Assembly (NCBI RefSeq): GCF_000012865.1
Contig: NC_007503.1
Span: 2,177,001 to 2,241,000, forward strand
DNA from: Carboxydothermus hydrogenoformans Z-2901
Lineage (GTDB): Bacteria > Bacillota > Z-2901 > Carboxydothermales > Carboxydothermaceae
Length of the DNA: 64,000 nucleotides
Direction of reading: 5' to 3'
Shown piece after piece: positions 1 to 64,000 of this stretch. The notes below the pieces were generated by a model. The model was not told where the DNA came from and did not search any database. It saw only the letters and a list, made by a program, of their open reading frames with translations. Numbering within the stretch: position 1 is the stretch's first letter; each line of letters opens with the position of its first letter. The position numbers and the translations under genes are program-made.

Positions 1-354
1 TCAGACTACTTCTACCAAATTCTTTCTTTTAAACAGCCAGCAATAATTTTAACTTTTTTAGGTATCTTTATCTTATTTTTTTCTCTTATAGGTATAGTTA
101 ATCTTATCGTAGCTTACCTTACCGCCCTTATTGTCAGCAAAAATATTACAAAAATCGATCAGGACTTACTGTTTCAGCGGTTTTTACTGGGTTATTCGGA
201 ACTTATCTTGTTTTCTGCCTTACCCCAGGGATTGGCCTGGCTCAATCTGCTTAAATTAGATCTTATTTTTGCCGTATTAACCTGGGCCGCCCAACTATAC
301 GCCCTTTATCTTGCTTATCTCATGATAACTACCGCCATTAATTTGTTTAAATAA
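1..354 (+). CDS. Integral membrane protein, 3' part only (Yip1-like)
   Basis: The window opens inside this gene; 117 codons and a TAA stop are visible in the first frame. The visible part has a hydrophobic segment at about residues 12-45 (LTFLGIFILFFSLIGIVNL and on), a short polar loop with KNITKID, and two further hydrophobic stretches up to the C-terminus. The pattern resembles the C-terminal half of Yip1/YIF1-family membrane proteins, but this rests on general appearance only and no diagnostic motif is visible. The gene ends at a hairpin shared with the convergent neighbour. The start and the true function cannot be seen. Confidence 0.6.
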   Translation, partial: SDYFYQILSFKQPAIILTFLGIFILFFSLIGIVNLIVAYLTALIVSKNITKIDQDLLFQRFLLGYSELILFSALPQGLAWLNLLKLDLIFAVLTWAAQLYALYLAYLMITTAINLFK

Positions 355-376
355 AGCCGGGGTCTACCCCCGGCTT
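354..376. terminator. Bidirectional hairpin between convergent genes
   Basis: A 9-bp stem (AAGCCGGGG with CCCCGGCTT) with a 5-nt loop sits directly on the stop codons of the two convergent genes. T-rich sequence follows it on the plus strand, and A/T-rich sequence on the minus strand. Confidence 0.75.
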
Positions 377-1143
377 AACACTTTCTTTTTCACATTTTCG
401 TAATCCTTACGGTGAACGTATTTCATTCCCGACTCATCTAAACTTGCTACCCGAAACCAGCCGCTGGCAATTAAAATTTTAAGACGTGCCATGCTGATTT
501 TTAAGTTTACAGCAACTTCGTTTAACGACAAAATTTCATCATTGTCAATAAATCTTTTTAAAACCTCCGGCTTGGGCTTAAAATTCTGGCAAAAACTTCC
601 TTCCGGCAGTACCGCAAATTTCTCTATATCGAAATCCGGATCAAAAAACTCATCGGTTTCATCAAATAAACCGTAAACTTCCCGGCAAAGACCGATGGTT
701 TTTGCGGAAACGGTAGTTAAATCCTCCCCCTGATACGAGTAAAACGTCATTTTACTTAAGAAATCCTCTCTTACTTCTACCGGCATCTCCCGTTCAAAAT
801 GAATGCAGTTTTTACAGGAAAAAGCCCGTTTTTTTGGCAGGTCTCTCCTTGTTGGCCGCCGGTACTCCTGATAAAACTTCCCTAAACCGTCATTAATATA
901 TTCGGCTAAAAGGTGAGCGTTATCGAGATATAGTTCTTCATCCTCTACCAGATGTTCATACACCGCTCCTTCTTGAGGTTCGAAAATTTCAATCACCCTG
1001 CCGTTAAATTTGCCTTTTTCCTTTAAGTTCTTCAACCACTGAAGAAAATTTTGCGCTTCCCGCTCATCATCAAAAAGGAGTAAGAACTCGCGCAGAGGAA
1101 AATAATTTTTCAATAATTTCTCCTGGTCATCCAAACTGTGCAA
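364..1143 (-). CDS. Cys-motif protein with C-terminal helix-turn-helix-like segment, unknown function
   Basis: 259 residues from a TTG start; not recognised as a named family. The middle part has CKNC near residue 110, then a Cys in GLCRE and another in SFCQNF near residue 187. Together these four could bind zinc or an Fe-S cluster. The last 55 residues (ILSLNEVAVNLKISMARLKI) look like a small helix-turn-helix or excisionase-like fold. No good Shine-Dalgarno sequence precedes the TTG, which abuts the right end of a decayed IS607-type element. The original start and promoter may therefore have been lost, or the TTG may be wrong. The reading frame itself is uninterrupted and well populated with Lys/Glu codons, so a real gene is likely. 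Confidence 0.6.
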   Translation of the reverse strand: MHSLDDQEKLLKNYFPLREFLLLFDDEREAQNFLQWLKNLKEKGKFNGRVIEIFEPQEGAVYEHLVEDEELYLDNAHLLAEYINDGLGKFYQEYRRPTRRDLPKKRAFSCKNCIHFEREMPVEVREDFLSKMTFYSYQGEDLTTVSAKTIGLCREVYGLFDETDEFFDPDFDIEKFAVLPEGSFCQNFKPKPEVLKRFIDNDEILSLNEVAVNLKISMARLKILIASGWFRVASLDESGMKYVHRKDYENVKKKVLSRG

Positions 1144-1290
1144 AACTACACAAGTCTGGAAGGCTGGGCTATTTATAGTCCGCCCTTTCAGAGAGTGCCC
1201 ATTCCCAGCAGGCGGTATTTAAGCACTCCCATAGCCCCTGCCCCAAGAAGCAGGAACTCGTGCCCTTAACCGGGTCTCCCCGCTTGTCCT
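1144..1290 (-). ncRNA. Possible TnpB guide-RNA (omega RNA) scaffold remnant
   Basis: The 3' end of the tnpB remnant and the next 120 bases downstream of it contain several short GC-rich inverted segments on the minus strand. One pairs GGGCAGG-like with CCTGCTT-like sequence; others lie around GGGAGTGC and GGGCACTC. In active TnpB elements the guide RNA overlaps this position. Only the position and the structured look support the call; no conserved pseudoknot was traced. Confidence 0.25.
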
Positions 1291-1852
1291 GAAAAGATTA
1301 CCCTCTTCAGGACAGAGATGTCTCTTAAAACTTTCCCAGGGGAGAGTGGCGTTACCACCGCTACCTTGAGAACTCGCCAGAGTTTATAGCTTTCGCTACA
1401 GACGCTAATACTTGTTCCACCCAGAGGTATTAGTGCCTTCTCCGGCTCACTCCCAAGGCTTTCTATCAGTTTTATCGCTCTGTCTATCTCCTTTAGTTGC
1501 TTTTTCTTTAGTTGTTTGTTCTTAACCGTCCTCTTTACATGCTCTTTTAATTCCTCCAATTCGTCAGCATCTAAATTTTTTAGAATTGCCATATACCCTT
1601 CGGGAATTTGCTCTTTTAACCCAAGTCCTCTTCTTGCTATAACATACGCTGCTGCCACGTCCTTTCATCTACGTACCTCGAATTTAAATTAAAAATTCCT
1701 TGCAATTCTCGTTTGAGTTCATTTCTGCTTTTACCTTCTAAAAGCCTGTTATATGCAAATCTCATGCAGGATGACCATCTTCTCATAAGTTCTAATACTT
1801 TCTGCTTATCTTCGTGGTTAGCAAAGCTCAGCTTAGCCTGTATTGTTATCAA
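1266..1852 (-). pseudogene. tnpB: tnpB-like gene with internal deletion and frame change
   Basis: The 5' part starts at a TTG with a GAGGTGG ribosome site and encodes a TnpB/OrfB N-terminus (ITIQAKLSFANHEDKQ, then RWSSCMRFAYNRLLEGKSR) for about 70 residues, then runs off frame. The 3' part is in another frame: KDVAAAYVIARRGLG and about 125 more residues typical of a TnpB C-terminus, including CSESYKLWRVLK. The two frames meet near position 1665. The middle, which should hold most of the RuvC-like nuclease domain, is deleted. A full TnpB has about 400 residues; about 200 remain. Confidence 0.75.
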
Positions 1853-1857
1853 GCTAT

Positions 1858-2043
1858 TTACCACCTCTTTGCCCGTAAATCCTGGCTGCAAATGATGTAA
1901 CTATTGCTATTTCGATACCTTCTTCTGCCCTTTGGAGTTCTCACAGGAGTGATTAACCCTTCTTTTCCCAGTTTATAAGTGTTCTTCGACTGATTGAGTA
2001 CATTTATTTTATTTTTTGCATACTTAATAACATCCATTACCAC
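1858..2043 (-). pseudogene. tnpA-like (IS607 serine recombinase) N-terminal fragment
   Basis: A 61-codon frame from a GTG holds a MerR/excisionase-like DNA-binding motif, KLGKEGLITPVRTPKGRRRY. This is the standard N-terminal helix-turn-helix of IS607 TnpA. The serine-recombinase catalytic domain that should follow is absent, and the frame ends just before the tnpB remnant. A TATAAT-like box lies just upstream, where the element's promoter would be. Confidence 0.65.
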
Positions 2044-2158
2044 AAGGGTAAAATTATACCATTTTGCACTGCTATTACCGACTGTTGTTATCCTCCTTTA
2101 ACAAAAATAAAACCATTAATTATCACTTTATTGTACTATTATATTCTTCAACTGTCAA

Positions 2159-3199
2159 TTATTGCTTGACTTTTAAAATTTCATCCTTGCCAAAGGCAAA
2201 ATGTCCTGACTCGTACCCTTTCCCTTCTACATTGATGATTACCCCTTCGGTACCAAACGCCCGGCCAAAGGTATTAACAATACTATCTATTTTTAAACCT
2301 TCAAAGGCAGAACCGGCGTTTAGCTCCGAGATTAACTCTCGGGAAAAGTTTAACCTTAAATTTTGGTCGGTACGCACGTAATTTAGTAGTTTTACGTCTT
2401 TACCTAATACCTTATATTTTTCTTCTTTTAAAATAGATGTTAATTTGTCAGCCAGTTCTTCTCCTGTCTTAAATCTTACAGTTCGCTCTTCACTTAAAAG
2501 CTTATCCACATTAGCCGAAGGGTAGTAAAGCGTCAAGGTTTTTGCCGGAAGATTCCCATCCTTCTCCCCATCCCCGTATTTTTTCAGGTTGTCTTCAATG
2601 GTGGCTCCCCCAGTAGCAATAAACCGCTGTTTAACAAGGCCTACCCCATTAGCAAAATACCTTTCGATAGTGTTATCTTTAGACTTTCCTACAACCTTCA
2701 GGCAGGTAAATTCTCCCGCCGGAACTTTTACTTTTTCTGAAAGACTTTCAATGCTCCAGGTAATATCTCCGGTTTTCCAGGTAGTACCTACTTTTAAGGG
2801 AGCTTTCAAATAGTACTGTTCCATGCTTGGAGCTTCATCTAAATGATTTATCCGCCAGTAACTTTCTTCCTTTGCATAAATAAGTTTTACCCCATTTTCA
2901 CTTACCTCAAAAACTTCTGCCACATCCGTACCGCCATTTTGCTGAAGAAGCTGCACTCGATTACCTTCTATGAACTCCGTATCTACCCGGCCGCCGGCAA
3001 ATTCGTTGCCTTCCCCTTCATATTCCCAGTACCAGTTCGCTTTTACCGGAAAGTAATCGGTAACCGTTAACTGTACTGGTTTTTCCGCTGGCTTGGGTGA
3101 AGGAGACGGGGTAGGCTCGGTTAACTCTTTTTTAGCACAACCTCCCGCCCCCAGCAAAAGCAAGAAAATTAAACTTCCCAACACAAAAAACTTTTTCAC
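2159..3199 (-). CDS. Lipoprotein with C-terminal GerMN domain
   Basis: 346 residues. The N-terminus is a lipoprotein signal (MKKFFVLGSLIFLLLLGAGGC) with a lipobox ending at Cys21, then a Pro/Ser-rich linker (TPSPSPKPAEKP). Residues 45-225 form a beta-rich domain of unknown type. The last 110 residues (TLTLYYPSANVDKLLSEERT and on, with the FSRE and EGVIINVEGK elements) match the GerMN fold found in GerM and other sporulation or germination proteins. It probably sits on the outer face of the membrane. It is transcribed after the ferredoxin gene upstream, but a strong terminator lies between, so it likely has its own promoter. The exact role is not known. Confidence 0.75.
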   Translation of the reverse strand: MKKFFVLGSLIFLLLLGAGGCAKKELTEPTPSPSPKPAEKPVQLTVTDYFPVKANWYWEYEGEGNEFAGGRVDTEFIEGNRVQLLQQNGGTDVAEVFEVSENGVKLIYAKEESYWRINHLDEAPSMEQYYLKAPLKVGTTWKTGDITWSIESLSEKVKVPAGEFTCLKVVGKSKDNTIERYFANGVGLVKQRFIATGGATIEDNLKKYGDGEKDGNLPAKTLTLYYPSANVDKLLSEERTVRFKTGEELADKLTSILKEEKYKVLGKDVKLLNYVRTDQNLRLNFSRELISELNAGSAFEGLKIDSIVNTFGRAFGTEGVIINVEGKGYESGHFAFGKDEILKVKQ

Positions 3200-3226
3200 C
3201 GGAAAACCTCCTCAGCATAAGATGCA

Positions 3227-3254
3227 CAAAAAAATCCTGTATTGCTACAGGATT
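3227..3254 (-). terminator. Rho-independent terminator after the ferredoxin-fusion gene
   Basis: On the minus strand a 9-bp perfect stem (AATCCTGTA, 4-nt loop, TACAGGATT) is followed by a run of seven T. The stem begins on the stop codon of the upstream gene. Confidence 0.9.
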
Positions 3255-3789
3255 AAGTTTGCCCTAATATCTGGCTAAAATGTATCTTTCCGGTTTTTGT
3301 CCGGGGAATTTGTTCTAAAAGGATTACGTTATTGGCCGGTACCGGCTGCTCCGCCAACTTGTTGGCAAACTCCACAAATTTAGTTTTGTCAAACCCGTTT
3401 TCCGGTACAATAAAGATTTTTAGTTCATCGTCCACCAGTAAAACGGCAATATCTTTAATTCCCGGAAAATCATCCAGGTATCCTTCTAACTCCCGATAGG
3501 GAATGATATTTTTGGTAACCTGAAAGAATTTCTTTAGATAATATTCAAAAGTATTTCGGGTCTGGCGCAATTTTTCATCCAGGCGTTTTGCTTCCGCTTC
3601 ATTTTCTACAATATGAAAAACCGTATACGGGCAAGTTTTTAAACATTCACCGCAAAAATTGCATATATCTTTATTAACATTAATTTTTCGGGTTTCGGCA
3701 TTATATGTGATCGCCCCGGTTGGGCAGCACTCCGCCGCTTTACAGCTTGGTTCATGCTGGCAGGCATCGTAATCAACGTATAAAAACAT
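3253..3789 (-). CDS. Two-cluster ferredoxin fused to an ANL (AMP-forming ligase) C-terminal-like domain
   Basis: 178 residues. Residues 1-62 are a ferredoxin: a first Cys group C10, C16, C21, C22-P with unusual spacing, and a canonical second motif CNFCGECLKTCP. Residues 63-95 form a charged helical linker. Residues 95-178 look like the small C-terminal domain of AMP-forming acyl-CoA synthetases and adenylation enzymes: FPGIKDIAVLLVDDELKIFI, then VILLEQIPRTKTGKIHF. The latter is the A10-type motif whose Lys normally contacts the acyl-adenylate. The large adenylation domain is missing. The product is soluble. It might carry electrons to, or complement in trans, an acyl-adenylating enzyme, but this is inference. 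The start has a good GGGGGAGAG site. Confidence 0.75.
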   Translation of the reverse strand: MFLYVDYDACQHEPSCKAAECCPTGAITYNAETRKINVNKDICNFCGECLKTCPYTVFHIVENEAEAKRLDEKLRQTRNTFEYYLKKFFQVTKNIIPYRELEGYLDDFPGIKDIAVLLVDDELKIFIVPENGFDKTKFVEFANKLAEQPVPANNVILLEQIPRTKTGKIHFSQILGQT

Positions 3790-3951
3790 TGTTTCTCTCC
3801 CCCTATTTTAGACTCCACCGTCAAAATAATATTGCTTTAGTGAAAAGTTTATTTAAATTTATTATATGCAAATTTCCCAAAAAAATAAAGGGATAACAGA
3901 ATTATTTTTTGAAAATTTTTATTTTTTTGTTTAAAAAACAGAAACATTTTT

Positions 3952-5883
3952 CTAAAGAAGAATTTGTATTACATCTCCGTCTTTAAGCTCATCGGTAAAC
4001 CCGGCTTCGCGGTCATTTAAGAAGATTTTCAAGGAACTAACCTTCGGTGGAATTTCTTCCAAGTAGGGTAATACATCGGCTAAAATGTAGCTTGATTTTC
4101 CGCCAAGTTTCACCGTCCTGCCGTTTAAGGTAATTTTTATTGCCAAAGAATCATTATTCGGAAAAAAGACCTCTTCCCCTAAAACTACCTCATCTCCCGG
4201 GAAAAAGCGGTACTCTAAATCTACTTCCCTTCCGTTTACTAAAATTTTTCCGGTTTGAGCAAACAACGTCCCCACCGTTTCCCGGGAACAGATAATGAGG
4301 TTATCCCCTTCTTTGATCAAATAATCGTCGGCTAAAACCTCATTATTTAAGGTTACCAAGGGATTTAGAGCTATCTCTTCTCCATTTACTTTAATGACAA
4401 TACTTCTATACTCGTTTAAAAGGTCTTTTACCGTAAGCTTTGCATCACCACCATCCCGGGCCGGTACAAATTTTATGGAATCTCCAGCCCCAACGGCTGT
4501 TTTTAAGGATGCAGTTTGTCCATTCACATAAATTTCACAAACCCGGGGTAATTCTCCTTTTACTTCTCGCCTCTTTCCGTTAAGATAAAACATTAAGCTT
4601 TTTCCTTCCTGGCCAAAGATTTCTGCCGGTGTTACTCCGGAAAGCTTTAATACCTCGCCGACATTTAAATTTTGCCGATGTAAAAGCCGAACCTCTCTCC
4701 CGTTTAAAAAGACGGTAATAAAACCGTGGTCGTATTTTTTCAGTGCAGTTAGCAGTATGCCAAGAACCGTAACTCCCTCGGGTCCCTTTAGCCTTTCCGG
4801 TACCGTTAAAAATTTTTGCTCCCTTAAGTCACATCCTTTAACCGCCACCCGGCTAACGTCAAGCCCTAAAAGCTCGGAAAGCTTTTTGGCAAGGCCGGGA
4901 GTCTTCGCTCCTCCTCCCACTAAAAATACCGCTTTGGGAGTCCCCCCGTTAAGCCGTTTAATTTCTTCGGCTATTTTTCCCGCTATCCGCTCCACCGTCG
5001 GCTCAATTCTGGAAATTATTTCTTCCGCCGGTAATTTAACCTCCTGTCCCAGAATATCGTAAAAGGCTATCTCTTTGTTTAAAGCCAATTGCTTTTTGAT
5101 ATTTTCCGCATCGGGAAAATCCACGAGAAACTGCCGCATAATTTCTTCGGTTACCTCATCGCCCGCTTCCGGTACCATCCCGTAAGCTACCGCCGCACCA
5201 TCCCGGGCAATAGCAATATCCGAAGTACCGGCCCCTATATCCACCAGGGCTATGTTGAGTAACCTCAGGCTTTCGGGAACAGTAGCCGCTATGGCCGCGA
5301 TAGGCTCCAGGGTTAGGCTTAACGGTTCTAACCCCGACCGTATAAGAACCGCTTGCAGGCTGGCAGTAACCGTTTCCGGCAAAAATGTGGCCACCAGCTC
5401 AACGCTCATCTTTTTCCCCCGGTGTCCTTCCAGTGCTTTAAAAGGATAGCCGTCTAAATAATAATTAATGATGCTGTAACCCACCAGTTCGTACCTTACA
5501 TCCCCTTGATTGCTCAGCGCTTCGGTTGCCGCTTCCAAAGCCTGGCTTTCCAATTCAAAAACCTGCCGGGCGCTCACCTCGCCCCCGGCAATTTCTTTTT
5601 CGGCATAAGCGGTGGCAGTATAAAGGGCTCGTCCGGCCGCTGCTATCGCCGCTTTGGTAAGTTTTATTCCGAGCTCCTTTTCTAACTCTTCCTTGATTTC
5701 CGTTACAACCCCCGCTACTTTAGCTATATCGTGAATTTGCCCGTCTAACATGGAGCGTTCGTTATGCTCCCGCATGGTTTCTTTTAAAATTTTTATTTTT
5801 CCATCTTCCAAAACTTCCGCGACAACCCCGATAACCGTCCGCGTTCCTATATCTAAAGCAAAAATTATATTTTTTTCATCCAT
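3952..5883 (-). CDS. FtsA-like actin-fold ATPase with long repeated C-terminal tail
   Basis: 643 residues. Residues 1-370 carry the FtsA/PilM/actin-fold ATPase signature: FALDIGTRTVIGVVAE (phosphate-1), VDIGAGTSDIAIARDG (phosphate-2) and VFLVGGGAKTPGL (adenosine). Residues 380-643 are an array of short beta-grasp-like units marked by a repeated hydrophobic-Asn-Gly motif (FLNG, YLNG, YVNG, VNGEE, LVNG, TLNG, then FLND). Several end in Gly-Asp-hydrophobic (GAGDSIKF, EGDNLIIC, PGDEVVLG, DGDVIQIL), reminiscent of ThiS/MoaD-type folds. Clostridia often have an FtsA-like paralogue of this extended kind; the tail is roughly 260 residues beyond a normal FtsA. It is a lone gene here, not near ftsZ. 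A cytoskeletal or membrane-associated role in division or sporulation is inferred. Confidence 0.75.
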   Translation of the reverse strand: MDEKNIIFALDIGTRTVIGVVAEVLEDGKIKILKETMREHNERSMLDGQIHDIAKVAGVVTEIKEELEKELGIKLTKAAIAAAGRALYTATAYAEKEIAGGEVSARQVFELESQALEAATEALSNQGDVRYELVGYSIINYYLDGYPFKALEGHRGKKMSVELVATFLPETVTASLQAVLIRSGLEPLSLTLEPIAAIAATVPESLRLLNIALVDIGAGTSDIAIARDGAAVAYGMVPEAGDEVTEEIMRQFLVDFPDAENIKKQLALNKEIAFYDILGQEVKLPAEEIISRIEPTVERIAGKIAEEIKRLNGGTPKAVFLVGGGAKTPGLAKKLSELLGLDVSRVAVKGCDLREQKFLTVPERLKGPEGVTVLGILLTALKKYDHGFITVFLNGREVRLLHRQNLNVGEVLKLSGVTPAEIFGQEGKSLMFYLNGKRREVKGELPRVCEIYVNGQTASLKTAVGAGDSIKFVPARDGGDAKLTVKDLLNEYRSIVIKVNGEEIALNPLVTLNNEVLADDYLIKEGDNLIICSRETVGTLFAQTGKILVNGREVDLEYRFFPGDEVVLGEEVFFPNNDSLAIKITLNGRTVKLGGKSSYILADVLPYLEEIPPKVSSLKIFLNDREAGFTDELKDGDVIQILL

Positions 5884-5949
5884 ACCAATCCCGCCCGTAT
5901 TTTTTTTATACCTTATTATTCGCTATTTTTCGGTATTCTCCTTTAAGAA

Positions 5950-7275
5950 TTAACGTTTATTAAACTTTCTTCGCATATAATCCAGTGCCTCTCCGCTATT
6001 CCTTATCTCACCCCGGGCCCAGGCTTTTAAAAGATAATTTTTAATGTGCCCCACCGCAGGAGATTCGGGAAGATTTAAAGTTTTCATAATCTCTTTTCCC
6101 GATAGCCCTTCCTTAAATTCCAGGTATCCGTAATAAAAATTTATTAACCCCCTTAAAAATTCTAAATCGTCCCGGGCTTTTTCCCCTTTATCCGCAAGAT
6201 ACAGAAGAATTAACTCTAAAAACAAATCTCCGGTATCATGTACGAGCCGTAAAATTGCCTCACCGCTTACTTTTGCCGCCGTTTTTAGAGATAAAAGCCG
6301 CATGTGGTTTTGAATTAAAACAGTTAAAACCCTTTTTTCCCGGTGGGAAAAGTTAAGATAATCAAGAAAAGGTTTAAGCCTGTTTACACTTTCCTTTTCA
6401 TGGCCAAAAAAGCGGGTTCGCCCCTCTTTGTCATAAGATAATGTCCCGGGTTTACCGATATCGTGAAAAAACGCCACCATTTTTAAAAGATACGGCGGAT
6501 AATCGCTCCTGATCCCCAAAGGGTTATCTTCCAAAAGCTCTTCCATTCGATTTAACGTATCTATTAAATGCCGGTAAACCGTCTCCGAGTGGTGATAATT
6601 TTGGTAAAGCTCATACCCTTCCTTCAATCCAAGATTAAACACTTCAAAAAACCCCGTATGAAACAGCATATCTACCATTGGTACGGCAGGTTTTAAGGTG
6701 AAAATTTTTTTAAGCTCCTCCGCTACCCGCTCCCCGGGCATTTTCTTTATATATTGTATATATTGTTTAAATACAACCATTGTTTCCTGCTCTACGGCAA
6801 AACCAAGCTCTCCCGCCAGGCGTATTCCCCGTAAAATTCGTACCGGGTCTTCTAAGATGTTTTCCGCACTAATCATCCGGATAATCCTGGCCTGTAAATC
6901 GTTTCTACCTCCGAAAAGGTCGATAACCTCTCGGGGAAATTCACCGTTAACCGGCAAAGCCAGGGCATTTACCGTAAAATCCCGGCGTCTTAGGTCTTCT
7001 TCCAAGCTTTCCCCAAAAACCGGCAGAATATCCACCTGGTAAGTTTCGCCCCCATCCTTAAAGACCAGCCGGTAAATTAAAAGTTCTTCCTTTAGAGGAA
7101 AAAAGTTTCCCCCAAAAGCTTTTAAAAGTTTCTCGCCCACTTCCCGCGGCTTTTGAAAAGTAGCCAGGTCTACGTCTTTGACCGGGCGGGAAAGCAGCAT
7201 ATCCCGTACACTACCGCCCACAAAGTAAGTTTTGGAGTCTTTGATGACTTCTCTTACCTTTTGTAAAATATCCAT
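5950..7275 (-). CDS. cca: CCA-adding tRNA nucleotidyltransferase / poly(A) polymerase family, with HD domain
   Basis: 441 residues; a class II tRNA nucleotidyltransferase that builds or repairs the 3' CCA end of tRNA. The nucleotidyltransferase head has FVGGSVRDMLL (residues 18-28) and the metal-binding pair D34/D36 in VKDVDLA. It is followed by RRRDFTVNALAL and EDPVRILRGIRLAGELGF, the family's neck motifs. An HD domain follows near residue 270 (FFHDIGK), then GHEKES and the C-terminal helical body. The fused HD suggests an added phosphohydrolase activity, as in many bacterial members. It sits alone upstream of the FtsA-like gene, with a 66-base gap. Confidence 0.9.
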   Translation of the reverse strand: MDILQKVREVIKDSKTYFVGGSVRDMLLSRPVKDVDLATFQKPREVGEKLLKAFGGNFFPLKEELLIYRLVFKDGGETYQVDILPVFGESLEEDLRRRDFTVNALALPVNGEFPREVIDLFGGRNDLQARIIRMISAENILEDPVRILRGIRLAGELGFAVEQETMVVFKQYIQYIKKMPGERVAEELKKIFTLKPAVPMVDMLFHTGFFEVFNLGLKEGYELYQNYHHSETVYRHLIDTLNRMEELLEDNPLGIRSDYPPYLLKMVAFFHDIGKPGTLSYDKEGRTRFFGHEKESVNRLKPFLDYLNFSHREKRVLTVLIQNHMRLLSLKTAAKVSGEAILRLVHDTGDLFLELILLYLADKGEKARDDLEFLRGLINFYYGYLEFKEGLSGKEIMKTLNLPESPAVGHIKNYLLKAWARGEIRNSGEALDYMRRKFNKR

Positions 7276-7325
7276 TTAAGTCGCCTCTACTTTCTTCTCT
7301 TTTCGGAATCCTCAAAGCTTTGTCC

Positions 7326-7355
7326 TTTCAATAAATTGTCGAAGTATGGTATAAT
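7326..7355 (+). promoter_or_regulatory. Probable sigma-A promoter with an embedded Spo0A-box-like TGTCGAA
   Basis: TATAAT at 7350-7355 has an 18-base spacer to a weak -35 (TTTCAA, 7326-7331). ATTGTCGAAG lies at 7336-7345 inside the spacer and matches the core of the Spo0A box. The -10 box is convincing; the -35 and the regulator site are tentative. Confidence 0.45.
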
Positions 7356-7409
7356 TACGTCGGTTTTAAATTATTCTAATTATTTTTATCAACGGGGGGG
7401 TGGTAAGTG

Positions 7410-8651
7410 ATGTATGAGATAGATTTAACCGACGTCGTTATAGCTTTAACCAAAGCTTTAGAATTTACCAATGAAGACCTGGGATATCACCACGAACGGG
7501 TTGCCTACATAGCCGCTTCGATCGGGAAAAAACTCAATCTTTCGGAAAAGGATTATGAAACTTTGTTTTGGGCTGCCTACTTACACGATTTGGGCGCCGG
7601 AGCAAAATTAGTCGACAGGGAAATTCATAATTTAGATAAATACGACACTGCCCATGCCAACTTTGGCTATGAACTTTTAAAAGATGTACCGTTTTTTACC
7701 GAAGTAGCTCAGGTAATAAAACATCACCATACCAAATATATTAATTTTACTTCCGCTGAAAAAAATTCCCCCCTTGCTTTCTTAAGCCAAATTATCTTTG
7801 CTGCCGACCAGGTAGATTTATATTTAAAACCAAACAAACTTGCCCTTTTACAACGAAGTGAAATTGAACGGTTTTTTAGGAAAAATGTTCAAATCCTCTT
7901 TAATGAAGATGTAGTTGAAGCTTTCCTGGATTTATCTCAAAAAGAAAGTTTCTGGCTTGACCTTACTACATATTATATTGAAGATAGATTAAAGGCTTTA
8001 AGACCAAAAACCAAAATTTTAGCCGGTGAACAGGGGCTAAAGCTTTTAACCGTGCCTTTTGCCCGGATTATCGACGCGAAAAGCCCTTTTACGGAAAGGC
8101 ATTCTTTAAAAGTTGCAGCCCTAAGCGGCCAGCTTGCCGAAATTGCCGGCCTTCCCGGGCAAAAATCTTTAATTGAAATCGCCGGTCTCCTGCACGATAT
8201 CGGAAAACTTTCCGTTTCCAATAAGATTTTAGAAAAAAACGGCCCGCTAAACGATGAAGAGTATGCACTAATTAAAACCCATCCTTATTATACCTATTAC
8301 TTACTAATACAAGTCACAGGTTTTGAAAAAGTCGCCCAGTGGGCCGGTTACCACCATGAACAGCCCAACGGCCAGGGTTATCCTTTTAAGCTTACCAAAG
8401 ACCAGCTTGACCTTCCTTCCCGCATTCTGGCGGTAGCCGATAAATGGGTCGCTTTAAGGGAAAACCGGCCTTACCGGGATGCTTTAAGTATTGAAAATGC
8501 TCTCGATATCTTGGAAAACATGGCCCAAAAGGAAATAGTAGACCCTGAGGTAGTAAAGCTTTTAAAAGAAAATATCGATTATCTGGAAAAATCTCAGGAA
8601 GAAGAAATTGGTCAGATTACCGGGAAAACTAACGAACCGCTCCTTAGCTAA
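7410..8651 (+). CDS. HD-GYP domain protein with two HD domains (probable c-di-GMP phosphodiesterase family)
   Basis: 413 residues from the ATG at 7410; the preceding in-frame GTG at 7407 is less well placed relative to the GGGGGGGTGG site. The N-terminal HD domain has HHERVAYIA then YLHDLGAG. The C-terminal one is a full HD-GYP type: RHSLKVAAL, LLHDIGKLSV, then YHHEQPNGQGYP near residue 328, where the GYP motif appears as GQGYP. HD-GYP proteins usually hydrolyse c-di-GMP, and tandem-HD versions also act on other cyclic dinucleotides. There is no membrane or receiver domain, so it is cytoplasmic. It is a single-gene unit with its own promoter and terminator. Confidence 0.85.
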   Translation: MYEIDLTDVVIALTKALEFTNEDLGYHHERVAYIAASIGKKLNLSEKDYETLFWAAYLHDLGAGAKLVDREIHNLDKYDTAHANFGYELLKDVPFFTEVAQVIKHHHTKYINFTSAEKNSPLAFLSQIIFAADQVDLYLKPNKLALLQRSEIERFFRKNVQILFNEDVVEAFLDLSQKESFWLDLTTYYIEDRLKALRPKTKILAGEQGLKLLTVPFARIIDAKSPFTERHSLKVAALSGQLAEIAGLPGQKSLIEIAGLLHDIGKLSVSNKILEKNGPLNDEEYALIKTHPYYTYYLLIQVTGFEKVAQWAGYHHEQPNGQGYPFKLTKDQLDLPSRILAVADKWVALRENRPYRDALSIENALDILENMAQKEIVDPEVVKLLKENIDYLEKSQEEEIGQITGKTNEPLLS

Positions 8652-8677
8652 GGAGCAATTTCCCCTGCCCAAAATAA

Positions 8678-8717
8678 ATGCCCTCTATCGGAAATTTTGG
8701 TAGAGGGCATTTTTGTT
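8678..8717 (+). terminator. Rho-independent terminator after the HD-GYP gene
   Basis: A 10-bp perfect stem (ATGCCCTCTA at 8678-8687 with TAGAGGGCAT at 8701-8710) is followed by TTTTGTT. The remaining bases to 8829 show nothing else recognisable. Confidence 0.9.
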
Positions 8718-8829
8718 AAAAGCATTTTGACAAAAATTAACCTTTTCCTGCAATATTTAAAAAAAATTTTTGTCCGACAATATTAAACGTCCGCCGGATA
8801 ACATCGGTGCAAGCTTCTTTTTCACCCCT

Positions 8830-10503
8830 TTAAACCCCGTCATGGTTTAAATACCTTTTTTTAAACTCAACAAAGCTAAGCTTTTCTTTTATTTCTCCCC
8901 GGTCCATTACCAGAATTTCATCCATCTTTTCTAAACCCCTCAAACGGTGGGTTATATAAACAAGGGTTTTATCCCCCGCTACTTCCCAAATATTATCTAA
9001 AATCTCTTTTTCCGTTATACTATCAAGGCCGGTAGTTGGCTCATCTAAAAGCCAGATAGGAGCATTTTTTAAAAGCAGCCGGGCTATTAAAAGCCTCTGG
9101 CGCTCCCCGCCCGACAAACGTTCCCCCCGCTCTCCTACTTCAAAGGAAAGCTTTAAATGAGAAAGCCTAACTTTTTCGAGTACCGCCAAAAGCTCTTCTT
9201 CCTGAGCTTCAGGTTTGGCAATCCGTAAATTTTCCTCAAGAGTACTGTTAAAAATAAAGCTTTCCTGGCTTACCACCCCAAAAAGGGTCCGCACCGCTTC
9301 CGGAGAAAAGGTCTTAAGTTCTTCACCCCCGAGGAAAATTTCCCCTTTATAATCATAAAAGCGCAAAAGAAGCTTTAAAATACTGCTTTTCCCTGAGCCG
9401 CTGGGGCCCACCACGGCTATCTTTTGCCCCTCCTTTAGAAAAAAGCTCACTTCTTTTAAGGAAGGCTCAACATTTCCTGGGTAAATCAACGTCACCTTTT
9501 TAAACTCTAAAGAAAAGTCGCCGGGTAAATCAGTCCGCCCGGCTCCCTCAATAACCTGCGGGGGCTCGTTTAATATGGAAAAAATCCTTCTGGCACTTTC
9601 CTTGCTTTCCTCCCAGTACTGCCGGGCCGCAGCTGCCGGTAAAACTGCTTCAAAAGAAGTTTGCACCACTAAAACCACAAGAGCAATAAGCACTCCGGAA
9701 AGTTTTCCCTGGGAACTTAAGTAGACTGCCAGAAGTAACGCTAAAAAGCCGGAAAAATGACTTAAAAAGAAAACAGTGCTCTCCGAGAAAGCAGTTAAAT
9801 TTGCCGCCATCTTACGTAAAGCTATAAGTTTTTGGGAAAGCTTTTGGACCCCTAAAACCTTTTCCTCCAAACTATTGTTGGTTTTTAAATCAATATACCC
9901 GAGGATTAGTTCCCCAATGCCGTCGGCTAAAAAAGCTCGCTCCGTGCGAAGTTTTTGGGTAAATTCCAAGCGCTTCTTTCCCAGAAAGGCGGGTAAAAAA
10001 ATGGTTGCAATTATAAATCCTGAAAAGAGGAGTAAGGAAAACCAAAAAGAAAATCTCCATAAAAAAATCCCGGCTAAAATTAAAACCCACAATATCACAA
10101 GGTACGGATAAACCGCCCGTAAGAAAAAGTTTTGTAAGCTTTCCACATCCGCCACCATCCGGGACAGTAAATCGGTGCTGCGGGCTTTTTGGAAAATTGC
10201 CGGAGCTTTGGGTTCTACTTTTTCGTAAAAAAACTTACGGATTTCGGCTAAAAAATTAAAAGTGGTCTTATGGGAAAAATACCGTTCCAAATACCGAAAG
10301 ACCGCCCGGGAAAGTCCGAAAAATCTCACGCCTACAATGGTCAGGGTCAAAGTATACGCCCAGGGCTTAAGCGCTGCTTTGGAAATAAGATAAGCCGATG
10401 TGGCAAATAAGCCAACACTGCTTACCACGGTAAGCGTCCCGAGAAATACCGCCAACAAAACTCCCCTAAGATCGTTTTGTAAAATTTTAAATAATTGTTT
10501 CAT
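8830..10503 (-). CDS. cydC: ABC exporter subunit CydC (cytochrome bd assembly)
   Basis: 557 residues: an N-terminal six-helix ABC exporter domain (about 1-310) and a C-terminal ATPase with Walker A GPSGSGKSS, signature LSGGERQRLL and Walker B WLLDEPTTGLD. CydC pairs with CydD to export reduced thiols (cysteine, glutathione-type compounds) to the outer face, which is needed to mature cytochrome bd. The start codon overlaps the cydD stop as ATGA, so the two are translationally coupled. The identification is strengthened by the neighbouring cydAB genes. It is the last gene of the cyd cluster. Confidence 0.92.
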   Translation of the reverse strand: MKQLFKILQNDLRGVLLAVFLGTLTVVSSVGLFATSAYLISKAALKPWAYTLTLTIVGVRFFGLSRAVFRYLERYFSHKTTFNFLAEIRKFFYEKVEPKAPAIFQKARSTDLLSRMVADVESLQNFFLRAVYPYLVILWVLILAGIFLWRFSFWFSLLLFSGFIIATIFLPAFLGKKRLEFTQKLRTERAFLADGIGELILGYIDLKTNNSLEEKVLGVQKLSQKLIALRKMAANLTAFSESTVFFLSHFSGFLALLLAVYLSSQGKLSGVLIALVVLVVQTSFEAVLPAAAARQYWEESKESARRIFSILNEPPQVIEGAGRTDLPGDFSLEFKKVTLIYPGNVEPSLKEVSFFLKEGQKIAVVGPSGSGKSSILKLLLRFYDYKGEIFLGGEELKTFSPEAVRTLFGVVSQESFIFNSTLEENLRIAKPEAQEEELLAVLEKVRLSHLKLSFEVGERGERLSGGERQRLLIARLLLKNAPIWLLDEPTTGLDSITEKEILDNIWEVAGDKTLVYITHRLRGLEKMDEILVMDRGEIKEKLSFVEFKKRYLNHDGV

Positions 10504-12224
10504 ACTTCCCCCCGGTAAGCTGTAATTAATTGCCGGTATAATTCATTTTCCGCTAAAAGCTGTTCGTGCCTTCCCATACCCCGGATCTCTCCCCGGTCTA
10601 TCAAAATGATTTTATCCGCCCGGTAGAGACTCGAAAGGCGATGGGCTATGATGATTACCGTCCGGTTTTGGAAAAGCTCATCAAAGGCTTTTTCCAAAAG
10701 TTTTTCGGTATGAGCATCAAGACCTGCGGTTGGCTCATCTAAAATTACAATTTTTGCGTCTTTTAAAAACACCCGGGCTAAAGCAATTCGCTGGCGTTCC
10801 CCACCGGATAACCCCCGCCCTCCTTCGCCAACCTTGGTGTCATAACCCTGCGGAAGTTCGGCAATAAATTGATGGGCCCCGGCTAAACTCGCCGCCCGTT
10901 TAATTTCTTCGCCCTTTGCTCCTTTTTTCCCAAGGGCAATATTTTCCGCTATACTTCCCGGAAAAATAAAGGGCGTCTGATGAAGATAACCCACCTGGTC
11001 ATACCAGTCTTTTTCCTTAAGTTCCCAGAGGGGAACCCCATTTATTAATATTTCTCCTTCTGCCGGTCGCATAAGCCCCAGCAGAAGCTTTACCAGGGTA
11101 GACTTACCAGCCCCGCTGGGTCCAACAATCGCAACCTTTTCCAAAGGCTTTATCGTAAGATTAATATTTTTAAGAACTTCTTTACCCGGTATATAACTAT
11201 GACTTACCTGTTTAAGGATAATTTCCGGTGGAGAATCCCAGGTAATAGACCGCTTATTTAAAAAGACCCGGCTTTCTTTTTCCTCTATTATTGTCCACAG
11301 TTTTTGCGAAAACGCTATCGCCGTTCTGCCCGCATGAAAACTGCTTCCAAGATTCCTTAAAGGTAAATAAAGTTCCGGTGCTAACAGTAAAACAAAAAAC
11401 GCCTGTAAAAACTCCATTTTTCCGTATAAAAGCCTTAACCCCACTTCTACCGCCACCATCGCGGTGCTGATGGTAGCTAAAACTTCCAGGGCAAGGGCTG
11501 AAAGAAAAGCAACCCTTAACACCTCCATGGTGGCATCCCGGAACATTAAACCGCTTTTTTTAAGCTCATTAACCTGCTCTTTACTCCGGCCAAAGGCCTT
11601 TAAGTCCGCTATCCCCTGTAAAAGCTCGAAAAACTTGCCGCTCAAGCGGGATAAGCTGCTCCACTGTTTTTGGGCCAGTTTCTCGGCAAAACTTCCAATC
11701 AGCATCATAAAAACGGGAATTAACGGAGCGGTTAGCAGCATAATTATTCCGGAAATAAGGTCTAAAGCTAAAACCACTACCAAAATCATTAAAGGTATGA
11801 TCCCGGCACTTATTAGTTGCGGAAGATACCGGGCATAGTAAACCTCGAGACTTTCTACCCCTTCTAAAATCAGAGTTAAAAGCTCTCCCGTTTTTTCCGG
11901 CAGTAAAACTTTTGTCCCCAATGCTGCTATTTTTTCCAAAAGCACATTCCGTATTTCGCCGGTAACTTTAGAAGCAAGATTGGCCCCTACCTTTTCTCCA
12001 AAATAACCCAAACTAAATCTTAAGGTAACGATAAGAAATAATGCCGGGAAAAACGGCCAAAGTTCCCCAAGCCCTTTTTTAGCTAAAAAGGCCCCGTTGA
12101 TGATATACGCTATTAAATAAGCCTGGGCAATAATCGCACCGCCGCTTATAAACGACGTTAAAGCGATTTTAACTAAATACCCTTTATATTTTAGCGCTTC
12201 TTGATTTAATCTTTTTTCGATCAT
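10500..12224 (-). CDS. cydD: ABC exporter subunit CydD (cytochrome bd assembly)
   Basis: 574 residues. Transmembrane helices fill about residues 18-310. The ATPase follows: Walker A GPSGAGKSTLV, a Q-loop near YLHQTPFIFPGS, signature GLSGGERQRIALA and Walker B VILDEPTAGLD. It is the partner of CydC and of the same length class. A hairpin with a short T run separates it from cydB upstream, so cydDC may be read partly from its own promoter and partly by readthrough from cydAB. Confidence 0.92.
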   Translation of the reverse strand: MIEKRLNQEALKYKGYLVKIALTSFISGGAIIAQAYLIAYIINGAFLAKKGLGELWPFFPALFLIVTLRFSLGYFGEKVGANLASKVTGEIRNVLLEKIAALGTKVLLPEKTGELLTLILEGVESLEVYYARYLPQLISAGIIPLMILVVVLALDLISGIIMLLTAPLIPVFMMLIGSFAEKLAQKQWSSLSRLSGKFFELLQGIADLKAFGRSKEQVNELKKSGLMFRDATMEVLRVAFLSALALEVLATISTAMVAVEVGLRLLYGKMEFLQAFFVLLLAPELYLPLRNLGSSFHAGRTAIAFSQKLWTIIEEKESRVFLNKRSITWDSPPEIILKQVSHSYIPGKEVLKNINLTIKPLEKVAIVGPSGAGKSTLVKLLLGLMRPAEGEILINGVPLWELKEKDWYDQVGYLHQTPFIFPGSIAENIALGKKGAKGEEIKRAASLAGAHQFIAELPQGYDTKVGEGGRGLSGGERQRIALARVFLKDAKIVILDEPTAGLDAHTEKLLEKAFDELFQNRTVIIIAHRLSSLYRADKIILIDRGEIRGMGRHEQLLAENELYRQLITAYRGEV

Positions 12225-12263
12225 AGCTACCCTCGGTTTTTTCTTTAAATTTTACCATAATAA

Positions 12264-12292
12264 AGGAAAAGCGGCAGCTTTACAGCTACCGC
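12264..12292 (-). terminator. Hairpin between cydB and cydD, likely partial terminator
   Basis: On the minus strand GCGGTAGCT pairs with AGCTGCCGC across a 4-nt loop (one G-U pair), followed by TTTTCCTTT. The weak T run suggests attenuation rather than full stop inside the cyd cluster. Confidence 0.6.
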
Positions 12293-12299
12293 AATATTT

Positions 12300-13316
12300 T
12301 TAATATCCGTTCCGCTCCGGTGAAGCTTTACCCCGAAACACCCGGTAAGTATAGATAGTGTATAAAAGGACGATCGGTACCCCGATTAACGCGACAATGA
12401 GCATTACCTTTAAAGTTAAGGGCGAGGAGGAAGCATTGTAAATTGTAAGATTTTTGACCGGGTCAGTAGCAATTACCCAGTTGGGATAAAGCCCCGCCGC
12501 CACGGTTAAAATCATCGTGGCAAAAGCTATAGATGAAGCGGTAAACACCTTCTGGTAAGCGTTTTTCCGCACCCAGCCCGGGATAAGGATAAGGGATACT
12601 AAGGTTATAAGCGGTAAAACATATAAAAGGGGCAATTTTTGATAATTTTCCCACAAATGCGGTGCTGCCATTTTGCTGTAAATCCCGCCAATTAGCCACA
12701 GTACCAGTAAAATCACGGCAAAATTTTTGCTTAAGTCCCGAGCTCGTTTTTGCTGGTCCCCTTCGGTTTTTAACGCTGCATAGGCCGCCCCCTGCAGCAG
12801 AAAGGCAAAAAGCCCAACAATACCAAAGCACAGGGCAAAAGGTTTTAAAAGGCCAAAAAAGGTACCGGCGTAATTTTGCTCAGCATCTAAAGGTATACCG
12901 TAAACCACATTGCCTACCGCCACTCCAAAAAGAAGGGCCGGTAAGAAACTTCCCAGGAAAAATAAGCCGCCCATCAGCTTTTGCAGTCCCGGAGTATCTA
13001 CTTTAAAGTAGTACTCCACCGCTACCGCCCGGAAAATCAACGCAAACAGTACCAGCATCATCGCCAGGTAAAAACCGCTGAACACCGACGCATAAACCAG
13101 AGGAAAAGCGGCAAAAAGCGCTCCACCGCCGGTTAAAAGCCAAACTTCGTTGCCATCCCACACCGGACCAATGGCATTGATTAAAATTTTTCTTTCCTTA
13201 TCGGTTTTCCCAAGGACGTAAAATAAACTACCCACGCCCAGATCAAAGCCGTCTAAAAGGGCATAGCCGATAATCAATACCCCCACCAGCAAAAACCAGA
13301 CGGTATTTAAATCCAC
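12300..13316 (-). CDS. cydB: Cytochrome bd oxidase subunit II
   Basis: 338 residues from a GTG start one base after the cydA stop. The N-terminus has the CydB hallmark GYALLDGFDLGVG, then GPVWDGNEVWLLTGGGALFAAFP. About eight membrane helices follow. CydB forms the quinol oxidase heterodimer with CydA, reducing O2 to water without proton pumping. In an otherwise anaerobic gene set it most likely serves oxygen or NO protection. Downstream lie cydDC, needed for its assembly. Confidence 0.94.
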   Translation of the reverse strand: MDLNTVWFLLVGVLIIGYALLDGFDLGVGSLFYVLGKTDKERKILINAIGPVWDGNEVWLLTGGGALFAAFPLVYASVFSGFYLAMMLVLFALIFRAVAVEYYFKVDTPGLQKLMGGLFFLGSFLPALLFGVAVGNVVYGIPLDAEQNYAGTFFGLLKPFALCFGIVGLFAFLLQGAAYAALKTEGDQQKRARDLSKNFAVILLVLWLIGGIYSKMAAPHLWENYQKLPLLYVLPLITLVSLILIPGWVRKNAYQKVFTASSIAFATMILTVAAGLYPNWVIATDPVKNLTIYNASSSPLTLKVMLIVALIGVPIVLLYTIYTYRVFRGKASPERNGY

Positions 13317-13317
13317 C

Positions 13318-14655
13318 CTACGCCACCTCCCTTTCCGCTACACCCAAAGCATTTTCATTATGGGTCTTAACGGTCCGCACCATCAGGTAAAGCATCAAAC
13401 CGCCCAGGAAAAGGTACACAGCTATGAATAATAAATTGGTCAACACTAACTGCCCTGGGTCAAGCTTCGAGACCGCATCGGAAGTTTTTAAAAGACCGTA
13501 AACAATCCAGGGCTGACGCCCGACCTCGGCGGTTATCCACCCCAATTCATTGGCAATATAGGGCAGGGGAATAAAGTAAAGGAGGAGTTTTAAAAGCAAC
13601 CGGTTATTGTAAATTTTGCCCCGGATAAGCTCCACCACCGCCCACAAAAGGGCCAATGCCATTAAAATCCCGAGACCTACCATTAAATGGAATGAAAGGA
13701 AAGTTGGTAATATCGGCGGCCGTTCCTCCCGGGGAAACTCTTTAATACCCTTTACAGGCTGATTTACATCACCGTGAGCAAGATAGCTTAAAAGACCCGG
13801 AACTCCTATTTCAAAGACATTTTTCTCGTTTTTGGTATCCGGCCAACCTAAAATAAGGAGGGGAGCTTTTTCCTGGGTCTCCCAGAGGCCTTCAAAGGCA
13901 GCTAACTTAGCCGGTTGAGTTACCGCCACCTGTTTGGCATGAATATCGCCAAAATAAATCTGCAAAAGGGCAAAGATAAGTCCAAAGATTATCCCAACTC
14001 GTAAAGACGGCCTGGCAATTTCCACATTTTTCTTGCGTAAGAGATAGTAAGCGCTTATACCCATAACAAAGAAGGCCGCAGTTACATAAGCTCCATCCAA
14101 AGTGTGCAAAAAGCGCGGCAAGGTAGACGGGCTAAATACCGCTTCTTTAAAGCTTGTAAGAATTGCCCGGCCCCCTTCCAGCTTATAACCCGCCGGCGTT
14201 TGCTGCCAGGAGTTAGCAGCGATAATCCAAAAAGCTGAAAGGTTTGTGCCAAAAGCAACCAAGACCGCACTTAAAAACCGCATTCCCCGGGAAATCTTAT
14301 CCCGACCAAAGAGCAGAAGACCGATAAACGTGGACTCTAAGAAAAAGGCAAAAACTCCTTCCGCCGCCAGAGGTGCTCCAAAAATATCCCCCACAAACCG
14401 GGAATAGTCAGCCCAGTTGGTGCCAAATTGAAATTCCATGGTAATCCCGGAAGCTACTCCAACCGCAAAATTAATGGCAAAAAGTTTAGTCCAAAACCGG
14501 GCCATTTTATCCCAAACCTCGTCGTTAGTCCTCCAGTACTTGTACTCCATGTAAGCGATCAGCACTGCTAAACCCAAGGTAAGGGGTACGTAGAAAAAGT
14601 GGAAAATAGCGGTTATGGTAAACTGCAAACGGGATAACGCCGTGAGATCCATCAT
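13318..14655 (-). CDS. cydA: Cytochrome bd oxidase subunit I
   Basis: 445 residues, the short Q-loop length typical of Gram-positive members. Visible features: the FHFFYVPLTLG segment, whose His18 is the expected heme b595 ligand; a His in FLHTLDGAYVTAAFF matching the heme b558 ligand region; and the signature GRQPWIVYGLLKTSDAVS. It binds hemes b558, b595 and d and oxidises menaquinol at the membrane. It is the first structural gene after the Rrf2 regulator. An inverted repeat that matches the one in front of the regulator lies 17 bases upstream of its start. Confidence 0.95.
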   Translation of the reverse strand: MMDLTALSRLQFTITAIFHFFYVPLTLGLAVLIAYMEYKYWRTNDEVWDKMARFWTKLFAINFAVGVASGITMEFQFGTNWADYSRFVGDIFGAPLAAEGVFAFFLESTFIGLLLFGRDKISRGMRFLSAVLVAFGTNLSAFWIIAANSWQQTPAGYKLEGGRAILTSFKEAVFSPSTLPRFLHTLDGAYVTAAFFVMGISAYYLLRKKNVEIARPSLRVGIIFGLIFALLQIYFGDIHAKQVAVTQPAKLAAFEGLWETQEKAPLLILGWPDTKNEKNVFEIGVPGLLSYLAHGDVNQPVKGIKEFPREERPPILPTFLSFHLMVGLGILMALALLWAVVELIRGKIYNNRLLLKLLLYFIPLPYIANELGWITAEVGRQPWIVYGLLKTSDAVSKLDPGQLVLTNLLFIAVYLFLGGLMLYLMVRTVKTHNENALGVAEREVA

Positions 14656-14671
14656 CCACCCTCCTTAAAAA

Positions 14672-14688
14672 TATACTTTTTTAGTATA
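14672..14688. promoter_or_regulatory. Putative Rrf2 operator upstream of cydA
   Basis: TATACT at 14672-14677 and AGTATA at 14683-14688 form an inverted repeat with a 5-base TTTTT spacer. The core ATACT-N5-AGTAT is identical to the site in front of the regulator gene (15141-15155), which makes chance unlikely. Its place just upstream of the cydA ribosome site fits repression. Confidence 0.7.
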
Positions 14689-14705
14689 GTTTTGGGCAAA
14701 ATTTT

Positions 14706-15125
14706 TTAAAGGTTTTGCTCCCTTTCCAAAATTTTTTTAAAACTCACCGTTCCCAGCCGGGCAATGATATCATTTTGGATTAAGGAAAGCTCTTGGTGAA
14801 TGGCACACCGGCCACCCCGCTGACTGGTGCAATACTGGGGATCGATTAAGCAGCGGTTAATCTTTACCGGTCCCTCCACCGCTTCCACCACATCTAAAAG
14901 TGTTATTTCTTCCGGATCTTTAGCTAAACTAAAACCGCCCCCCACCCCGCGGTAAGATTTTACAATCCCCGCTTGTCCCAGCTGCCGCAGGATTTTTAGC
15001 AAAAACCTTAAGGGGATATTTTCCCGCCCGGCAATTTCCTGGGCTTCTACCACCTCCCCATTCCCTTTTCTCGCCAAGTACAATACCGCCCGAAATGCAT
15101 AATCGGTTGCCTGAGTTAGATTCAT
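14706..15125 (-). CDS. Rrf2-family transcriptional regulator with three conserved Cys
   Basis: 139 residues from the ATG at 15125, chosen because GGAGGAAGAG precedes it; the TTG at 15137 lies on top of that site. The N-terminal winged helix (MNLTQATDYAFRAVLYLA, then EIAGRENIPLRFLLKIL and GGFSLAKDPEEITLLDVVEA) is typical of Rrf2. C92, C99 and C107 occupy the cluster-binding loop used by IscR and NsrR, so a [2Fe-2S] or [4Fe-4S] sensor is expected. It lies directly upstream of cydABDC on the same strand, and matching operators lie before both itself and cydA. Control of cytochrome bd by oxygen, NO or iron status, with autoregulation, is inferred. Confidence 0.88.
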   Translation of the reverse strand: MNLTQATDYAFRAVLYLARKGNGEVVEAQEIAGRENIPLRFLLKILRQLGQAGIVKSYRGVGGGFSLAKDPEEITLLDVVEAVEGPVKINRCLIDPQYCTSQRGGRCAIHQELSLIQNDIIARLGTVSFKKILEREQNL

Positions 15126-15140
15126 CTCTTCCTCCAAAGT

Positions 15141-15155
15141 ATACTAAAATAGTAT
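15141..15155. promoter_or_regulatory. Putative Rrf2 operator upstream of its own gene
   Basis: ATACT-AAAAT-AGTAT, a 15-base inverted repeat, sits 16 bases upstream of the regulator's ATG and just before its ribosome site. It shares both half-sites and spacing with the site before cydA. Confidence 0.7.
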
Positions 15156-15239
15156 TGTTTTCTTTAAAATAAACCATTTATATCCCTTTTGTCAAGTAGT
15201 AATTTGGGAATAGTCCCCATTTTTATACTTTACTATAAC

Positions 15240-16499
15240 TCAGAACCGTCCCTCCTGGGGTAGTTCTTGAACCTGGGAAAGCTTTTTCTCGATATTTCTG
15301 GTTTTCTTTACGGCATTGTCGATTTCATTGGTGGCAGCTTCAAGTTTTTTCCGGGTTTTATCCAGAGCTTCCCCGAAACGGGCAAATTCGGTTTTTACTT
15401 CCCCCAGGAGGGTCCAGACTTCAAGAGAGCGCTTTTCAATAGCCAGGGTTCTAAAGCCCATCTGCAGGCTATTTAAAAAAGCCGCTAACGTAGTAGGTCC
15501 GGCTACGGCAACGCGATATTCCCGCTGAAGCCTTTCTACCAAACCATTTCTTCTTAAGACCTCGGCATATAAACCTTCCGAAGGCAAAAACATAATAGCA
15601 AAATCGGTGGTATGGGGAGGATCTAAGTATTTTTCCCGGATTTTCCTGGCTTCATCCTTAATTCTATTTTCCAACGCTTTGGCGGCTTCTTCGGCTAAAA
15701 GCGCATCTCCTTTATCGATAGCATCCAGTAATCGCTGGTAATCCTCGGTAGGAAACTTTGCATCAATGGGGAGCCACACCGGGCCATCCTTTTGCCCGGG
15801 AAGCTTAATGGCAAATTCTACCCGCTCCTCCGAACCTTTTTTCGTGGCGATGTTTTTCTCGTACTGCTCCGGGGCAAAAATCTGCTCTAAAATTGCCCCA
15901 AGCTGAATTTCACCAAGGGTTCCCCTGGTTTTAACGTTGGTTAAAACTTTCTTTAAGTCTCCCACTCCCGCCGCTAAAGCCTGCATTTCTCCCAAGCCCC
16001 GTTGTACCTGCTCTAACCGCTCGCTAATAAGCCGAAAGGATTCCGAAAGCCGTCGCTCCAGCGTGCCCTGAAGCTTTTCATCGACGGTAGCCCGCATTTC
16101 CTCCAGCTTTTTAGCGTTATCCTCCTGCAAGCGATGAAGATTATCCTCTACCGTTTTCCGCACCGCTTCCAACCGCTGCTCGGTTTGCAGCATAAGCCCG
16201 GAAAGCTGTCTTTCTACCGCCTCTAACTGATTTTTCTGTAAAATCCCGATCTGACTTAAAGACCCAAGCATGGTATCGCGAAAATCTCTTAAGCTGTCGC
16301 TTAGGTCTTTTCGGTTTTGGGCAGCTTCCTCCCGCAGGGTACTATTAAGACTGCTTAAAAGTTCCTTGAGAAAGTTAATGCCGGTAAGAAGGCTTTCTCT
16401 TTCCGGAAAACGAATTTTCATAAAAAGGATGATTTGGAAAATAAGGATGATAAAAAGCAGAATAAAAATAAATATTTCCAAGATTATGTCTCCTTTCAT
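15240..16499 (-). CDS. rmuC: RmuC family protein (DNA recombination)
   Basis: 419 residues. There is one N-terminal membrane helix (about residues 4-27), then a long coiled coil rich in Glu/Gln/Leu (about 45-170). The RmuC domain follows (about 185-370) with LGEIQLGAILEQIFAPEQYE, VWLPIDAKFPTEDYQRLLDA, FAIMFLPSEGLYAEVL and AGPTTLAAFLNSLQMGF. A second coiled coil closes the protein. RmuC proteins limit inversion recombination at short repeats in E. coli; the mechanism is unclear. It stands alone, separated from the Rrf2 gene by 114 bases. Confidence 0.92.
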   Translation of the reverse strand: MKGDIILEIFIFILLFIILIFQIILFMKIRFPERESLLTGINFLKELLSSLNSTLREEAAQNRKDLSDSLRDFRDTMLGSLSQIGILQKNQLEAVERQLSGLMLQTEQRLEAVRKTVEDNLHRLQEDNAKKLEEMRATVDEKLQGTLERRLSESFRLISERLEQVQRGLGEMQALAAGVGDLKKVLTNVKTRGTLGEIQLGAILEQIFAPEQYEKNIATKKGSEERVEFAIKLPGQKDGPVWLPIDAKFPTEDYQRLLDAIDKGDALLAEEAAKALENRIKDEARKIREKYLDPPHTTDFAIMFLPSEGLYAEVLRRNGLVERLQREYRVAVAGPTTLAAFLNSLQMGFRTLAIEKRSLEVWTLLGEVKTEFARFGEALDKTRKKLEAATNEIDNAVKKTRNIEKKLSQVQELPQEGRF

Positions 16500-16616
16500 T
16501 TATTATTCCAGTTTCTAACTTCCAACCTCAAACCTCTAAAAGGGACGGCTCTCCAAAAAAACTGTAATCAGTCGTCCATCGGTAATAGATGGCAGGTAAG
16601 AAAAAAGAATTTGCAG

Positions 16617-16644
16617 ACCACCGACCACCTACCACTGACCACCT
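16617..16644 (-). repeat. Degenerate GTGGT/ACCAC intergenic repeat
   Basis: The plus strand reads as repeated ACCAC(C/T)GACC units. The reverse complement is similar to the GTGGTCGGTGGT stretch at 36811-36845, with weaker relatives near 38160-38195. It lies between rmuC and hydE and runs two bases into the hydE stop region. Confidence 0.5.
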
Positions 16645-17569
16645 ATATAATTGTTCTCCCTATGCTCTCGATTCTCCTTTTCAGGCAGGGAAGGCAGGCG
16701 TCGGGATCTTCGTTTACGCAGATTTTACCGGGATAAAGCTGGTAGAGAGGTCGGTACGGTTGCGGGGTCATATTGGGCATAACCACATTGGCCCCCACTT
16801 TTAAGCCAAGCTCCCGGCCCTCGGGATGGATGGTACCAAGGGCCGTAGTGGCAGGGATATTGGCTTTAGGGAGTATAATCCGGGTCAGGGCAATCATTGT
16901 AAGGGTTTGCTCTAAAGTTCCGCCCTTTTCCTTGGCCAGCGGTGTATCCGGATGGGGAATAAAGGGACCAATCCCCACCATCTCCGGTTGCAGCTTCTCC
17001 ATAAACAATAAATCCTCCCAGAGCATATCGTCCGTCTGCCCCGGAAGGCCTACCATATTCCCCGCACCTACCTCGTAACCAAGGTCTTTTAAAGCATAAA
17101 GGCAGCGCACCCGGTTAAAAAAACTTCCGTCCGGATGGAGTACTTCATAAAGTTTACGGTTTGCCGTCTCATGCCGCAAGAGGTAACGATCCGCCCCGGC
17201 TTTTTTTAATTCCCGGTACGCATGAGTAGAAAGTTCCCCGATACTTAAAGTAACGTAGACCCCAAGTTCTTTAATCCGGGAAACTATCCCTACCAGGTCC
17301 TTCAGTTTGTAATAGGGGTCCTCACCGCTCTGGAGTACCACGGTTTTTATCCCAAGAGCAGCAACTTCTTTCGCTCGCTTAATTATCTCCTCGGGGCTCA
17401 TCCGGTAACGGCCAAGCTTTGTATTATCCCGGCGAAGACCGCAGTAAAGGCAGTTTCGCCGGCAGTAGTTGGAAAACTCAATGATTCCCCGAAGATATAC
17501 TACATCCCCTTTTTCCCGGGCTCGAATGCTATCGGCCAAGGCATAGAGTTTATCTTGATAAATTTCCAA
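16643..17569 (-). CDS. hydE: [FeFe]-hydrogenase maturase HydE (radical SAM)
   Basis: 308 residues from a TTG start with a GGGAGG site; an in-frame stop lies just upstream, so the start is firm. Radical-SAM cluster Cys are C36, C40 and C43 (NYCRRNCLYCG). The HydE hallmarks VLQSGEDPYY, ADRYLLRHETAN, GAGNMVGLPGQT, VGIGPFIPHPDTPLA and PATTALGT are all present. The extra cluster site C284, C292, C295 of the Thermotoga enzyme is kept. The N-terminus is about 40 residues shorter than usual. HydE helps build the diiron subcluster of the H-cluster. It is the last gene of the operon with pxpBAC, three bases after pxpC; no hydF, hydG or hydrogenase genes are in the window. Confidence 0.92.
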   Translation of the reverse strand: MEIYQDKLYALADSIRAREKGDVVYLRGIIEFSNYCRRNCLYCGLRRDNTKLGRYRMSPEEIIKRAKEVAALGIKTVVLQSGEDPYYKLKDLVGIVSRIKELGVYVTLSIGELSTHAYRELKKAGADRYLLRHETANRKLYEVLHPDGSFFNRVRCLYALKDLGYEVGAGNMVGLPGQTDDMLWEDLLFMEKLQPEMVGIGPFIPHPDTPLAKEKGGTLEQTLTMIALTRIILPKANIPATTALGTIHPEGRELGLKVGANVVMPNMTPQPYRPLYQLYPGKICVNEDPDACLPCLKRRIESIGRTII

Positions 17570-17572
17570 AGA

Positions 17573-18499
17573 TTAAACCTCCCAGAAACTTTCCTCAATC
17601 ACCTTATTTAAATTATACAGCCTTTCCTCGGCTTCCTGCAGGGGGATTGGTTTAAAGAAAATTTTCTCTTTGGAAGTTTTCTGGATCAATCGGGAAAGGC
17701 TTTCTCCAGCGACTACACCTATCAGGGGATAACCACCGGTGGTCTGCCGGTCGGCAAGTAAGACAATGAGTTCCCCATTTTTTGTTACCTGCATCCCACC
17801 CAGAGGCACCGGAGCGGAAATAATTTCCTTTTCAGCAAGAGTTAGCGTTGGACCCGAAAAACGGTAGCCCATCCGGTTAAACGCTGGGTTTAAGGTAAAA
17901 GGTTGCGATGCTAACCGTTCAGCGCTATCCTTGGAAAGATATTCCCATTCCGGCCCCTGAATAAAATAAATTTGGTCATTTTCGTACAGGGCAAAACGTC
18001 CTTCGGGTAAAAAATAGCGTTTTTTAAAGTTCCCTTCAAATTCGGCAAAGGGTATTTCATCGTCCTTTTTTAAAGCCCGGCCCAAAAAACCTCCGAACCC
18101 CGCTAAAAGATTGGTTCCTCTCCCTCCCAGTACTTCGGGTACTATAAAACCGCCCTTTACCGCGAGATATCCCCAGTTACCCCCGTAGGGGCCGGTAATC
18201 TCCAGAACGCTTCCGGCAGGTGCAAAATAGGATTGCCAGAAGTGAACAGGTCCTCCGTCTAAAAAAGCCCGGTATTTACCACCGGTTAGAGCAAAAACCG
18301 TACTCTGGCAAAATTTCACCGAAATTCCCGCGTTAAACTCTATAACCGCCTTTAAATCATCGTTACCGCACAGCTTGTTGGCAATCGAAAATGCATTTAA
18401 ATCCATTGCCCCTCCGGGACCAAGGCCGTATCGCTGATAGCCAAAACGCCCACCATCCTGGATCGTAGTTAAATTTCCGGGTTTTAGTATTTTAAGCAC
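17573..18499 (-). CDS. pxpC: 5-oxoprolinase subunit PxpC (biotin-dependent carboxyltransferase-like family)
   Basis: 308 residues. Family features include GNLTTIQDGGRFGYQRYG at the N-terminus, GPGGAMDLNAFSIANKLCGN, and the C-terminal stretch PLGGMQVTKNGELIVLLADR followed by TTGGYP. PxpC works with PxpA and PxpB in ATP-dependent opening of 5-oxoproline to glutamate; the same family was earlier called KipA/YcsJ. The start overlaps the pxpA end by eight bases, showing tight coupling. Confidence 0.92.
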   Translation of the reverse strand: MLKILKPGNLTTIQDGGRFGYQRYGLGPGGAMDLNAFSIANKLCGNDDLKAVIEFNAGISVKFCQSTVFALTGGKYRAFLDGGPVHFWQSYFAPAGSVLEITGPYGGNWGYLAVKGGFIVPEVLGGRGTNLLAGFGGFLGRALKKDDEIPFAEFEGNFKKRYFLPEGRFALYENDQIYFIQGPEWEYLSKDSAERLASQPFTLNPAFNRMGYRFSGPTLTLAEKEIISAPVPLGGMQVTKNGELIVLLADRQTTGGYPLIGVVAGESLSRLIQKTSKEKIFFKPIPLQEAEERLYNLNKVIEESFWEV

Positions 18500-19256
18500 G
18501 CTTTTTCCTCCAGGCCTGAACGTAAATATTTTTGTTTAACAATTCCCGGTTAATTTTTTGGGCAAGTTTTACCGCCTCGATATTGTCACCATGTACACAA
18601 ATGGTATCCACTTCCGCTTTTATAACCGTACCATCCACAGCTTTTACCCAGCCCTCGGCTAACGCTATAGCCTGAGCGACCGCTTCATCTCCCGTCTTTT
18701 TGGCCCCTTCCTGATTTCTTGGAACCAGCCGACCATCAGGTAAATAGCCCCGGTCGGCAAACCCTTCCCGGATAACAGTAAGTCCCATCTCACTGGCTAT
18801 TTCAAAAAGTCTGCCGTAGGGTAAAGTCACAATAGCTATTTCCGCATCAAAAACCCAAACCGCCCTGGCCACCGCTTCGGCCACTTCAACTTTTACCACC
18901 GCATCGTTATAAAGGGCTCCGTGAGGCTTTACATGGGTAATTTTTACCCCTTCCGCCCTGGCAAAAGCCGAAAGAGCCCCGAGCTGATATAAAAGCATAT
19001 TGGTTATTTCTTCTTTAGTATAAGGAATGCTCCGGCGGCCAAACCCCCAGAGGTCCGGGTAGCCGGGATGAGCTCCCAGGTTTACGCCATATTCCCGGGC
19101 AAGCTTACAACATTCAGCCATAACCATAAAATCCCCGGCATGAAAGCCGCAGGCTACATTTATACTGGAAACCAGCGGCAAGATGGCTTCATCTTCACCT
19201 ACTTTAAAATTACCGTAACTTTCTCCTATATCGGCGTTTAGATCAATATACTTCAA
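18492..19256 (-). CDS. pxpA: 5-oxoprolinase subunit PxpA (LamB/YcsF family)
   Basis: 254 residues from the TTG at 19256, chosen because a GGGAGGGGGAGAAG site precedes it and the LKYIDLNADIGESYG start is the conserved family N-terminus. VNLGAHPGYPDLWGFGRR, VKPHGALYND and ICVHGDN are the hallmarks. It supplies the ring-opening activity of the PxpABC complex in the cytoplasm. It overlaps the pxpB stop by 14 bases. Confidence 0.93.
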   Translation of the reverse strand: MKYIDLNADIGESYGNFKVGEDEAILPLVSSINVACGFHAGDFMVMAECCKLAREYGVNLGAHPGYPDLWGFGRRSIPYTKEEITNMLLYQLGALSAFARAEGVKITHVKPHGALYNDAVVKVEVAEAVARAVWVFDAEIAIVTLPYGRLFEIASEMGLTVIREGFADRGYLPDGRLVPRNQEGAKKTGDEAVAQAIALAEGWVKAVDGTVIKAEVDTICVHGDNIEAVKLAQKINRELLNKNIYVQAWRKKRA

Positions 19257-19938
19257 CTTCTCCCCCTCCCAGCCGGAAGTATTCCTCAACGCTTATCGGA
19301 TAAAACTCTATATATCCTCCGGGCTCCAGTAAAAAGGGAGCCTCAGGGTTTTCCGGATTAAACAGTCGCAGAGGGGTTCTTCCGATAATTTGCCAGCCAC
19401 CGGGAGATGCCACCGGATAAATCCCCGTTTGCATCCCCGCAATCCCTACCGAGCCCGCTTCCACCCGTGGCCGCGGTGATGATTTACGGGGGGCAGCAAT
19501 TCGCGGGTCCAACCCCCCAAGATAAGGAAAGCCTGGCGTAAAGCCAAGCATGTAAATATAATAGCGGTTTTTCGTATGAATAGCTATAACTTCTTCGGGA
19601 GTTAAATTATTAAGCCTTGCCACTTCCTCAAGGTCGGGACCAAACTCCCCGCCATAAGCTACCGGTATCCGGTATAAGCGGGGAGTTTCTTCTTGCCCAC
19701 CGCCGTCTTTAAGATTTTCCGCTAATCTTTCCACCAATTTTTTTAGCTCCCAAAAGCTTATTACCGCCGGCTCAAAATATACCGCTAAAGCCCGGTAGGT
19801 GGGTACCGTTTCCAGGATTCCGGGAATTCCCTGCAATTTCCGGTCTAAAGCTATAACCTTCTGGTTTACTTCCCGGCTTATTTCCTTTGCAAAATAAATC
19901 CCAAGACAACGCTCTCCCAGGGAGTAAATTTTATACAT
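19243..19938 (-). CDS. pxpB: 5-oxoprolinase subunit PxpB (KipI family)
   Basis: 231 residues; an allophanate-hydrolase subunit 1 (AHS1) type protein. ALAVYFEP, VAYGGEFGPDLEEVA, YMLGFTPGFPYLGGLDPRI and GWQIIGRTPLRLF are the typical motifs. It pairs with PxpC to phosphorylate 5-oxoproline. The gene follows the NRAMP-like transporter by 11 bases, so transporter and enzyme are probably one operon, similar in content to the ycsG-ycsF-kipIA cluster of Bacillus. Confidence 0.93.
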   Translation of the reverse strand: MYKIYSLGERCLGIYFAKEISREVNQKVIALDRKLQGIPGILETVPTYRALAVYFEPAVISFWELKKLVERLAENLKDGGGQEETPRLYRIPVAYGGEFGPDLEEVARLNNLTPEEVIAIHTKNRYYIYMLGFTPGFPYLGGLDPRIAAPRKSSPRPRVEAGSVGIAGMQTGIYPVASPGGWQIIGRTPLRLFNPENPEAPFLLEPGGYIEFYPISVEEYFRLGGGEVEVY

Positions 19939-19949
19939 ATTTCCTCCTT

Positions 19950-21143
19950 TTAACTTAAAAGCTTTAAAAACTGGTCTTTAAAGCTAACTATACCAAAGTA
20001 ACCTACCGCCAGAGCTACCACCACCCCAAAAATAGTAAGCCATACCGGATGGCGATAGTTCCCAAAAAGTTCTTTCTTGCGTAAAACTAAAAGCATGGCC
20101 GTTAAAGTAATAGGTAAAATCAAACCGTTAAAAGCTCCGGCTAAAATTAAAAGCTTTACAGGTTTACCAAACTTTACGAACACCGCCAGGGATAAAAGCA
20201 CAAAAAGGATAATGGCAATATTGTAGTTTTCGCGTACTTTCTTGCTGTAAGTTTTTAAGAATGACATGGAGGTATAAGCAGAACCAATTACCGAAGTAAT
20301 CGCTGCCGCCCATAGTACCAGGCCAAAAAGTTTATAACCCAAGGTACCGGCAGCGATTTTAAAAGCCGAAGCGGGCGGGTTATTGGGATCTAAAGTATGC
20401 CCTTTAGCCACCACACCCAAAACCGCCAGAAACAATAAAATCCGCATTAATCCGGCAATTATTATACCAGAAAGTGAACTTTTTGTTACCTCCGGTAAAT
20501 TTTCCTCTCCCACAATGCCGGCATCCAAAAGCCTGTGGCCTCCCGCAAAAGTTATGTAACCGCCCACCGTCCCCCCGACCAAAGTCACTATCGCTAAAAA
20601 GTCAACTTTAGCCGGGACAAAAGTCCGGTAAAGCGCTTCACCTACCGGCGGCCTGGTAGTTACCGCCACATAAGCTGTTAGCAAAATCATAAGCCCGCCT
20701 AAAATCTTGGCCGTTAAATCAATTTTACTCCCTAAATCCTTGGATAAGAAAATTAAAATGGCAAAAGCCGCAGAAATCACCGCTCCCCATTCCGGACTAA
20801 GACCGGTTAAGACATTAACCGCAAGGCCTGTGCCGGCAATGTTACCGATATTAAAGGCAAAACCCCCTAAAACAATTAAAAAAGTAACAACTACCCCCAG
20901 TCCGGGCAGTACCTCATCGGCTAACTCCTGTCCCGGTTTTCTGGTCATGGTAATAATTCTCCAGATGTTAAGCTGCGCTCCAATATCCAGTAAAATGGAC
21001 ATTAAAATAACAAAACCAAAACTTGTGAGAAGTTGCTCGGTAAATACCGCTGTTTGGGTTAAAAAGCCGGGACCGATGGCGGAAGTTGCCATTAAAAAAG
21101 CAGCCCCTAAAACTGCTCCTGCACTAACGTCTTTTTTCCCCAT
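19950..21143 (-). CDS. NRAMP-related transporter lacking the metal-binding motifs (YcsG-like)
   Basis: 397 residues with about eleven membrane helices. The sequence aligns by eye with NRAMP proteins, but helix 1 reads AIGPGFL where metal transporters have DPGN. The helix 6 MPH-type motif is replaced by the TFAGGHRLLD region. It is therefore unlikely to carry Mn2+ or Fe2+. As first gene of the pxp operon it more likely imports 5-oxoproline or a related organic substrate; this is inference from context, as with Bacillus YcsG. The promoter lies in the 168-base divergent gap, with a TCCCAC-N9-GTGGGA inverted repeat. Confidence 0.8.
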   Translation of the reverse strand: MGKKDVSAGAVLGAAFLMATSAIGPGFLTQTAVFTEQLLTSFGFVILMSILLDIGAQLNIWRIITMTRKPGQELADEVLPGLGVVVTFLIVLGGFAFNIGNIAGTGLAVNVLTGLSPEWGAVISAAFAILIFLSKDLGSKIDLTAKILGGLMILLTAYVAVTTRPPVGEALYRTFVPAKVDFLAIVTLVGGTVGGYITFAGGHRLLDAGIVGEENLPEVTKSSLSGIIIAGLMRILLFLAVLGVVAKGHTLDPNNPPASAFKIAAGTLGYKLFGLVLWAAAITSVIGSAYTSMSFLKTYSKKVRENYNIAIILFVLLSLAVFVKFGKPVKLLILAGAFNGLILPITLTAMLLVLRKKELFGNYRHPVWLTIFGVVVALAVGYFGIVSFKDQFLKLLS

Positions 21144-21230
21144 AATCTCACCCTTTCTCTATTTTTCCCTTTAAAAAGTATATATTTCTACTTTAGTTAA
21201 TAAAAGTACCGTTTTTAATGTATATTGTAT

Positions 21231-21251
21231 TCCCACCGGCATTTTGTGGGA
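21231..21251. promoter_or_regulatory. Inverted repeat in the divergent promoter region
   Basis: TCCCAC (21231-21236) and GTGGGA (21246-21251) form a 6-9-6 inverted repeat between the divergent NRAMP-like and zinc-ribbon genes. It could be an operator or a small hairpin; the regulator is unknown. Confidence 0.35.
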
Positions 21252-21311
21252 TATATCACAGAATTTTCTTAAATTTTGAAGTTTAATAGTGGTAAGGAAA
21301 GGAGTGGGATT

Positions 21312-21989
21312 ATGGGTATGTGGAAATGTCCCGGGCAAGACCGGAGTTTCTGGAAAATCGATGATATTTTTGAAGCTCCCTGCCCGCACTGCGGAGAAAT
21401 GATTGAGTTCTGGAAAGATGACATTACCATAAAATGCCCGCACTGCAAAAACTTTGTCACCAATCCTAAATTTAATCCCGGTTGCGCCGCCTGGTGTAAT
21501 TACGCCGATAAATGTTTAGGAGCAGTTGCTCATGAAATCCAAAGTCAGCCGGAAATAGTTAAAACAAGAGTAGAAGTTAACGTTCGAAAGTACCTGCTTA
21601 ACCAGCCGGAACTTCTGGGTTTATCTTTAAAAGCCGGGGAATATGCCGAAAAGCTGGCCGAAAAGCTTCAGGTTTCTCCCCTGGTACCGGTAGTAGCGGC
21701 TTACTTTCACAAAATTGCTGAAAAAAGCACCCGCCAGGAACTTGCCCGGAAGGCAAAACTTCCTGAGGAAGCCTATGCGGCGGTGGAAAAGCTTTTGGCA
21801 GGGGAAGGCAACCAGCAAGAAATGGCCATTTACAACGATTCCGTAAAATTAGCAAGCCTACACCATAAAACCTTAGAGGAAATTGAAGAAAATTATCAAC
21901 AGTTTTTAAATGAATTTTCTTTGGAGGCATCCAGGGAGTATGCTCAGAAGGTTTTTGATGTAAAGAAAAAGCTTGCAAGAAAAAAATAA
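21312..21989 (+). CDS. Zinc-ribbon protein with helical C-terminal domain, unknown function
   Basis: 225 residues from the ATG at 21312, which has AAAGGAG in front; the longer frame upstream lacks such a site. The first 75 residues hold eight Cys: C5, two CPHC pairs, then GCAAWC and DKC. This suggests two metal sites. The rest is alpha-helical, with a pattern (LQVSPLVPVVAAYFHKIAE, SVKLASLHHKTLEEIEEN) reminiscent of HD or ferritin-like bundles but without an HD pair. It is divergent from the pxp operon and stands alone. I do not recognise a named family. Confidence 0.7.
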   Translation: MGMWKCPGQDRSFWKIDDIFEAPCPHCGEMIEFWKDDITIKCPHCKNFVTNPKFNPGCAAWCNYADKCLGAVAHEIQSQPEIVKTRVEVNVRKYLLNQPELLGLSLKAGEYAEKLAEKLQVSPLVPVVAAYFHKIAEKSTRQELARKAKLPEEAYAAVEKLLAGEGNQQEMAIYNDSVKLASLHHKTLEEIEENYQQFLNEFSLEASREYAQKVFDVKKKLARKK

Positions 21990-21991
21990 AC

Positions 21992-22045
21992 GTAGGGTCG
22001 ACTCCTGTCGACGTTATTTTGATGTAGGGTCGACTCCTGTCGACC
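21992..22045. repeat. Tandem pair of SalI-palindrome mini-repeats
   Basis: Two copies of GTAGGGTCGACTCCTGTCGA(C) lie at 21992-22012 and 22024-22045, in the same orientation and 32 bases apart. Each contains GTCGAC-TCCT-GTCGAC, able to fold as a hairpin. A related copy is at 36851-36872. A different small palindrome (GGCAGC-AGGA-GCTGCC) follows at 22053-22068. Confidence 0.8.
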
Positions 22046-22075
22046 AAATAATGGCAGCAGGAGCTGCCCCTACAG

Positions 22076-22111
22076 TTATAAAACCCCCTGCAGGGTAAAC
22101 CGCAGGGGGTT
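22076..22111. terminator. Terminator between convergent genes
   Basis: AACCCCCTGC (22082-22091) pairs with GCAGGGGGTT (22102-22111). On the minus strand the stem is followed by TTTTATAA, so it chiefly serves the secreted-protein gene; plus-strand use is also possible. Confidence 0.85.
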
Positions 22112-22121
22112 AGTTATTTTC

Positions 22122-22787
22122 TTATTTCTTAGCTTTTCCCGCCTGAACCTTAGCTTTTATTTCTGCCTGAACCTTGGCTTTTAGTGCTGCTACTGTTTTA
22201 GCCGTATCCCGCTTCATCTTCATTAAATCCTGCATTTCTTTTTTATTCACAATCCCACCAACTACTTTTACTTCCTTTAAAGTCCCCTGAGCATCGTACT
22301 TGACCACCACTTTTGCCCCTACCGGGATTGAAGCCAAGTCTTTTACCGTATACTTAACAAATTTCGGAACAGAGATAGTCTTTTTTCCAGCTTTTTTCTC
22401 TACTAAAGTAAAAATTTTTAGCCCTTTTATGCCGGTTACCTTTACCGCTGCCGGGTCAGGAACGGTAAAGCTTTTAGACATGGTAACGTTCTTGTTTAAT
22501 TTGGCTACGGTAAACACCCCATCTTTGTTATAAGTTACTACTCCGGCATAAGTGTAAACCGCCATACATACTGCTGGTTGTGAGTAAGTAGTATCAGTTA
22601 CCGAATTTGTATTATACGTAGTATCAGTTACCGTATTATTATAAGTAGCATCAGTAACTGTAGTGTTAGTTACCGTAGTGTATGTAGTAGCGGTAACCGT
22701 CGGAGTAGTCCCTTCTTCGGCCAAAGCAAACCCGGCAAAGGCCACTACCAGGGATAAAGTTAATACTACTGCTAAGAGCTTTCTCAT
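22122..22787 (-). CDS. Secreted Thr/Tyr-rich protein, unknown function
   Basis: 221 residues. A signal peptide (MRKLLAVVLTLSLVVAFAGF, cleavage likely after ALA) is followed by about 40 residues of imperfect repeats of the type TVTDTTYN. Then comes a beta-rich region (about 75-175) and a Lys/Ala-rich C-terminal helix (DTAKTVAALKAKVQAEIKAK). It has no catalytic motif and no cell-wall anchor. It could be a surface or spore-coat associated structural protein. The repeats are coding: they stay in frame throughout. Confidence 0.7.
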   Translation of the reverse strand: MRKLLAVVLTLSLVVAFAGFALAEEGTTPTVTATTYTTVTNTTVTDATYNNTVTDTTYNTNSVTDTTYSQPAVCMAVYTYAGVVTYNKDGVFTVAKLNKNVTMSKSFTVPDPAAVKVTGIKGLKIFTLVEKKAGKKTISVPKFVKYTVKDLASIPVGAKVVVKYDAQGTLKEVKVVGGIVNKKEMQDLMKMKRDTAKTVAALKAKVQAEIKAKVQAGKAKK

Positions 22788-22926
22788 GGTATCTACCTCC
22801 TTTTAATTTTTGGTTTCACTATAATATTCGTAAGCTTTTAAAATTTTAAGGGGGTCATAAAAAAATTTTGCAAAAAAAGAGTATTAGGCATAAAATAAAG
22901 TTATCAGATAGAAAGAGGGGATGCGC

Positions 22927-23847
22927 ATGGTGGAAAAAATTTTAGAAACAGAGATTTACCGGGTTAAAATTCCGGTGCCTTTTCCTTTAAAGTATATTAA
23001 CTGCTATTTAACTTTTGATGAAAAAGGCTGGTATGTTATCGATACCGGAATCAACTATCCTGATGCTCAAGCCGCCTGGGAAAAAGTAGTTACTGATTTA
23101 GGGCTTAAGTGGGAAAATTTAAAAACCATTTACTTAACCCACTACCACCCGGACCATTACGGCCTTGCCGGCTACATGCAGCAGAAATCCCGGGCCCGGG
23201 TTTACATGGCACCGCAGGAGTTTACCGCAGCCCTGGGCTTTTTTGTAAAAGACCCGCAAGAGATTTATTCCAAATTTGCCGAGTTTTACTTACAAGCTGG
23301 AGTACCCGAAGAAAAAAGCCGGGAAATACTTTTCCACACAACCAGAAACCGGGAAATGACCGCTCCTCATCCGGAAGTAACTTTCCTGGCCCCCGGGCAA
23401 AAAGTACCCTTTGGTAAATACCTGTTAACCACTTACTTTCATCCGGGGCATTCACCCTCCCATCTTACCCTGCACTTAGAGGAGTTGGGGCTTTTATTTT
23501 CCGGAGACCATCTCTTAGAAAGAATATCATCTAACATCAGCTACTGGCCGATGTACACCGGTCAAAATCCTTTGCAAGATTATTTAAAGAGCTTAGAAGC
23601 CTTAAAAAATCTCAAGGTAGATTTAGTCCTCCCCGGTCACGGCAATACCTTTTCTAATATGTTAGGAAGAATTGATGAACTTTTTGCTCACCATGAGGAA
23701 AGACTTAAGGAAATTAAAAAATTAACTGCTGAAGGACTAAATCCTTATGAAATAACCCTTAAAATTTTCGGGGAAAATCTTAGCCCCCATGAACTCCGCT
23801 TTGCCGTGGCTGAGGTAATTGCTCACCAGATTTATCTTAAAAATTAA
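22927..23847 (+). CDS. Metallo-beta-lactamase-fold hydrolase
   Basis: 306 residues from the ATG at 22927; GAGGGG has a good 6-base spacing to it and none to the ATG at 22921. Metal ligands: THYHPDHYG (HxHxDH), GHSPSHL, FSGDHLL and PGHGNTF, the complete binuclear-site set. The long C-terminal helices (about 235-306) resemble the winged-helix tail of the LACTB2/YcbL type. The substrate is unknown; many relatives are thioesterases or glyoxalase II-like. Single gene with its own terminator. Confidence 0.88.
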   Translation: MVEKILETEIYRVKIPVPFPLKYINCYLTFDEKGWYVIDTGINYPDAQAAWEKVVTDLGLKWENLKTIYLTHYHPDHYGLAGYMQQKSRARVYMAPQEFTAALGFFVKDPQEIYSKFAEFYLQAGVPEEKSREILFHTTRNREMTAPHPEVTFLAPGQKVPFGKYLLTTYFHPGHSPSHLTLHLEELGLLFSGDHLLERISSNISYWPMYTGQNPLQDYLKSLEALKNLKVDLVLPGHGNTFSNMLGRIDELFAHHEERLKEIKKLTAEGLNPYEITLKIFGENLSPHELRFAVAEVIAHQIYLKN

Positions 23848-23881
23848 AGGACTTAGGGCTTAATGCCATAAGTCCTTTTTA
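23846..23881 (+). terminator. Rho-independent terminator after the MBL-fold gene
   Basis: AAAGGACTTA (23846-23855) pairs with TAAGTCCTTT (23869-23878), followed by TTTAT. Confidence 0.85.
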
Positions 23882-23902
23882 TATATTTTTATCAGGCGAA
23901 GC

Positions 23903-24072
23903 TTTTTTGTCCCCCTGCCTGAAATCAACGACCTTGAATCTTTTAACCGGGAACTTTTGCAAAAATCCTTGAAATACCTGGAAAAACCCACTATGAAAAA
24001 CAGCAATAAATCCGGGATTTATTTGCCGAAGACCAACAGCAGTTAAAAATGTTACCGCTACTAATGCCCCTC
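23903..24072 (+). pseudogene. Fragment of an IS21-type transposase (IstA)
   Basis: One frame reads FVPLPEINDLESFNRELLQK, and a second frame after one shift reads IRDLFAEDQQQLKMLPL. In order these match the segment of IstA that precedes the C-terminal PLP-rich region. There is a frameshift and a stop between them, and no element ends or istB are seen. About 100 bases further on nothing else is recognisable. Confidence 0.6.
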
Positions 24073-24171
24073 CACCTCCACTAATTCCCCGTTGATATGC
24101 CGTTTAAGGTAACGGTATGTCTTGCCACCCCTATATTTATCTTAATAAAGGAATCACCCTTGTTGTATTAA

Positions 24172-24204
24172 TAAAAAATCACCGCAAGAAAATTCCTGCG
24201 GTGA
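24172..24204 (-). terminator. Terminator of the serine/threonine operon
   Basis: On the minus strand TCACCGCA pairs with TGCGGTGA around a 10-base loop (24179-24204), followed by TTTTTTATTA. It stands just after the permease stop. Confidence 0.88.
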
Positions 24205-24205
24205 C

Positions 24206-25600
24206 TTAGATAGCTTCTTCTTTTATTTTTTTTACTTCTGGAACTTGTTTTTTATCTATTCCAAAAACATAATAACTTATAATAATTAATGCCATAAATG
24301 CCGCTCCAATGATTAGCGATAGTCTGGTATCGCTATTTAACCACATGCCAACTAATACTAGTACCAAGAAGATAATCGTAAGGTAATTGCTGTAAGGTGA
24401 AAGTGGAGCTTTAAATGGGTGATCTTTTATTTCATTATCTTTAAGTTTTCTAAATTTAAGTTGACTGATAAGTATTACAAACCAAGGCATCATACCCGGT
24501 AATACGCTAGCACTATAAATATATACAAAAAGTTTTTGTGGAGCTATATAGTTTAAAGCTACTCCAATTAGCAAGCACGCTATTGTTACTAAAAGGCTAT
24601 TGACAGGTACCCCAGAAGGAGATACCTTGGCTAAAAATTTTGGAGCTTGGCCATTTTGGCTTAATGTATATAACATTCTTGCAGAACTATAAATACCACT
24701 GTTACAACCAGATAAGGCAGCAGTTAAAACTACAAAGTTTATGATACTTGCTGCAGCAGGAATACCTACTTTAGCAAAGGTCAAAACAAATGGGCTACCA
24801 ATGGTCCCCAACTTATTCCATGGATAAAGGGCGACAATTACAAAAATGGCCCCAATATAAAAGATTAGTATTCGCCATGTGATATTTTGAACTGCCCTTC
24901 TTAGAGTTCTTTGTGGATCTTTTGCTTCGCCGGCTGTAACACCGACCAATTCAACCCCTTGGAAAGCTGCAACTACAAGACAAAGGGCAAACAGGAATCC
25001 TTTTATACCATTTGGGAAGAAGCCGCCATGAATATATAAATTTTCTAATCCAATGGGGCGACCATGGTTGCCAAATCCGAAAAAGATCATTCCTATCCCC
25101 AAAATAATCATTACTACTATTGTCACCACTTTAATAAGCGCAAACCAGAATTCAAATTCTCCATAGTACTTAACTGCAGCTAAGTTTGCCGTACCTACTA
25201 TCAAAATTGCTATTAGGCCTGGTACCCATTGAGGCAATGTTGGAAACCAAAATTTCATATAAATGCCTACGGCTGTTACCTCCGACATTCCTACCGCTAC
25301 CCACATAAACCAGTAACTCCAAGCAGTAAGATAACCCCATAAAGGACCGATGTACTTGTGGGCATAAGTTGCAAAGGAGCCGGTGATTGGTTCAATGTAA
25401 AGCATTTCACCTATAGTACGCATTATGAAAAATATGAAGATACCCGCTATAATGTAAGCTAAAATTACAGACGGACCTGCCCATTTCAAGGTACTTGCTG
25501 AACCCATGAATAAACCTACTCCAATGGTCCCTCCTAAAGCAATTAACTCAATGTGCCTTGCCTCTAAACCTCTTTTTAATTCTTTTTCAGTTTCTACCAT
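24206..25600 (-). CDS. Amino acid permease, APC family (probable serine/threonine uptake)
   Basis: 464 residues with twelve predicted membrane helices. The N-terminus [20 protein letters not shown] then [18 protein letters not shown] is the AAT/APC amino acid transporter signature, followed by [20 protein letters not shown]. This is a proton- or sodium-coupled symporter of the inner membrane. It is the last gene of the operon with serine and threonine deaminases, so L-serine or L-threonine is the most likely substrate, by inference. A 47-base gap separates it from sdaAA. Confidence 0.88.
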
Positions 25601-25647
25601 TTATACTTCCTCCTTTTATTAAAATTTTGAATTATACTTCCCGAAAA

Positions 25648-26541
25648 CTACCATTTATTACCAATCAGGTTTTGCTTGTATATTTTAGCACTAATGACTT
25701 TACCTGTAGGGGTAGCCGCAAGCCCTCCCAGAGCCGTCTCCTTTAAAGATACAGGAAGCGCCCGCCCAATTTCCCCCATTGCATCAATCACTTCATCAAA
25801 AGGAATAGCTGAAACAATTCCCGCTAAAGCCATATCTGCTGCCGCTAAGGCTTGTACCGCCGCCGCAACATTACGCTTTACGCAGGGAACTTCCACTAAA
25901 CCCGCCACCGGATCACAAACTAAACCAAGCATTCCTTTTAAGGCTATGGCTCCTGCATGAACTGCCTGCTCTGGAGTTCCTCCCATTAATTCAGCAGCAG
26001 CAACTGCAGCCATTGCTGCAGCCGAACCACATTCTGCCTGACAGCCTCCCTGGGCTCCGGAAAGAGAAGCTTTATGGGCAATAACTACTCCCACCGCTCC
26101 AGCAGCGTATAACCCTTCAACCACTTTTTCTTCGGGAATACTATACTCTTCCATTAAACTTAACAGCACTCCCGGTAAAACCCCTGCAGAACCTGCTGTA
26201 GGAGCTGCCACAATTAAACCCATGGAAGCATTGGCTTCACTTACAGCTAAAGCATAAGTAATTGCTTTACCAAAAACCCCCAAGGCTAAATTTTTCCCTT
26301 CATCCAGCCGTTTTTTATATTTAACCGCCTGGCCACCCACCAACCCTCCTACCGAAGGTTTTCCGGTAAGCCCTTCCGAAATCGCCTCTTTCATCACTAA
26401 AAGCCTTTTTTGCATAATAGCAATTAATTCTTCCTCAGGAACATCCCGATCTTTAGCTTCCAACAGCAATGCTGTCCCTCCTAAGGTTTGGCCAAGCTTT
26501 TTAGCTTCATTAACTAACTGTTCTACCGATTCAAGATACAT
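25648..26541 (-). CDS. sdaAA: L-serine dehydratase, alpha subunit
   Basis: 297 residues from the ATG at 26541, which has AAGGAGG upstream. Typical features: SVGGLVGGQAVKYKKRLDEG, APTAGSAGVLPGVL, the Cys-containing GAQGGCQAECGSAAAMAAVA and GLVCDPVAGLVEVPC. These Cys hold the oxygen-sensitive [4Fe-4S] cluster that activates L-serine for deamination to pyruvate and ammonia. It works with the beta subunit encoded just upstream (10-base gap). Confidence 0.94.
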   Translation of the reverse strand: MYLESVEQLVNEAKKLGQTLGGTALLLEAKDRDVPEEELIAIMQKRLLVMKEAISEGLTGKPSVGGLVGGQAVKYKKRLDEGKNLALGVFGKAITYALAVSEANASMGLIVAAPTAGSAGVLPGVLLSLMEEYSIPEEKVVEGLYAAGAVGVVIAHKASLSGAQGGCQAECGSAAAMAAVAAAELMGGTPEQAVHAGAIALKGMLGLVCDPVAGLVEVPCVKRNVAAAVQALAAADMALAGIVSAIPFDEVIDAMGEIGRALPVSLKETALGGLAATPTGKVISAKIYKQNLIGNKW

Positions 26542-26551
26542 AGCATCCTCC

Positions 26552-27208
26552 TTACAGCGGGGGAATGGTAAAGCCACCATTTATCCCTGGAAGTCTTTTA
26601 ATTTCCCATAATGTTTCTTCATCAACCGGCTGGTCGGTTTCAATGACCATTAACGCCTCAGCCCCTTTTTGCTGCCTGGAAACACTCATTTGAGCAATGT
26701 TAATTCCGTGCCATGCTAAAACCGATGTTACCTTGGCAACTGCTCCTGGACGGTCAGCATGGGGGACCACTAAAGTTGGGTACTTGGCAGTAATTTTTAC
26801 AGGATAACCATTAATACCGGTAATTAACACTGCACCACCACCGATAGAACTTCCGGTAATCGTAGCTTTATTTTTCGCCCCAGTCAACTCCATATATACC
26901 GTATTAGGGTGAGCTTCGGGCAGTTCTATGGGCAAGAATTCATACTTTAATCCCCGTTCTTCAGCAATTTTTAAACTCTCCCGTATCCGCGAATCATCGG
27001 TATCAAATCCTAACAATCCCGCAATAAGCGCCCGGTCCGTACCGTGCCCTCGATACGTTTCCTTAAAAGAGCCATGCAAGTAGATTTTCGCCTTTTGCGG
27101 TACCTCCCCTAACACCAGCCTTCCTACTTTTCCCAATCTCACCGCTCCAGCGGTATGAGAGCTTGACGGCCCAATCATTACCGGTCCAATAATATCTAAA
27201 ATATCCAT
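26552..27208 (-). CDS. sdaAB: L-serine dehydratase, beta subunit (with ACT domain)
   Basis: 218 residues. The N-terminal half has the family motif IGPSSSHTAGAVRLG and LHGSFKETYRGHGTDRAL. Residues about 145-218 are an ACT domain (TLVVPHADRPGAVAKVTSVL), which commonly binds amino acids and regulates activity. It is paired with sdaAA downstream. An 81-base gap to the threonine ammonia-lyase gene may contain a secondary promoter, but none is obvious. Confidence 0.94.
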   Translation of the reverse strand: MDILDIIGPVMIGPSSSHTAGAVRLGKVGRLVLGEVPQKAKIYLHGSFKETYRGHGTDRALIAGLLGFDTDDSRIRESLKIAEERGLKYEFLPIELPEAHPNTVYMELTGAKNKATITGSSIGGGAVLITGINGYPVKITAKYPTLVVPHADRPGAVAKVTSVLAWHGINIAQMSVSRQQKGAEALMVIETDQPVDEETLWEIKRLPGINGGFTIPPL

Positions 27209-27289
27209 CTTTCCTTTCCTACCTTTTCGCTAACTTAAACTAAATCTCAATCCGGTTGGCTACTTGTACCAATTTATTTAAATTCTGCA

Positions 27290-28519
27290 TTATACATCCA
27301 ATGAAGTAAGCGTTGGGGAAATATTGACAAAATAATGGTGCTGTTTTAAAAGACTTTGAATCTCTTCAACCTGTTCAGGTTCAGCTGTTTCAAGCTCCAA
27401 TTCTACCTGAGCCGAACCCAATGGGACATTTATAGCTTCTCGATTGTGAATTACTGATAACACGTTGGCTCCTGTGCTGGCAATTATCTGGAGTAATTGG
27501 CTTAGAGTTCCTGGCTTGTCCGGAATAACGGTATTCAAGAAAATTTTTCTGCCATCCTTTACTAAACCTCTGTTAATAATGCGTGATAAAAGATTTACGT
27601 CAATATTTCCACCACTTATAAGTGCTACAATTTTACTTTTTTTATAATGAGATAATCGATTTAAAACAGCTGCAACGGATACCGCTCCAGCCCCTTCAGC
27701 TACGGTTTTCGCCCTTTCCATCAAAAACAATATAGCACTAGCGATTTCATCTTCATCAACAGTAACAATATCATCTACATAATGTTTTACAATTTCAAAA
27801 GTTAAGTCCCCAGGGTTTCTAACCGCAATACCATCAGCAATTGTGGGGTGGCCACTTATATTTGTAAGTTGTCCTCGGGCTAATGACTCTGCCATGGAAG
27901 GCATATTTTTAGCTTGAACACCAATAACATGCACCTTTGGTCTTAAGTTTTTTATGGCAACTGCAATTCCTGCAATTAAACCACCACCTCCGATAGGCAC
28001 TACAACTACTTCCACATCTGGTAAATCTTCTAAAATTTCTAACGCTATAGTTCCCTGACCTGCAATAACTTGTGGATCATTAAATGGATGAATGAAGGTA
28101 GCTTTTGTTTCTAACTGAATTCGTTTAGCTTCTTCATACGCTTCATCATAAACGTTACCATGCAATACTACTTTTGCTCCATATTGACTTGTAGCCTTTA
28201 TTTTGGACAATGGAGCGTGTCTTGGCATGACAATAGTGGAACGGATTCCATAAAGGGTTGCTGCCAGAGCTACACCTTGGGCGTGGTTGCCAGCAGATGA
28301 AGCAACAACTCCTCTTTTCTTTTCATTTTCACTTAAACTCGCTATTTTATAATAAGCCCCTCTTAACTTAAATGAACCAGTACGCTGTAAGTTTTCCATT
28401 TTTAAATAGATATGGTTACCAGTCATTTCACTTAGAGTGGTATTATACACGAGAGGTGTCTTGTGGGCAATTTTGCCTAAAATTTCACTGGCTTTTTTTA
28501 CTTCTTCTAGTGAAACCAT
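27290..28519 (-). CDS. ilvA: Threonine ammonia-lyase (threonine/serine dehydratase) with C-terminal ACT domain
   Basis: 409 residues. PLP enzyme of fold type II: the PLP lysine is in RTGSFKLRGAYYK (about residue 50), the phosphate loop is VPIGGGGLIAG, and SSAGNHAQGVALAA binds substrate. The C-terminal 75 residues form an ACT domain (NTVIPDKPGTLSQLLQIIAS). It deaminates L-threonine to 2-oxobutanoate. The length and single ACT domain fit the TdcB/IlvA hybrid class common in Firmicutes; catabolic use is favoured by the operon (ridA upstream, serine dehydratase and permease downstream). Confidence 0.92.
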   Translation of the reverse strand: MVSLEEVKKASEILGKIAHKTPLVYNTTLSEMTGNHIYLKMENLQRTGSFKLRGAYYKIASLSENEKKRGVVASSAGNHAQGVALAATLYGIRSTIVMPRHAPLSKIKATSQYGAKVVLHGNVYDEAYEEAKRIQLETKATFIHPFNDPQVIAGQGTIALEILEDLPDVEVVVVPIGGGGLIAGIAVAIKNLRPKVHVIGVQAKNMPSMAESLARGQLTNISGHPTIADGIAVRNPGDLTFEIVKHYVDDIVTVDEDEIASAILFLMERAKTVAEGAGAVSVAAVLNRLSHYKKSKIVALISGGNIDVNLLSRIINRGLVKDGRKIFLNTVIPDKPGTLSQLLQIIASTGANVLSVIHNREAINVPLGSAQVELELETAEPEQVEEIQSLLKQHHYFVNISPTLTSLDV

Positions 28520-28541
28520 GAATTTTCACCTTCTAATGAAT

Positions 28542-28919
28542 TTATTTACAAGCAACAACTTCTACTTCTACCAGCGCGCCTTTTGGCAAACTAGCAACAG
28601 CTATGCATGAACGTGCCGGAAAAACCTCACCAAAATATTCACTGTAAATTTTATTCACAGTAGTAAAGTCATCCATATTGGTAATAAAAATTGTAGTTTT
28701 AACCACATGGCTAAATTCCATACCCGCTGCAGATAAGATCTGCCTTATATTTTCCATTGCCTGTTTTATTTGGGCTTCAACTCCTCCTGGTACAAGTTCA
28801 CCAGTCTGAGGATTAATACCAATTTGACCAGAGACAAATAGAAATCCATTTACCTTTATAGCCTGAGAATAGGGACCAATAGCTTGTGGCGCTTTGCTGG
28901 TGTTAATAACTTCTTTCAT
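28542..28919 (-). CDS. ridA: RidA family enamine/imine deaminase
   Basis: 125 residues. SKAPQAIGPYSQAIKVNGFL, FVSGQIGINPQTGEL and PARSCIAVASLPKGALVEVE contain the family's catalytic Arg and conserved Gly. RidA hydrolyses the reactive 2-aminoacrylate and 2-aminocrotonate formed by serine and threonine dehydratases. It sits exactly where that is useful, between the regulator (ATGA overlap) and ilvA. Confidence 0.94.
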   Translation of the reverse strand: MKEVINTSKAPQAIGPYSQAIKVNGFLFVSGQIGINPQTGELVPGGVEAQIKQAMENIRQILSAAGMEFSHVVKTTIFITNMDDFTTVNKIYSEYFGEVFPARSCIAVASLPKGALVEVEVVACK

Positions 28920-29590
28920 TTCTCATCCCTCTTCTTATAATTGTTTAGATACCTATATATTGTACTTTCCGAGGTTTTTAGATATTTTGCAAGTTCGGTT
29001 ACTGCACCTTTTAATAAAAAGAAGCCTTTATCATTTAATTTTTGGACAATTTCTATTTTTTCTTCTTGTGACAACCGCTCCGGTGGAACGTTGAACTGTT
29101 TAATAGTTTCTTCAATAAGGGATGACATTAAGTCTTCTAAAGATGGGTTCGTAACTTCCAAAAACTCACTTCTTAAATTAATTTTTTGAGCTTGTTTATC
29201 TGTGTCTATATTCATAATAAAGTCGTCAATAAATTTACGTGCTTGTAAAGCAGTACTAAGGTCCACATTTACGCATAACATTCCAACTAATTCACCATTA
29301 TCATCCTTAATGAAAAAAGTAGACGAACGTAACGGTTTTCCATCTTTTGTCCGAGCAGGATAGTTAACCATAGCATCTTGCGTTTGATACAATTTTTCTT
29401 TTAAAAATTTTAGCCCTAAATCGGTAAGCGGTCCTCCCACCTTTCGCCCACTAATATGACCGTTCCGTATTGCAATAATTGAACTCTCTACGTTTGTAAC
29501 ATCGTGTAGAACAACCTCACAGTGTGGCCCGACAATAGCAGCAATGAAATCTACCAAAGGAATAAATCTTTCCAATAACTTTTCCTTCAC
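28916..29590 (-). CDS. YheO/DauR-type transcriptional regulator (PAS-like plus helix-turn-helix)
   Basis: 224 residues. Residues 8-120 are a YheO-like PAS domain: LVDFIAAIVGPHCEVVLHDV, IRNGHISGRKVGGPLTDLGL and SSTFFIKDDNGELVGMLCVN. The C-terminus is a helix-turn-helix (AVTELAKYLKTSESTIYRYL). Relatives include DauR of Pseudomonas, which governs D-amino acid use. As first gene of the serine/threonine operon, it probably senses the substrate and controls the operon. A sharp AT-rich upstream region (29591-29769) should hold the promoter, but no clear sigma-A boxes were found. Confidence 0.88.
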   Translation of the reverse strand: MKEKLLERFIPLVDFIAAIVGPHCEVVLHDVTNVESSIIAIRNGHISGRKVGGPLTDLGLKFLKEKLYQTQDAMVNYPARTKDGKPLRSSTFFIKDDNGELVGMLCVNVDLSTALQARKFIDDFIMNIDTDKQAQKINLRSEFLEVTNPSLEDLMSSLIEETIKQFNVPPERLSQEEKIEIVQKLNDKGFFLLKGAVTELAKYLKTSESTIYRYLNNYKKRDEK

Positions 29591-29769
29591 CTTATCCCCC
29601 CTCAGTGAGATTATTTGTGTTGTTAGTAATTTTGAAAATAATTTTACCTTTTATGCCAAATTTTTTTCACAGAAATAATTCTGCATAAAAATAAAAAATC
29701 CTTCTTATAATAAAAATTTTTTTGCAACTTAAAAATTAGTAATCAACGTATTTTTTAAAATTATCAATA

Positions 29770-30024
29770 TTATTTGCAAAAAAAAATAACTGCTTTTGTT
29801 GTAGTAGTTGCTGTATAAGTGTTACCGTCTTTACTGATTTCAACACTTAACGTTTGCCCATTATCTGGTGCAGGATTAACCCTAACTTCCAACGGATTGT
29901 CTTGTGTTAACAGAAAGCCACCTGCCAAATAAGCATCTGTTGGCGTATCAGCCAAGACAATTGTAGATGTTGCAAATAACAGCAATAATGCACCCGTGAG
30001 TCTGCACCCATGCCGGGCGCACAC
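29770..30024 (-). pseudogene. Short secreted-protein-like frame, probably a remnant
   Basis: 84 codons from a GTG with no ribosome site. A hydrophobic stretch GALLLLFATSTIVLA resembles a signal peptide, followed by a beta-rich segment (PLEVRVNPAPDNGQTLSVEI, then a Thr run). It lies between a terminator and the regulator's upstream region and ends in AT-rich sequence. I cannot assign a family; it may be the tail or relic of a larger exported protein. Confidence 0.3.
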
Positions 30025-30028
30025 ATAT

Positions 30029-30052
30029 AAAAAGCGAGGTGTACTACCTCGC
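30029..30052 (-). terminator. Terminator after the 177-residue membrane protein gene
   Basis: Minus strand: GCGAGGT pairs with ACCTCGC over a 5-base loop (30034-30052), followed by TTTTT. It lies ten bases past the stop. Confidence 0.85.
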
Positions 30053-30061
30053 CTTTTCCTT

Positions 30062-30595
30062 TTAATCCATATGTTGTTCAGCTTCCTGATGTCCGTGAGT
30101 AATGACTTCAGGATTTTTTGCTAAGTCCTGAAGATAGGTCCAAGAGGCAAAAGCTAAGGTTAAAATAACAACCCCGGCAATTAACTTTTCTTTTAATTTC
30201 GGCTTAATACCATGTTTTACCGTAAAGCTAATCAGCGAAATAACTAAGCCTGCAGGTATTAAGTAACTGGCATAAGCCGGTTCTTCATCAAAATGCTGAA
30301 TACCCCCACTCATCATCCCTATACCTACCGATAAAAACAATGAAAATAGTAAAAACTTCACCGTTTCCGTACCACTTAATTCTCGCCTGTTTAATTTCAC
30401 CTCATAAAGATATGAGGCAATCACGAAAAGCACTATACCTATACTCATGATCAAAGAATATCGAGCAGGATTTAAAGGCATGTGGACTATAGAACCGGAA
30501 ATAAGCCCCATTCCAAGAAAATAAAAGGCATAACTAAAATACGGAAACAAAACCTTTTGCCAGGAATTTTGGAAAGAATGATTGTTGATTTCCAT
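30062..30595 (-). CDS. Membrane protein with an internal duplication carrying conserved His
   Basis: 177 residues and about five membrane helices. Two related segments are visible: LGMGLISGSIVHMPLNPARY (about 27-46) and VGIGMMSGGIQHFDEEPAYA (about 91-110). Each has G-x-x-S-G-x-I-x-H at a helix end, so the protein looks like a tandem duplication with one His per half. The tail HGHQEAEQHMD is rich in His. Such His could bind a metal or heme, but no known family was recognised. It is divergent from the Met/His-rich protein and polyferredoxin genes, with a shared 186-base regulatory gap. Confidence 0.75.
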   Translation of the reverse strand: MEINNHSFQNSWQKVLFPYFSYAFYFLGMGLISGSIVHMPLNPARYSLIMSIGIVLFVIASYLYEVKLNRRELSGTETVKFLLFSLFLSVGIGMMSGGIQHFDEEPAYASYLIPAGLVISLISFTVKHGIKPKLKEKLIAGVVILTLAFASWTYLQDLAKNPEVITHGHQEAEQHMD

Positions 30596-30664
30596 CCCGC
30601 ACCTCCCTATTTTTTTACACTAACTTATAATTAACAGCAAACTTTTACGGATCCTTAATCAAAA

Positions 30665-30707
30665 TGTTACAAAACTACTACAACTTATAGTTTTAATTTT
30701 TGTAACA
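30665..30707. promoter_or_regulatory. Long inverted repeat in the divergent gap
   Basis: TGTTACAAAA at 30665-30674 and TTTTGTAACA at 30698-30707 are perfect inverted repeats. Nested inside are AAAACTA and TAGTTTT (30671-30677 and 30688-30694), extending the pairing. It stands midway between the divergent starts at 30595 and 30782 and may be a regulator site controlling both. Confidence 0.45.
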
Positions 30708-30781
30708 CTTTCGTTATGTTTTTTAAACATCTTTTTGCTAAAGTAAGCAACAGCAAAATCTACTACAGGAGGTGATAGGCT

Positions 30782-31168
30782 ATGAAAGCAGCAACAAAAG
30801 TTCTAACTCTTTTAGTACTGTTTATCTTTATTTTAGGTAACATTACGTTGGCCAGCGGCGGGCATGATTCCGTAACTAATGACAGCTCGATGTTCTCGGG
30901 AAATATGGAAATGTCAAAGGATAATATGAATAACAACAAGCAAAACACCTTGTCTGCAGAAAATACGGATATGTCAAATGACAGTACCGATGACCACCAA
31001 CAAAGCGGCATGGATAGCCATGAAGCCAGCGATTCTCACGCATCAAGCGATATCCCTTGGAGTTTTTTAAAAGTTATAGGCATTTTAAATACAGGCATAA
31101 TTTTAACTGGACTTATATCCCGTTATCTTCCCGAAAGAGAGGAGTTGAAAAATGAATCAGGTACTTAA
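30782..31168 (+). CDS. Exported Met/His/Asp-rich protein with C-terminal membrane helix
   Basis: 128 residues. A signal peptide or N-terminal anchor (VLTLLVLFIFILGNITLA) is followed by about 65 low-complexity residues rich in Met, His, Asp, Ser and Asn (SMFSGNMEMSKDNMNNN, then GMDSHEASDSHASSD). A membrane helix closes the protein (FLKVIGILNTGIILTGLI). Met/His-rich exported segments often bind copper or silver; this is inference. AGGAGGTGAT gives a strong start. The stop overlaps the start of the polyferredoxin gene by 17 bases, so the two are translated together. Confidence 0.75.
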   Translation: MKAATKVLTLLVLFIFILGNITLASGGHDSVTNDSSMFSGNMEMSKDNMNNNKQNTLSAENTDMSNDSTDDHQQSGMDSHEASDSHASSDIPWSFLKVIGILNTGIILTGLISRYLPEREELKNESGT

Positions 31169-32474
31169 AAATATCCTTAAAAGCCGCTGGTATCCGGTAA
31201 TTTTCCAGATCATTACATTATTTTTCTTTAGCATTGTTATTTATACTCTAATCACCGGCCCCGCATCACCCCATGATAATTTTGGTACAGCTCTCACCTG
31301 GGTGCTTTGGTGGCCGATAATCCCGTTAATTTTCCTTTTGCTTGGTCGCTTTTGGTGTGCTATCTGCCCCTTTGCCACCATCAATGATTTTGTGCAAAAA
31401 TTTGCTGGAATGAAACTTAAAGTTCCCAACTTTCTTAAAAAGTACGGAATTTGGATTATTGATGCGACCTTTATCATCATAACCTGGTCGGACCACATCT
31501 GGGGAATCGTCGAAAACCCTCGTGGTTCAGGAATCCTGCTTCTTTTAATAACTACCGGTGTTATCTTTTCCGGAGTATTATTTGAAAGGCGTACCTGGTG
31601 CCGTTATCTTTGTTTCTTAGGTGGTCTTGCAGGTAACTATTCCCGAACAGGTATGCTAAAATTACGAGCTACCCCGGATATTTGTAAAAATTGCACCACT
31701 CTTGCTTGCTATAAAGGTAGTAAAAATGCCCCTGGTTGCCCGTTATTTGAGGTTCCTAGAAATATGCAAACCAGCGCAACCTGTAATCTCTGTGGCTATT
31801 GTGTTAAAAATTGTCCAAATGATTCAATAAATATCTCTTTTAAACCCCCTGCCAGTGAACTTTGGTTTATTAAACGGCCACGCCTTGAAGAGTCATTTTT
31901 GGCAATTGTAATTATGGGTATCGTTTTTGTACAGAACCTTACCATGTTAGAAATCTGGCAGAAATGGCAAAAAGCTTTAACTAATATTCTCCACACTGAT
32001 AGTTATCCAGTATTATTTACAGTACTATTTTTAATTGCCATGACCATACCAGTAGTCCTAACCTTAGTTGCAAGTAAAGGTGCCTCTTATGCCAATCGCC
32101 AAAAAACTTGGGAAAATTTCGCTCGCTACGGTTATTCCCTTATTCCTTTAGATTTAGCTGGGCATATAGCTCATAACCTATTTCACCTTTTGGCTGAAGG
32201 AAAATCAATTTATTATACAGGTTTAGCCTTTTTCACCGGCAAAAAATTAGAAGGTATGAGCCCTGCTATTGTGAGCTCTTCGACAATAACCTTTTTGCAA
32301 TATACCATATTGGTATTAGGTGCAATTTTGTCGCTATACACCGCCTGGAAAATCGCTAAAAACAACGAACCTAAAAATACCTTCAATGTTTTCTTACCCT
32401 TCAGTATATTAATTATCATCTTCCTCTTAATAAACATTTACCTCTTTATGCTCCCGATGGCTATGAGAATGTAA
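31152..32474 (+). CDS. Membrane-bound polyferredoxin, NosR/NapH/CcoG-like
   Basis: 440 residues. Five or more N-terminal helices carry the NapH/NosR-type Cys pairs C69/C72 (WCAICPF) and C150/C154 (WCRYLCFLGG). Next comes a ferredoxin section: C178, C181, C186, C196 and C211, C214, C217, C221 (CNLCGYCVKNCP), fit for two [4Fe-4S] clusters. After this are about five more helices. The usual role of this family is to pass electrons from quinols or flavins across the membrane to a periplasmic or assembly protein. The acceptor here is unknown; the Met/His-rich partner suggests a metal-centred one. No Nos or Nap genes are present. Confidence 0.85.
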   Translation: MNQVLKNILKSRWYPVIFQIITLFFFSIVIYTLITGPASPHDNFGTALTWVLWWPIIPLIFLLLGRFWCAICPFATINDFVQKFAGMKLKVPNFLKKYGIWIIDATFIIITWSDHIWGIVENPRGSGILLLLITTGVIFSGVLFERRTWCRYLCFLGGLAGNYSRTGMLKLRATPDICKNCTTLACYKGSKNAPGCPLFEVPRNMQTSATCNLCGYCVKNCPNDSINISFKPPASELWFIKRPRLEESFLAIVIMGIVFVQNLTMLEIWQKWQKALTNILHTDSYPVLFTVLFLIAMTIPVVLTLVASKGASYANRQKTWENFARYGYSLIPLDLAGHIAHNLFHLLAEGKSIYYTGLAFFTGKKLEGMSPAIVSSSTITFLQYTILVLGAILSLYTAWKIAKNNEPKNTFNVFLPFSILIIIFLLINIYLFMLPMAMRM

Positions 32475-32491
32475 TAACTTAGAAGACTTAA

Positions 32492-32525
32492 CAAAAATAC
32501 CCCCATATTTAAGGGGGTATCATCT
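32492..32525. terminator. Bidirectional terminator between convergent genes
   Basis: ATACCCCC (32497-32504) and GGGGGTAT (32513-32520) form a perfect 8-bp stem. T-rich flanks lie on both strands. Confidence 0.85.
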
Positions 32526-33368
32526 TTATTTGGGAAGATCATTTCTTCCGTAAGGCAGCGGGATATACTGCACCGAAGGCCGGCGGCCCTGGGGTTGCGG
32601 ATATAAATCCATAAGTTCATAAATCTCCCGGGGCAGGTCCGTCGACACCGGAAGTCCCAGCTCTTTTAACTGCTGGGCGGAAATGGGATAGTCGTGGGTC
32701 CAGGTTCCCTGGGATAAAAGCTTGGCCACTTCCCGGGCTTTTTCTAAATCCATCTTATCGGACAAAAGCTCCACCACCGTATTTTCCACCTGGGCTAAAG
32801 CTTTTTTAGCTATATCTGCCATAATCAAAGTTCTGTCTTCGACCTTATCGGGACCCTTTTGCTCCACCACTTTGAGAATTGATGCCGCCGGGTATTCCCC
32901 CAGCTGCGGGTCTACCGGCCCGGCTACCGCATTTTCATCCATGACGATTTCATCGGCAGCAAGAGCGATTAAAGTGCCACCGGACATCGCGTAATGGGGA
33001 ATAAACACCGTAACTTTAGCCGGATGTTTTCTTAACGCCTCTGCTATCTGCTCCGCTGCTAACACCAGGCCACCGGGGGTATGGAGCACCAGGTCAATGG
33101 GCATATCATCGGGGGTAAGGCGAATTGCTCGCAGTATCTGCTCCGAATCTTCAATATTGATGTAACGGCTAACGGGAAGGCCAAGAAAACTAAACGTCTC
33201 CTGCCGGTGAATCATGGTTATTAACCGGGACTTTCTCTTCGTTTCAAAATCCCGGATAATTTTAAGCCGTAAAACCTCAATTTTTTGCTGCTTAAACATT
33301 GGAATTAACGACATCAGTAAAAGTAAAAACCAGAAAAAATCAAAAAGAGAAACTTTCAAGCCTCTCAC
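32526..33368 (-). CDS. Membrane-anchored Clp-fold serine protease (SDH proteinase family)
   Basis: 280 residues. One N-terminal membrane helix (SLFDFFWFLLLLMSLIPMF) precedes a Clp/crotonase-like domain: DLVLHTPGGLVLAAEQIAEA, IPHYAMSGGTLIALAADEIV with the nucleophile Ser in the MSGG turn, and GPVDPQLGEYPAASILKVVE. It matches the PF01972 family (serine dehydrogenase proteinase), a membrane-linked protease of unknown target. Codons and GC content match neighbouring genes. It has a 29-base gap to the GGDEF gene upstream and may be cotranscribed with it. Confidence 0.85.
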   Translation of the reverse strand: MRGLKVSLFDFFWFLLLLMSLIPMFKQQKIEVLRLKIIRDFETKRKSRLITMIHRQETFSFLGLPVSRYINIEDSEQILRAIRLTPDDMPIDLVLHTPGGLVLAAEQIAEALRKHPAKVTVFIPHYAMSGGTLIALAADEIVMDENAVAGPVDPQLGEYPAASILKVVEQKGPDKVEDRTLIMADIAKKALAQVENTVVELLSDKMDLEKAREVAKLLSQGTWTHDYPISAQQLKELGLPVSTDLPREIYELMDLYPQPQGRRPSVQYIPLPYGRNDLPK

Positions 33369-33397
33369 CTCAATTTTCGCAAATTTTTATTTCTCCA

Positions 33398-35218
33398 TTA
33401 TTTATATTTTATTCTTTTCCCAACTTCAATGCTTCTTCTATTTTTCCCCTTATCTTCATACATCCGGTCATCCGCAAGCTTTAACAAAATTTCCAGGCTT
33501 CCAGCCTCCACCGGGTAAGTAGCCCCGCCGACTGCTAAAGAAAATTCCCGCTGGTATTTTTTTATCTTTAAGGCTGAAAAGTTCTTTTTTAGTTCTGCAA
33601 TTTTCTTTTTTCCTTCCTCCAGCCCCATCTTACGGTAAATAATCCCAAATTCATCGCCGCCAAGTCTCGCGCCCACATCGCTCTGCCGGATATTTTCCCG
33701 GATTTTTTGTCCTATCAATTTTAAAGCAAGGTCGCCCGCCTGGTGGCCTAAATTATCATTAATTTCTTTTAAACCGTTCATATCTAAAAAAACCACCGTA
33801 AACGGTTCACCGTAACGGTCGGCATCGTATTTTGTTTTATTGAGTTCTTCAAAAAAGTAACGCCTATTGTGAAGTCCCGTTAAACTATCTTCATACGACA
33901 GTCTCTCCATTATCTCCTGCCTTTTAGCCTGAACAATTGCCAGAGTAGCAAATTTTTGGAAAAAATGGGCAGTATCAAAATCATCTTCATCAAACTTGAC
34001 AAAAGGACGGAAAATGTAAGCCAGAATAAATCCGTAAAGCTCTCCATCGGTTACCAGAGGAATATATAACACCTGTTTGCTGTGGGCAAAAATCTCTTTA
34101 ATTAAAGGAGTAAATTCTTTATGGTGTAGCATCTCTAAGACATTATTTAAGTTTTCAAAAACCTCAACACTTAACCCAAAAACTTTTTCTAAATCTTTAA
34201 AATAAATCATGCCTCTTTCGGGAAACATCTCCTGAAATTTACCGCTGCTGTACCCCGCCCGGTAAGTATGTTCTCCCTCTTTTAAGTAAATGGCAATCCT
34301 TTCGGCTTTTGGTATTAGCTGTTGCAACTTATCTCCGTGAATCTTTAAAATCGCCTCTAAGTCGATTTGATGTTTTAAAAGTTCTTCACTCATTTTGGCC
34401 ATTTCGCTTAAATTATAAAAATAAGTTATTATTCCCGAAAGATAAATTGCCCGGAAAAGAAAAATATATGCCAACACCTTGTATAAATGACCGATTAGAT
34501 TATAAGTATCATAAACACTCTTATAAAAAGTAAAAGCTGCCTCAGAAAAGAAAGTAAAAATAAGAAAATACCCCAGATTTGTTATTAACGAAAGTTTTAA
34601 TTCCTGTCTTTTGGCAAATACCAGTAAAAACCCCAAACCATATAAAGTCATTAAAAGGTGTTCCAAAGAAACTTTAAGGGAAGTAAGTCCCTGTCCCTCG
34701 ATAAAAAGCGGGGGAACATATTTTAAATAAACCGTAGAAAACAAAAACGCTATTACTATCAACACTATGTCGGTAAAAACAATAAACCAGGGACGGACCA
34801 CAGCTCGGGTCGATCCCCAGAGGTGTAAACTTGCAATAATAACCGCAAAAGCCACTATAAAACGTCCATAAAGCCAAAGAAAAGTTGCCTTTTGATAGGA
34901 ACTTTCCGTAATAAAAAGAGGCATCCCCTTATACGATAGAGCATGAAGTAAATCAACCCAGCCCACGGCAAAAAAAAGTGACCCCAATACGTAGAGAAAA
35001 CGCCCGCTTCTTCCCGTAAGCCCTTCCCGCATTAGCCAGACCATACTGAAAATCGCAAAAGAAACAAACACCGTAATAAGCTCTAAAAAAGTGTGTATCC
35101 CGAGATATTGTTCATGACTGTAAATCCGGTACATAGTCGGTGTAAAATATCGGGCAAAAGCCAGGAACAAAAAAGCCCCAGCAAAAACCAAGAATAGTTT
35201 TTTCTTGTAACCTTCCAA
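33398..35218 (-). CDS. Membrane diguanylate cyclase with MASE3 sensor domain
   Basis: 606 residues from a TTG with GGGAGGG. About seven or eight helices (residues 8-265) form a MASE3-like sensor, recognised from FLELITVFVSFAIFSMVWLM and VGWVDLLHALSYKGMPLF. A GAF-like segment is probable at about 290-430. The GGDEF domain follows, with LTGLHNRRYFFEELN, LDMNGLKEINDNLGHQAGD and RLGGDEFGIIY, an intact active site. RQSD five residues before GGDEF is an RxxD I-site, so product inhibition by c-di-GMP is expected. It is 24 bases after the TPM gene, so likely one transcript with it. Confidence 0.9.
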   Translation of the reverse strand: MEGYKKKLFLVFAGAFLFLAFARYFTPTMYRIYSHEQYLGIHTFLELITVFVSFAIFSMVWLMREGLTGRSGRFLYVLGSLFFAVGWVDLLHALSYKGMPLFITESSYQKATFLWLYGRFIVAFAVIIASLHLWGSTRAVVRPWFIVFTDIVLIVIAFLFSTVYLKYVPPLFIEGQGLTSLKVSLEHLLMTLYGLGFLLVFAKRQELKLSLITNLGYFLIFTFFSEAAFTFYKSVYDTYNLIGHLYKVLAYIFLFRAIYLSGIITYFYNLSEMAKMSEELLKHQIDLEAILKIHGDKLQQLIPKAERIAIYLKEGEHTYRAGYSSGKFQEMFPERGMIYFKDLEKVFGLSVEVFENLNNVLEMLHHKEFTPLIKEIFAHSKQVLYIPLVTDGELYGFILAYIFRPFVKFDEDDFDTAHFFQKFATLAIVQAKRQEIMERLSYEDSLTGLHNRRYFFEELNKTKYDADRYGEPFTVVFLDMNGLKEINDNLGHQAGDLALKLIGQKIRENIRQSDVGARLGGDEFGIIYRKMGLEEGKKKIAELKKNFSALKIKKYQREFSLAVGGATYPVEAGSLEILLKLADDRMYEDKGKNRRSIEVGKRIKYK

Positions 35219-35242
35219 CCGTTGTTCCCTCCCGCAGGCAAA

Positions 35243-36025
35243 CTACCAGCCACCACTGGCCCCACCGCCTCCGCCGGAGCCACCGCCAAAATTATCATCA
35301 AAATCATCATCACCACCGCCAAAAGGCCCCGTTGGAGGAATAAAAATCGGTGGGTCAAAATCCGGTCCCCGGTAGGAATCATAATAACCGTACTTCCGCG
35401 GTCGCAGCAAAGCAGTGATGAAAAAAAATAAGATTATCAGTATTACAAAAACCGCACCGATTACTTCCACGGAAACACCTGATTTTACCCGGTATAAAGC
35501 GGGATTTTCTTTACTTAATTGGTCAGGGTTCACTCCGTACTCTCTGGCCACTTCCGCAGCTATTCGCCGAAAACCCAAAAGAATCCCCCGGTCATAATCG
35601 CCGTTACTGAAATAAGGAATCATCTCTTCCCGCAATATTCTTCCTGCTTTGCCGTCAGGAATAGCCCCTTCTAAACCGTAACCCACCTCAATTCGGGCTT
35701 TACGGTCCTTAATAGCTACTAAAACTACCACGCCGTTATTTTTCTCACTGCTTCCTACACCCCACTGGCGTAAAACTTCTAAGGCGTACTCCTCAATCCT
35801 CATCCCTTCCAAACTATTGACCGTTACCACCGCTATTTGTGCTCCAGTTTTAGCATAAAGCACCCGGTTAACCCGCAGGATTTCTTCCCGGGTCGCCGGG
35901 GATAGTACCCCGGCGTAGTCGGCAACATATATATCCTGCTGCGGTTTGGGAACGATAGCTAAAGCCGAAGAACTTATAAGAAAAAGGAGTATTACTACTC
36001 CTATTAGGTATTTATAAATTTTCAC
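35243..36025 (-). CDS. TPM domain protein (YgcG family)
   Basis: 260 residues. The N-terminal signal or anchor helix (YLIGVVILLFLISSSALA) is followed by a TPM domain (about 30-165: VADYAGVLSPATREEIL, GAQIAVVTVNSLEG, VGYGLEGAIPDGKAGRIL), one membrane helix and a glycine-rich tail (GGGSGGGGGASGGW). TPM proteins act at the membrane; some have phosphatase activity and some help in photosystem repair. The LemA gene is directly upstream with a 10-base gap; LemA-TPM pairs are common and likely function together at the envelope. Confidence 0.9.
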   Translation of the reverse strand: MKIYKYLIGVVILLFLISSSALAIVPKPQQDIYVADYAGVLSPATREEILRVNRVLYAKTGAQIAVVTVNSLEGMRIEEYALEVLRQWGVGSSEKNNGVVVLVAIKDRKARIEVGYGLEGAIPDGKAGRILREEMIPYFSNGDYDRGILLGFRRIAAEVAREYGVNPDQLSKENPALYRVKSGVSVEVIGAVFVILIILFFFITALLRPRKYGYYDSYRGPDFDPPIFIPPTGPFGGGDDDFDDNFGGGSGGGGGASGGW

Positions 36026-36035
36026 TTTTTGTCAC

Positions 36036-36605
36036 CTACTGGCCGAAATTCACCTTGGGAAAAGTTCTGGCATTTTCCGGTGCCTTAAAATAATCTTTTT
36101 CCGTAAAACCAAACATTCTGGCTACAATATTTGTAGGAAAAGTTTTTATCCGGGTATTGTATTTTCTAACTGCCTCATTGTAATCCCGGCGGGCTACCGT
36201 AATCCGGTTAGCCGTACCGGTAAGTTCATCCATCAGCTGAGCAAACCGGGCATCGGCTTTAAGGTTTGGATAATTTTCCGTCAGCATTAAAAGCCGGCCA
36301 ACTAAATTGCTGAGCTCTCCTGCCGCTTCATCCCGCTGGGAAACGGTACCAGCAGAAAGCATTAAACTTCTGGCTTTAGCTATATCAGAGAAAATCACTT
36401 TTTCGTGGGCTGCGTACCCTTTGACGGTTGCTTCAAGGTTGGGTAAAAGCTCCGCCGCCCGGGCTAATTGGTTATCGATTTCACTTAAATTAGCATCAAC
36501 TTTTTCGCTTAAAGCTACCAACGAATTATAAGTAGAAAAACCATATACCAAAAATAATATTATAATCCCAACAACTATCCAAATTAAGGTCTTCTGGTTC
36601 ATCAC
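36036..36605 (-). CDS. lemA: LemA family protein
   Basis: 189 residues. One N-terminal membrane helix (IWIVVGIIILFLVYGFSTYN) precedes a four-helix bundle: VDANLSEIDNQLARAAELLP, ENYPNLKADARFAQLMDELT and ARRDYNEAVRKYNTRIKTFP are the hallmark segments. LemA proteins are small inner-membrane proteins of unclear function. The partner TPM gene follows it. Confidence 0.92.
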   Translation of the reverse strand: MMNQKTLIWIVVGIIILFLVYGFSTYNSLVALSEKVDANLSEIDNQLARAAELLPNLEATVKGYAAHEKVIFSDIAKARSLMLSAGTVSQRDEAAGELSNLVGRLLMLTENYPNLKADARFAQLMDELTGTANRITVARRDYNEAVRKYNTRIKTFPTNIVARMFGFTEKDYFKAPENARTFPKVNFGQ

Positions 36606-36810
36606 TCTACCTCCACATTTTCGTTTTCTCCCGGACTTATTTTACATTACCACCCAAAAACTTTCAAACTTTTGGTGGATAATGTAATAAAATTTTAACA
36701 ATTAACCGCAAAGAAGTTAGGAGCATCCTCTACCGGTATCTTAATTTTATGCAACCAAACCAGTTAAAGATTCTTTTTTTCCAAAAGAAAAAAGTGGTAA
36801 AATATTAACA

Positions 36811-36845
36811 GTGGTCGGTGGTTAGTGGTAGGTCGTCGACCACCG
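36811..36845. repeat. Degenerate GTGGTCGGTGGT repeat
   Basis: GTGGTCGGTGGTTAGTGGTA and the following bases are a run of GTGG(T/G) units related, in reverse complement, to 16617-16644 and loosely to 38160-38195. Confidence 0.5.
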
Positions 36846-36850
36846 TTTGT

Positions 36851-36872
36851 GTAGAGTCGACTCCTGTCGACC
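36851..36872. repeat. SalI-palindrome mini-repeat, third copy
   Basis: GTAGAGTCGACTCCTGTCGA and the next two bases match the pair at 21992-22045 with one change (GGG to GAG). Confidence 0.75.
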
Positions 36873-36916
36873 GAACTTTTTAAAATTTCAAAGCATTTAA
36901 AACAGAAAGGTGAAGG

Positions 36917-37726
36917 GTGAAAAATATGGAACACTTATTAAACGTAATTATCGGCATATTTGTGGGAATGATCGGTACTTTAATCGGAGCCGGAGGAGGC
37001 TTTATCTTAATCCCCTACCTTATCCTGGTGGCAAAATTTTCACCCCAGACCGCAGCCGGTACCTCGCTGTTTATGGTATTTTTTAATGCCTTATCCGGAA
37101 GTATCGCCTACATCCGGCAAAAACGAGTGGATTTTCGCACCGCCTTTTACTTTGCCCTGGCTACCATTCCCGGGGCAATTTTTGGTGCCTATTTAAACAG
37201 CTTTCTTCATTCGCGCCTCTTTAATGTCCTGTTTGCCTTACTGTTATTTTTTCTGGCAGTTCGAACATTTTTTCATAAAACCTCCAATGCTAAAAAAGAA
37301 AACAAAGAAACAAAAATTCCCGGGCACGAAACCCGGGAAATTATTGATGCCGAAGGAAATAAATATGAATATTCCTTTAACCTCTGGCTTGGTATCGGAA
37401 TCAGTTTAATTGTTGGCATTTTATCCTCCCTTTTGGGTATAGGAGGCGGGATAATCCATGTCCCACTTATGGGCTTTTTGGGCTTTCCGATGCATATCGC
37501 TACCGCTACCAGCCATTTTATCCTGGTAATTACCTCATTAATCGGGGTGATATCCCATATTAGCTACGGACATGTGGTCTTTGCCAAAGGTATAGCCTAT
37601 GCCCTGGGAGCTATCATTGGTGCCCAAATAGGAGCTAAAATTTCCGCTAAAATTTCCGGCAATGCCATCAAAAAAGGGCTATCTATAGCTTTAGCCCTGG
37701 TAGCCATAAGGCTTCTTACTCTTTAA
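36917..37726 (+). CDS. TauE/SafE family membrane exporter
   Basis: 269 residues from the GTG at 36917; the ATG at 36926 is an almost equal alternative. About eight helices in two halves show the pseudo-repeat IGTLIGAGGGFILIPYLIL and LSSLLGIGGGIIHVPLMGFL, the family signature. A polar loop of about 45 residues separates them. Members export sulfite, sulfoacetate or similar anions. The substrate here is unknown; no sulfur genes adjoin. The stop overlaps the convergent DGC gene by four bases. Confidence 0.88.
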   Translation: MKNMEHLLNVIIGIFVGMIGTLIGAGGGFILIPYLILVAKFSPQTAAGTSLFMVFFNALSGSIAYIRQKRVDFRTAFYFALATIPGAIFGAYLNSFLHSRLFNVLFALLLFFLAVRTFFHKTSNAKKENKETKIPGHETREIIDAEGNKYEYSFNLWLGIGISLIVGILSSLLGIGGGIIHVPLMGFLGFPMHIATATSHFILVITSLIGVISHISYGHVVFAKGIAYALGAIIGAQIGAKISAKISGNAIKKGLSIALALVAIRLLTL

Positions 37727-38145
37727 ACAGCTTTTTCCCTGACTTTTATATTTTCTTCTATTATCTTCTCTGCCTTATCTGCCAGGGCATCTATCGCTTT
37801 TCGGCTTCGCTCTCCCGGCCGGCTTCTTTTCTCACCGGCAAGCGAGAGCTTTTCTTCTCTAAGCACATCCGGTAAGTATACTTCAAAATCAACCTTGCCG
37901 CCTTTATCCACCACTGCCTTCGTGGCACACCGGTCTTTACAGCCATTTAGCACCAACACCGGATAATCATTGATAAACTCAATATCTTCCTGAACGCCGG
38001 TAGCCAGCGCTGGAAGACAAACCAAAACGGTATTATCCGGATATAACTCTTCCACCAATTTATACGCTGCTTCCCTCGTTATCACCCCAAAAATCTGGCC
38101 AATTCCCGCACAGGGGGTAACGGCGATTTTTTCGTAGTTTTTCAT
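37723..38145 (-). CDS. DGC-domain-like putative metal-binding protein
   Basis: 140 residues. Features of the DGC (PF08859-like) group: VTPCAGIGQIFGVITREAAY, VCLPALATGVQEDIEFI and LNGCKDRCATKAV. Cys11, a Cys in VCLPAL, and the CKDRC pair could bind zinc or another metal. Cytoplasmic, function unknown. The C-terminal 45 residues are charged and helical (DALADKAEKIIEENIKV). It converges on and slightly overlaps the TauE/SafE gene. Confidence 0.75.
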   Translation of the reverse strand: MKNYEKIAVTPCAGIGQIFGVITREAAYKLVEELYPDNTVLVCLPALATGVQEDIEFINDYPVLVLNGCKDRCATKAVVDKGGKVDFEVYLPDVLREEKLSLAGEKRSRPGERSRKAIDALADKAEKIIEENIKVREKAV

Positions 38146-38289
38146 GTTTATACCTCCTCAAATAGTGTTCGGTGGTATGTGATCTGTGGTAGGGAAAAAT
38201 TAATTCGTAGGAAAATATTTTTTACTTAATATTAGTATTTTCGTAATTCTTTTATAATATTATTATCAATAATTTTCCCTGTCAAGGTA

Positions 38290-38724
38290 TCATTCTTTTA
38301 AAACCAACCATGCCCCCACAATAATAAAAACCGCTCCCAAAATCGTCTGCCAGGAAAAAGGAGTTTTTGCCAGATTGAATATCCCCAGGCGGTCAATTAT
38401 CCCGGCGGTTAAAAGCTGCGCTGCTACAATAGCTGTCGTTGCTGCTGCCACCCCTCCTTTAGGCATCGCAAAAGCTACAGCATAAACAATTACCACCCCT
38501 ATTAAACCACCCAGGTAATAATACCAGGGTCCTTGAAAAAAGCTACCTTTCTCTTTACTAAATAAAACAAAAAGGGCCGCTCCGATTGCCCCAACAATAT
38601 GTACAATAAAGGTAGTCTTGGCAAGGCCTATGGATTTACTTAAAGCACTGTTCATGGAACCTTGAATAGCCATTGCCATCCCCGCCAGAGCAGCTATCAT
38701 GTAGGCTAAAAGTTTCCCATCCAT
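38290..38724 (-). CDS. YdcZ/DUF606-type small membrane transporter
   Basis: 144 residues from the ATG at 38724, which has ACGGAGGT upstream. Four or five helices: LAYMIAALAGMAMAIQGSMN, FIVHIVGAIGAALFVLF, YYYLGGLIGVVIVYAVAFAM and TILGAVFIIVGAWLVL, with MPKGGVAAATTAIVAAQLLT between. The motif set belongs to the DUF606 branch of the DMT superfamily. Substrate unknown. Confidence 0.85.
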   Translation of the reverse strand: MDGKLLAYMIAALAGMAMAIQGSMNSALSKSIGLAKTTFIVHIVGAIGAALFVLFSKEKGSFFQGPWYYYLGGLIGVVIVYAVAFAMPKGGVAAATTAIVAAQLLTAGIIDRLGIFNLAKTPFSWQTILGAVFIIVGAWLVLKE

Positions 38725-38770
38725 AAGTTTAGACCTCCGTAAATTGCGGTAAGTGGTTGGTGCTCCTAAC

Positions 38771-38797
38771 ATAAAACCGTGGCTTTTGCCACGGTTT
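38771..38797 (-). terminator. Terminator after the CotF-like gene
   Basis: Minus strand: AAACCGTGGC pairs with GCCACGGTTT around a 4-base loop (38774-38797), followed by TTAT. The T run is short. Confidence 0.65.
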
Positions 38798-39038
38798 ACA
38801 TGGTGGGACGGACCCGGATTTCGTTTCCGGTTTGCTGCACCAGCGGAACCTGATACCAGCCCTTTTGGGACATTGTAGTAAAAAGCTTCCGGGCATTATT
38901 TAACTTATCGTTATGGGCCTGCATTAAAGTATTCCGCACCTGATCGGAATAAGCCTCCATTACCGCCGTGTGATACATGGTAGATAAAAATTTTTCAAAG
39001 GAAAGAATATCCGTAATCATGTCCTGGTCTTTAAGCAT
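38796..39038 (-). CDS. Spore-coat CotF-like small protein
   Basis: 80 residues from the ATG at 39038, which has AAGGAGGTGG upstream. The helical segment MITDILSFEKFLSTMYHTAV followed by NDKLNNARKLFTTMSQKGWY resembles the coat F (CotF) family found in sporulating Firmicutes. It forms a pair with the 67-residue gene just upstream (13-base gap). Confidence 0.65.
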   Translation of the reverse strand: MLKDQDMITDILSFEKFLSTMYHTAVMEAYSDQVRNTLMQAHNDKLNNARKLFTTMSQKGWYQVPLVQQTGNEIRVRPTM

Positions 39039-39051
39039 CTTTACCACCTCC

Positions 39052-39255
39052 TTAGTGCATGGTTATACCTGCCTGGGAAAGCAAACTGTTAATGCTTGAA
39101 GCATGCTGCGAACAGTTGCTGGAAATCTGGCTAAAAAGGGATTTTAAAGACGGGTCACTGGCGTTCTGGGCATAAAAGGAAGCCCGGGCTGCCTGAAGCC
39201 CCTCAAGCTTGGCAAGCTCCTGCAAGTAAATTAGCTCTTTTTGGGAAAGCTGCAT
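39052..39255 (-). CDS. Small helical protein, coat-like partner
   Basis: 67 residues with a strong GAGGAGGTGA site. The sequence LSQKELIYLQELAKLEGLQA and the following helix, with one Cys, looks like a short ferritin-like or CotF-type helical hairpin. Together with the next gene it makes a two-gene unit often seen in clostridia. Function unknown. Confidence 0.6.
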   Translation of the reverse strand: MQLSQKELIYLQELAKLEGLQAARASFYAQNASDPSLKSLFSQISSNCSQHASSINSLLSQAGITMH

Positions 39256-39326
39256 AAAAAATCACCTCCTCGGTTTTTACTTTTCCCGAGAAGGTTTTGA
39301 TTTATTAATGGTTTATTTTTCCATTT

Positions 39327-39608
39327 TTACCCAAATTTATAACTCACCCCGAAGCCACCCCGGGGATAGCGCCATTCGATATTGTTAAAAAGGCAGCCGT
39401 ATTTGCAGGTACCGCACTCCACACAGCCTTCATAGGCAATCATAATCCGCTCACTTTCCTTATCCCAGGAGTAAACCCCGGCAGGGCAAATGTAAGTGCA
39501 GTACTTGGCATCACATTTTTCTTTACAAATTTTGGGGTCTTTTATTTTAAGATGGGATTCATTGTCCGGCACAAACCGGTTTAAATAAAGCTTATCCATT
39601 AAATTCAT
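39327..39608 (-). CDS. fixX: Ferredoxin-like protein FixX
   Basis: 93 residues. Cys motifs CKEKCDAKYCTYICPAG and CVECGTCKYGC hold one or two [4Fe-4S] clusters; the first motif has family-specific spacing. The Trp/Arg-rich end EWRYPRGGFGVSYKFG is typical of FixX. The start overlaps the fixC stop as ATGA. FixX passes electrons from EtfAB (FixBA) through FixC to quinone in the electron-bifurcating complex. Confidence 0.93.
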   Translation of the reverse strand: MNLMDKLYLNRFVPDNESHLKIKDPKICKEKCDAKYCTYICPAGVYSWDKESERIMIAYEGCVECGTCKYGCLFNNIEWRYPRGGFGVSYKFG

Positions 39609-40900
39609 CGAATCAACCCCTTCCAGAAACCATAAGCATCTTTCACCATCTGCCAGAAAGACCTCTTAGATAGCGCTTTTTCCTTAATTGCCTTAAACTT
39701 GTCCCGCTTCGGTACTCCATCTACCATAAACAGTTCAAAAAAGGCCTCATCCATCATATCGGGATAAGTGGTCATCAGGTCGTGGTTTTGTTCTAAGAAA
39801 TCTTTGGCATTTTTATATTTTTCCAAGTCTTTCATAACAAAGCTTTCTCTTAAATAATCTTCATATACCTTTAAAGTATTAGCGGAGAAATCCCCCTGGC
39901 TTGCCGCCCTGATTATCGCCTTTGCCGCCAATGCTCCGGAAGTTATGGCCAAATTGGAACCTTCCCGGTGGATGGAGTTTACCAGCATTCCGGCATCGCC
40001 TACAATCACAATACCATCACCGTAAAGTTTGGGTATCCCTTTATAGCCCCCTTCCGGAATTAAGTGGGCAAGGTACTCCTTTACCTCGCCGTCACGCAAC
40101 AAAGGCTTAATTGCCGGATGGTTTTTAAACGCTTCAATTAAATCATTGGGGCTAATCCGTCTTTTAATAAGGTCGGACATTAAAGCGCCAACCCCAATGG
40201 AAAGGGAATTCTGGTTGGTGTAGATAAAGGCTGTTCCCACCATACCGGCCGTTGCTTTGCCGAAAAGCTCAATCGCCACTCCTTCCCCGGGCTCGATGTT
40301 AAACCGGTCCTCGATTACCGAAGCTGGGAGCCCAATTACTTCTTTTACCGCCACCGCCAGGTTCTGCGGTGGAATAGGCTTTTGAAAACCATACTTTTGC
40401 GCTAAAAGGGAGTGGGCCCCTTCCGCCAGCACCACCACATCCGCCAGAACTTCTCCTTCTTTCCGCCCGGCAATAACTCCTTTTACTTTTCCGTCTTTGA
40501 CAATTAAGTCTTCCACCACCGTTTCGGTAATTAAAAGTGCTCCTTTTTCCTGAACTTTTTTGGCTAAAAACCGGTCGAATTTCGCCCGAAAGACCGAATA
40601 TCCGCTAATGTCTTCTTTATACCGGGGATTTCGATAGGAAAATCCAATTTTTGCAGTATCGGTTAAAAAATAATAACGCTGTTCAATTATCGGTCGCTCC
40701 ACCGGGGCTTCTTTAAAAATCTCCGGGAAAACAGCTTCGGTGGGCTTTTTATAAATAATGCCCCCCATAACGTTTTTGGCGCCGGGAAATTCGCCCCGTT
40801 CAATTACAATAACTTTCAGTCCCGCTTCCGCCAGTTTATAGGCTGCCGCCAGTCCCGAAGGTCCTGCTCCAACCACCACTACGTCAAACTTTTCGGGCAT
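39605..40900 (-). CDS. fixC: FAD-dependent oxidoreductase FixC
   Basis: 431 residues. The N-terminal Rossmann site is VVVGAGPSGLAAAYKLAEAG, then ERGEFPGAKNVMGGIIY. GDGIVIVGDAGMLVNSIHRE is the second FAD site. It is homologous to ETF:quinone oxidoreductase without a membrane domain; with FixX it delivers electrons from EtfAB to menaquinone. The fixABCX order here (A, B, C, X along the minus strand) is the complete bifurcating set. Confidence 0.94.
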   Translation of the reverse strand: MPEKFDVVVVGAGPSGLAAAYKLAEAGLKVIVIERGEFPGAKNVMGGIIYKKPTEAVFPEIFKEAPVERPIIEQRYYFLTDTAKIGFSYRNPRYKEDISGYSVFRAKFDRFLAKKVQEKGALLITETVVEDLIVKDGKVKGVIAGRKEGEVLADVVVLAEGAHSLLAQKYGFQKPIPPQNLAVAVKEVIGLPASVIEDRFNIEPGEGVAIELFGKATAGMVGTAFIYTNQNSLSIGVGALMSDLIKRRISPNDLIEAFKNHPAIKPLLRDGEVKEYLAHLIPEGGYKGIPKLYGDGIVIVGDAGMLVNSIHREGSNLAITSGALAAKAIIRAASQGDFSANTLKVYEDYLRESFVMKDLEKYKNAKDFLEQNHDLMTTYPDMMDEAFFELFMVDGVPKRDKFKAIKEKALSKRSFWQMVKDAYGFWKGLIR

Positions 40901-41911
40901 TTACCGCACCCCCCTTTGTCCTGCCAGCACCCGGCGTGCTTCTTCGGTAATTGCCGGAAGTACCTCCAGTATATCGCCTACAATACCATAAGTAGCAATA
41001 TTAAAAATCGGAGCATTGGGATCATTGTTTATGGCTACAATCACCTCGGACATTTGCATACCAACCAAATGCTGCACTGCCCCAGAAATACCGCAGGCAA
41101 TGTACAGCTTAGGCCGTACCGTCTGCCCGGTCTGGCCTATCTGGTGAGCATAAGGAACCCAGCCCGCTTCTACTGCCGGGCGGCTGGCTCCTACTACTCC
41201 CCCGAGAACTTCAGCTAATTCCTCCACCAGCCGAAAGTTCTTTTTACTTCCAAGTCCCCGGCCTCCGGCAACGATGATTTCCGCTTTATCAAGATAAACT
41301 CCCGGTCCCTTTTCCTCCTCGTACTTAATTATCCGGGTCGGAACTTCCTCCTCTAAAATCCCAAGCTCCTCTTCCACTACCACACCAATTCTGGGCTTAG
41401 GTTCGGGCAGGGGAAATACCCGGGGACGTACGGTAGCCATCTGCGGCCGGGCGGTTTTGCAGAGAATGGTCGCCATGATATTACCGCCAAAAGCCGGGCG
41501 GGTTTGGTGTAAAAGCCGGGTTGTTTTATCGATCGAAAGCTCGGTACAATCCGCCGTCAGCCCTGTATTAAGCCAGGTCGCCACCACTCCGGCTAAATCC
41601 CGGCCCAAGGTAGTCGCCCCGATCAAGATAATCTCGGGCGTATATTTTTGCGCAAGCTTGACAATGCCTTTAGCGTAAGGATACGTCCGATAATCCTTCA
41701 GAACAGGGTCGTCAATAAGGTAAACCTTATCGGCACCGTAGCGGAAAAGCTGCTCGGCAAAATCCCTGACACCATCACCTAAAAGCACCGCTGCCAGTTC
41801 GGTTTCTAAATCATCGGCCAGTTCCCGTCCTTTGCCTAAAAGCTCAAAAGTAACCGGAGCAATTTCTCCGCCTAAATGCTCCACAAAAACCCAGACGCCT
41901 TGCGCGTGCAT
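40901..41911 (-). CDS. fixB: Electron-transfer flavoprotein alpha subunit (FixB)
   Basis: 336 residues from the ATG at 41911, preceded by AAAAGGTGGTGG; a longer frame upstream has no site. The C-terminal FAD-binding domain has VEAGWVPYAHQIGQTGQTVR and YIACGISGAVQHLVGMQMSE, the ETF-alpha signature. With FixA it forms an ETF that splits NADH electrons between ferredoxin or flavodoxin and quinone. The next gene follows within one base. Confidence 0.94.
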   Translation of the reverse strand: MHAQGVWVFVEHLGGEIAPVTFELLGKGRELADDLETELAAVLLGDGVRDFAEQLFRYGADKVYLIDDPVLKDYRTYPYAKGIVKLAQKYTPEIILIGATTLGRDLAGVVATWLNTGLTADCTELSIDKTTRLLHQTRPAFGGNIMATILCKTARPQMATVRPRVFPLPEPKPRIGVVVEEELGILEEEVPTRIIKYEEEKGPGVYLDKAEIIVAGGRGLGSKKNFRLVEELAEVLGGVVGASRPAVEAGWVPYAHQIGQTGQTVRPKLYIACGISGAVQHLVGMQMSEVIVAINNDPNAPIFNIATYGIVGDILEVLPAITEEARRVLAGQRGVR

Positions 41912-41983
41912 CCAACCACCACCTTTTAATAATTGTTTGGGCAACTCCCATTGCCATCTTTAAGCCGGCAGGAACCGGCCCTT

Positions 41984-42799
41984 TTATTTATTAGCCACTA
42001 ACGTTAGCGGTACCAGCTTCTCTACCAGAGCTTTGGCCACTTCTTGGGGACTGCCGGTTAGCATCTCAACTTTGGCCCGGGCTTTAGCCTGGGGCACAAA
42101 ACTTTTCCATACCTGTGTTGGTGAGCCTTTAAGTCCTAAAAAAGCTTCCTCCACGTCTAATTGCTCTTTCCCCCATACTTCCGGCTGGTAACGGGCAGCA
42201 CGAATCATATCCGGCATAGTAGCGTAACGGATTTCGTTTATCCCCTTTAACGCCGTAAGAAGCGCCGGAAGCTTTGCCCGCACGTATTCTTTCCGCCCTT
42301 CAATTTTCCTTACCGCCACTACATAGCCTTCCACGGGATTAAACTCCTCCACCCGCTCAATGTATGTAATTAAAGCCATATTAAGCCGGGCTGCCACCCC
42401 GGGACCCACCTGCGCCGTATCCCCGTCGATGGCTTGCTTTCCGGCAAACACCAAATCCACCGGTTCCGCGGAAGCTATTTTCTCAATAGCTTTGGCGAGG
42501 ACATAACTTGTAGCCAGGGTATCCGATCCGGCAAACTTCCTGTCGGTAAGTAAAATCGCCCGGTCGGCTCCATAAGAAATTGCTTTTTTCAAAGCCTCGG
42601 CCGCCTGCGGCGGACCCATCGAAACCACCGTCACCTTACCGCCGTATTTATCCTTAAGCCTTAACGCTTCTTCCAGGGCGTGGGCATCGTAGGGGTTGAT
42701 AATAGATGGCACCCCTTCGCGAATTAAAGTGTTAGTTTTGGGGTCAATCCGCACTTCCGCCGTATCGGGCACCTGTTTTAGTAAAACTACCGCATGCAC
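41984..42799 (-). CDS. fixA: Electron-transfer flavoprotein beta subunit (FixA)
   Basis: 271 residues. LLKQVPDTAEVRIDPKTNTL, INPYDAHALEEALRLKDKYG, VVSMGPPQAAEALKKAISYG and FAGKQAIDGDTAQVGPGVAA are characteristic of ETF-beta and NAD-binding bifurcating members. It is the first gene of the fix operon. GGAGGTGGTATTG gives its ribosome site. Confidence 0.94.
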   Translation of the reverse strand: MHAVVLLKQVPDTAEVRIDPKTNTLIREGVPSIINPYDAHALEEALRLKDKYGGKVTVVSMGPPQAAEALKKAISYGADRAILLTDRKFAGSDTLATSYVLAKAIEKIASAEPVDLVFAGKQAIDGDTAQVGPGVAARLNMALITYIERVEEFNPVEGYVVAVRKIEGRKEYVRAKLPALLTALKGINEIRYATMPDMIRAARYQPEVWGKEQLDVEEAFLGLKGSPTQVWKSFVPQAKARAKVEMLTGSPQEVAKALVEKLVPLTLVANK

Positions 42800-43022
42800 A
42801 ATACCACCTCCAGACGTTTATTTTTAGTTTACCCAGGATTGAAAATTTTTCTGTGAGTTAGCTTACAGTTTTGGCAAGTGTTTTTTATTTTATTTTTAAA
42901 GTCACCAAATACCCATCCTGGGTTTGTTCCTTTTGGTAATCTAAATTTCTATAACCTTCATACCCCAACCACTAATAATTTTATTTTATTTAGAATATAA
43001 CATTTTATAATTTTATTTGCAA
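42800..43022. other. AT-rich gap upstream of fixA, with a possible gene tail
   Basis: This stretch should hold the fix promoter, but no clear pair of boxes was found. On the minus strand at 42885-42971 an open stretch reads WLGYEGYRNLDYQKEQTQDG and ends in a normal stop. It has the look of a coding tail without a start, so it may be a remnant of a lost gene. Confidence 0.35.
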
Positions 43023-43056
43023 TAAAAAAAAACCGCCTACCACACGGTAGACGGTT
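43023..43056 (-). terminator. Terminator after the aminomutase gene
   Basis: AACCGCCTACC (43031-43041) pairs with GGTAGACGGTT (43046-43056) with one mismatch. On the minus strand it is followed by a run of eight or more T. Confidence 0.85.
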
Positions 43057-43066
43057 CTCTATCAGT

Positions 43067-44302
43067 TTAATTATTCGGATATCTAATTATCCGGCCTTCC
43101 CAGTTGCGTAAAACTGCTTCTTCTTCCGAGAGTTCAATTAAATACTGGGGTAAAAGCGGAATTTTCCCAAAGCCTCCAGGCGCGTTGACGATATAATACG
43201 GCACTGCCAGTCCCGAGGTATAGCCCCGCAAGCTTTCCATTATCCTTAATCCGTCTTCAATCTTGGGAACAAAATGCATCGTTCCCCGTACCCTCTTCGC
43301 CTGGAAGATATAGTACGGCCGTACCCGAATTTTTAAAAGCTCATGGTTCAATTTCTCCATAATTACGGGATTGTCATTTACCCCTTTTAAAAGCACCGCC
43401 TGATTACCTAATACCACCCCCGCTTCAATTAATTTATCCACCGCTTTTTTGGCCTCAGGAGTTACCTCCCGGGGATGGTTAAACTGGGTATTGATATATA
43501 TCGGCGGGTATTTTTTTAATATTTTAACCAGATTATCGGTAACCCTTTGCGGCAAGGTCACCGGTACCCGGGTACCAATCCTTTTAATTTCTACATGGGG
43601 TATTTCGGAAAGTTCTTTTAATATCCAGTCCAGCTCCAAATCGGATAAGAGAAGTGCATCCCCACCGGTAATTAAAACATCCCGGATTTCTTTATGCTCC
43701 CGGATGTAAAGAAGGGCTTCTTTTATCTGCTCCCTGGGAGTTTTCCGGTCAACCTCACCGATATTTCTTCGCCGCTGACAGTGACGGCAATACATCCCGC
43801 ACATATTGGTAACATTAATTATTAAGCGGTCCGGATAACGCCGGGTAACCGCCGCCACCGGCGAAGTCCCCGCTTCATTCATCGGGTCAAGTTCACCGGT
43901 ATCATCTAAAACCTCCAAAATGGAAGGAATCGACTGTTTCTTAATACCGCAATCGGGATCATCGGGATCAATCAAGCTCAAATAATAAGGCGAAATGGCA
44001 AAGCGATAAACCTTACTGACCTCCTCAAGTTCCCAGAGGACCTGGTCGCTTAAAGGCAAAATTTTTCGTAAAACTTCCGGCGTTGTTATCCGATTTTTCA
44101 ACTGCCAGCGCCAATCCTGCCAGTCTTCTTCCGTTCCACCTAATACCTTTAAAATCTTCTCTTTTTGTTTTAAAATTTTTTCCCAGGCTTCAAATCCCGA
44201 TAAAACCTTTTTTCTTTCCCTTAACCTACTACGACCAATCCGGGTAAGCTCTCTTTGCCGTTTCAATCCTTCATCTTTCTGCGAAATTCTTGCTCTATTC
44301 AT
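43067..44302 (-). CDS. eam: Radical-SAM aminomutase, predicted glutamate 2,3-aminomutase
   Basis: 411 residues from the ATG at 44302, which has AAAGGAGGG; a longer frame has no such site. The family is KamA: radical-SAM Cys C168, C172, C175 (MCGMYCRHCQR) and PLP lysine K380 (APGGFGKIP). In lysine 2,3-aminomutase two Asp, 37 residues apart, hold the substrate's side-chain amine. Here the same positions are K336 (FQAKRVRG) and N373 (YIVNAPGG), also 37 apart. This Lys/Asn pair is the set reported for glutamate 2,3-aminomutase. The product would be beta-glutamate, a compatible solute. A c-di-AMP riboswitch precedes it. The specificity is by residue comparison, not measured. Confidence 0.85.
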   Translation of the reverse strand: MNRARISQKDEGLKRQRELTRIGRSRLRERKKVLSGFEAWEKILKQKEKILKVLGGTEEDWQDWRWQLKNRITTPEVLRKILPLSDQVLWELEEVSKVYRFAISPYYLSLIDPDDPDCGIKKQSIPSILEVLDDTGELDPMNEAGTSPVAAVTRRYPDRLIINVTNMCGMYCRHCQRRRNIGEVDRKTPREQIKEALLYIREHKEIRDVLITGGDALLLSDLELDWILKELSEIPHVEIKRIGTRVPVTLPQRVTDNLVKILKKYPPIYINTQFNHPREVTPEAKKAVDKLIEAGVVLGNQAVLLKGVNDNPVIMEKLNHELLKIRVRPYYIFQAKRVRGTMHFVPKIEDGLRIMESLRGYTSGLAVPYYIVNAPGGFGKIPLLPQYLIELSEEEAVLRNWEGRIIRYPNN

Positions 44303-44333
44303 GTAAATCCCTCCTTTCAATTCAGAGGGAGCA

Positions 44334-44360
44334 CAGAAAAACCCTCCACAGGGGGAGGGT
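44334..44360 (-). terminator. Expression-platform terminator of the riboswitch
   Basis: Minus strand: ACCCTCC pairs with GGAGGGT (44341-44360), followed by TTTTCTG. It stands between the aptamer and the gene, as expected for a transcriptional riboswitch. Confidence 0.8.
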
Positions 44361-44394
44361 CAAAAAGGCAAAAAATATCCATTTTGCTCCCCCT

Positions 44395-44508
44395 TCGACG
44401 CTTACGAGGTTAGCTGACGGGTTCGGGCGGAAGGAGTCGCCCTACCTGAAAAGGATTCACCCCAAAAAGTGGTTCCCCCGCTTCCCGTAACGGGAATTCA
44501 GCGTTTGG
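44395..44508 (-). promoter_or_regulatory. Cyclic di-AMP riboswitch (ydaO/yuaA class)
   Basis: The minus strand carries the class hallmarks in order: ACGCTGAATTC, GCGGGGGAACCA, TTGGGGTGAATCCTTTT, GTAGGGCGACTCCTTCCGCC, CGAACCCGTCAGCTAACCTC and GTAAGCGTC. The outer helix is formed by ACGCT with AGCGT-like ends. In known cases c-di-AMP binding favours termination and turns the gene off, linked to K+ and osmolyte control. It is followed by a terminator and then the aminomutase gene. Confidence 0.93.
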
Positions 44509-44516
44509 TTAATAGT

Positions 44517-44545
44517 ATTTTACCAAGTAAAATAATTTTTTTCAA
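44517..44545 (-). promoter_or_regulatory. Sigma-A promoter of the riboswitch transcript
   Basis: Minus strand: -35 TTGAAA (44540-44545), 17-base spacer, -10 TAAAAT (44517-44522). The start would fall about seven bases before the aptamer. Confidence 0.75.
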
Positions 44546-44580
44546 GATTCTTGACTATTTTGTAACATATTTTGGTGATA

Positions 44581-45318
44581 TTAGAAAAATTTAAACCACG
44601 ATTTTTTCTTTTGCCTTTCTCCTTGTATTTCCAAAGTCACCGGTTCGCAGGATTTTCCCTCAAAAAACCGGCGGTTATTGGTAAATACTTCCGGTTTAAG
44701 ATACTCCTCTAAAAACCTTATACTCCCTGGACCGTGAGCATCGGTGCCGACCAAAACCCCTTTTTCTAAAAACCACCGGGCACTTTTTCGGCTTCCTTCC
44801 CCGAAATACCCTGATAAAAGGGAAGTCAGGCTTACCTGAAAAACAACCCCCATATCCAAAAGCTCCTCAATTTCTTCCCGGTTCTCCCGTAAATACCGGT
44901 ACCGCTCCGGGTGGGCAATGATGACTTTATTCCCGGCCCCGATTATTTCCGCTAAATAGAAGGTAAGCCAGGGCGGTTTTTGCGTTAGCGGCAGTTCGAT
45001 TAAATAAATCCGTTCCCCTTTTAAGCCCAGCACTTTACCTCCGGCTATTAACTCCGGCAGTTCCGGCGTAAGATAAAGCTCCATCCCTGGATAAACTTTA
45101 AGCCCAATCCCTTCCGCCCCCAGGGCCTGGTTTAACCCTTCAACTTTGCGGATTACTTCTTCCGGCTTTAGCGGAGCTCCTTCCGCCATAAAGTGCGGAG
45201 TCGCCACCACTTCGCTAAAACCTACTTTCGCCATTTCCCGGGCAAGCCACAGGGAATCTTCAAGCGTCTTTGGCCCATCATCTACTCCGGGTAGTATATG
45301 GCAGTGAAGGTCCAGCAT
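44581..45318 (-). CDS. PHP-domain tyrosine phosphatase (CpsB/YwqE family)
   Basis: 245 residues. The PHP metal-site motifs are all present: LDLHCHILPGVDDGP, VVATPHF, YPGMELYL, IIAHPERY and VGTDAHGPGS. CpsB-type phosphatases dephosphorylate the tyrosine kinase that controls capsule or exopolysaccharide synthesis. No polysaccharide genes or kinase are adjacent here, so the partner lies elsewhere. The C-terminus is basic (RQKKKSWFKFF). Confidence 0.9.
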   Translation of the reverse strand: MLDLHCHILPGVDDGPKTLEDSLWLAREMAKVGFSEVVATPHFMAEGAPLKPEEVIRKVEGLNQALGAEGIGLKVYPGMELYLTPELPELIAGGKVLGLKGERIYLIELPLTQKPPWLTFYLAEIIGAGNKVIIAHPERYRYLRENREEIEELLDMGVVFQVSLTSLLSGYFGEGSRKSARWFLEKGVLVGTDAHGPGSIRFLEEYLKPEVFTNNRRFFEGKSCEPVTLEIQGERQKKKSWFKFF

Positions 45319-45477
45319 TTTAAGCCTCCTTAGCAGCTCACTTACTGTTTAGAAAAATCTGGGTTATAATTTTACAATTTTCCCCACTTACATCTCTTGG
45401 AATTTTCATACAGCTATTACCTCATCTTTAACAATATGCAACCGCATTATTTTATCCCTAAACTTTTATTAAAGAAC
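45319..45477. other. Gap with faint coding traces
   Basis: The minus strand has two short open stretches, MRLHIVKDEVIAV and MKIPRDVSGENCKII. The second resembles the start of HicA-type proteins. They may be relics of a HicAB pair; the evidence is thin. The CpsB gene start lies at one end. Confidence 0.25.
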
Positions 45478-45861
45478 TCACAGTTTCTTTCCTTCCCGGT
45501 AAACTTTTTCAACTAAACTTGCCGGTGCATCTTCTTCTAATACTATATGTACCTGGAAAGGTACCGCTAAATCCACACATTCCGCTACCAGTTTAAAAAA
45601 ACTGCCCTCAATTTTCCCGGCTATAAAAATATCTATATCCGAAATAGGGGTAAAAAAAGCATTTTCATCGGCCAAAGAACCAAATAAGTAAACATCCTTC
45701 ACTCCGTACTTTTCGCGGATAAATTCAGCTATTTCTTGAGCTTTACTCAAAGCTTCTTCCCGTAAAATCTTCTGCTCTTCTTCCTGCCTTTTCTGTCGCT
45801 TTTTTAACCACTCCCGCTGTTCAATAATATCTTTTTCGGAATAGGGAACCACACTGCTCAC
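45478..45861 (-). CDS. MNT-type nucleotidyltransferase (probable MntA-like antitoxin)
   Basis: 127 residues. A charged coiled segment (residues 11-45) is followed by the minimal nucleotidyltransferase site YLFGSLADENAFFTPISDID (GS and DxD). This is the second gene of a HepT-MNT pair, overlapping its partner by four bases. In known HepT/MntA pairs the MNT protein modifies the HEPN toxin with AMP; here that is by analogy. Confidence 0.82.
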   Translation of the reverse strand: MSSVVPYSEKDIIEQREWLKKRQKRQEEEQKILREEALSKAQEIAEFIREKYGVKDVYLFGSLADENAFFTPISDIDIFIAGKIEGSFFKLVAECVDLAVPFQVHIVLEEDAPASLVEKVYREGKKL

Positions 45862-46367
45862 TCCCTATCGGCAACACTTTTTTGCAAAAACTCGATAAAT
45901 TCTTCTATCTCAGCAAAAAATAACCTTAGTGTATCCGGCAACTTTATTAATAAAGCAAGGATTTTTTCTTCATTTAAATTAAATCCATAAACATTTCGAA
46001 ATACATGCCTAAAGCCTCTTAATTCCTCAAGCTTTTCCCAAAGTTCCCGGCTAATAACTCTTTTTCGTACTCCATCGATATCCAGCGCCATCTGCAGGAG
46101 AAGTTCTTTATGCCAGTTTTCTGACGCTGGCACCTTTCCGTCAAACTCCCGGGCAATTATCTTAAAAATGTTTTCTATACATACATAAATATCATGCAAG
46201 ATAGAAGCCACTGCCCTGATAATAAAGCTATCCCCGCTTAAAATCTTTTTTAAATTTTTTTGTCCAGAATAATATCCTTTTTCTATGAGTTCATCTTCAA
46301 GCTTTTTAATATTTTTTAGCTCTTCCTTTATTCTCGCTGAAATAATCATGATGTCCCGTGGCGTCAT
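45858..46367 (-). CDS. HepT/HEPN-like protein (probable toxin partner)
   Basis: 169 residues, all helical. The C-terminal half has LEELRGFRHVFRNVYGFNLN, resembling the HepT-like loop, but the usual R-x4-6-H catalytic pair is not clean: a His precedes rather than follows. It may be a catalytically altered member. It leads the MNT gene with an ATGA-type overlap, a standard toxin-antitoxin layout. Confidence 0.75.
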   Translation of the reverse strand: MTPRDIMIISARIKEELKNIKKLEDELIEKGYYSGQKNLKKILSGDSFIIRAVASILHDIYVCIENIFKIIAREFDGKVPASENWHKELLLQMALDIDGVRKRVISRELWEKLEELRGFRHVFRNVYGFNLNEEKILALLIKLPDTLRLFFAEIEEFIEFLQKSVADRE

Positions 46368-46452
46368 TTTTACCCCTCCGCTTTTATTTACTTTAATTGT
46401 ATCTTAACTCACCGGCCCTTACAATCAGCACTGTTAATTTTTTCTATTTTCC

Positions 46453-46481
46453 TTGACCTCTTATATACCCAAGGATAAAAT
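46453..46481 (+). promoter_or_regulatory. Sigma-A promoter of the first Uma2 gene
   Basis: -35 TTGACC (46453-46458), 17-base spacer, -10 TAAAAT (46476-46481), 26 bases before the start codon. Confidence 0.7.
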
Positions 46482-46507
46482 TAAATTAACAAAAGTAGGC
46501 AAAAATT

Positions 46508-47092
46508 ATGAGTAAAGCTTTGAACTCTAACGTTTTTACCTATAAAGATTATTTAAAACTTCCGGAAGAAGAGCGTGGTGAACTTATTGATGGCCAATTT
46601 TTCTCAAAAGCTTACGCTTCTCCGTCACGCCTCCATCAAAAAACCCTTTTAGAGCTTGCTTTGCAAATCGGTAGTTTCCTAAAAACAAAAGAAACTACCT
46701 GCGAACTTTACGTAGCCCCTTTTGATGTGATTCTGGCTTTAGAAAATGAAACCATTGAAGACGTTAAAAACGTAGTTCAGCCGGATCTTCTGATTATTTG
46801 TGACCCGCAAAAACTTACAGAAAAAGGTTGCCTTGGAGCACCGGATTTAATTATTGAAATAGTATCCCCCACATCCTATCGCCTGGATTATGTATTAAAG
46901 TTAAACTTATACGATAAATTCCAGGTAAAGGAATACTGGATTGTAAATCCCGAAACGAAAACAGTATTAATTTACCGTCAGGATAATGACCAAGGTTTTG
47001 GCGAGCCGGAAAAATACACTATCCCATCATTCGTATCTTCTTCTGTTCTGCCAGGTTTAACTATCTCAACCGAGCAAATATTTAACGATTAA
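46508..47092 (+). CDS. Uma2 family protein (PD-(D/E)XK nuclease-like)
   Basis: 194 residues. Family features: YLKLPEEERGELIDGQFFSK at the N-terminus, VVQPDLLIICDPQKL, APDLIIEIVSPTS and VKEYWIVNPETKTVLIYR. These contain the D-x(n)-E-x-K-like site of the Uma2/DUF820 group. The function is not known; members are multi-copy in cyanobacteria and some Firmicutes. A second copy is at 59244-59819, and the two share the same motifs but differ in detail. Confidence 0.85.
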   Translation: MSKALNSNVFTYKDYLKLPEEERGELIDGQFFSKAYASPSRLHQKTLLELALQIGSFLKTKETTCELYVAPFDVILALENETIEDVKNVVQPDLLIICDPQKLTEKGCLGAPDLIIEIVSPTSYRLDYVLKLNLYDKFQVKEYWIVNPETKTVLIYRQDNDQGFGEPEKYTIPSFVSSSVLPGLTISTEQIFND

Positions 47093-47120
47093 AAAAACAC
47101 CGGCAATTGCCGGTGTTTTT
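47093..47120. terminator. Bidirectional terminator (perfect palindrome)
   Basis: AACACCGGCAATTGCCGGTG with flanking A and T runs is a near-perfect palindrome centred between 47106 and 47107. It serves the Uma2 gene and the convergent amidase. Confidence 0.9.
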
Positions 47121-48975
47121 ATTTCCCTAAAAACCATTTGGTTATTCCCTGGGCTAAAGCCGCTGCCGCTTTAGTCCGGTATTCCGGGGTAGAAAGTTTC
47201 TTCTCTTCTTCCGCATTAGATAAATACCCAACTTCCACCAAAGCAGAGGGCATTTCCGTATATTTAATCACGTAAAAGCCCTGATTGGTATAAATTCCTT
47301 TATTTTTGCTATTCAGTACCTCATTTAACGCAACCATGAGATTATCCGCCAGGGCTTTTTCCTGTGCTTGATTGTTCGGGTCAGGATAATAATATACTTG
47401 AGTTCCGTTAGCCGAGTAATACGCTGGCGAACCTACACTATTCTGGTGAATGCTTAAGAATAAATCAGCGGATAAACCGTTGGCGTATTCCACCCGTTTG
47501 CTTAAAGTGGGATAAGTGTCGCCAGTTCTGGTCATATAAACAGTAGCTCCCAGCGCTTCCAGGTAACCTTTAAGTTTAAGAGCAATATCTAAATTTACAT
47601 CCTTTTCTTTAATCCCATAGACCTTTCCTATCGTACCGGGGTCGCTACCGCCGTGACCAGGATCCAGTACAATCTTTTTCCCTGAAAGTACTGGTTCCGG
47701 GAAAATTCTTACATTGTACCCCCCATTAATTTTCTCCACCGTAAGGTTCAGCGGAACAAAACCGGCAAAATTTACCACTACATTTCCATTTTCCGTAGCT
47801 GTGGTTAAGCTTTTTACCGGAAAACTTAAATCTGGAGCAGTAAGATTATCGATTTGCCCATTCTCTAAAACAATTTTGGCCGTTAATTTATCGTCACTTA
47901 AAGTATAAGTAAGATTGGCCGTAGTAGTTATTTGCCAGGTCAGCGAAGCAGGTGCCGTTTCACCTTTAATCTGCACCGGATGTACCGGTTCTACCGGAGT
48001 ATCGCTAAAGTAAGCTTTCTCCGCCCAACCTATCTCACGGCCAGCCAAAGCTAACCGGTACCAGCCGTCTTTTTCCTCTAAAACCCCAAAGCTCTTTTCC
48101 CCGGAAATTGTCGCTTTAACTCCGGTAGAAAACCCCGCACCGTTAAAAACATTTACGGGGTCAACCTGCGGATAAACGGTTTTTATAATTCGAAGCCCAT
48201 CCCCGCGGCTGGTTTCTGCCACATAAGGAACTAAATACGCTTTTGCAACCCAGCCGGTAGTACTTCCCGCTTTAACCTTCATCCAGTCACCGGAAACCTG
48301 CAGTCCTTCTACCTTTGTCCCCTGCGGCAGGGTCTTTATCACGCTATAACTTGTTCCCGGACCGGAACGAAGATTTAAGCTGGTAGCTTTTACTGCATAG
48401 ACTCCAGAAATCGTCTTAATAGAAGTATTAGTACTGCTCTGCGGAGGAGTAGGGGTTGTCCCCCGGGAAGTCTCGGTAACTTTAATATAGGTTTTTACCA
48501 CCCACCCGGCAATACTCCCCGCTTTTATGTAATACCAGCCGTTTTGCTCTTTATAAATTTCCACCCGCGTGTTTTTGGCCAATTTACCGGCTATCGCCGC
48601 AGAAGTACTCGGGGTTGTTCTGACGTTTAAAATGGTAGCTGTCACAATCCCGGTGCGAGACGCTTGAGTGCTCCGGCTACTCCCTACTACCGGACTGATA
48701 TATTTGCCGGAAACATATCCATAACCGTTTTTATACCGGATTTTAAACCACTCACCCGTTTTTGCCGTAATTTCAACTTTTTGTCCCCGGCTTAATACCC
48801 CAATCTTTGCATAATTAATGCCCGGACCAGAACGAACATTTAACGTCGAAGCCGTCACCACTCCGTAGCTTGCGGCCAATACTGGCAGGCGGAACCCAAA
48901 AAATATGGAGAAAAGGAAGACCAAAAGAAATGCCAGAGCTTGTCCGCGAAGGTTGGAGCGACATCCCTTTCTCAC
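47119..48975 (-). CDS. N-acetylmuramoyl-L-alanine amidase with SH3 repeats and AMIN-like domain
   Basis: 618 residues from a GTG. A signal peptide (about 1-34) is followed by three clear bacterial SH3 domains with LNVRSGPG, LNVRTTPS and LNLRSGPG, and a fourth diverged one. A beta-rich AMIN-like region follows at about 330-430. The C-terminus (about 435-618) is Amidase_3: VLDPGHGGSDPGT, KEKDVNLDIALKL, LFLSIHQNS and ALVEVGYLSN provide the zinc ligands and catalytic Glu. It is exported, binds peptidoglycan through SH3 and AMIN, and cleaves the amide bond to the peptide stem. The promoter overlaps a Spo0A-box-like site. Confidence 0.92.
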   Translation of the reverse strand: MRKGCRSNLRGQALAFLLVFLFSIFFGFRLPVLAASYGVVTASTLNVRSGPGINYAKIGVLSRGQKVEITAKTGEWFKIRYKNGYGYVSGKYISPVVGSSRSTQASRTGIVTATILNVRTTPSTSAAIAGKLAKNTRVEIYKEQNGWYYIKAGSIAGWVVKTYIKVTETSRGTTPTPPQSSTNTSIKTISGVYAVKATSLNLRSGPGTSYSVIKTLPQGTKVEGLQVSGDWMKVKAGSTTGWVAKAYLVPYVAETSRGDGLRIIKTVYPQVDPVNVFNGAGFSTGVKATISGEKSFGVLEEKDGWYRLALAGREIGWAEKAYFSDTPVEPVHPVQIKGETAPASLTWQITTTANLTYTLSDDKLTAKIVLENGQIDNLTAPDLSFPVKSLTTATENGNVVVNFAGFVPLNLTVEKINGGYNVRIFPEPVLSGKKIVLDPGHGGSDPGTIGKVYGIKEKDVNLDIALKLKGYLEALGATVYMTRTGDTYPTLSKRVEYANGLSADLFLSIHQNSVGSPAYYSANGTQVYYYPDPNNQAQEKALADNLMVALNEVLNSKNKGIYTNQGFYVIKYTEMPSALVEVGYLSNAEEEKKLSTPEYRTKAAAALAQGITKWFLGK

Positions 48976-49019
48976 TTTTTCACCCGCCTTTTTCCATTAA
49001 TTTATCAAATCTTGTAAAT

Positions 49020-49049
49020 ATTATAACAAAGTCTTTACAATTTGTCGAA
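49020..49049 (-). promoter_or_regulatory. Promoter of the amidase gene with Spo0A-box-like site
   Basis: Minus strand: -10 TATAAT (49020-49025), 18-base spacer, -35 TTCGAC (49044-49049). On the plus strand TTTGTCGAAC (49041-49050) covers the -35 and matches the core of the Spo0A box. Confidence 0.6.
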
Positions 49050-49050
49050 C

Positions 49051-49070
49051 AAAAAAAGCCCCAAAAGGGC
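49051..49070 (-). terminator. Terminator of the transglutaminase-like gene
   Basis: Minus strand: GCCC-TTTT-GGGGC followed by seven T. It lies just upstream of the amidase promoter and about 155 bases after the stop of the gene it serves. Confidence 0.8.
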
Positions 49071-49176
49071 GTAAAATCAGAAATTACAGCACATAACCCC
49101 CTGGGACTTGTCAAAATCCTATGTTTTTTGGGTAGTTTTATGGTTTTTCCAGTTTTTATCCAAATTTGAGCTATCC

Positions 49177-49224
49177 CGACATTACCTGTCGACGGAAGTC
49201 AATCGTGGGTGGAAAGAATCACCC
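49177..49224. repeat. Two small palindromes downstream of the transglutaminase-like gene
   Basis: CGAC-ATTACCT-GTCG (49177-49191) and GGGTG-GAAAGAAT-CACCC (49207-49224). The minus strand gives GTAGGGTGATTCTTT. Layout and wording resemble the GTAGGG-palindrome elements at 21992 and 36851, but the sequence is diverged. Confidence 0.4.
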
Positions 49225-50675
49225 TACTCTTCAAAGGTTATCGAATGGAGCATTTCCGCTTCATAATAGGCTTCCGCCGAACTATCTTCTACATGCTTGG
49301 GTAGAGGTGCTTCCTTTAAGAAATAATCATAAATTATACCATACTTTTCCTGGTCATCCCAGGTCACATCCACATCCAGCCACTTACCGTTAACGTAAAC
49401 CCTGTTCCAGGCATGGGGCTCACCATCACCGGTACCGATCACAATTTTAGTGGGAATTCCCGCTGCCCGAGCAATAGCTGCAAACAAGCGGCTGTAATCC
49501 TGGCAAACACCGGTACCGGAAGCCAAGGCTTCCGAAGCAGTTTTCTGAGGCACCACCCCAAGCCGGTAGCTGGTCCAATCATAAGCCAATGCCCTGGCTA
49601 CATAATCATGAATTGCCTTTACTTTCTCCAAATCACTGGTTAAGTCCTTGGTTAAATCGTAGGCAATTTGCCGAATTGTAGGATTATCGCTATCAACAAA
49701 ACCGGAAGGTAAAAGCGTCGACTTATCGGCAATACCGGTTACGTTTAATTTTATCACTTTTTCAATGTAAACACTGCTGCCCCACGACTGCTTGTAAAAT
49801 AGCAGGTAATAGCTGCCACTCCCGTACCGGAAATAAAGCTTCTCGCCACTTATATTGGAACTGTTAAACTCCTTTATTGCATATATTTTCCCGCTACCGG
49901 CTGGCTTATAGCCAAAGTCGGTACTAATCCCCGCTGGAATACCGCTAATTTGCAGGGTTCCAATTTCCTCTCCGGGTTTTAAATTAAGGGTATAGGTATT
50001 GACATCGGGATACTCGGAAAGCTTCCGGTAGTCAAAGCTTAAAACACTTCCCGGCTTTATCTCTTCTACCGGAGTATTCGAGCTATCCCGGCGAATAATT
50101 TTTAGGGATTTAACGGTGGCATTACCAAAGATATCAACAGCTTTAACCGTTACGGTATTTTCACCGGGATTAAGATTAACCTTAGCAACCGTCTGGTAAT
50201 ACCAAACCGGTGCCGCTAAAAGGTTTTTCCCGTTAACCTCTAACTTTGCTACCCGGGAAATATCCCAAGCAGTGATTTTTAAATCCGCCGTAGAATTAGT
50301 CACCACCGAAGGCGCTGTTACCATAAGCACCGGCGGAGTTTTATCCAGGTAAACAATATATACCCGGCGTAAGGTATACTTGCCTTTATGGTCAACCACT
50401 TTAACGGTAAAAATATTACTTCCGGCTTTTAAATTCACCTTTACCGATTTAACTATACTTTTCGTACCCGGCAAAGCATAATGGTTTTTATTAACCGTCA
50501 GATACTTTAAAGGATTCTGTCCGGAAGCCTTTGCGGTAATGGTTGCCGACGGGGAATAAACCACCTTTGGCGCCACAACAGTCAGGGTCGGGGTGTCCGC
50601 CGCTAACGAAACAGTGCTAAATACGGTAACCATTAAAAAGGCAAGTAGTACCAGTACTCCTAATTTTCTTCTCAC
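49224..50675 (-). CDS. Exported transglutaminase-like protein with Ig-like domains
   Basis: 483 residues from the second of two GTG codons (50675), placed well after AGGAGGG; the first GTG at 50678 is possible. The signal peptide is LGVLVLLAFLMVTVFSTVSL. Two Ig-like beta domains follow (about 25-220: LTVVAPKVVYSPSATI, then PPVLMVTAPSVVTNSTADLK). After a beta-rich section of unknown type, the C-terminal 140 residues hold a transglutaminase-like core: SGTGVCQDYSRLFAAIARAA (Cys), GEPHAWNRVYVNGKWLDVDV (His, Asp). It is surface-located, and a cross-linking or protease-like role at the wall is inferred. Confidence 0.85.
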   Translation of the reverse strand: MRRKLGVLVLLAFLMVTVFSTVSLAADTPTLTVVAPKVVYSPSATITAKASGQNPLKYLTVNKNHYALPGTKSIVKSVKVNLKAGSNIFTVKVVDHKGKYTLRRVYIVYLDKTPPVLMVTAPSVVTNSTADLKITAWDISRVAKLEVNGKNLLAAPVWYYQTVAKVNLNPGENTVTVKAVDIFGNATVKSLKIIRRDSSNTPVEEIKPGSVLSFDYRKLSEYPDVNTYTLNLKPGEEIGTLQISGIPAGISTDFGYKPAGSGKIYAIKEFNSSNISGEKLYFRYGSGSYYLLFYKQSWGSSVYIEKVIKLNVTGIADKSTLLPSGFVDSDNPTIRQIAYDLTKDLTSDLEKVKAIHDYVARALAYDWTSYRLGVVPQKTASEALASGTGVCQDYSRLFAAIARAAGIPTKIVIGTGDGEPHAWNRVYVNGKWLDVDVTWDDQEKYGIIYDYFLKEAPLPKHVEDSSAEAYYEAEMLHSITFEE

Positions 50676-50761
50676 CACCAACCCTCCTTTCGCAATTTTT
50701 TCTATTATCCTAAGTATATTATAATCTTTTTGACAATTTTCTGCAAAAAGACCCTCTCTCA

Positions 50762-50792
50762 AGGAAAAAAGCTGTAGAAAAAACTACAGCTT
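50762..50792 (-). terminator. Terminator after the NagB/Pgl-like remnant
   Basis: Minus strand: AAGCTGTAG pairs with CTACAGCTT around a 6-base loop (50769-50792), followed by TTTTTCC. Confidence 0.75.
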
Positions 50793-50937
50793 AAAACGCT
50801 TCTTTATCCACCCAAAGAGAGAAATTTTCTAAGTTTTTGAGAAAATTTGCCGGTTGATTTGCTTCCCCTGCTAAAAGCCTTTTCACCGCTTCCTTCTTCC
50901 TGCTTCCAGTAGCATTGTAAACGATTCTTCGGCTTAA
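50791..50937 (-). pseudogene. C-terminal fragment of a NagB/6-phosphogluconolactonase-family gene
   Basis: On the minus strand an open stretch reads RRIVYNATGSRKKEAVKRLL then AGEANQPANFLKNLENFSLW and VDKEAF, ending in a stop followed at once by a terminator. The pattern TG-x3-K-x-EAV-x-R-x-L-x-G, then NFSLWVDKEA, is typical of the last 45 residues of sugar-phosphate isomerases of the NagB/Pgl group. A stop lies just upstream and the rest of the gene is missing, so this is a relic. Confidence 0.5.
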
Positions 50938-51034
50938 TTATTTGCGAAACCTTTTAGTAAATTGACTTTAGTAAGAATTTTCAATACAATTAAACTATCA
51001 ATTGCATACAATATTCTTAAAAAGGAGGGTTTTC

Positions 51035-54000
51035 ATGTTAAAATTACAGAAGCTCCGTTTTCTGGCGACAGTCCTGGTCCTGGCTCTAATCTTTAGTTTT
51101 GTAAATCCAGGATTAGCCGCTATCTTTGCCAGCACGCCGAAAACGGTGGATTTACTGGAGGTCACCGACTTCCACGGTTATTTAAAGTACGACACAACTT
51201 TAAACGGCCAGCCTTTAGAGCAGAAAATCGCTGCAGTCTTAGCTAAAAAGCTAAAAGACATTAAAGCCTCAAACCCCAACACCGTCATTCTCTCCGGCGG
51301 TGATATGTTTCAGGGAACCCCCATTTCCAATGTCCTCAGGGGTAAGCCGGTAGTTGAGTTTATGAACAACGTCGGTTTTGACGCAATGACCCTGGGCAAC
51401 CACGAGTTTGACTGGGGGTTAGACGCGGTAATTGATTACAACACCAACACCATTAAAGGGGCAAAATTCCCGCTTTTAGCCGCTAATATCGTTTACAAAG
51501 CTGATAATACGCGGCCTCCCTTTTTCAAGCCTTACACTATCATTGACAAAAACGGCATTAAAATAGGGGTCATCGGTCTTGTCTCTACCGACTTTCCCAA
51601 CGTCATCATGCCCGCTTACATAGCACCCTTTAAAATCTTAGATCCAGTTACCACCGCCAACGCCTTAATTCCCGAGGTCAAAGCCGCCGGTGCTAACATA
51701 GTAGTGATCTTAGCCCACATGGGGGCGTTTGACTCCACCCTTACCAAAACCGATATCCCAGATAATGAGCTTATTAACCTTGCCAAAAACATTAACGGCG
51801 CCGATGTAATTTTTGGTGGCCATACCCATACCATTATCGCCGGCAAAGTAAACGGCATCCCGGTAGCTGTAGCCCAGAACAACGGTAAAGGCTTTGCCCG
51901 GGTAACCCTTACTTTAGATGAAAATAATAAAATAGTCGACAGCACCGTAAGTTTTGTAAGTATTGTCAATGACTACAACACCCAGACGCCGGTAATTGAC
52001 CCGGAAGTAAATGCTATCGTGGAAGCCGCCAAGGCAGAAGTTGGCCCCATGTTTTCCGAGGTAATCGGTAGAGCAGCTTTTGACCTGACCCGTACCCAAA
52101 GTGCCAGCCCCTTCGGCGACTCGCTTTTGGGTAACTGGGCCGCCGACGTTACCCGGAAAAAAGTAGGGGCCCAGATTGGCTTTGCCAACAACGGTGGACT
52201 TAGAACAGACTTAAAAGCAGGCAACATTACCGTGGGGGATATCTTTACTTTAATGCCCTTTGACAACACTATCTATAAACTGCAAATGAAAGGTTCCACC
52301 ATTAAAAAAGTTCTGGAACAAGCGGTCATGGATGGGGGCAAAGGTATTCAGGTAGCCGGACTTAAATTTGAATACCTGCCCACTCTTCCCAGCATGAGCC
52401 GGGTCACCAAGGTTACTCTGGAAGACGGCACACCCCTTGACGATAATGCTGTTTACACCGTCGCTACCAACAACTTTATGGCTACCGGCGGCGATAACTT
52501 CACCGCCTTTAAGGAAGCTGTTTCCGCCGAAGATACCTTTATCCTGGTCCGGGACGCTTTTATCGAGGACATCCGGAGTAAAGGTACCATTACCTCACAG
52601 ATCGACAACCGGATTAAACCGGCAACCGATATTTATAAAATTTCCATTTTAGCTACCTCGGATTTGCACGGAAATATTTTCCCGCTGGATTACTACCAAA
52701 ATATACCTTACGACCAGGGATTAGCCAAAGTTTATACTTATGTCAAACAAGTGCGGGCCCAGAATCCGGTAATTTTGGTGGACAACGGCGATACCATTCA
52801 GGGAACACCCTTAAACTACTATTTCAATATGATCGATACCGAATCGGAATATCCCATGATGAAAGCCATGGGCTATATGGGCTATGATGCCTGGACCCTG
52901 GGCAACCACGAGTTTAACTTTGGGCTCAACACCTTAAACCGCATTATTTTGGATGCCACCAATGAAGGAATAGCAGTCTTATCGGCCAATATCGTCTGGG
53001 CCAAAGACGGACGGACTTATGTCCGCCCTTATATCATTAAACCGGTTAACACCCCCTTTGGTACAGTAAAAGTGGGTATTCTTGGCCTTACCACCAAGAC
53101 GATCCCCAGCTGGGAAAACCCGGCTAACTACAAAGGTCTTGAATTTAAAGACCCCATTGAAACCGCTAAGTACTGGATACCCAGGATGAAAGCCCAGGGA
53201 GCCGATTACATTATCGTCACCTTCCACTCCGGGGAAGAATCGGCTACCGATGTCATCCCGGAAAACCAAGTTAAAGCTCTGGCTACCAGCGTCGATGGCA
53301 TCAACGCCATCGTTGCCGGTCACACCCACCGGAATATCGGCATGAATATTTACACCAGCCCCTCGGGTAACAGGGTAATTGTTACCCAGCCCGACCGCTG
53401 GGGTCGCTATGTTTCCCATATTGACCTTATTTTTGTTAAAGATAGCAACGGGAACTATAAATTTGCCGGCACCACTTCCAAAACCGTAAAGATGGACGCC
53501 AACTACCCTGCCGACCAGGAACTTTTAGCCGTAATGCAACCCTACCAGGATAAGGTATTAGCTTACACCGGCACCAAGATTGGGACTGCTGCCGGCGATT
53601 TCCTGGCTACCGGCATCACTACCCAGGATACGGCTTTAATGGACCTGGTAAATGAAGTGCAGCGGTATTATGCCAAGGCAGATCTTTCCATCGCCGCACC
53701 TCTTAGCACCACTGCTAAGATTTACAAAGGGGATATCACCATTCAAGATATCATGTCGCTCTATATCTATGAAAACTTCCTCTACGGTATCAAGATGACC
53801 GGAAAGCAATTAAAAGACTGGCTGGAATGGTCGGCCCGTTATTATAAACAAGTAACAAGTCCTACCGATCCGGTGGTAAAAGACCCGGTTTACAATATCC
53901 CGGACTACAATTTAGATATGCTCCATGGAGCAACTTATACCATCGACCTTACCGCTCCGGTGGGACAAAGAATTAAAAATCTTAAAGTTAACGGCAAGCT

Positions 54001-54682
54001 CGTCAAAGATACCGATGTCTTTAAAGTCGCCATCAACAACTACCGGTTTAACGGTGGTGGAGGATTTATGGCGGCAGCCGGTATCAGTAACACCGACCCC
54101 AGCATAGTTTATTTTGACTCGGCCAAGGAAATGGGTGACGACGGACAAATTAGAAGCTTAATCATTCGCTATATCCAGGAAAAAGGTACGATCGTCCCGA
54201 AAGTCGATAACAACTGGCGAATTTCTACCACACCGGTAGAACAGGAAAAAGATGTCGAAATTAAACCGACCCCTAACCCAGCACCGGCACCCCAGTACGC
54301 GGTGGTAATAAACTTAAGAGCATACGTCAAAGCCAATCCTTCTGCCTCTGCCCCTACCGTAGCGGTAGTTAGCGGCGGCAGCAGGTATCAAATCGTAGTT
54401 AAAGATGGTTCCTGGTACAAAGTAAAAGTAGGCTCCATCTTCGGCTACATTAACGCCAAAGATGTCCTGGTAACCACCCAGCCCGAGAAAATCGTGGTTT
54501 ATAAAAAAGTAAAAGTAACCTCTAAATCCGGCGCCTATATCCGGGATAAAGCAGTAGACGGCAAAGTCATCGCCACCGTCCGTTACGGTACCACTTTGGA
54601 AGTTATAGGTTTTGCCGGAAACCGCTACAAAGTAAAATACGGTAACAAAACCGGCTACATCTGGGAAAAACTTGTAAGCTAA
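51035..54682 (+). CDS. Exported double 5'-nucleotidase / metallophosphoesterase with SH3 domains
   Basis: 1215 residues from the ATG at 51035, preceded by AAAAAGGAGGG. The signal peptide FLATVLVLALIFSFVNPGLA leads to two full units of metallophosphatase plus 5'-nucleotidase C-domain. Unit 1 (about 40-540): EVTDFHGYL, SGGDMFQGT, TLGNHEFDWG, GGHTHTI, then ATNNFMATGGDNF. Unit 2 (about 555-1090): ATSDLHGNIF, DNGDTIQGTP, TLGNHEFNFG, AGHTHRNIG, then AINNYRFNGGGGF. Two SH3 domains follow (about 1110-1215). Enzymes of this type hydrolyse nucleotides and cyclic nucleotides outside the cell for phosphate and nucleoside supply; SH3 domains likely hold it to the wall. Confidence 0.92.
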   Translation: MLKLQKLRFLATVLVLALIFSFVNPGLAAIFASTPKTVDLLEVTDFHGYLKYDTTLNGQPLEQKIAAVLAKKLKDIKASNPNTVILSGGDMFQGTPISNVLRGKPVVEFMNNVGFDAMTLGNHEFDWGLDAVIDYNTNTIKGAKFPLLAANIVYKADNTRPPFFKPYTIIDKNGIKIGVIGLVSTDFPNVIMPAYIAPFKILDPVTTANALIPEVKAAGANIVVILAHMGAFDSTLTKTDIPDNELINLAKNINGADVIFGGHTHTIIAGKVNGIPVAVAQNNGKGFARVTLTLDENNKIVDSTVSFVSIVNDYNTQTPVIDPEVNAIVEAAKAEVGPMFSEVIGRAAFDLTRTQSASPFGDSLLGNWAADVTRKKVGAQIGFANNGGLRTDLKAGNITVGDIFTLMPFDNTIYKLQMKGSTIKKVLEQAVMDGGKGIQVAGLKFEYLPTLPSMSRVTKVTLEDGTPLDDNAVYTVATNNFMATGGDNFTAFKEAVSAEDTFILVRDAFIEDIRSKGTITSQIDNRIKPATDIYKISILATSDLHGNIFPLDYYQNIPYDQGLAKVYTYVKQVRAQNPVILVDNGDTIQGTPLNYYFNMIDTESEYPMMKAMGYMGYDAWTLGNHEFNFGLNTLNRIILDATNEGIAVLSANIVWAKDGRTYVRPYIIKPVNTPFGTVKVGILGLTTKTIPSWENPANYKGLEFKDPIETAKYWIPRMKAQGADYIIVTFHSGEESATDVIPENQVKALATSVDGINAIVAGHTHRNIGMNIYTSPSGNRVIVTQPDRWGRYVSHIDLIFVKDSNGNYKFAGTTSKTVKMDANYPADQELLAVMQPYQDKVLAYTGTKIGTAAGDFLATGITTQDTALMDLVNEVQRYYAKADLSIAAPLSTTAKIYKGDITIQDIMSLYIYENFLYGIKMTGKQLKDWLEWSARYYKQVTSPTDPVVKDPVYNIPDYNLDMLHGATYTIDLTAPVGQRIKNLKVNGKLVKDTDVFKVAINNYRFNGGGGFMAAAGISNTDPSIVYFDSAKEMGDDGQIRSLIIRYIQEKGTIVPKVDNNWRISTTPVEQEKDVEIKPTPNPAPAPQYAVVINLRAYVKANPSASAPTVAVVSGGSRYQIVVKDGSWYKVKVGSIFGYINAKDVLVTTQPEKIVVYKKVKVTSKSGAYIRDKAVDGKVIATVRYGTTLEVIGFAGNRYKVKYGNKTGYIWEKLVS

Positions 54683-54694
54683 GCGCTTAAAGCA

Positions 54695-54732
54695 TTAACG
54701 CCTCTGGTCAAGGCTAAGGCCAGAGGCGTTAA
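54695..54732. terminator. Bidirectional terminator after the nucleotidase gene
   Basis: TTAACGCCTCTGG (54695-54707) pairs with CCAGAGGCGTTAA (54720-54732), a 13-bp stem between convergent genes. Plus-strand sequence after it is AT-rich but not a T run. Confidence 0.85.
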
Positions 54733-54737
54733 TATAG

Positions 54738-55979
54738 CTATAGCTTATATTTCCCTATTTCCTGATTTAGTTCCTCTACTACCCTGCCCAATTCCGTTAT
54801 ATTCGCTCCCACTTCTTCCACCATAGCGGTGGTTTCCTCAACGAATGAAGACGTTTCCACCGCTGTGTTCGCTAAATGGGTAGCCATATTTTGCATTTGC
54901 CCGGTTCTCTCACTGATTATTTCCGCTCCATGCCTTAATTCTTTGGCTTTTTCCGAAAATTCCCGGTAGTTTTCGGCGGTTTGTCTGACCACTTCCCCGG
55001 CCTTGCTGGCGTCTTTGCCAACCTCCTGCAACTGCCGGTGTATGTTTAAAAGTTCCTCCTTTATCTCATTTGCCTTGTTTCTTGTACTGTCGGCCAGTTT
55101 CTTGACTTCCTGCGCCACCACCGCAAACCCCCTGCCGGCTTCTCCGGCTCTCGCCGCTTCAATGGCAGCGTTTAGCGATAGCAGGTTGGTTTGCTCGGCT
55201 ATTTCGGTAATGAATTCGGCCACTTCCATTAAAGCGTTGCTGGTTTGAGCCGCTCTGTTCACCTTGGTTATGAGTTCTTCGATCCTCTTAACGGTTTCCT
55301 CGCTGGTTTGCCGCCCCTCTTCGGATTTTTTCTGAATATAGCCTGTTTCTTTAACCGCCTGATTGATTAATACCGCCAGATTCTCGGCGGTTTCTTTCAA
55401 CTGTTCGGCAATGCTGGTTACGTTGTTAACCAGTTCCGCTTCCCGGATTACTCCGGTGTTGATTTGTTCCACCGCCCCCAGTATGCCTTCCATACTGCTG
55501 TTAAGTTTCTGGGTTTCCTGCTGCATTAACGATAATATGCTTTTATTTCTGCTAATCATGGTGTTGTAAGCCTTAACTAAATCGTCCAGTTCATCCCTGC
55601 CAAACATAGCTTTCCTTTGAAAAGCGTCAGCGGTTAAATCCCCTGAACTGATTACATCACAGTATTTGGTTAGCCGTTTAATAGGCTCAAACAAATCCTT
55701 GATAATTTGCCGGCTAAAAAAGATCAAAGCTCCCAGCATCGGAATAAACATGGCAACCATAAGCAGAAGTACGTTGTGAGTTGCTTTTTTGGCCGCACCG
55801 TGTAAAACTGCAAGGTTTCCGTGGCTACCAAACTGGTTAACGGCATTTACCAGCCCAAAAAAGATAACATACCCGAAAGCTATACCCACGAAGATGATGG
55901 CAAAGATACTGCCAAAGGCGATAAAATATTTTGTCTTTAAAGATAGATAGATATCACGAATGTTTGTAATCCGCGTCAA
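54738..55979 (-). CDS. Methyl-accepting chemotaxis protein without a large sensor domain
   Basis: 413 residues. Two membrane helices at about 18-42 and 68-90 enclose only about 25 exposed residues, so no ligand domain. HAMP follows at about 92-145. The signalling domain holds the classical tip [20 protein letters not shown] and [19 protein letters not shown]. It lacks a clear pentapeptide for CheR/CheB. Such receptors sense membrane state or internal signals. No che genes are near. A Spo0A-box-like TTGTCGAAAA lies about 105 bases upstream. Confidence 0.9.
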
Positions 55980-56291
55980 CTTTTATACCTCCTTTAAGTC
56001 TTAAAATATTTTATTAAATTAGCAAAATAAAGGAACATTTTCACAAAAAAATTGAAAAAAAAATACTTTTCTGCTTAAAATTTTTCGACAAGAATTAAAC
56101 TTCTCCTGCAATACTTTTTAAAATTTTCGTTTTAATTGAAAAATTAGTAACGTAATTGAGGCCTTTACCCATCCTACTTATACAAGGCGATAATTTTAGA
56201 CACCTTCCCATCGCAGCTATCTTAAAACCGCTTTAAATTGTTAAGAAAATATGATAGGATTATACCAAAAGCATAAAAGGAGCGATCAAAA
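55980..56291. other. AT-rich divergent promoter region
   Basis: This 312-base gap separates the chemoreceptor and the coiled-coil gene. It holds a Spo0A-box-like TTCGACAA (56084-56091, reading TTGTCGAA on the minus strand). A conventional coding or RNA element was not seen. Confidence 0.5.
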
Positions 56292-56759
56292 ATGCCCGAC
56301 GACCGTCTGGATGAAATTAAAATCCAGATAAATCAAATGTCTTCAATGTTAGCCGAACTTATTCATATGGTCGGCCGTACTAACGGTGCTGTTGAAGAAC
56401 TACGAAGCGACATAAACGAAATGAGAAAAGAAATTAATGAATTAAGAGCTGAAGTGAACGAATTAAGAGCTGAAGTAAACGGATTAAAAGCTGAAACGAA
56501 TGAATTAAGAGCTGAAATGAGCGAATTAAAAGCTGAAGTGAACGGATTAAGAACTGAAATGAATGAATTAAGAACTGAAATGAACGAGATGAAAAATAAA
56601 ATTACTACTATGGAAGATAAAATCGCAGCTATGGAAAAAGATATTGCTGAAATCAAGGCCACCCTTCGCGAGCACACCGAAAAACTTGATTTTGCTATGT
56701 TTAAACTAATCAATCACGAAGAACAACTTTTTGCCATGAAGCGAACAAATTGGAAATAG
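56292..56759 (+). CDS. Coiled-coil protein with 21-base tandem DNA repeats
   Basis: 155 residues. Residues 35-105 are a run of heptads of the type ELRAEVN / GLKAETN / ELRTEMN, coded by repeated 21-base units. This forms a continuous left-handed coiled coil. The ends are also helical. There is no signal, no membrane segment and no known domain. The length can change by slippage between units. The ribosome site AAAGGAGCGAT is strong. The function is unknown; a spacer or scaffold in a complex is likely. Confidence 0.75.
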   Translation: MPDDRLDEIKIQINQMSSMLAELIHMVGRTNGAVEELRSDINEMRKEINELRAEVNELRAEVNGLKAETNELRAEMSELKAEVNGLRTEMNELRTEMNEMKNKITTMEDKIAAMEKDIAEIKATLREHTEKLDFAMFKLINHEEQLFAMKRTNWK

Positions 56760-56810
56760 GCCAGCTTGTGCATAAAATTCTTAATCCTAAGAAATTAAGG
56801 TTACCCGCAC

Positions 56811-56843
56811 AAAAATCCCCGGCCTTTTAAGCCGAGGATTTTT
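56811..56843. terminator. Bidirectional terminator between the coiled-coil and protease genes
   Basis: AAAAATCCCCGGC and GCCGAGGATTTTT form a stem with one mismatch or bulge (56811-56843), with T or A runs at both ends. Confidence 0.85.
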
Positions 56844-56855
56844 ACTGGTTATTAA

Positions 56856-58271
56856 TCAATACCATTTTTCACTAAAATCGTTAAAACCGCTTACCGCCTC
56901 GTAAAAATACCAGTCAACGGTATACTTGCCATTATTGGGAGTTATATATTTTGCCGGTACCAAATTTTCGGCAGGCATTTGGTCAAGGTCCTCATACACC
57001 CTGAACCAAACATGAAAAGCTGGGATCCCCAAATAATTAGAAAACTTTTCGGTTAATGTTCGGGCCAAAATGCTCCAATCATTATTAAAATCTGCATTTA
57101 CCTGATGATTTAGATAAATTTTTAAAAATTGCTGGTAATTAACAACAACGTCAATTCCGTAATGAACAGCGCCAGTATTCTCATCTACCCAGGTGCCATT
57201 TTCATACGTAACCCTGCCAAAATTTGTTGAACCAATTATTAAAGGATTTAAATAATCGTAATTCCCTTCATTTAAAGTTTTGACCAGCTCATCAATCCCT
57301 GCCTGAAAAGTTTCATCACTAAAGACTTCCGCTAACGGAGCATTGACCACAAAAGCGGTATTCATATTCTGCACAACCGTATTATAGGAAATAGCAAAAT
57401 TCAGCCCTTCGCTTCCATTGAGCTTCATGTTGATTATGCCTATTACTTCGCCCTTCATATTGAAAAGTGGCCCGCCGCTATTGCCCGGGTTAACCGGAGC
57501 AGTGATTTGCAGGTAAGATTTGCCGTCTATTTCCCGATTATTGCTGCTAACTATGCCGCTTGCCATACTCCAGCTTAAACCCTGAGGATTACCAATGGTA
57601 AAGACTTGTTCCCCCACCTCGGGAAGTTTGGTAGTTAACGCCACCGGTTTTACATTTCGGGCATTGATTTTAATTATGGCCCAATCATTTTCCGGATCAT
57701 ATCTTTCTAAACTGACAACTTCATATTGGGTTCCATTGGCTAAGGTAACATAGGCTTGCTTTTCTCCTTTAATAACGTGATAGCAGGTTAAAATCCGTCC
57801 GTCGGAAGAAATAATAAAGCCGCTACCCAGGCCTGAACCGGTAGTGATCAAAACAGTACTATCCTTTAATTCTTTAAAAAGCTGGGTTAAAGTTTTAGGC
57901 TTAACCTGGATTTTTATGGATTTATAGGCTGCAGCTTTTTTGCTGTCGTAAACTTTTAGCTTAATTGTGAAATATGTATCACCGGTAACCTTAGGGGCTG
58001 TCCAGGTAACTTTTGCCGCCCTGGTACTGCTGAACTTTCCTTTATCCGAGCTGCTACCGCTTACCGTCCATTCATAATAAACTTTATCCTTATTTTTATC
58101 ATAGGCTTTGGCAGACAAGGTGATGCTTTCTCCGGAAGTGACTACCGTTTTGCTGGCAGAAATAGTTAGTATTTGGGGCGGATAGTTTACTGTTTTAGCC
58201 AAAACTGGGCGATAATTAAAAAGAACCAGACTTAATAAAAAAACAACGATAAATTTTCCCAGGGATTTCAT
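56856..58271 (-). CDS. Exported S1C serine protease (HtrA/DegP-like) without PDZ, with N-terminal Ig-like domain
   Basis: 471 residues from the ATG at 58271, preceded by GAGAGGG. The signal peptide is FIVVFLLSLVLFNYRPVLA. Residues about 28-120 are a beta-sandwich of PKD/Ig type (PPQILTISASKTVVTSGESI, then TYFTIKLKVYDSK). The trypsin-like domain follows with His in LTCYHVIKG, Asp in PENDWAIIKI and Ser in NPGNSGGPLFN. No PDZ is visible; the last 140 residues are of unknown type. It is likely a surface quality-control or processing protease. Confidence 0.88.
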   Translation of the reverse strand: MKSLGKFIVVFLLSLVLFNYRPVLAKTVNYPPQILTISASKTVVTSGESITLSAKAYDKNKDKVYYEWTVSGSSSDKGKFSSTRAAKVTWTAPKVTGDTYFTIKLKVYDSKKAAAYKSIKIQVKPKTLTQLFKELKDSTVLITTGSGLGSGFIISSDGRILTCYHVIKGEKQAYVTLANGTQYEVVSLERYDPENDWAIIKINARNVKPVALTTKLPEVGEQVFTIGNPQGLSWSMASGIVSSNNREIDGKSYLQITAPVNPGNSGGPLFNMKGEVIGIINMKLNGSEGLNFAISYNTVVQNMNTAFVVNAPLAEVFSDETFQAGIDELVKTLNEGNYDYLNPLIIGSTNFGRVTYENGTWVDENTGAVHYGIDVVVNYQQFLKIYLNHQVNADFNNDWSILARTLTEKFSNYLGIPAFHVWFRVYEDLDQMPAENLVPAKYITPNNGKYTVDWYFYEAVSGFNDFSEKWY

Positions 58272-58376
58272 CTTTACCCTCTCTTTCTTTAAAATGCTTT
58301 TTTTCTTTATCATTCTCTAAAGTTAGAAAAATTCCTGCACCTTTTAAACAAAAAAGGCCAGGGACTTTTTTCAAGT

Positions 58377-58868
58377 TTAAAGATAAGTTTTAACGGCAAT
58401 GTTCCTGCCAGTGTTAGTTTTGAAATTTTTTTCGATTATCTTTTTCACGTTTTCTTTATTTTTATCTAACCCATCTTCCTCGATGTTTACCAGAAGGTCA
58501 GCTTCCCAGATGATCTGAAAATCAAGTCCATCATTTTTTTCTGCGGTATGATGGCCCCCTATGATATAGCAAACCCTTTCAATAATGCTTTTATCTTCGT
58601 TATTTTTAACCATTATTTCCCTGGCAATTGGCGGCCCTTCTATTTCCTGGTATTTACCGGCAGAAGAATTGTATTTCTGTTCGGCAACAATAATGCCGAT
58701 ATCGTGAAGAATAGCAGTTATAGTAATGATTTTCTTTAAATCACCTTCAATATTTTCCCCTTCCATTATTCTTTCCGCATAATTAAGTACTTTTAGGGCG
58801 TGGTTAATACGCCTTGTATCATCCCCAAAATAGTTCTTCATCGCTTCAATATACTTTTCCTTGTACAT
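58377..58868 (-). CDS. HD-domain phosphohydrolase, small
   Basis: 163 residues. HD pattern: H in RRINHALKV, HD in ILHDIGIIV, then GGHHTAEK and WEADLLVNI. This is the set expected for a metal-dependent phosphohydrolase of the HD superfamily. The substrate is unknown. It may be transcribed from its own start, as a sharp gap (58272-58376) without a clear terminator lies downstream. Confidence 0.85.
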   Translation of the reverse strand: MYKEKYIEAMKNYFGDDTRRINHALKVLNYAERIMEGENIEGDLKKIITITAILHDIGIIVAEQKYNSSAGKYQEIEGPPIAREIMVKNNEDKSIIERVCYIIGGHHTAEKNDGLDFQIIWEADLLVNIEEDGLDKNKENVKKIIEKNFKTNTGRNIAVKTYL

Positions 58869-59065
58869 ATTATTTCATCCCCCTTTATCCCGGTCGTCCA
58901 TACCGTAAAAATTACGCCATTGGGGTTGGCATTTATATACTTGTCCTCTCAATCTATATTTCTATAATAACCTTATCCGCCGCTATTGTACAGACAAAAC
59001 TGCTTTTCCTTTTATCCTGCTGAGGATATCTAAACAATTAATCTTTTTAACTCATCAAAAGGCAA

Positions 59066-59100
59066 AAAATTAAAGGCTGTTAACCTTTTGCCAACAGCCT
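59066..59100 (-). terminator. Terminator at the end of the duplicated MNT/Uma2 unit
   Basis: Minus strand: AGGCTGTT pairs with AACAGCCT over an 11-base loop (59074-59100), followed by TTAATTTTTT. Confidence 0.75.
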
Positions 59101-59112
59101 CCGTTTTAATCT

Positions 59113-59233
59113 CATTTTTTAATCTTTGCCAATCGCAAATACCTTCCCAGGCAATTTACACTCTAAGGTTGGTTTAAGATGAAAAATTTCTCATTACTAT
59201 AAATTAAAAGGTCAACCGGAACTTTAACGTTGG
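59113..59233 (-). pseudogene. 3' fragment of a duplicated MNT nucleotidyltransferase gene
   Basis: The sequence closely matches 60361-60470, the 3' part of the intact MNT gene: both contain AAGGTCAACCGGAACTTTAA and the flanking GGGGCCAT. One base is missing in this copy, causing a frameshift, and the end is diverged. On the minus strand it follows the Uma2 gene directly (11 bases after its stop). A second uninterrupted stretch downstream reads WQRLKNEIKTEAVGKRLTAF, of unknown origin. Confidence 0.7.
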
Positions 59234-59243
59234 GGCCATACAC

Positions 59244-59819
59244 TTAATACGCAAATACAAGTTTTAAATCAACGATAAGATCGTCAAAAATGGATACTCT
59301 GATTACATCATCATCCGTATATATCTCTGGTCTGCCATACCTTTTGTTGGCTTGCAAAGTAAATACACTTATAATTTTGCTGTCAGGCTCTACTATCCAA
59401 TATTCTTTTACACCAAATTTTTCATATAAATTAAATTTTTCTACTTCATCTTTTCTTGCGGTAGATGGAGATACAATCTCTACAATTAAATCAGGAGCTC
59501 CTTTGCATCCCTCAACATCAAGTTTTGCTTCATCACATACCACCACTATATCAGGCTCAACAACAGTTTTTATATCTTCATCATTTTTTTCATTACTGGA
59601 AGGAAGCCTAACACCAAAAGGTGCATGATAGACCTTGCACGGCTTATCTTTAAGATAATTGTAAAACTGATTAAAGATCGCTCCCGAAATTTCCTGGTGA
59701 ATTCTTGACGGCGGTGCCAGCAAATAAACCTGTCCATCAATTAATTCAATTCTTTCCTCTTCCGGCCAGGTCAAATAATCAACATACGTATATATTTTAT
59801 CTTTTTTGGGTAATGGCAT
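59244..59819 (-). CDS. Uma2 family protein, second copy
   Basis: 191 residues. YLTWPEEERIELIDGQVYLL, PSRIHQEISGAIFNQFYNYL, VVEPDIVVVCDEAKLDVEGC, APDLIVEIVSPSTARKDEVE and VKEYWIVEPDSKIISVF define the Uma2/DUF820 fold with its PD-(D/E)XK-like residues. It is flanked by a promoter and a 3' gene fragment that both resemble the nearby MNT gene, so it seems to have entered a duplicated MNT locus. Codon use is more AT-rich than most genes here. Confidence 0.85.
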   Translation of the reverse strand: MPLPKKDKIYTYVDYLTWPEEERIELIDGQVYLLAPPSRIHQEISGAIFNQFYNYLKDKPCKVYHAPFGVRLPSSNEKNDEDIKTVVEPDIVVVCDEAKLDVEGCKGAPDLIVEIVSPSTARKDEVEKFNLYEKFGVKEYWIVEPDSKIISVFTLQANKRYGRPEIYTDDDVIRVSIFDDLIVDLKLVFAY

Positions 59820-59877
59820 ATTGCCGCCTCCTGTTCCAAGCTTTTACCCCACCAGCATCAGTATATCCTGTGATACT

Positions 59878-59906
59878 ATTATATAGTTAATGTTAATTTT
59901 TTACAA
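59878..59906 (-). promoter_or_regulatory. Promoter upstream of the second Uma2 gene, similar to the MNT promoter
   Basis: Minus strand: -35 TTGTAA (59901-59906), 17-base spacer, -10 TATAAT (59878-59883). The same boxes and a related spacer lie before the MNT gene at 60690-60718. Confidence 0.7.
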
Positions 59907-59963
59907 TATGTACCTTTCGCTTGGCCACAGTCGCACAAAAAACCCCAGCTTTGCTGCCGGGGA

Positions 59964-59997
59964 TCAATTAACGTGAGCAGTAACACTTTTTAATTTT
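59964..59997. repeat. Direct repeat, left copy
   Basis: TCAATTAACGTGAGCAGTAA and the following CACTTTTTAATTT match the sequence at 62100-62130 with one substitution and two single-base gaps. The copies point the same way and lie about 2.1 kb apart. Confidence 0.7.
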
Positions 59998-60338
59998 ATT
60001 TTTGAATTTTCATTAAAACAAAGTTTTTTATTCTCTCGGCACTTTTAATAGCATTTTCAGCATCAAATTCCTCTCTTTCCAAATAAAAAGGATAGCGAGC
60101 CTGTACTCCATAATCTATTAATTCGATACAATCATCTTCTATCTTAGAAAATTCAGGGTCATAAAATCTGTCCCCCGTTTAAAGCAATAAATCCTTTTAA
60201 ATATTTTTCTGCACTCTGCTGGCAATGATAACAAATAATATTACTTGGTTTAGGGTTCATATTCATTAAGTATTTTGCTACATTTAAATCACTATCTGCA
60301 AAATTAAACCATTCGAAGGCAATATCCCAATTATCCAT
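59996..60338 (-). pseudogene. HEPN-domain gene with internal deletion/frameshift
   Basis: The start (ATG at 60338) overlaps the MNT stop by eight bases. The first 55 codons are HEPN: FADSDLNVAKYLMNMNPKPS, then CYHCQQSAEKYLKGFIALNG. The frame then stops. In the next frame the expected C-terminal part continues: FYDPEFSKIEDDCIELIDYG, VQARYPFYLEREEFDAENAI, then AERIKNFVLMKIQK. About 20 residues, which normally contain a conserved THDL-like segment, are missing at the junction. The toxin-like partner of the pair is thus broken. Confidence 0.8.
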
Positions 60339-60654
60339 AAATTTTAATGCCTTCCCGAGCAATTTTATACTCTAAGGTTGATTTAAGTTGTGAACGCTTT
60401 AAAAATTCCTCATTACTATAAATTAAAAGGTCAACCGGAACTTTAACTGTTGGGGCCATTAATTTTCTAACTTTTTTTAAATATTCCCTTTTATTATTAA
60501 TCGAATCCTTAGTAATGATACAAACATCAACGTCACTTTCCGAATTAGGTGTACCATAGGCATGTGATCCAAAGATATAAACCCTTTCTACATCGGCAAC
60601 TGACTTTGCAGCTTCAATAATTTTTTTAATTTCACCACTTATTTCTATAACCAT
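60331..60654 (-). CDS. MNT-type nucleotidyltransferase
   Basis: 107 residues. VYIFGSHAYGTPNSESDVDV gives the minimal nucleotidyltransferase GS...DxD site, and VPVDLLIYSNEEF follows. It forms a pair with the HEPN remnant directly downstream. In intact MNT-HEPN systems the nucleotidyltransferase opposes the HEPN RNase. With the HEPN gene broken, this gene may be under no selection or act on another HEPN. Confidence 0.85.
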   Translation of the reverse strand: MVIEISGEIKKIIEAAKSVADVERVYIFGSHAYGTPNSESDVDVCIITKDSINNKREYLKKVRKLMAPTVKVPVDLLIYSNEEFLKRSQLKSTLEYKIAREGIKIYG

Positions 60655-60983
60655 TTATTATCACCACTTCATTATCTTTCTTTAATACTATTATATCTTT
60701 AGTGTAAATTTTTTACAATATATTTTATCTCATGTTGTGATTATCATTGGAGAATGCCACAAGATGTCTTTATGCTTATAAAAACTTGAGCTGATATTGT
60801 TTCAAAAAATAAACGGTAGGAGACAGCCCGTTCTAAAAGCCCCGGGTAATTCCAGGACTTTCTGTATTTTCCGACAATGTCTTGACACGTGTATATATAC
60901 GTATTATAATTTACTCAGGAACAACTTATTAGAAAATAAATCTTATAACGCTGTTGATATATAAATTTCCAGGGAGAAGTTAA
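60655..60983. other. Divergent promoter region of the MNT and HicAB genes
   Basis: The MNT promoter on the minus strand (-35 TTGTAA 60713-60718, -10 TATAAT 60690-60695, 17-base spacer) lies near one end. The HicAB promoter lies at 60882-60910. Between them about 160 bases hold nothing I can name. Confidence 0.65.
60882..60910 (+). promoter_or_regulatory. Consensus sigma-A promoter of hicAB with a palindromic spacer
   Basis: -35 TTGACA (60882-60887), 17-base spacer, -10 TATAAT (60905-60910): a perfect consensus. The spacer contains the palindrome GTATATATAC, a likely operator for the HicB/HicAB repressor. Confidence 0.85.
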
Positions 60984-61181
60984 ATGAAGGCATATTCATC
61001 AAGGGAAATAATAGAAATACTTAAAAATGATGGTTGGTTTCTCTATGAAGTTCGGGGAGACCACCATCAATTTAAGCATCCTGTAAAGAAAGGAAAAGTT
61101 ACGGTGCCTCATCCCAAGAAAAATATACCAATAAAAACAGTAAAAAGCATACTAAAACAAGCAGGTATCGAAATTGAATAG
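60984..61181 (+). CDS. hicA: HicA-type mRNA interferase toxin
   Basis: 65 residues. SSREIIEILKNDGWFLYEVR and GDHHQFKHP define a double-stranded-RNA-binding-like fold; His27/His28 are the expected catalytic residue. KKGKVTVPHPKKNIPIKTVK completes the family pattern. It cleaves mRNA when not bound by HicB. The ribosome site GGGAGAAG precedes. The hicB gene follows 45 bases later. Confidence 0.92.
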   Translation: MKAYSSREIIEILKNDGWFLYEVRGDHHQFKHPVKKGKVTVPHPKKNIPIKTVKSILKQAGIEIE

Positions 61182-61226
61182 TTCACTAATATCTTCTTTC
61201 AAAAATCTTAACGGAGGTTTTTATTT

Positions 61227-61640
61227 ATGTATAAGGACTTATATGTGTTCCCTGCCATTTTTGACTATGCCGAAGATGGTATTTCCGTTGAATTCCCTGA
61301 CCTTCCCGGATGTTTAACCTGTGGTGATAACACGGAAGAAGCTTTAAAAAATGCTAAAGAAGCTCTTGAACTTCATCTGTATGGTATGGAAAAAGACAAT
61401 GAGCCAATTCCTGAACCAACACCTATAGACAAAATTAAAATTGAACCCAATCAAGTTCTCGTATTGGTAGAAGCCTGGATGCCATTAGTTCGCAGTGAAA
61501 TGGATAATAAAGCGGTTAAAAAAACATTAACTTTACCAAAGTGGTTAAACGACCTAGCTGAAAAAAAGAAAATTAATTTTTCTCGTGTTCTCCAGCAGGC
61601 TTTGAAGGAACAATTAGGTATAAAAGAACGGGAAATATAA
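61227..61640 (+). CDS. hicB: HicB-type antitoxin
   Basis: 137 residues. The N-terminal partial RNase-H-like fold has FPAIFDYAEDGISVEFPDLP, GCLTCGDNTEEALKNAKEAL and PIPEPTPIDKI. The C-terminal 45 residues (TLTLPKWLNDLAEKKKINFS) are a ribbon-helix-helix-like DNA-binding part. It neutralises HicA and represses the operon, probably at the palindrome in the promoter spacer. Confidence 0.92.
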   Translation: MYKDLYVFPAIFDYAEDGISVEFPDLPGCLTCGDNTEEALKNAKEALELHLYGMEKDNEPIPEPTPIDKIKIEPNQVLVLVEAWMPLVRSEMDNKAVKKTLTLPKWLNDLAEKKKINFSRVLQQALKEQLGIKEREI

Positions 61641-61676
61641 CTTTAATTTTAATTTAACTATCTTGTTTATAATTCA

Positions 61677-61904
61677 TTAACCTAAAGTCGATTTCTCATT
61701 GCTTTTATTTGTTTTATTCGTTTTTTTAAAGATTCTTTTTAAAAACTTAATCAGACCGGTAAATCCTTCTATAGTTGCTTTTATCCTTTCAAAAACAATT
61801 ACGAAAACTACTGCGAAAAATAATACTTTGGTTATATAAAATGAAATTGGATCCATCCAAATCACCTTTGACAGAGGTAAAATTTCCATCCCATACTGTT
61901 TCAA
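61677..61904 (-). CDS. Small membrane protein, unknown
   Basis: 75 residues from a TTG, or 70 from the ATG at 61889. One hydrophobic segment (FYITKVLFFAVVFVIVFERI) is followed by a very basic tail (KRIFKKTNKTNKSNEKS). No family is evident and the ribosome site is weak. It lies convergent to hicB in an area full of relics. It might be real or a remnant. Confidence 0.4.
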   Translation of the reverse strand: MKQYGMEILPLSKVIWMDPISFYITKVLFFAVVFVIVFERIKATIEGFTGLIKFLKRIFKKTNKTNKSNEKSTLG

Positions 61905-62099
61905 TTAACCGCCATCCTCCAGGGTCAGGGCCTTAAAATGATAGAAACCTCCCGTGATGCAAAAAAACCTGGGCAGCAAGAACCTTTATTTTGTTTTTTC
62001 TGTATGTACAAATTTATGCCAATGGCCAGGCAGTAGAAAAACTCCCTGGCCAAAAAAAGTGAGCAAAATTTGCGTTCACTTAATTTGAGCTAAATGTGG

Positions 62100-62130
62100 T
62101 CAATTAACGTGAGTAGTAACATTTTAATTT
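62100..62130. repeat. Direct repeat, right copy
   Basis: The partner of 59964-59997; begins TCAATTAACGTGAGTAGTAA and continues CATTTTAATTT. Each copy stands just beyond the 3' end of a broken toxin-type gene. Confidence 0.7.
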
Positions 62131-62145
62131 AAATGACATTTCTAG

Positions 62146-62249
62146 CTATTTTAAAATCTTTTCAATATTCATTTTTGCATAAAGGATTCTATGGATTTCT
62201 ACTTCATCTTCAGTGACCACATAGAACACCAAATAGTTTTTTACCGTAA
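62146..62249 (-). pseudogene. C-terminal remnant of a RelE/ParE-type toxin gene
   Basis: On the minus strand the frame ITVKNYLVFYVVTEDEVEIH followed by RILYAKMNIEKILK is a typical RelE/ParE end. Upstream it is cut off by a stop after only three more codons, and the N-terminal two thirds are missing. It directly follows an antitoxin remnant. Confidence 0.65.
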
Positions 62250-62423
62250 TTATACATTATTAGCATCTACCTTATCAGCAAGTCTTGACCTTAAATCCGA
62301 AAACACTTCATCATGCGAAAACCGCTTAGTAGTCGTTTTTGCTTCCAACTCTGCTTCCTTAAGTTTGAAATAGATTTCACTTTCAAATAGGATGAAATCG
62401 GAAACCGGTCTAATGTGTGGCAT
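62250..62423 (-). pseudogene. Phd/YefM-type antitoxin with internal deletion
   Basis: 57 codons from the ATG at 62423, with AAGAGGGTGG before it. MPHIRPVSDF at the start is the standard Phd/YefM N-terminus. Then the sequence jumps to FKLKEAELEAKTTTKRFSHD and EVFSDLRSRLADKV, a usual C-terminal tail. The middle of the DNA-binding fold (about 30-35 residues) is missing, so the reading frame is open but probably not functional. Confidence 0.6.
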
Positions 62424-62447
62424 GTAACCACCCTCTTTTATAATTTA

Positions 62448-62785
62448 TCATGACTTTATCATAATATTGTCTCCAAGAACTCTCTTAACTCTATCGGAAT
62501 AGCTACAATTTTCTTCCTTACGACCCGCTATTTTAGCTTTTCCAATAAACACCAGAGCTTTGCCCAGAGCATACCCACCGTTGAAGCAGGTTTTTTTATC
62601 CCAATAATAACCATCCTCTTTTGAGAACCAAACTTCCTGGAAACTACCGTAAGTTTGAACCAGCCACCATTATTTAAAAGAAATTTTAAAAGCACTTTTT
62701 CTTTTTCCGATAAATCTTTTACTTTTCTTTGCAAATTTTTGCTACTGGTCAGAAAAGAGATAATTTGGCGTTTATTGAAAAAATC
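62448..62785 (-). pseudogene. Frameshifted gene of unknown family
   Basis: Minus strand. One frame reads NKRQIISFLTSSKNLQRKVK, then KEKVLLKFLLNNGGWFKLTV up to VSRKFGSQ. A second frame continues EDGYYWDKKTCFNG and KALVFIGKAKIAGRKEENCS, ending in TGA at 62448. The other frame at the junction (KKPASTVGMLWAK) also looks coding, so there may be two shifts. No start codon remains: a stop lies just before the readable part. I do not recognise the family. Confidence 0.5.
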
Positions 62786-63205
62786 CTACCAGAGCTAAAA
62801 ACTTATCCACAAGTAGAAGCCTAAGCCAGGCTTTTAGTTTGATTTGCCAGCTCGAAAAATTGCAGTGGCCTTATATAAGGATCATGTTCCTTGGGCCAGA
62901 GGTTTGCCTCCCAGCATTGGGATTAAGCTTTTACACCCTTTTAAAGTTTTCATCCAGCATAAATTTTGTAGTAAAATTAAAAAAATAAGATATAATATAA
63001 GTAGAAGAGATTTTACCTCAAATATGACAAAACCCGGATCCCTTTGAAAGTAAGCAATAATGTCCAGATAACTTTCTAAGTATATAAGGGATTGGTATAG
63101 GTTTTATCCAAATATGTCACCAATATCTACAAGTTTCGAGATTATTTTAGAGAAATATGCGTGAATCTAAGATTATCTTTTTTTTGAGGAGGTCGCATAA
63201 ATAAA
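62786..63205. other. Gap with no clear gene
   Basis: A 420-base stretch between relics and the PIN pair. A 67-codon plus-strand frame at 62844-63047 has no ribosome site and no family features, so I did not call it. A GAGGAGGT site at 63187 lies 12 bases before the next gene. Promoter boxes for that gene were not found with confidence. Confidence 0.5.
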
Positions 63206-63517
63206 ATGTATAGTATAAAAAAAGTAACAGAAAAAAGTACAAAAAACCCCCGGAAATGGTTTGGGTTCCTAAATGAAGAAAAACAATTCAACAAACAGAA
63301 ATGGTCGCGACGTAGAATATTTATAAATAAAAGGATTAAAGCTGGCAGAATTAGCGGGATAAGTGAGCGTGACATTAGTGCCTATTTTGAAACACGTAAT
63401 TTAGAAAAATTGGCTTCGTTAAGAAAATATACCCGCCAAGAAATTCGCGACTTTTTGGACGCTGATAAATTAACACCAGAAATTGCCCGTAAGATTAAAC
63501 GTTTGCTCAATGAATAA
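63206..63517 (+). CDS. Probable antitoxin of a PIN-domain pair
   Basis: 103 residues, very basic in the first half. Two helical segments are visible: SERDISAYFETRNLEKLASL and KYTRQEIRDFLDADKLTPEI. The gene overlaps the PIN toxin start by eight bases and comes first, as antitoxins usually do. I could not place it in a named antitoxin family. The ribosome site is 12 bases from the ATG, rather far, so another start is possible. Confidence 0.65.
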   Translation: MYSIKKVTEKSTKNPRKWFGFLNEEKQFNKQKWSRRRIFINKRIKAGRISGISERDISAYFETRNLEKLASLRKYTRQEIRDFLDADKLTPEIARKIKRLLNE

Positions 63518-63956
63518 AAAGCCCAAAGTTTTTTTAGATGCATGTTGCTGGATAGCAGCAGCCATTTCTCCTGATGGCGGGTCAGCGAAAATTTTAAAAC
63601 TTGCTAAAGCGGGTTACATCCAAATTGTAGTTACTAAGGAAATTCTAATTGAAGCTCATAGAAACATAAAAGAAGATAAAAAAAATGGGAAAAAAGCCTT
63701 AACGCGTTTTTATTGTGAACTTCAAACAACAAAAATAATTACAGTGGACGAGCCTACTAATGAAGAAAAAGATTGTTGGAGAAGTTTAGTTGCAGAAAAA
63801 GACTGTCATGTACTTGCAGGTGCTTATAAAGCAAATGCGGATTTTTTGGTTTCTTTAGATAAAAAACATATACTCACCGAGAAGGTAAAAAAAGAATTTC
63901 CAATACCTGTTATGGATACCAAAGAATTTTTAACAGAAATACTTTCAAACTTTTAA
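63510..63956 (+). CDS. PIN-domain RNase toxin
   Basis: 148 residues from the ATG at 63510, inside the end of the antitoxin gene. PIN pattern: Asp10 in KVFLDACCWI, Glu in KEILIEAHRN, and Asp in EKDCHVLAGAYKANADFLVS and in SLDKKH. These four acidic groups bind Mg2+ for RNA cleavage. The VapC-like reading end PVMDTKEFLTEIL fits the PIN_3-type branch. The expected target is tRNA or mRNA. Confidence 0.88.
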   Translation: MNKKPKVFLDACCWIAAAISPDGGSAKILKLAKAGYIQIVVTKEILIEAHRNIKEDKKNGKKALTRFYCELQTTKIITVDEPTNEEKDCWRSLVAEKDCHVLAGAYKANADFLVSLDKKHILTEKVKKEFPIPVMDTKEFLTEILSNF

Positions 63957-64000
63957 TAATGTTTTAAAAAATTGGGATAAAACGACTTGCTTAAAATAGC

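Follow-up and report, generated by a model that had tools for sequence, protein, structure and literature searches.

A conserved polyferredoxin and Met/His-rich protein pair, with an optional five-helix companion, in a probably copper- or silver-linked membrane locus of Carboxydothermus hydrogenoformans

Little is known of specific cupric reductases in bacteria; CcoG of Rhodobacter capsulatus, a membrane polyferredoxin, was called the first of them (PMC7558416). The E. coli protein YccM was named as a CcoG homologue, and homologues of CcoG exist without a cbb3 oxidase (PMC7558416); Firmicutes such as B. subtilis were reported to be without a CcoG homologue (PMC13344008). The YtkA-type protein CtaK of Bacillus is implicated in CuA assembly (PMC13344008), and DUF305 is the domain of CopM, which binds copper (PMC4335983). 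We examined how these systems compare with three genes, here P1, P2 and P3, within a 64,000-nucleotide stretch (the window) of the C. hydrogenoformans Z-2901 genome, a single contig of 2,401,520 bases. No description of the P1 family or of the P2-P3 pair was found in the open-licence literature.

Layout of the locus

The locus (30062-32474) comprised three open reading frames arranged as two divergent units, P1 on the minus strand and P2 with P3 on the plus strand (Table 1), as the original prediction, drawn from the DNA letters, had described. P1 was assigned to a transcription unit of its own and P2-P3 to a second, because terminator-like hairpins end P1 and P3. The GC-rich palindrome 3' of P3 resembles a metal-repressor (CsoR-type) operator; that assignment was rejected and the palindrome was read as a terminator because it lies, with T-runs, between convergent genes. 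An inverted repeat (TGTTACAAAA...TTTTGTAACA, arms at 30656-30674 and 30698-30716) is present in the divergent promoter region; its right arm and the next 40 nt are kept in the sister species (G002), and it is a possible operator.

Neither a copper nor a denitrification theme was found among the flanking genes checked (a YheO-like regulator, a ClpP-like protease, GGDEF and TauE genes, and others). Between an MBL-fold gene (22921-23847) and P1 lies a block of ~6 kb (23850-30060) with serine and threonine dehydratase-like ORFs, a RidA-like ORF, the YheO-like regulator and a 464-aa ORF. The sister species is without this block at that place, and its MBL-fold gene comes directly after a relic of P1 (L049).

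Table 1. Features of the locus, in window positions; residue numbers are those of the encoded proteins.
Feature	Positions	Strand	Length or remark
Terminator-like hairpin 3' of P1, GCGAGGTAGTACACCTCGC then T-run on the minus strand	30034..30052	-	T-run seen directly in sequence
P1, five-helix membrane protein with internal duplication and outward His-rich tail; own transcription unit	30062..30595	-	177 aa
P1 C-terminal HGH (res 167-169), predicted outside	30089..30097	-	tail HxH in 78/80 relatives
P1 second motif SGGIQH (res 96-101), His101	30293..30310	-	11/11 in first alignment
P1 first motif SGSIVH (res 33-38), His38	30482..30499	-	H38 in 78/80 genome loci, 10/11 in first alignment
Divergent intergenic region with inverted repeat; P2-proximal half shared with sister species G002	30596..30781		
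P2, exported Met/His-rich protein with C-terminal membrane anchor	30782..31168	+	128 aa
P2 low-complexity Met/His/Asp/Ser/Asn region (res 25-92)	30854..31057	+	composition
P2 C-terminal transmembrane anchor (res 94-112)	31061..31117	+	kept in most relatives
P3, membrane polyferredoxin, 17-nt overlap with P2	31152..32474	+	440 aa
P3 membrane-edge CxxC (C69, C72)	31356..31367	+	invariant, 19 sequences
P3 membrane-edge CxxxC (C150, C154)	31599..31613	+	invariant, 19 sequences
P3 ferredoxin segment, two predicted [4Fe-4S] sites (C178,181,186,196; C211,214,217,221)	31683..31817	+	invariant, 19 sequences
P3 HxxHNxxH in C-terminal helix (H338, H341, N342, H345)	32163..32186	+	invariant in P2-linked subfamily
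P3 C-terminal MAMRM, predicted outside	32457..32471	+	M436, R439 invariant
Terminator-like hairpin between convergent P3 and 32526-33368	32497..32520		

P3 and its pairing with P2

P3 matched the Pfam domain Fer4_5 (E 5e-11), and its core aligned with YccM (31% over 130 aa, pairwise E 5e-13). All 12 of its cysteines were invariant among the 19 sequences, C69/C72 and C150/C154 lying at helix ends. Topology was taken from hydropathy and the positive-inside rule because the structure model was unusable (pLDDT 52), and the ferredoxin loop is predicted to be cytoplasmic because it is the most K/R-rich. P3 resembles CcoG, FixG and YccM, likewise membrane polyferredoxins in which two [4Fe-4S] sites are predicted and Cys motifs lie at the membrane edge; it differs in having CxxCP and then CxxxC in place of two CxxxCP, in its extra C-terminal helices with HxxHNxxH, and in the absence of the additional Ig-like domain (FixG_C) of CcoG. 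No match to the curated CcoG or FixG_C models was found down to E 0.1. Wider homologues of P3 retain the Cys pattern at the membrane edge and in the ferredoxin-type motifs but have no HxxHNxxH, so that the His motif belongs to the P2-linked subfamily of P3.

The original prediction had called P3 a NosR/NapH-like polyferredoxin translated in overlap with P2. The overlap was found, and Fer4_5 is common to P3, NapH and NosR; the likeness is otherwise loose, the partial NapH match (E 3e-9) giving 36.8 bits against a TIGR02163 cut-off of 213 and the NosR match 10.9 bits against 1000. P3 is also without an FMN domain and the genome is without a NosZ propeller, and both assignments were rejected. An accessory function of the NosR/NapH/CcoG type, for NosZ, Nap or a heme-copper oxidase, could be argued from Fer4_5, from the partial NapH similarity and from the service of YtkA domains in oxidase copper delivery in Bacillus (PMC13344008); but model searches found neither a COX1-type oxidase nor NosZ in the source genome, and COX1 and NosZ occurred in only 6/17 and 2/17 P3-bearing genomes. 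A nos or cco accessory role is therefore unlikely in the source genome, where these searches largely refute it, and we regard accessory function of this kind as very improbable overall. The prediction that nos and cco genes are not nearby accordingly extends to the whole genome by the NosZ and COX1 models, and the linkage of CcoG to cbb3 oxidase (ccoGHIS) has no counterpart here.

P3 was found in 17 of 398 genomes of the phylum, with at least 53% identity in alignments that cover most or the whole of the protein; the P2-P3 pair was also present in Deinococcus ficus and in a Symbiobacteriaceae MAG, and no P3 was found in viral contigs. In all 20 loci with a readable P3 start, a gene for a secreted or anchored protein with abundant Met, His or both was directly upstream. 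The spacing ranged from a 44-nt overlap to an 18-nt gap, and was 124 nt in the most divergent locus (L067), whose P2-like protein is without an anchor. P2-P3 is a tight conserved pair.

P2 itself is composed of an N-terminal hydrophobic stretch, a low-complexity middle and a C-terminal membrane anchor; the exported, low-complexity, Met/His-rich protein of the original prediction was confirmed, and the anchor is new to it. Residues 25-92 contain 6 Met, 4 His, 15 Ser, 10 Asp and 9 Asn; H+M account for 10 of 68 residues compared to 3.5% in window proteins (binomial P = 1e-4), a modest enrichment. P2-like proteins barely align in sequence, and what was conserved is the Met/His-rich character within a common design: a signal or helix at the N-terminus comes first, then the stretch rich in Met and His, and in most cases a helix at the C-terminus. 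Larger variants carry an inserted YtkA-like domain (PF13115; 29.5 bits against a cut-off of 25.9 in L062, weaker in L065) between signal and anchor, a likeness to the YtkA/CtaK/FixH proteins; window P2 did not match PF13115, and in it the Met/His-rich linker and anchor alone remain. FixG and FixH form a gene pair, of which P3 beside a YtkA-type partner gene is reminiscent.

Proposed function of the P2-P3 pair

The reading that we favour, although we put it slightly short of an even chance, is that P2 and P3 together form a membrane unit of two components that serves copper homeostasis and in which P3, as a CcoG-like reductase, passes electrons to copper on P2. P3 would take up electrons at its cytoplasmic side through two [4Fe-4S] clusters and the membrane-edge cysteines, and its C-terminal His/Met helices would carry them across to copper held at the exterior by P2, the anchored Met/His-rich partner. 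The copper would in this way be converted to Cu(I), or maintained in that state, and could then be handled or exported. P3 would plausibly act like CcoG in this, perhaps facing outward. Copper is the probable metal of P2, although silver or iron would look the same. A CopA-type ATPase is encoded elsewhere in the source genome. If the reading is true, a conserved Fe-S membrane unit with its own copper-type partner operates in oxidase-free Firmicutes, and would hint at the way in which bacteria that have no copper respiratory enzymes manage copper redox chemistry at the cell surface.

Some P3 loci have copper-type neighbours, namely an ATPase of Cu(I) type in L067, a multicopper oxidase in L066 and a DUF305/two-component island in L046; an ATPase at L069 was not counted as copper evidence because it is without the CPx motif. 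For most P3 loci no copper gene was found within 10 kb, and none was found near the window genes. This scarcity of copper genes at many P3 loci, together with the absence of a COX1-type oxidase from most P3-bearing genomes of the phylum, would also suit a conduit that sends electrons outward in general, with Fe(III), quinones or some other exterior acceptor at its end and P2 as a partner that is structural or binds a metal other than copper. Such a conduit is nonetheless unlikely, given the YtkA-type variants of P2, the conservation of the Met/His-rich partner and the D. ficus pair, which is on a plasmid with DUF305 nearby; a cytochrome or porin partner was not seen.

Two-component genes were present in 13 loci on a wider count, and a histidine kinase and response regulator immediately adjoin P2-P3 in six P3 loci (L056, L059, L062-L065). 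P2-P3 could, on this basis, be a redox or metal sensor feeding the nearby two-component system, the more so as fusions to cNMP-binding and AAA-type regulator domains occur among the wider homologues of P3; but the window and most other loci have no adjacent two-component genes, the regulators differ in type (OmpR vs sigma-54) and the sensor fusions are without HxxHNxxH, and we consider a sensor function distinctly unlikely, less so than an accessory one. The fusions (L035-L039, L042) are of ~800 residues and, with domains judged by eye, join a cNMP-binding-like and an AAA-type regulator domain to a P3-type membrane polyferredoxin module; a similar annotation occurs on a Pseudanabaena plasmid. 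They are perhaps a family of redox-sensing regulators.

P1, an optional companion with copper neighbourhoods

Both SG-x-I-x-H repeats predicted for P1 were found (Table 1), its first half aligned with its second (35% over 48 aa, E 8e-8 with no composition correction), and AlphaFold gave the expected five helices (mean pLDDT 91, pTM 0.80). His38 and His101 are predicted at the outer ends of helices 1 and 3, with the HxH tail outward. In the 80-genome set His101 was fixed by construction, being part of the search pattern, of which His38 and the tail HxH were not part; relatives in the first alignment (A1, 11 sequences) were collected without a pattern, and the tail HxH was invariant in alignment A3. 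No PDB fold match had E < 0.001 (the ferritin matches listed were at TM ~0.25), and no meaningful sequence match to the PDB was found. Assignment to DUF6962 (PF22285), a family of unknown function, was rejected, the match being weak (E 1.6e-5; 25.5 bits vs a gathering cut-off of 27) and three other P1 relatives failing to reproduce it; TauE/SafE was likewise rejected (18.5 bits vs 32.6). P1 is an uncharacterised five-helix membrane-protein family.

P1 recurs in copper islands of Streptomyces, Deinococcus, Bacillus and Arthrobacter. Its neighbours on plasmids include CueR, multicopper oxidase, plastocyanin, DUF305, CopA-type ATPases and CsoR-type regulators; no clear copper neighbour was seen for P1 of a Deinococcus (L016) and of a D. 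deserti plasmid (L011). Within ~10 kb of P1, DUF305 was present in 36 of the 80 genomic loci; the corresponding counts were 22 for a metal ATPase, 14 for a four-helix copper protein and 13 for a multicopper oxidase. Twelve of the ATPases near P1 bear CPC and MxxSS, signatures of the Cu(I) type, and another bears CPH. Streptomyces genomes hold 2-6 copies of DUF305, so that chance would place one in ~1% of 20-kb windows, a comparison which is not a formal test because the loci are related. A cyanobacterial relative of P1 is fused to DUF305 (L092:2335-3381), whereas P1 has no DUF305 domain and is a membrane protein with conserved His of its own.

The three genes had been proposed as one unit, of which the P2-P3 pair stands and P1 is not an obligate part. 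P1 lay beside P3 in one of the 80 P1 loci, that of the Symbiobacteriaceae MAG (L069), which has P1 and P2-P3 in the same divergent layout as the window; the named genomes were sampled by P1 only. P3 was present in only one of 17 P1-bearing genomes tested (again that of L069), P3-bearing genomes are mostly without P1, and P1 occurred in ~3 of the 398 phylum genomes compared to 17 for P3. In the sister species P2-P3 is intact and P1 is a relic of its last ~40 codons (L003:1501-1620), a loss of P1 within the genus. An obligate three-gene unit was therefore rejected; with P1 and P3 together only in the window, in L069 and, as a relic, in G002, P1 is an optional companion.

P1 and P2-P3 could also be chance neighbours of unrelated function: they adjoin in only two lineages and one relic, P1 was lost in G002, and the P1 tree, with weak support, does not join the window and L069 lineages as sisters. 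Against this, the same divergent layout recurs in an unrelated MAG although both families are uncommon, and both P1 and P2-P3 carry copper associations; we take chance to be the less likely explanation, with more weight than the conduit. Relatives of P1 do occur apart from the pair, so that P1 falls partly short under the refuting condition set with the original prediction, yet their separate contexts are copper contexts. P1 would be a separate, optional copper-handling membrane protein, presumably binding metal through its two outward-facing His and its His tail.

The copper link is well supported, and the locus is probably copper- or silver-linked, in keeping with the original prediction that a membrane redox unit serves an exterior partner which binds metal and is perhaps linked to copper; the retained P2-P3 linkage and the copper contexts of P1 both speak for it, and the copper link of P1 is stronger than the DNA letters alone could show. 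A bolder form is rather doubtful: that P2-P3 is an unrecognised exterior-facing copper reductase, found also in anaerobic Firmicutes, with Fe-S electrons passing via HxxHNxxH to an anchored Met/His carrier, and P1 a new, widespread copper-binding family with a fold not in the PDB. For P1 the analysis offers a testable role for a recurrent, uncharacterised copper-island family.

On Streptomyces contigs two P1 copies were found ~15-30 kb apart (L123/L144, L124/L145, L121/L140, L101/L147), which suggests paralogous copper-island copies. In Bacillus (L073, L075) a gene for an exported BNR/sortilin-type propeller protein (F510_1955-like) precedes P1, which is followed 3' by a His-rich CPH-type ATPase (L073) or by a DUF1541 lipoprotein with DHSGMDHSGMDMS repeats (L075).
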